A stretch of 12,411 bases of DNA from positions 1 through 12,411 of the forward strand of contig JACQVL010000104.1 of the NCBI GenBank assembly GCA_016209865.1, in the 5' to 3' direction. Every line of letters begins with the position of its first letter. The first letter of the stretch is position 1. Positions 1 to 12,411 of this stretch are shown in pieces. A program made the position numbers and the translations under genes. The notes under the pieces are model-generated. The model had not been told where the DNA came from and ran no database searches. It worked only from the letters and a program-made list of their open reading frames with translations. This DNA is from Candidatus Latescibacterota bacterium (GTDB lineage Bacteria > JAAXHH01 > JACQVL01).

Positions 1-2
1 AG

Positions 3-680
3 CTCAAGCTCAAGAAGAAACCAGTGGATGAACTCGTCGAAATCGCTCAGAGCTACGGCCTGCCCGACACGGACCATCTGTACGCGGCCGTCGGCCGGGG
101 GGATATCGCCCCCGCGCAGGTCGGTCAGAAACTCCTCCCGCACGATCGCCAGTCCGACGTCCCGACCGATGAGTCGATGCTCGCCAAATTCGTCGACCGG
201 GTGCGCAAATCGACCGGGGGGATTAAGGTGCGGGGAGTGGATAACCTGCTGCTCCGGTTTGCGCAATGCTGCCAGCCGGTGCCGGGCGACCCGATCGTCG
301 GGTTCGTCACCCGCGGCCGCGGGGTCACCATCCACCGTGCGGACTGCCCCAACAGCCTGATCGACCCGCAACGCCGGCTTCAGGTCGACTGGGACGTCGA
401 TAAGCACCAGTCGTTCCTCGTCGGGTTCCACGTGTTCGCCAACGACCGGCCGGGGCTGTTGAGCGAGATCACGAAAGCCATCACCGAATCGAGCAGCAAC
501 ATCACGCACGCGACGATGGACACCGGGAGCGGTCTGGCCGAAGGGACGTTCACGATCGAGGTCGGTCATCTCAGCCAATTTGAGACGATCATCAAGCGCA
601 TCCGGCAGGTCAAAGGGGTGCTACGGGCAGAGCGCAAATCAGGGATCGAGGAATCCACAGATGACAGCCTTCATACCTGA
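3..680 (+). CDS. RelA/SpoT-family (p)ppGpp synthetase/hydrolase, C-terminal part (5' end outside window)
   Basis: The reading frame is open from base 3 with no stop, so this is the C-terminal regulatory part of a longer protein; GTG at 24 is just an internal Val codon. Reading from the left there is a helical segment (DELVEIAQSYG), then the RIS/CC region with FAQCCQPVPGD (Cys pair at 267-272) and GRGVTIHRADCPN. A C-terminal ACT domain follows from about base 415 (FANDRPGLLSEI). This order is the standard tail of long RelA/SpoT enzymes, which make and break the stringent-response alarmone (p)ppGpp in the cytoplasm and use this tail to sense ribosome and amino-acid state. The catalytic domains are not visible, so hydrolase and synthetase activity cannot be judged, nor RelA versus SpoT/Rel. 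The next gene starts 14 nt downstream, suggesting co-transcription. Confidence 0.95.
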   Translation, partial: LKLKKKPVDELVEIAQSYGLPDTDHLYAAVGRGDIAPAQVGQKLLPHDRQSDVPTDESMLAKFVDRVRKSTGGIKVRGVDNLLLRFAQCCQPVPGDPIVGFVTRGRGVTIHRADCPNSLIDPQRRLQVDWDVDKHQSFLVGFHVFANDRPGLLSEITKAITESSSNITHATMDTGSGLAEGTFTIEVGHLSQFETIIKRIRQVKGVLRAERKSGIEESTDDSLHT

Positions 681-694
681 TCCACGGAGCCTGT

Positions 695-1945
695 ATGACA
701 CATCGATTCTTTTCAGATAGAATTCATCCAGAACCCTCAGCCGCGCAGTCCGTCTCCCGGCGGACGTTCCTCAAGGGCGCGGCGGCCAGCGGGCTCGGCT
801 TGCTGGCGATAGAGCAGAAGCGAGAGGCCATCGCCGCCCTCCTGTCAGGCAAACAGCCGCCAGACGTGCAGGGCGTCGGGGTGCCCAAAGGGGTCGTCCG
901 GCTGGCGTTCAACGAAAACCCGATCGGCGCCTCGCCGAAGGCGATCCAGGCGGTGCTCCAGCACCAGGATTGGATGAACCGGTACGACTACACGAACGAC
1001 TTGCTCGCCGCCCTCGTCACGCTCCATCAGCTCGACATCCCGCGGGTCTCCGGGTTCGATTTCAAGGCGGCCGGGGAGAAGCACGGGATTATCTTAGGGG
1101 TAGGGACGACCGAACTGCTCCAGCTCCTCGCCCTGGCCGCCCTCATGCCCAACGGAGAGACGATCGAGGCGTTCCCGTCGTACGGCCAGATCACCCGGGT
1201 GGGGGATGAACTGAAAGAGGCGGGGTTTCCCGTCAACGCGAAAAAAGTCCCGCTCCGACCGGACGGGCGTCACGACCTGGACGGGATGCGCAACGCCATC
1301 ACGGATAAGACCACCCTCGTCATCATTGCCAACCCGCACAACCCGACGGGTACTCTTCTGGCGCATGATGAGATCGTCCGGTTCGTGGACAACGTTCCCC
1401 CGCGCGTGCTCGTCGTGATTGATGAGGTGTACATCCATTTCGTCCGTGAACGAGGTTACCAGGATTTCATCCCGCTGGCGAAGGAACGGGAGAACGTCAT
1501 CGTCCTCCGCACGTTCTCGAAGGTGTACGGCCTGGGCGGGATGCGCGTCGGCTACGGCGTCGCCCATCCGAAGGTCATCAAACGATTAGCCCCGTTCGCC
1601 ATGGGATTGCTCTCCCGGAACACCCTGTCAATCTTCGCGGCGGTCGCGGCACTCGGCGATACCGAGCACGTCCGCCGCTCGCAGCAGACGGTGTGGGACG
1701 GGAACGACTATCTCGTGAAAGAGCTTCAGACGATGGGTTTCTCGGCGTTCCCCAGTCATGCCAATTTCCTGATGATCGACCTGAAGCAGGACACGACGAA
1801 GATCGTCCGGCAACTCGGCGCGAAGAACGTCCTCGTCCGTGCGGGCGGAGGCCAGTGGGGGATGCCCACCCACATCCGGGTCTCGACCGGGACAATGGAC
1901 GAGAACGAAGCGTTCATCGGGGCGCTGCGCGGCATCCTCGCCTGA
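695..1945 (+). CDS. Tat-exported HisC-like PLP-dependent aminotransferase (fold type I)
   Basis: This 416-aa protein looks like a class I/II aminotransferase related to histidinol-phosphate aminotransferase (HisC). The start is supported by GGAG at 686-689, 5 nt before ATG. Residues 21-27 read SRRTFLK, a near-perfect twin-arginine motif (R22, R23), followed by a short hydrophobic stretch (to about residue 38), so the folded, cofactor-loaded enzyme is probably exported through Tat. The core carries LAFNENPIGASP near residue 70, NPHNPTG at 213-219, D243 and Y246 in VVIDEVY, and the PLP Schiff-base lysine K276 in TFSKVYGLGGMRVGYG. All key fold-type-I residues seem present, so it should be active. 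The substrate is unknown; because cytoplasmic HisC needs no signal peptide, a role other than histidine synthesis is inferred. It sits 14 nt after the RelA/SpoT gene and is followed by a terminator-like hairpin. Confidence 0.9.
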   Translation: MTHRFFSDRIHPEPSAAQSVSRRTFLKGAAASGLGLLAIEQKREAIAALLSGKQPPDVQGVGVPKGVVRLAFNENPIGASPKAIQAVLQHQDWMNRYDYTNDLLAALVTLHQLDIPRVSGFDFKAAGEKHGIILGVGTTELLQLLALAALMPNGETIEAFPSYGQITRVGDELKEAGFPVNAKKVPLRPDGRHDLDGMRNAITDKTTLVIIANPHNPTGTLLAHDEIVRFVDNVPPRVLVVIDEVYIHFVRERGYQDFIPLAKERENVIVLRTFSKVYGLGGMRVGYGVAHPKVIKRLAPFAMGLLSRNTLSIFAAVAALGDTEHVRRSQQTVWDGNDYLVKELQTMGFSAFPSHANFLMIDLKQDTTKIVRQLGAKNVLVRAGGGQWGMPTHIRVSTGTMDENEAFIGALRGILA

Positions 1946-1950
1946 GCATG

Positions 1951-1967
1951 ATTGCGGATTGCGGAAT
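1951..1967 (-). repeat. 17-bp dispersed repeat, copy 1 (left of glycosidase gene)
   Basis: The sequence ATTGCGGATTGCGGAAT is found here. Its reverse complement recurs at 4210-4226 with one mismatch, just after the glycosidase gene, and its first 12 bases recur at 2119-2130. The two long copies are therefore inverted around the gene. Confidence 0.7.
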
Positions 1968-1993
1968 AGGGGTAGGATAATCCTGCCCCTATT
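1965..1993 (+). terminator. Terminator-like hairpin after the aminotransferase gene
   Basis: A 12-bp stem, AATAGGGGTAGG pairing with CCTGCCCCTATT (one G-T wobble), encloses a 5-nt loop, ATAAT. It lies 19 nt after the aminotransferase stop. The 3' side runs only into ATTTG, so the U-tract is short; it may be a weak intrinsic terminator, possibly bidirectional because the stem ends in AAT/ATT. Confidence 0.55.
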
Positions 1994-2009
1994 TGCGTAT
2001 TGGGATGAT

Positions 2010-4199
2010 ATGCAGAATCATTTTCAGGCGAATCTGCGCTCACGCCACCTCGTTTTTGTGACCCTTTTCGCCCTCCTTTTTGCCACTCCCGTGGTTCTCT
2101 TCTTCGCTGCTCGTTCACATTCCGCAATCCAAAATCCAAAATCTAAAATCCAAAATCCTTCTCGAACCCCGAATCCCGAACCCCGAACCCCGACCATCCT
2201 CTGGCTGGAAGCGGAACGGGCGATCGCCACGACGTTCGACGATCTGTACCCGGCGGCCGGACTCAGCGGCGGCCGATCTCTCCATTTTTCGACCGCGCGC
2301 GCGACGGCGCTCGACCGCTACACCGCCCGGTACCGGATGACAGTGCCCCGGACAGGCCAGTACGTGGTGTGGAGCCGCCGGCATCTGTACTACTACAACG
2401 AGGGCCGCCTTCCTCTGCTCACGCGGCTCACCCGGTACGCGGAGCTCGGGTGGCGGGTCGACGGCGGCGCGTGGTCTCATACGCCAGGGGATGAGGCCCC
2501 GGTCGGGGTGATCGAGGGCAGTTATCACTCCGTCGGGCATCTCGGCTTGACCCGGACGGGCACGGCGGAGATGGCTGGACAGTACATCGGATGGTATCGA
2601 GATGGCGAGGTCTTCCTTCGCGCGGGCGAGCATACGTTCGACGTCACCATCCGGTTCCGGCAGACGACGGCCACGCCGCTGTTCCGCCCGCGTCCTCATC
2701 GTTATTACGGACTGCTCGACGCGTTCGCGTTCGCGGAGCCCGGGTTTGTGCCGAACGGACGGTTTCGTCCCGCGTCCGCCGTCGATGCGGCCCCAGGCCG
2801 GCCGAGGCCCGTCGGGACCGGCGCCGTCGAGGTGGATGTCTCCGCGGTCCGTGATACGATCCCCAACCTGATCGGGTTTTCGCTCGTCGGCACCGACCCG
2901 GCGCAGGTCGCCCGGGTTCGAGCCATCCGGCCGGGGTTGATCCGCCAGTGCCATCTCTACAACCTGGCCCGGGTCTCTCGCGGAGCCGACGGCCGGCTCA
3001 GGATCGACTGGACTGAGGCGGACCGGGCGATCGACCATATCCTCAGCCTCGGCAGTCAGCCGTTGATGTGCCTCAGCTATACCCCGTCCATTCTCTCCTC
3101 CCGTCCGTCGGATGAGGAGACCCGCGACCCCGGCCTGTACCCGCCCACGAACTACGTCGAATGGGAAGAGGTGGTATTCCAGACGGTGAAACATTTCAAC
3201 GTCGACCGCCGGCTCGGCATCCGGTACTGGGAGGTCTGGAACGAGCCGAATAACGTCTTCTGGAACGTCCGGCCACGTTGGGCCTGGCTGAGGTACGTCC
3301 CGTTCTACAGCCCCTATGAAGGGCGGTTGTATGAACTCACCCGGCTCTTCGCCTACTGTTCCCTCTACGAGCATGCGGCCCGGGGAGCAATACGGGCGGA
3401 CCCGACCATCCGGGTCGGCGGGCCGACGGCGCTCTGCGACGGGGATGTCGAAGATGTAACGGGCAGCGCCCGGTGGTGGACGCAAGTCCTGGCCCGGTGG
3501 TGCGGCTGGCGGGATATCCGACTGGACTTCATCTCCCTCCACCTCTACGGCGCGCCCCCGGACGCGAGCGGGCCGGCGGACTATGCCGACCTCATCCGGC
3601 GGGCGCGCCAGTGGGGCAGCCGCTCAGGAGGCCGTGTCCCGGAAGTCATCATCGATGAATGGAACGCCTGGAGCATGGAAGGTGGGCACGACACCGCCAC
3701 CGCCTACCATGCAGTCTGGGTGATGGAGACGCTCTACGCGATGATGGAAGCGGGCGCGCGGCACAGCGTCTACTTCGGAGCGGGCGGCGGGTTCTTGGGG
3801 ATGCTCACCGACCAGGGGGACACCCCGAAGCCAACGTACAACCTGTTTCGCATGATGAGCCTGATGGGGCGCGACCGCGTCGCCGCGCACGCCGCCCCGG
3901 CGGATGTCCGCGCGCTGGCCTCCCGGTCGGGACAGACGGTCACCGTCCTGCTCTGGCGGTTCGGCGCGGCCGACCGGGAGATCGTCCTGAGTGTCTCTCC
4001 GTTCCGGACTGGCGCCACCGTTCAGTGCCGACGCCTGGTGATCGATGATCGTCACAGCAACCTGAATGCGGGTCTGGAGCGTGCGGAGCTGGAGGAGGTT
4101 GAACAGCGGACCCTGTCTGTCGGACCGGACAGGCGCGCCCGGCTGACCGTCCGACTCCCACCGACGAGCGCGACGCTGCTGATATTCGAAGCGGAATAA
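2010..4199 (+). CDS. Secreted or anchored GH39-like glycoside hydrolase with N-terminal carbohydrate-binding-like domain
   Basis: This 729-aa protein has a hydrophobic signal or anchor at about residues 13-34 after basic residues R10 and R12. A low-complexity linker (39-61, repeat-derived) follows. Residues 63-265 form a beta-rich domain opening with WLEAE, similar to CBM6/35-type modules. The catalytic region runs from about 280 to 650. It contains WEVWNEPN with E412, the expected acid/base after Asn411, and VIIDEWNAW with E550, the expected nucleophile; this pair is the clan GH-A signature and most resembles GH39 (beta-xylosidase/iduronidase type). A beta-rich C-terminal piece completes the fold. 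The substrate cannot be told. The frame is also open upstream to 1839, but that stretch overlaps the aminotransferase gene in another frame. ATG 2010 gives the signal sequence, though no good ribosome site precedes it. The glycosyltransferase 31 nt downstream suggests a shared polysaccharide role. Confidence 0.85.
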   Translation: MQNHFQANLRSRHLVFVTLFALLFATPVVLFFAARSHSAIQNPKSKIQNPSRTPNPEPRTPTILWLEAERAIATTFDDLYPAAGLSGGRSLHFSTARATALDRYTARYRMTVPRTGQYVVWSRRHLYYYNEGRLPLLTRLTRYAELGWRVDGGAWSHTPGDEAPVGVIEGSYHSVGHLGLTRTGTAEMAGQYIGWYRDGEVFLRAGEHTFDVTIRFRQTTATPLFRPRPHRYYGLLDAFAFAEPGFVPNGRFRPASAVDAAPGRPRPVGTGAVEVDVSAVRDTIPNLIGFSLVGTDPAQVARVRAIRPGLIRQCHLYNLARVSRGADGRLRIDWTEADRAIDHILSLGSQPLMCLSYTPSILSSRPSDEETRDPGLYPPTNYVEWEEVVFQTVKHFNVDRRLGIRYWEVWNEPNNVFWNVRPRWAWLRYVPFYSPYEGRLYELTRLFAYCSLYEHAARGAIRADPTIRVGGPTALCDGDVEDVTGSARWWTQVLARWCGWRDIRLDFISLHLYGAPPDASGPADYADLIRRARQWGSRSGGRVPEVIIDEWNAWSMEGGHDTATAYHAVWVMETLYAMMEAGARHSVYFGAGGGFLGMLTDQGDTPKPTYNLFRMMSLMGRDRVAAHAAPADVRALASRSGQTVTVLLWRFGAADREIVLSVSPFRTGATVQCRRLVIDDRHSNLNAGLERAELEEVEQRTLSVGPDRRARLTVRLPPTSATLLIFEAE
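2119..2195 (+). repeat. Compound repeat (CCAAAAT-type plus CGAACCC-type) inside the glycosidase coding sequence
   Basis: The left half (about 2119-2158) is built of tandem near-copies of AATCCAAAAT and AATCTAAAAT. The right half (about 2163-2195) is tandem CGAACCC/CGAATCC. The left half matches the arms of the foldback at 4934-5094, and the right half matches the arms at 12214-12363. The whole stretch is translated in frame as residues 39-61 of the glycosidase, rich in Pro, Asn, Lys and Arg. Confidence 0.85.
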
Positions 4200-4209
4200 T
4201 GGTTTTCCC

Positions 4210-4226
4210 ATTCTGCAATCCGCAAT
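4210..4226 (+). repeat. 17-bp dispersed repeat, copy 2 (right of glycosidase gene)
   Basis: ATTCTGCAATCCGCAAT is the reverse complement of the copy at 1951-1967 with one mismatch. It occupies most of the 31-nt gap between the glycosidase and the glycosyltransferase, leaving no clear Shine-Dalgarno sequence for the latter. Confidence 0.7.
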
Positions 4227-4230
4227 TGAT

Positions 4231-4929
4231 ATGATGACCCGCTCCCTGCGCATCAGCGTGATTATTCCCACCCTCAACGAAGAGCAGACGATCGCGACCT
4301 GTTTGAGGCAGTTTCAAGACGGGACACCGCACGAAGTCATCGTGGTCGATGGAGCGAGCACCGACCGCACCGTCGAGGCGGCACGCCATCACTCGTTCGT
4401 TCGGGTCATCCAGAGCCCCCACTACGGGCGGGCGGTCCAGATGAACCTCGGCGCAGCGGAGGCGACGGGGGAGTTGCTCGTCTTCCTGCACGCGGATACG
4501 TTCCTCCCGGCGCGATGGCAGGACGCGATGCTCGCGTCGATCCAGCAAGATGGCGCGGTTGGCGGGCGGTTCCGTCTCCGTCTCGCCGAGCCCGGCCTGG
4601 CCTACCGGTGCATCGCGTGGGGGACAAACTTCCGCTCCCGCGTCCTGGGCATCACGTACGGCGACCAGGTGATCTACGCCCGCCGTGAGGCGTTCCAGCG
4701 AGTCGGCGGGTTTCCCCTCATCCCGTTGTTCGAGGACTCGGAATTCTGCCGGCGGCTCCGCCGGGAAGGCCGGTTTGCGTGGATCGATCAGCCGGTCATC
4801 ACGTCCGCCCGGCGCTGGAAAGTCCGGGGCGTGATGCGAACGGTGCTCTTGATGTGGCTACTCCGGACGCTCTACACCCTCTCTGTGCCGCCCGACACGC
4901 TGGCCCGGTACTACGGCGCGGTACGGTGA
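4231..4929 (+). CDS. Family 2 glycosyltransferase, TIGR04283-type
   Basis: This 232-aa protein is a GT-A fold glycosyltransferase. It begins ISVIIPTLNEEQTIATCL, then VIVVDGASTDRTVEAA (nucleotide-sugar site), GRAVQMNLGAAEATGE, and FLHADT with the metal-binding-like D89 near residue 89. IPLFEDSEFCRRLRR (E168, D169) would hold the catalytic base. The C-terminal run TSARRW...GVMRTVLLMWLLRTLY is characteristic of the TIGR04283 group (rSAM/selenodomain-associated transferase 2), whose substrate is unknown. The length is normal for that group. One hydrophobic helix near residues 204-220 may hold it at the inner membrane face. Start choice between ATG 4231 and 4234 is undecided because no ribosome site is visible. 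The usual partner, a TIGR04282 transferase, is not in this window. Confidence 0.9.
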   Translation: MMTRSLRISVIIPTLNEEQTIATCLRQFQDGTPHEVIVVDGASTDRTVEAARHHSFVRVIQSPHYGRAVQMNLGAAEATGELLVFLHADTFLPARWQDAMLASIQQDGAVGGRFRLRLAEPGLAYRCIAWGTNFRSRVLGITYGDQVIYARREAFQRVGGFPLIPLFEDSEFCRRLRREGRFAWIDQPVITSARRWKVRGVMRTVLLMWLLRTLYTLSVPPDTLARYYGAVR

Positions 4930-4933
4930 TTCG

Positions 4934-5094
4934 ATTTTGGATTTTAGATTTTGGATTTTGGATTAGAAGAGGATTTACAGATCTCACCCCTCAATTTCTC
5001 AACTGCTTGACTTTGCTATTTCCTCACTATATACTCATTCATCATGAGCCGTACAGGTCATGTAATCCAAAATCCAAAATCTAAAATCCAAAAT
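4934..5094. mobile_element. MITE-like foldback: perfect 32-bp inverted repeat around a 97-nt AT-rich spacer
   Basis: The left arm (4934-4965) begins ATTTTGGATTTTAGATTTTG. The right arm (5063-5094) is its exact reverse complement over all 32 bases. Each arm is itself made of seven-base-like units (CCAAAAT or CTAAAAT). The spacer 4966-5062 is clearly more AT-rich than the genes and contains a promoter. The element fills the gap between the glycosyltransferase stop (4929) and the M20 gene, and its last bases overlap the ATG at 5093. No transposase is encoded and no obvious target-site duplication was seen, so mobility is inferred only. Confidence 0.75.
5007..5035 (+). promoter_or_regulatory. Sigma-70-type promoter inside the foldback spacer
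   Basis: TTGACT (5007-5012) and TATACT (5030-5035) are separated by exactly 17 nt; each hexamer matches consensus at 5 of 6 positions. Transcription would start near 5042 and read through the right repeat arm into the M20 gene about 50 nt downstream. Confidence 0.6.
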
Positions 5095-6268
5095 GCGATT
5101 GTCCTCTGATCTCATCACGCGCGTCCGTGCGGCGGTGAATGGCGAGCGGTTGCTCGACACCGCCATCTCGCTCGTCAGTGTACCCAGTCCGACCCGGCAG
5201 GCTGGAGCGGTCGCAGACCGCTTAGCGGCGCTGCTCACGGCGGACGGGTTTGCGGTCGAGCGGCCGGTCGCGGACTGGCCAGAGTCGCCCGCGGTCGTCG
5301 TCCGCTGGCGTGCGACCCCAGGCGGCCGGACCCTTCAGTTCGATGGCCATCTGGATACCGTGCACCTCCCGTACGTGCCGCCCCGCGTCGAGAACGGAAT
5401 CCTCTACGGGCAGGGCGCGGCGGACATGAAGGGCGGACTGGCCGCTGCGGTGGAGGGACTGCGCGCGCTGCGGGATTCGGGGGGGCTTCAGGCGGGTGGC
5501 ATCCTGCTGACCGCGCACGACCACCACGAGGGGCCCTGGGGGGATAGCCGTCAGGTTCACGCGCTCATCGCGGAGGGATACGTCGGGGATGGGGTACTCA
5601 TCCCGGAGTATTTAGCCGACCGGCTGCCCATCGCAGGCCGTGGACAGGCGGTGCTCGAGATCGTCGTCCGCCGCCAGGGCGAGCGTGTCCACGAGGTGTT
5701 CCGGCCGCCGGGACAGCCGGACGTCATCGCCGCCGGAGCCGAAGTCGTGCGCCGGCTGAACGCCCTGAACGCCCGGCTCTCGCAGACGGTCTACCCTTAC
5801 ATCGGCCCGGAAACCGCGTTCGTCGGCCAGATCCACAGTGGCGAAATCTACAACCAGTCCCCGACCGAGTGCCGCATCTCAGGGACACGCCGGTGGGCGC
5901 CGGGCCACCCGATCCCGGACGCGCGGGATGAGTTCTTCGCCCTGATCCGGGAGGTCGCGGTGGAGACGGGCACGATCATCGACGGGGAGTTCTTAGTGAT
6001 GCGGGACGGGTGCCGGGTGGCCGAGGCCGACCCGCTCGTCGGGGCGCTGCAGGCGGCGCACGAGGCGGTGACCGGCCGTTCCCTCCCGCTCGGCGCCAAG
6101 CCGTTCGTGGACGACGGCAACAGCTTCGTCGCTCGCGGTCGCGTCCCGGCCTTAAGCCACGGCCCGGCGGCGGACGGGGCGCATACGACGAACGAACGGG
6201 TGACAGTCGAGGAACTCGTCCGGGTGGCGGAAGTGTACGCGCTCACGGCGGTCGCCTTCTGTGGGTGA
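5093..6268 (+). CDS. M20-family metallohydrolase (ArgE/DapE/CPG2-like amidohydrolase)
   Basis: This 391-aa, probably cytoplasmic enzyme matches the M20 peptidase/deacylase fold. DGHLDT gives H86 (zinc ligand) and D88; GQGAADMKGG gives D111, the bridging ligand. TAHDHHEGPWG covers 140-150, with E146 a likely ligand, E172 in LIPEYLAD another, and H364 in GAHTTNERV the last. The central region from about 185 to 290 is the lid/dimerisation domain. In most members the third motif is DEE with a catalytic Glu before the ligand; here His145 stands in that place, so this is a divergent subgroup. Substrates of the superfamily are N-acyl amino acids and small peptides; which one is not known. The ATG lies on the edge of the foldback arm and has no Shine-Dalgarno sequence, so translation may be weak or start differently. 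Confidence 0.88.
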   Translation: MRLSSDLITRVRAAVNGERLLDTAISLVSVPSPTRQAGAVADRLAALLTADGFAVERPVADWPESPAVVVRWRATPGGRTLQFDGHLDTVHLPYVPPRVENGILYGQGAADMKGGLAAAVEGLRALRDSGGLQAGGILLTAHDHHEGPWGDSRQVHALIAEGYVGDGVLIPEYLADRLPIAGRGQAVLEIVVRRQGERVHEVFRPPGQPDVIAAGAEVVRRLNALNARLSQTVYPYIGPETAFVGQIHSGEIYNQSPTECRISGTRRWAPGHPIPDARDEFFALIREVAVETGTIIDGEFLVMRDGCRVAEADPLVGALQAAHEAVTGRSLPLGAKPFVDDGNSFVARGRVPALSHGPAADGAHTTNERVTVEELVRVAEVYALTAVAFCG

Positions 6269-6302
6269 CCGGACCGGCCATCCTGGTTCTCTCCTGGACG
6301 TT

Positions 6303-6315
6303 TGACAGCGTGTCA
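6303..6315. promoter_or_regulatory. Upstream dyad 1 (TGACA-N3-TGTCA), likely activator site
   Basis: TGACAGCGTGTCA is a perfect palindrome with 5-bp arms. A related dyad lies 41 nt further on, about four helical turns, on the same face of the helix. It is about 205 nt upstream of a sigma-54 promoter, where enhancer-binding proteins usually sit. A T6 run follows at 6321-6326, so a very weak terminator for the M20 gene is an alternative. Confidence 0.55.
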
Positions 6316-6343
6316 CCACCTTTTTTCCGGCGCGGTGCCATTT

Positions 6344-6356
6344 TGACGAAATGTCA
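6344..6356. promoter_or_regulatory. Upstream dyad 2 (TGACG-N3-TGTCA), likely activator site
   Basis: TGACGAAATGTCA repeats the spacing and right arm of dyad 1 with one base changed in the left arm. Flanks are shared too (TTTGAC before and CACC/CACCG after). A lone TGTCA half-site at 6395-6399 continues the series, 43 nt from the TGTCA of this dyad. Confidence 0.55.
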
Positions 6357-6468
6357 CCGCCTCCGCCCGCGCTCCGGCTTTTTGCTCGCCAATCTGTCAA
6401 TTCCTTCGGGTTGGCCTCGGTGTGTTTCCTCTCGTACGTCCAGGATCGCAACTCTCCAACTTCTATTT

Positions 6469-6481
6469 TAGCAAAGGGTTA
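6469..6481 (+). promoter_or_regulatory. Possible IHF binding site
   Basis: TAGCAAAGGGTTA matches the IHF consensus WATCAANNNNTTR at 8 of 9 defined positions and is preceded by an AT-rich run (TTCTATTTT). It lies between the dyads and the sigma-54 promoter, where IHF commonly bends DNA to bring the activator to the polymerase. Confidence 0.4.
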
Positions 6482-6520
6482 AGTCGATCCTCTCCGCAGA
6501 CTCCTGCGTGGCGCGCGGTC

Positions 6521-6536
6521 TGGCACGCTTCTTGCC
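6521..6536 (+). promoter_or_regulatory. Sigma-54 (RpoN) -24/-12 promoter
   Basis: TGGCACGCTTCTTGCC matches the sigma-54 consensus TGGCACGNNNNTTGCW at all but the last base. GG is at 6522-6523 and GC at 6534-6535, the required 10 nt apart. The predicted transcript starts near 6547, giving a leader of about 74 nt before the lipoprotein gene. Confidence 0.8.
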
Positions 6537-6603
6537 TTCTGGATGGGGTGGGTTCACAATTTGCAGGCATGACAGATTCGCTATCACAGCTAACGTTCAC
6601 CAC

Positions 6604-6611
6604 GGAGGAGG
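6604..6611 (+). promoter_or_regulatory. Strong ribosome binding site deciding the lipoprotein start
   Basis: GGAGGAGG ends 9 nt before ATG 6621. It is the best Shine-Dalgarno sequence in the window and favours this start over the later ATG at 6648. Confidence 0.75.
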
Positions 6612-6620
6612 TGGGGGAGC

Positions 6621-7220
6621 ATGAGTGCCATACACACTCGTACGATCATGACGCGGACCGTGGGCGCTCTGGCGCTGATCGTGATGACGATGACAGGGTG
6701 CGCCTCGTTGAGTTATTACAGCGGGTCGGCGTCTGACAAGACTCAGATCAAGGACGTCCTGCTGGTGCACGCGCAGAGCGTCATCAGCGGCCATGTACCG
6801 GGTCATGCGCAAACGCATACGCCGGGCGCGATGACAGCCGGGCCGTTCACCGGAGATCCGGCAGTCCAGGCGCGGGCGATGACCCCGGACGCGCTCGCGC
6901 GGATGGGACAGTCGCCGGCGGACGAGCGCATCCCGCCCGAACGGGAAGTGGTCGGTCGCGTCCGGCTCACCCGGATGAAGATCCGGTTCATGACGGATCA
7001 GGTGGCCACCGTGACGTTCCGTGAAGTGGGGTTTGACGGGAGGAACCTGCAGGTGTTTCAGCATGATGTAGCGGCGTTCCTGAGCAAAGAGGGGCGGGAG
7101 TGGAAGATTTACGCGATGGCGGCGGGGGAGATCATGTTCGACCGGCAAGGCCTCGAACAATACTGGTACCTGGCCCCGTCTGAGGTGCGGAGCGCCCAGG
7201 AAGTCCCGATTCCACGATAA
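6621..7220 (+). CDS. Lipoprotein of unknown function, possible NTF2-like domain
   Basis: This 199-aa protein begins with a signal peptide: Arg residues at 7 and 12, hydrophobic core 14-24 (VGALALIVMTM), and lipobox MTGC with Cys27 as the lipidated residue. Met at -3 is unusual but acceptable. The mature part opens with a helix (TQIKDVLLVHAQSVISG), has a Pro/Ala-rich middle, and ends with strand-like segments RMKIRFMTDQVATVTFREV and FLSKEGREWKIYAM. That order resembles SnoaL/NTF2-like folds, but I do not recognise a family. Without an Asp at +2 (Ala28) an outer-membrane destination is plausible. It stands alone under a sigma-54-type promoter, so expression is likely switched by a specific activator. 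No terminator is evident after it. Confidence 0.85.
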   Translation: MSAIHTRTIMTRTVGALALIVMTMTGCASLSYYSGSASDKTQIKDVLLVHAQSVISGHVPGHAQTHTPGAMTAGPFTGDPAVQARAMTPDALARMGQSPADERIPPEREVVGRVRLTRMKIRFMTDQVATVTFREVGFDGRNLQVFQHDVAAFLSKEGREWKIYAMAAGEIMFDRQGLEQYWYLAPSEVRSAQEVPIPR

Positions 7221-7357
7221 CCGAGAGGAGTCAGCGTTGTACGATCACGAACACACTGGCTGAACGCCCGACGATCCGGCTCGACGTGATCAGTCCGCAT
7301 CAGATGCCTCTCGAACACCCTCCGGCGGCTATGCCGTCGTAGCTGCACGGGATGTCA

Positions 7358-7389
7358 ATCACCCGCTCGTCGATCGGCGGGCGAGTGAT
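7358..7389. other. Stem-loop between lipoprotein and transporter genes
   Basis: ATCACCCGCTCGTC and GGCGGGCGAGTGAT can pair over 14 positions (one mismatch, two G-T pairs) around the loop GATC. There is no T-tract after it, so it is not a typical intrinsic terminator. It could protect the upstream mRNA end or be a protein site. Confidence 0.45.
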
Positions 7390-7448
7390 GCCGGCCGCCC
7401 CAGACCTTCCCTGGCTTTCTCTGCCTGCATTCCGGCGATACAAAACGC

Positions 7449-7477
7449 TTGACCATCTTGAGCGCATCGACTATGCT
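7449..7477 (+). promoter_or_regulatory. Sigma-70-type promoter for the transporter fusion gene
   Basis: TTGACC (7449-7454, 5/6) and TATGCT (7472-7477, 4/6) are 17 nt apart, 80 nt before the ATG at 7557. Transcription would start near 7484. Confidence 0.5.
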
Positions 7478-7556
7478 ATACCCAGGCGTTGTGGCGAGCC
7501 CGTCCGGGGTCATCGTTTCCTCCGTTACAGCGTAGTCCACGACGAGACATACTCTT

Positions 7557-10500
7557 ATGGCTCTCTCCAACCGGCTCGAACGGGCTCGGCTTGCCGTCTT
7601 TCCGGTGCAACCGGGCGAGTACGGGCCGCTCCTGTTGGGATTGGTGACGTATTTCTTCATCATCGGCGGGGTGATCCTGGGACGGAACGCCCGCGACTCC
7701 CTGTTCTTGAACAGCGGACTGGACGTCCGCGTCTGGCTGCCCTGGATGTACGTTTTCAACGCCTTCGCGGTCGTGGGGTGCTCCGCGATCTACGGAGCGT
7801 TCATCGATCGACTCGACCGACGGGTCTTCGTGACGATCACGACCCTGCTGTTCGCCGGGTCGCTGCTCGGCAGCCGGGTGGTGATCGAGAGTCAGATCAG
7901 ATGGTGCTACGCAGCGCTCTACGTGCTCGCGCAGATCATCTGGCTGCTGTCAGTCATGCAGTTCTGGACGTTTGCCGGCGACCTGTTCGACAGCCGGCAG
8001 GTCAAACGGCTGTTTCCGGTCATCAACGTCGGTGGGCTCTTAGGGATGGTGGCCGCCGGGTTCGGCGGGCGGCCGCTGATCGCGGCCATCGGGACTGCCA
8101 ACCTCCTGCTCGTCTGGGCCGGCCTGCTCGGCCTCAGCCTGGTCCTCCTCATCCGGATGCGGCGGAGTTTTCCGGCCGCCCGGCCAGTTCGTTTAGCACG
8201 GGATCAGGAGAAACCATCGGCCGGTCAGCTTTTCCGAGAGGGCATGGGGGCGGTCCGCGCGATGCCGCTGATGCGGCTGCTGGCAAGCCTCACGCTCGCG
8301 CAATGGATCGTCTTTACGCTGGTCGATTACATCTTCAACAAGACGGTGAAAGCGACGTATCCCCAGACAGACGAGCTGACCGCATTCTTAGGCGTGTTTC
8401 GCGGATGGGCGGGCGTGTCGGCGCTACTCCTCCAGCTCTTCGTGACCGCCCCACTCATCCGGGCGTTCGGGGTCGGCCGGACGATGCTGTGTCATCCCGG
8501 TTTTATGGTGTTGTCCACCGTCGGAGCCTCCTGGAGCCTGACGTTCTGGTCGGCATGCGCGGCGAAGTTCGGGGATCATGTGCTGTTATACACCATCCAG
8601 GACTCTTCCTATCAATTGCTCTACAACCCGATCCCGTTGGGCCGGCGTGGGCGGCTCCGGGCGTTCGTCGAGGGGTCGCTGAAGCCGATCTCGATGGGAT
8701 TGTCGGGACTCATCCTGGTCGTGGCAGCCGCGATTTTTAGGAGTGTCGAACCGTTAGCGTACATCGCGCTCGGCCTGTCGGTCCTGTGGGCCGTGATCGC
8801 CGCACGCACCGGGCCGGCGTACCTGTCCGCTCTGGTCGCCGGGCTGCGCTCGCCCGATGAGGGGGCGAAAGCGCGGGCGGCGCAGAGCCTCCGCCACATC
8901 CATCCTGAGGAGTCGCAGGCTGTCCTGGTCGAGGGTGTCCAGAACCCTGACACCAAGATGGCAGTCTTCTCCCTGGAGTTGCTGCGAGAACTGCCCGTGC
9001 CGGCTGCCCGGCCGGCGATTCTCACGGCGCTGCAGCGACCAGAGGCAGAGGTGCGGGCGGCGGCGGTCGAGACGCTCACAGACATCGTGCCGCATGAGGC
9101 GTTTCCAGTGCTGGAACGGGCGATAGCGGATGAGTCGCCGGTCGTCCGCGCAGCCGCGGCCCGGTCGATGGGTAAGCTCAGCGATGAACGGGCGGCCGAC
9201 CTCCTGGAGCGCGCGGTCGATGACGAGGACGCGAAAGTCCAGGAGGCGGCGCTCGTCGCGCTCACCCAGACGGGCGGGCTGGACGGGATTCTCGTCGCGG
9301 TTGAGCGGCTGAAGACGATGCTCGCCAGCTCGAAAACGGCTCACCGACGTGTCGCGGCCCGGACGCTCGGCGCGCTGCGGGCCCGGTCGATGACCCTCCC
9401 CCTGCTCCGCTTGCTCGACGACCCGGAGCCGCGCGTGCAGGCGGAGGCAGTCGAAGCCCTGGGCAAACTGCACGACATCCGGGCGATCCAGTCGCTCATC
9501 CAGGCGATGGCCGTCCGGCCGCTCCATCGCAAAGCCCGGCGAGCCATCACCGCCACGCTGAAACGTCATGCCGACCGGGTGGCCCCTGTGTTGCTTACCG
9601 CCGCCAGAAACCCGGCCTTGCAGCCGATCTGGCCTGATTTGCTCGACCTGATCGGCTGGGTGGATTGGGAAGGACAGACGACGGAGGTGGAGGCGTTCTA
9701 TCTTAACCATCTCCGGGGTCCCAACCTCCGCCTGCGTCACGCCGCCCTGGAAGGACTCGAATCGCTCGTCGTCCGGACGCGTCAATCGGCGTTCCTGGCT
9801 CCCCCGCTCCTGGAGCATGCGGCCGGGGAACTCGCCATGCTGTACGATAACCTCCGGGGGCTTGACGTCCTGCGTCAGGCGCATGGCGCGGCGGCCGCCC
9901 CGGTCATCACGTTCATCGAGGATGAGAACCGGTTCATCCAGTGGGAGTTGTTCCGCATTCTCGGCCTGCTCTCCGATCCCGGCCTGCTCCGGACGATCTC
10001 GCACCGACTCTTCGGGGATGACCCGCGCCAGCGCGCGGATGCGGTGGAAGCGCTCGACAACCTCACGTTTAAGGAGATCGTCAGTCCCCTCGTCCCGACC
10101 CTCGACCCTCAGACGATTCGAACGGCTCTGCTGACGGATACCCGTCCGGCGCCGTCGGTGGAGGCATTCTTGCGGACGCTCGCCGGGCATCCGTCCCCCG
10201 CCGTCCGCGCGATGACGATGCACTGGCTGCCGAACTCCTACCCTGAGTTAGCTCGCCACTTCATCGAGGTCTTGCGTCACGATATCGACCCGACGGTGCA
10301 GGACGCGGTCCGCCGCGCCGGGCGCCGCCTGTCCGGGGAACCGGTCATGGAGTCTCCTATGATCAGCATCATCGAACGAATCCTGTACCTGAAGACACTC
10401 CCGATGTTCGCCCATCTCGACGCGGATCAGCTTCGTCTCCTGGCCGAGGTGGTGGTCGAGGAGAACCTGCCCGCCACGACGGTGATCTTCGAGCAGGGGG

Positions 10501-10853
10501 ACGCGCCCGGCTCGCTGTACATGGTCGTCCGAGGGATGGTCGCCATCAACCGGGTGGTCGGCGGCCAGACGCGGACGCTGGGCACGTACGGGGGATCGAC
10601 CTACTTCGGGGAGATGGCCTTCCTCGACGGCCAGCCACGGTCGGGGACGGCCGTGACGTCCGAGCCCACTATCCTGCTGAGTCTGTCGCGCGACGCGTTC
10701 AAGGACGTCATCAAGGACGAGCCGGAGATCGCCTTCGGGATCTTCAGCGAGCTGACGAACCTCCTCCGGCGGTCGTATCAGCAGATCGAAGAGATCGGAC
10801 TGACTGAGACGACGCCGCAAGAGTATACCCCGACGGCGATGATGCGGGCGTGA
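7557..10853 (+). CDS. NTT-type nucleotide transporter fused to HEAT repeats and a cyclic-nucleotide-binding domain
   Basis: This 1098-aa protein is a three-part fusion. Residues about 20-415 form a polytopic membrane unit of around 12 helices resembling ATP/ADP translocases (NTT/Npt1-Npt2), including the RNARDSLFL motif near residue 43 and LFDSRQVKRLFPVIN near 145. Residues about 430-740 are a run of HEAT repeats (for example AEVRAAAVETLTDI, PEPRVQAEAVEALGKL), with more degenerate helical repeats to about 930. Residues 935-1070 are a CRP/PKA-type cyclic-nucleotide-binding domain with the phosphate cassette FGEMAFLDGQPRSGTA. Its key ligand residues E1019 and R1028 are kept, so it probably binds cAMP, cGMP or a related molecule. 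The transported molecule in free-living bacteria is unknown. No strong ribosome site precedes the ATG. The stop overlaps the next gene by 4 nt. The membrane assignment and CNB domain are firm; the NTT label is likely. Confidence 0.88.
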   Translation: MALSNRLERARLAVFPVQPGEYGPLLLGLVTYFFIIGGVILGRNARDSLFLNSGLDVRVWLPWMYVFNAFAVVGCSAIYGAFIDRLDRRVFVTITTLLFAGSLLGSRVVIESQIRWCYAALYVLAQIIWLLSVMQFWTFAGDLFDSRQVKRLFPVINVGGLLGMVAAGFGGRPLIAAIGTANLLLVWAGLLGLSLVLLIRMRRSFPAARPVRLARDQEKPSAGQLFREGMGAVRAMPLMRLLASLTLAQWIVFTLVDYIFNKTVKATYPQTDELTAFLGVFRGWAGVSALLLQLFVTAPLIRAFGVGRTMLCHPGFMVLSTVGASWSLTFWSACAAKFGDHVLLYTIQDSSYQLLYNPIPLGRRGRLRAFVEGSLKPISMGLSGLILVVAAAIFRSVEPLAYIALGLSVLWAVIAARTGPAYLSALVAGLRSPDEGAKARAAQSLRHIHPEESQAVLVEGVQNPDTKMAVFSLELLRELPVPAARPAILTALQRPEAEVRAAAVETLTDIVPHEAFPVLERAIADESPVVRAAAARSMGKLSDERAADLLERAVDDEDAKVQEAALVALTQTGGLDGILVAVERLKTMLASSKTAHRRVAARTLGALRARSMTLPLLRLLDDPEPRVQAEAVEALGKLHDIRAIQSLIQAMAVRPLHRKARRAITATLKRHADRVAPVLLTAARNPALQPIWPDLLDLIGWVDWEGQTTEVEAFYLNHLRGPNLRLRHAALEGLESLVVRTRQSAFLAPPLLEHAAGELAMLYDNLRGLDVLRQAHGAAAAPVITFIEDENRFIQWELFRILGLLSDPGLLRTISHRLFGDDPRQRADAVEALDNLTFKEIVSPLVPTLDPQTIRTALLTDTRPAPSVEAFLRTLAGHPSPAVRAMTMHWLPNSYPELARHFIEVLRHDIDPTVQDAVRRAGRRLSGEPVMESPMISIIERILYLKTLPMFAHLDADQLRLLAEVVVEENLPATTVIFEQGDAPGSLYMVVRGMVAINRVVGGQTRTLGTYGGSTYFGEMAFLDGQPRSGTAVTSEPTILLSLSRDAFKDVIKDEPEIAFGIFSELTNLLRRSYQQIEEIGLTETTPQEYTPTAMMRA

Positions 10854-12208
10854 GGGCGCGTCTGATGCTCGACCTGTCGGAACGGACCCTCAATCGCACG
10901 ATCGTCAACCTGGCTTGGCCGGCCATCCTGGAGAACCTGCTCCAGACCTCGGTCTTCATCGTCGACAGTATTTTTGTGGGACGACTCGGCACGCGGGCGT
11001 TCGCGGCGGTCGGCCAGAGCACGATGATCCTGTTCACCGTCACGTTCGCGTTCTATGGGATCGGAGTGGCGGCGTCCGCCATCGTCGCCCGGAACCTCGG
11101 TCGGCGTGACACGGCGACGGCCAGCGAGGCGGCCGGCCAGGGACTTCTTCTCGGGGGGATCATCGGCATCGTCCTGACGGTCGTCGGCCTCCGGTACAGC
11201 CGGTTCGCTCTGACGGCTCTGGGCACCGCCCCTGACGTGATCGACCAGGCGAAGAGTTACCTGGACATCGTGTTTGCGTTCAGCCTGATTCGATTCGTCC
11301 TGTTCATCGGGAGCAGCATCCTGCGCGCGGCAGGGGATACCCGCACCCCGATGTGGTCGACGGGGATCATGAACCTGTTCAACATCATCGGGGACTGGGT
11401 GCTGATCTTCGGGATCGGGCCGTTCCCCCGCATGGGATCGGACGGCGCTGCCCTGGCTACCGGCCTGTCGTTTGTCGTCGGGGCGGGGATCATCCTGTTC
11501 AAACTCCTCAGGTCAGGCCCTGGATTCTACGTCATCGGCCGGGATATCCGGCATCTGAATGTCGACCATATCAAGACGATCATTCAGATTGCCCTGCCCA
11601 ATTTAGGAGAACAACTGTTCCTGCAGGGCGCGTACTGGCTGTTTCTGTGGATGGTGACGAGCCTGGGCACGACCCCGCTGGCCGCTCATTTTATGGCGGT
11701 GCGGGTGGAGTCGCTCTCGTTTATGCCCGTGTTCGGCCTGTCCGTCGCCGTCGCTACGATCGTCGGCCAGAGCCTCGGAGCAGGCCGGAGCGACCTGGCC
11801 GAGCTGACCGTGAAACGAGCCGCCGTGCTCGGGACGGCGTCGATGATCGTCCTGGGCGGAATCTTCGTCGCCATTCCGGGTCTATTCGTCCGGCTGTTCA
11901 GTCCCTCCCCGGATGTCTACGATCTGGCCGCTGTCTGTGTTCAGATCTCCGCCCTCGAGCTGCCGACGTCCGCCCTGTTGATGATCTATATGGGGGCGAT
12001 GCGCGGAGCGGGCGACACCCTCAGTCCGATGCTGATCAGTTTTTTCGGGGCCGTCTTCCTCCGCGTCGGGGTGATTTATCTCTTGACCATACGACTGGGA
12101 CTGGGACTTCCGGGTATCTGGTATGGTACGGCCATCGATTGGGGACTCCGAGCGGCGGTCGGCTACGCCCTCTTCCGGCGAGGGCGGTGGAAGCAGATTA
12201 GAATATAA
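10850..12208 (+). CDS. MATE-family multidrug/metabolite exporter
   Basis: This 452-aa inner-membrane protein has 12 hydrophobic helices in two matching halves. The first half opens LAWPAILENLLQTSVFIVDS with conserved Pro24 and continues FVGRLGTRAFAAVG. The second half repeats the pattern at about 240 (IALPNLGEQLFLQGAY) and ends VGQSLGAGR, typical of MATE exporters such as NorM, which use a Na+ or H+ gradient to expel cationic compounds. Length is normal for the family. GTG 10850 overlaps the preceding stop as GTGA, implying translational coupling. ATG 10865 is the alternative start, with GAGG at 10852-10855 at proper spacing, and would remove only five residues. Pairing with a nucleotide-sensing transporter is suggestive, but the cargo is unknown. 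Confidence 0.9.
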   Translation: MRARLMLDLSERTLNRTIVNLAWPAILENLLQTSVFIVDSIFVGRLGTRAFAAVGQSTMILFTVTFAFYGIGVAASAIVARNLGRRDTATASEAAGQGLLLGGIIGIVLTVVGLRYSRFALTALGTAPDVIDQAKSYLDIVFAFSLIRFVLFIGSSILRAAGDTRTPMWSTGIMNLFNIIGDWVLIFGIGPFPRMGSDGAALATGLSFVVGAGIILFKLLRSGPGFYVIGRDIRHLNVDHIKTIIQIALPNLGEQLFLQGAYWLFLWMVTSLGTTPLAAHFMAVRVESLSFMPVFGLSVAVATIVGQSLGAGRSDLAELTVKRAAVLGTASMIVLGGIFVAIPGLFVRLFSPSPDVYDLAAVCVQISALELPTSALLMIYMGAMRGAGDTLSPMLISFFGAVFLRVGVIYLLTIRLGLGLPGIWYGTAIDWGLRAAVGYALFRRGRWKQIRI

Positions 12209-12213
12209 GGGCT

Positions 12214-12363
12214 CGGGGTTCGGGGTTGGGGGTTCGGGATACGGGAAAGGCAAAGCGAACAGAGTGACACAACGTTTTCATGCACGACTGGTATTCCCGC
12301 AAAAGCGAGAATCCAGTCATCCGTTGCTTTTCCCGAACCCCGAATCCCGAATCCCGTACCCCG
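12214..12363. repeat. Imperfect foldback of CGGGGTTCGGG-type repeat with nested hairpin and following T-tract
   Basis: The arms 12214-12248 and 12329-12363 are inverted copies matching at 29 of 35 positions, and pairing continues a few bases inward (GCAA/TTGC). The arms belong to the same repeat type as 2163-2195. TCTTTTTAT follows at 12364-12372, so transcripts from the MATE gene could end here. The 80-nt interior has its own hairpin. Confidence 0.7.
12286..12318. repeat. Nested hairpin repeat (ATTCCCGC...GCGAGAAT)
   Basis: GACTGGTATTCCCGC and GCGAGAATCCAGTC pair around AAAA with one bulged T and one C/A mismatch. The shape resembles ATTCCCGC/GCGGGAAT palindromic repeats dispersed in many bacterial genomes. 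It sits inside the larger foldback. Confidence 0.55.
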
Positions 12364-12381
12364 TCTTTTTATCATTTCTCC

Positions 12382-12411
12382 ATGTCTCGTGCGTTCCTTA
12401 TCCTGCTCATC
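12382..12411 (+). CDS. Possible start of a downstream gene (signal-peptide-like, truncated by window)
   Basis: ATG at 12382 opens ten codons reading MSRAFLILLI, an Arg followed by hydrophobic residues like the beginning of a signal peptide. There is no clear ribosome site and the window ends here, so this is tentative. Confidence 0.25.
   Translation, partial: MSRAFLILLI

Follow-up and report, generated by a model that had tools for sequence, protein, structure and literature searches.

The window analysed here is the whole 12 411-nt stretch of Candidatus Latescibacterota DNA. At positions 4934–5094, a 161-nt sequence composed of two arms and a spacer separates the gene for a family 2 glycosyltransferase from the gene for an M20 peptidase family protein (table 1). 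Over 32 nt, each arm is the exact reverse complement of the other, and ungapped extension of the match reaches 37 nt at 95 per cent. Both have a period of seven (TRF, 4933–4964 and 5064–5094, 4.4–4.6 copies). The first-pass annotation had described perfect 32-bp foldback arms made of internal arrays of CCAAAAT-like units, a rightward TTGACT-N17-TATACT motif in the spacer and a right arm touching the ATG of the M20 gene with no Shine–Dalgarno sequence; all of these features were recovered.

The stop codon of the glycosyltransferase gene is at 4927–4929, with four bases intervening before the left arm at 4934, and the right arm (ending at 5094) overlaps the M20 ATG (5093–5095) by two bases; the element therefore occupies the entire intergenic gap. 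The start at 5093 is backed by an orthologue in genome G013, with length-matched N-termini (MRLSSDLITRVR here and MPISSDIIQRID in G013), and no Shine–Dalgarno sequence is present ahead of it.

Table 1. Features of the window related to the 161-nt element and its neighbouring genes.
Feature	Position	Strand	Remarks
Single array of the same family	2126–2157	+	31-nt identity with the right arm; in the GH39-like coding region, past the signal peptide
GH39-like gene	2010–4199		Pfam Glyco_hydro_39
Family 2 glycosyltransferase, upstream gene	4231–4929	+	Pfam Glycos_transf_2, E = 3e-23
Left arm	4934–4965	-	AATCCAA-type heptad array (minus-strand reading); 5' arm in the operon mRNA; exact reverse complement of 5063–5094
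Spacer	4966–5062		matches only itself in the genome search; other elements carry other spacers
Sigma-70-like promoter match, TTGACT-N17-TATACT	5007–5035	+	10/12
Right arm, AATCCAAAATCCAAAATCTAAAATCCAAAAT	5063–5094	+	family consensus; ends in the AT of the M20 ATG
M20 peptidase family protein, downstream gene	5093–6268	+	Pfam Peptidase_M20, E = 2e-19

The arms belong to a large family. In the 3.75-Mb draft genome (83% complete), the 18-mer AATCCAAAATCCAAAATC has 80 exact occurrences, against none for a reversed control. A BLAST search of this genome with a 176-bp query matched dozens of places with the arms and a single place with the spacer. The expectation that the element has other genomic copies is thus borne out for the arms, which are multi-copy, and not for this spacer, which occurs once. 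The window and 54 regions around other copies contain 39 paired elements. All 39 have the order GGATT-array, spacer, AATCC-array, and the opposite order is never found. The spacers measure 20–153 nt, most often 40–52 nt, and the ends of the elements are of the form GATTTTGG..CCAAAATC.

Within an element, the two arms differ by 4.46 mismatches per 29 nt, compared with 4.12 for arms taken from different elements, and only two of the 39 elements have arms that are perfect over 29 nt. The idea that the stem is maintained by compensatory change was rejected, because arms of one element match each other no better than shuffled pairs do. The perfect arms at 4934–5094 are simply two consensus arms and nothing special.

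Unpaired arrays are also present, often near the N-termini of ORFs (where they encode NPKSKIQNPKSKIQ) or in 5' UTRs. They are mostly read in the AATCC sense direction, and several of the N-terminal ones lie in the signal-peptide region. Single pure arrays of four CCAAAAT units, again in the AATCC sense direction, were noticed at L211, L217, L204, L246 and L237, where they lie in the n-region of other ORFs or close to hydrophobic segments at the N-terminus; an unrelated genome shows this sense bias as well. In the array-rich unrelated genome G044, the arrays are mostly single, within ORFs and in the sense direction; pairing is therefore not universal.

There are several signs of mobility in this genome. 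Homologous spacers occur at unrelated loci (L195/L210 and L206/L224/L231), two of these elements (L224 and L231) are inverted relative to their genes, and at L216 adjacent elements have related spacers. On the basis of the position of a variant unit, the arms fall into two types: 22 elements are A/B, seven are A/A and none is B/B (Fisher P = 0.001). The A end faces downstream in 12 cases and upstream in 10. When spacers are oriented by end type, their ends carry weak but significant end-specific signals, in a set that still includes a few related spacers. Two end types, random polarity and end-specific signals are the traits of a mobile element that has a left and a right end and inserts in either orientation. 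The flanks of the elements in this genome are AT/AT, a palindrome, and no target-site duplication is detectable here (best z = 2.75 among 512 tests). There was no autonomous transposon sharing the heptad ends among the fetched loci.

The three closest M20 orthologues, from members of the same order, have other genes upstream and are hence uninformative about an empty site corresponding to 4934–5094. Filled and empty sites were for this reason compared in Nostoc, where elements with the same arms occur. In 16 Nostoc genomes, the gap between two tRNA genes (identified by reading the sequence) is empty and reads CACC-AAAATT-AGTG or a close variant. In six others (L471–L475 and L477), the gap is filled at the identical point by about 180 nt, CACC-AAATTTTAGATTTTAG...AATCCAAAA(TT)..AGTG. 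The tetramer AATT is found on both sides of the Nostoc element and in 10 of the 16 empty sites; it may represent a duplication of 4 bp or the end of the repeat itself, which would be palindromic. At a second Nostoc locus, three genomes have the insertion and several have a clean empty site; further copies of the spacer of this insertion are present elsewhere in the same genomes. Precise empty sites, the other expectation of the first-pass annotation, are thus documented by Nostoc elements whose arms are the same.

At a third Nostoc site (L409–L438), located at the CCGCTCAT start codon, close relatives carry a (GGATTTT)n array of four, five or six units. Other genomes have a different heptad, (ATTCGTA)n, in its place, and still others have no array. 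Since both the unit number and the heptad vary at this site, the arrays also change in place. The impression is of a fixed gene boundary at which one heptad array takes the place of another with a different sequence.

Exact matches to the 31-mer AATCCAAAATCCAAAATCTAAAATCCAAAAT, with its variant unit, come from at least nine phylum-level groups. The hosts among the matches listed are Cyanobacteria, Acidobacteria, Verrucomicrobia, Planctomycetes, Poribacteria, Hydrogenedentes, Armatimonadetes, Chloroflexi and a Deltaproteobacterium; many of them are metagenome bins, of which single assignments may be wrong. Contamination is nevertheless hard to invoke, given the presence of the 31-mer in cultured cyanobacteria and of 38 copies in one acidobacterial bin. 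It is also found on cyanobacterial plasmids. An identical 31-nt arm in so many groups calls for an explanation, either transfer or shared machinery. In the order to which this genome belongs, the 12 genomes of one genus have no match to the generic AATCNNN pattern, and two other genera have 15 and 44. For arrays less than 200 nt apart in the fetched loci outside this genome, the order GGATT..AATCC was observed 67 times and the reverse order twice, a tally that takes in Nostoc loci related to one another, as well as a few stretches of this genome that were added later.

The placement of the elements is highly regular. According to a codon-usage ORF caller trained on the window, all 36 scorable pairs of the 39 in this genome have co-directional genes on either side. 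As a rule, no more than about 25 nt separate the 5' arm from the stop codon, and the 3' arm is directly ahead of the ribosome-binding site or the start. A looser run of the caller gave one dubious exception (L214), which involves a weak 75-nt ORF. As a background, 84 of 99 junctions in 141 kb of other contigs are co-directional, which gives P = 0.0027 for 36/36; against insertion spread over intergenic length, P = 2e-8. Part of this bias is due to the operon context, since the other junctions in the same neighbourhoods are co-directional in 38 of 41 cases. The same placement was observed in 12 of 12 scorable intergenic rows of the acidobacterial genome in which the 31-mer arm has 38 exact copies (length-based ORF caller; one element counted through two loci). 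Among loci from mixed phyla, 16 of the 25 pairs with two neighbours are between co-directional genes, and convergent and divergent placements also occur, so that the rule is not absolute. Single genes with an element on each side (L207, L216, L221, L229 and L391) are apparently commoner than the sparse copy number predicts; at L216 it is the two bracketing elements that have the related spacers mentioned above.

We consider these sequences to be non-autonomous, MITE-like foldback elements, with termini formed by inverted tandem AATCCAA arrays, a variable middle and two slightly different ends, and estimate the probability of this reading at roughly three in four. As expected of MITEs, all 39 copies are short and non-coding and have inverted arrays at both ends, with the outer array edges 64–211 nt apart; whole elements are dispersed at unrelated sites, both in the shared-spacer groups of this genome and in Nostoc; and the Nostoc sites provide precise empty counterparts for elements with the same arms. 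The description of 4934–5094 as a foldback element in the first-pass annotation is right; its arms belong to a multi-copy family, and elements with such arms are demonstrably inserted at sites that other genomes have empty. The arms are at the same time heptameric simple repeats, being tandem 7-nt units of a number that varies between relatives. Taken together, the filled and empty sites, the common spacers and the fixed arm order indicate that at least this heptad family marks the ends of mobile elements landing between the genes of operons.

This conclusion has to be weighed against the view that heptameric slippage repeats arose in place and face each other by chance. The varying unit numbers and the alternative heptads at the third Nostoc site speak in its favour, as does the predominance of heptads among the longer repeats of many bacterial genomes (PMC4679880). 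Against it are the strict GGATT..AATCC order (39/39 here, 67 versus 2 in other loci), the homologous spacers at unrelated loci, the filled and empty sites that comprise both arms and the spacer, and the presence in many phyla of one and the same 31-mer, down to its variant unit. We regard slippage as improbable as the origin of the pairs. The role of portable promoter suggested by the first-pass annotation, by which the element would spread by supplying a promoter to the downstream gene, fares still worse and was rejected, because the promoter match is not conserved among copies. The match in this spacer (10/12, against 0.2 expected per shuffled 601-nt region; shuffle P = 0.04) has a counterpart only in L205 (11/12). 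Nothing comparable is present in the gene direction in the other 37 of the 39 spacers, many of which are just about 45 nt long, and the spacer of this copy, found once in the genome, differs from the others. Moreover, as the elements lie in either orientation to transcription (12 versus 10), a one-way promoter cannot be their conserved cargo. The match at 5007–5035 is probably an accident of this copy, incidental to the family, and a promoter-supplying role is very improbable.

A selected intercistronic RNA hairpin is a more serious candidate, and one compatible with a mobile origin: its stem would set mRNA processing, stability or translational decoupling. In this genome, the elements are placed exclusively between co-directional genes, with arms abutting stop and start, the acidobacterium repeats this arrangement and the predicted fold is strong. 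The RNA of the full-length element is predicted to fold at -65.3 kcal/mol (z = -6.55), with the M20 start codon inside the stem; in a predicted RNA beginning near 5042, the arm is left unpaired. There is no match to a known RNA family in Rfam. The arms, however, do not covary (4.46 versus 4.12 mismatches), neighbouring junctions are also mostly co-directional, one Nostoc copy is between tRNA genes, and pairs in other phyla also lie between convergent and divergent genes. Selection for the hairpin as such is therefore rather unlikely. The two-outcome model of the first-pass annotation, in which read-through from upstream buries the M20 start and a transcript begun in the spacer does not, is physically plausible, and any effect of the element on M20 expression is something that we infer from modelled folds.

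If the MITE-like reading is correct, the copy at 4934–5094 would have been inserted into a short gap between the glycosyltransferase and M20 genes by a trans-acting enzyme recognizing the heptad ends, and would have displaced the ribosome-binding region of the M20 gene. Polycistronic transcripts would carry a 30-bp intercistronic stem, which could be cut by RNase III or could hide the M20 start, and transcription from the chance promoter of the spacer could circumvent this. A broader proposal, which we put forward tentatively and with low confidence, is that one enzyme system operating across many phyla recognizes period-7 AATCNNN arrays and moves the units that they bracket, that units swap heptads in place and that a single kind of mobile element has many of the so-called 'heptameric simple repeats' as its ends. 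Until now, the heptameric repeats of cyanobacteria, Xanthomonas and others have been recorded as simple sequence that lacked an explanation. If heptad arrays are mobile ends, their origin becomes directly testable, and long intercistronic stems are predicted in many mRNAs.

The closest precedent for the architecture is provided by the inverted heptad pairs of Xanthomonas. Rehm et al. (2015; PMC4692102) described heptameric repeats GGGAATC in Xanthomonas and GGGGA(T/C)T in Nostoc, and counted 70 and 75 closely spaced inverted pairs in two Xanthomonas genomes. Like the present arrays, these consist of 7-nt units, usually about four per array; they lie mainly in intergenic regions, for the most part flanked by co-directional genes, and in the vicinity of the upstream ORF. 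They differ in the unit itself, they were described as simple repeats or possible G-quadruplexes, and that report gives no evidence of spacers in common, of two types of end or of sites that are filled in some genomes and empty in others. The TAACTGA heptamers of Beggiatoaceae, cyanobacteria and Bacteroidetes (PMC4679880) also have 7-nt units, often upstream of starts and patchily distributed over phyla, but they are almost all direct repeats (one inverted case), with no paired mobile architecture described.

By analogy, Correia/NEMIS and Chunjie are the closest functional counterparts. Correia/NEMIS, Chunjie and Nezha elements are described as short, non-coding and intergenic, with inverted-repeat ends and hairpins that are co-transcribed; Chunjie leaves the operon in which it is located unbroken, and Correia stems are RNase III sites (reviewed in PMC10969869). 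In contrast to these, the ends of the present elements are tandem heptad arrays, the middles are highly variable, one arm is found in many phyla and no mobilizing transposase is known for heptad-ended elements. REP/REPIN sequences mobilized by RAYT (Y1) proteins (PMC3116915) are likewise small, dispersed, intergenic inverted pairs, but they are made of single palindromes and not of heptad-array arms. A RAYT-driven REPIN was rejected, since the 83%-complete genome has no PF01797 match, that is, no Y1 (IS200/IS605-like) transposase. Because of the location between a stop codon and the following ribosome-binding site, an integron attC site, a class defined by R/L boxes with a GTTRRRY core and by an integron integrase, was also considered. 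Literature searches with the unit sequences returned matches resembling unrelated primers or other sequence and none concerning bacterial repeats. No account of heptad arrays as ends of mobile elements was found in the searches, which covered openly accessible papers.

Other heptads and palindromes were also noticed. A second inverted pair at 12209–12363, of another heptad family (GGGTTCG.. / ..CCCGAAC), begins right at the stop of the MatE gene (12208), and its spacer holds a REP-like palindrome, TATTCCCGCAAAAGCGAGAATCCA. The pattern CCCGAAY has 262 matches in the genome, against none in the control, and where opposite arrays lie close together (e.g. C4, C47, C119 and C342) they have the same order as in the 12209–12363 pair. 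AATCCAA and CCCGAAC arrays are found back to back at 2119–2193 in the GH39-like gene, after the predicted signal peptide, and are translated as AIQNPKSKIQNPSRTPNPEPRTPT. The spacers of L197, L218, L221 and L247 contain a nested REP-like palindrome, GGATTCCCGC..GCGGGAATGAC.
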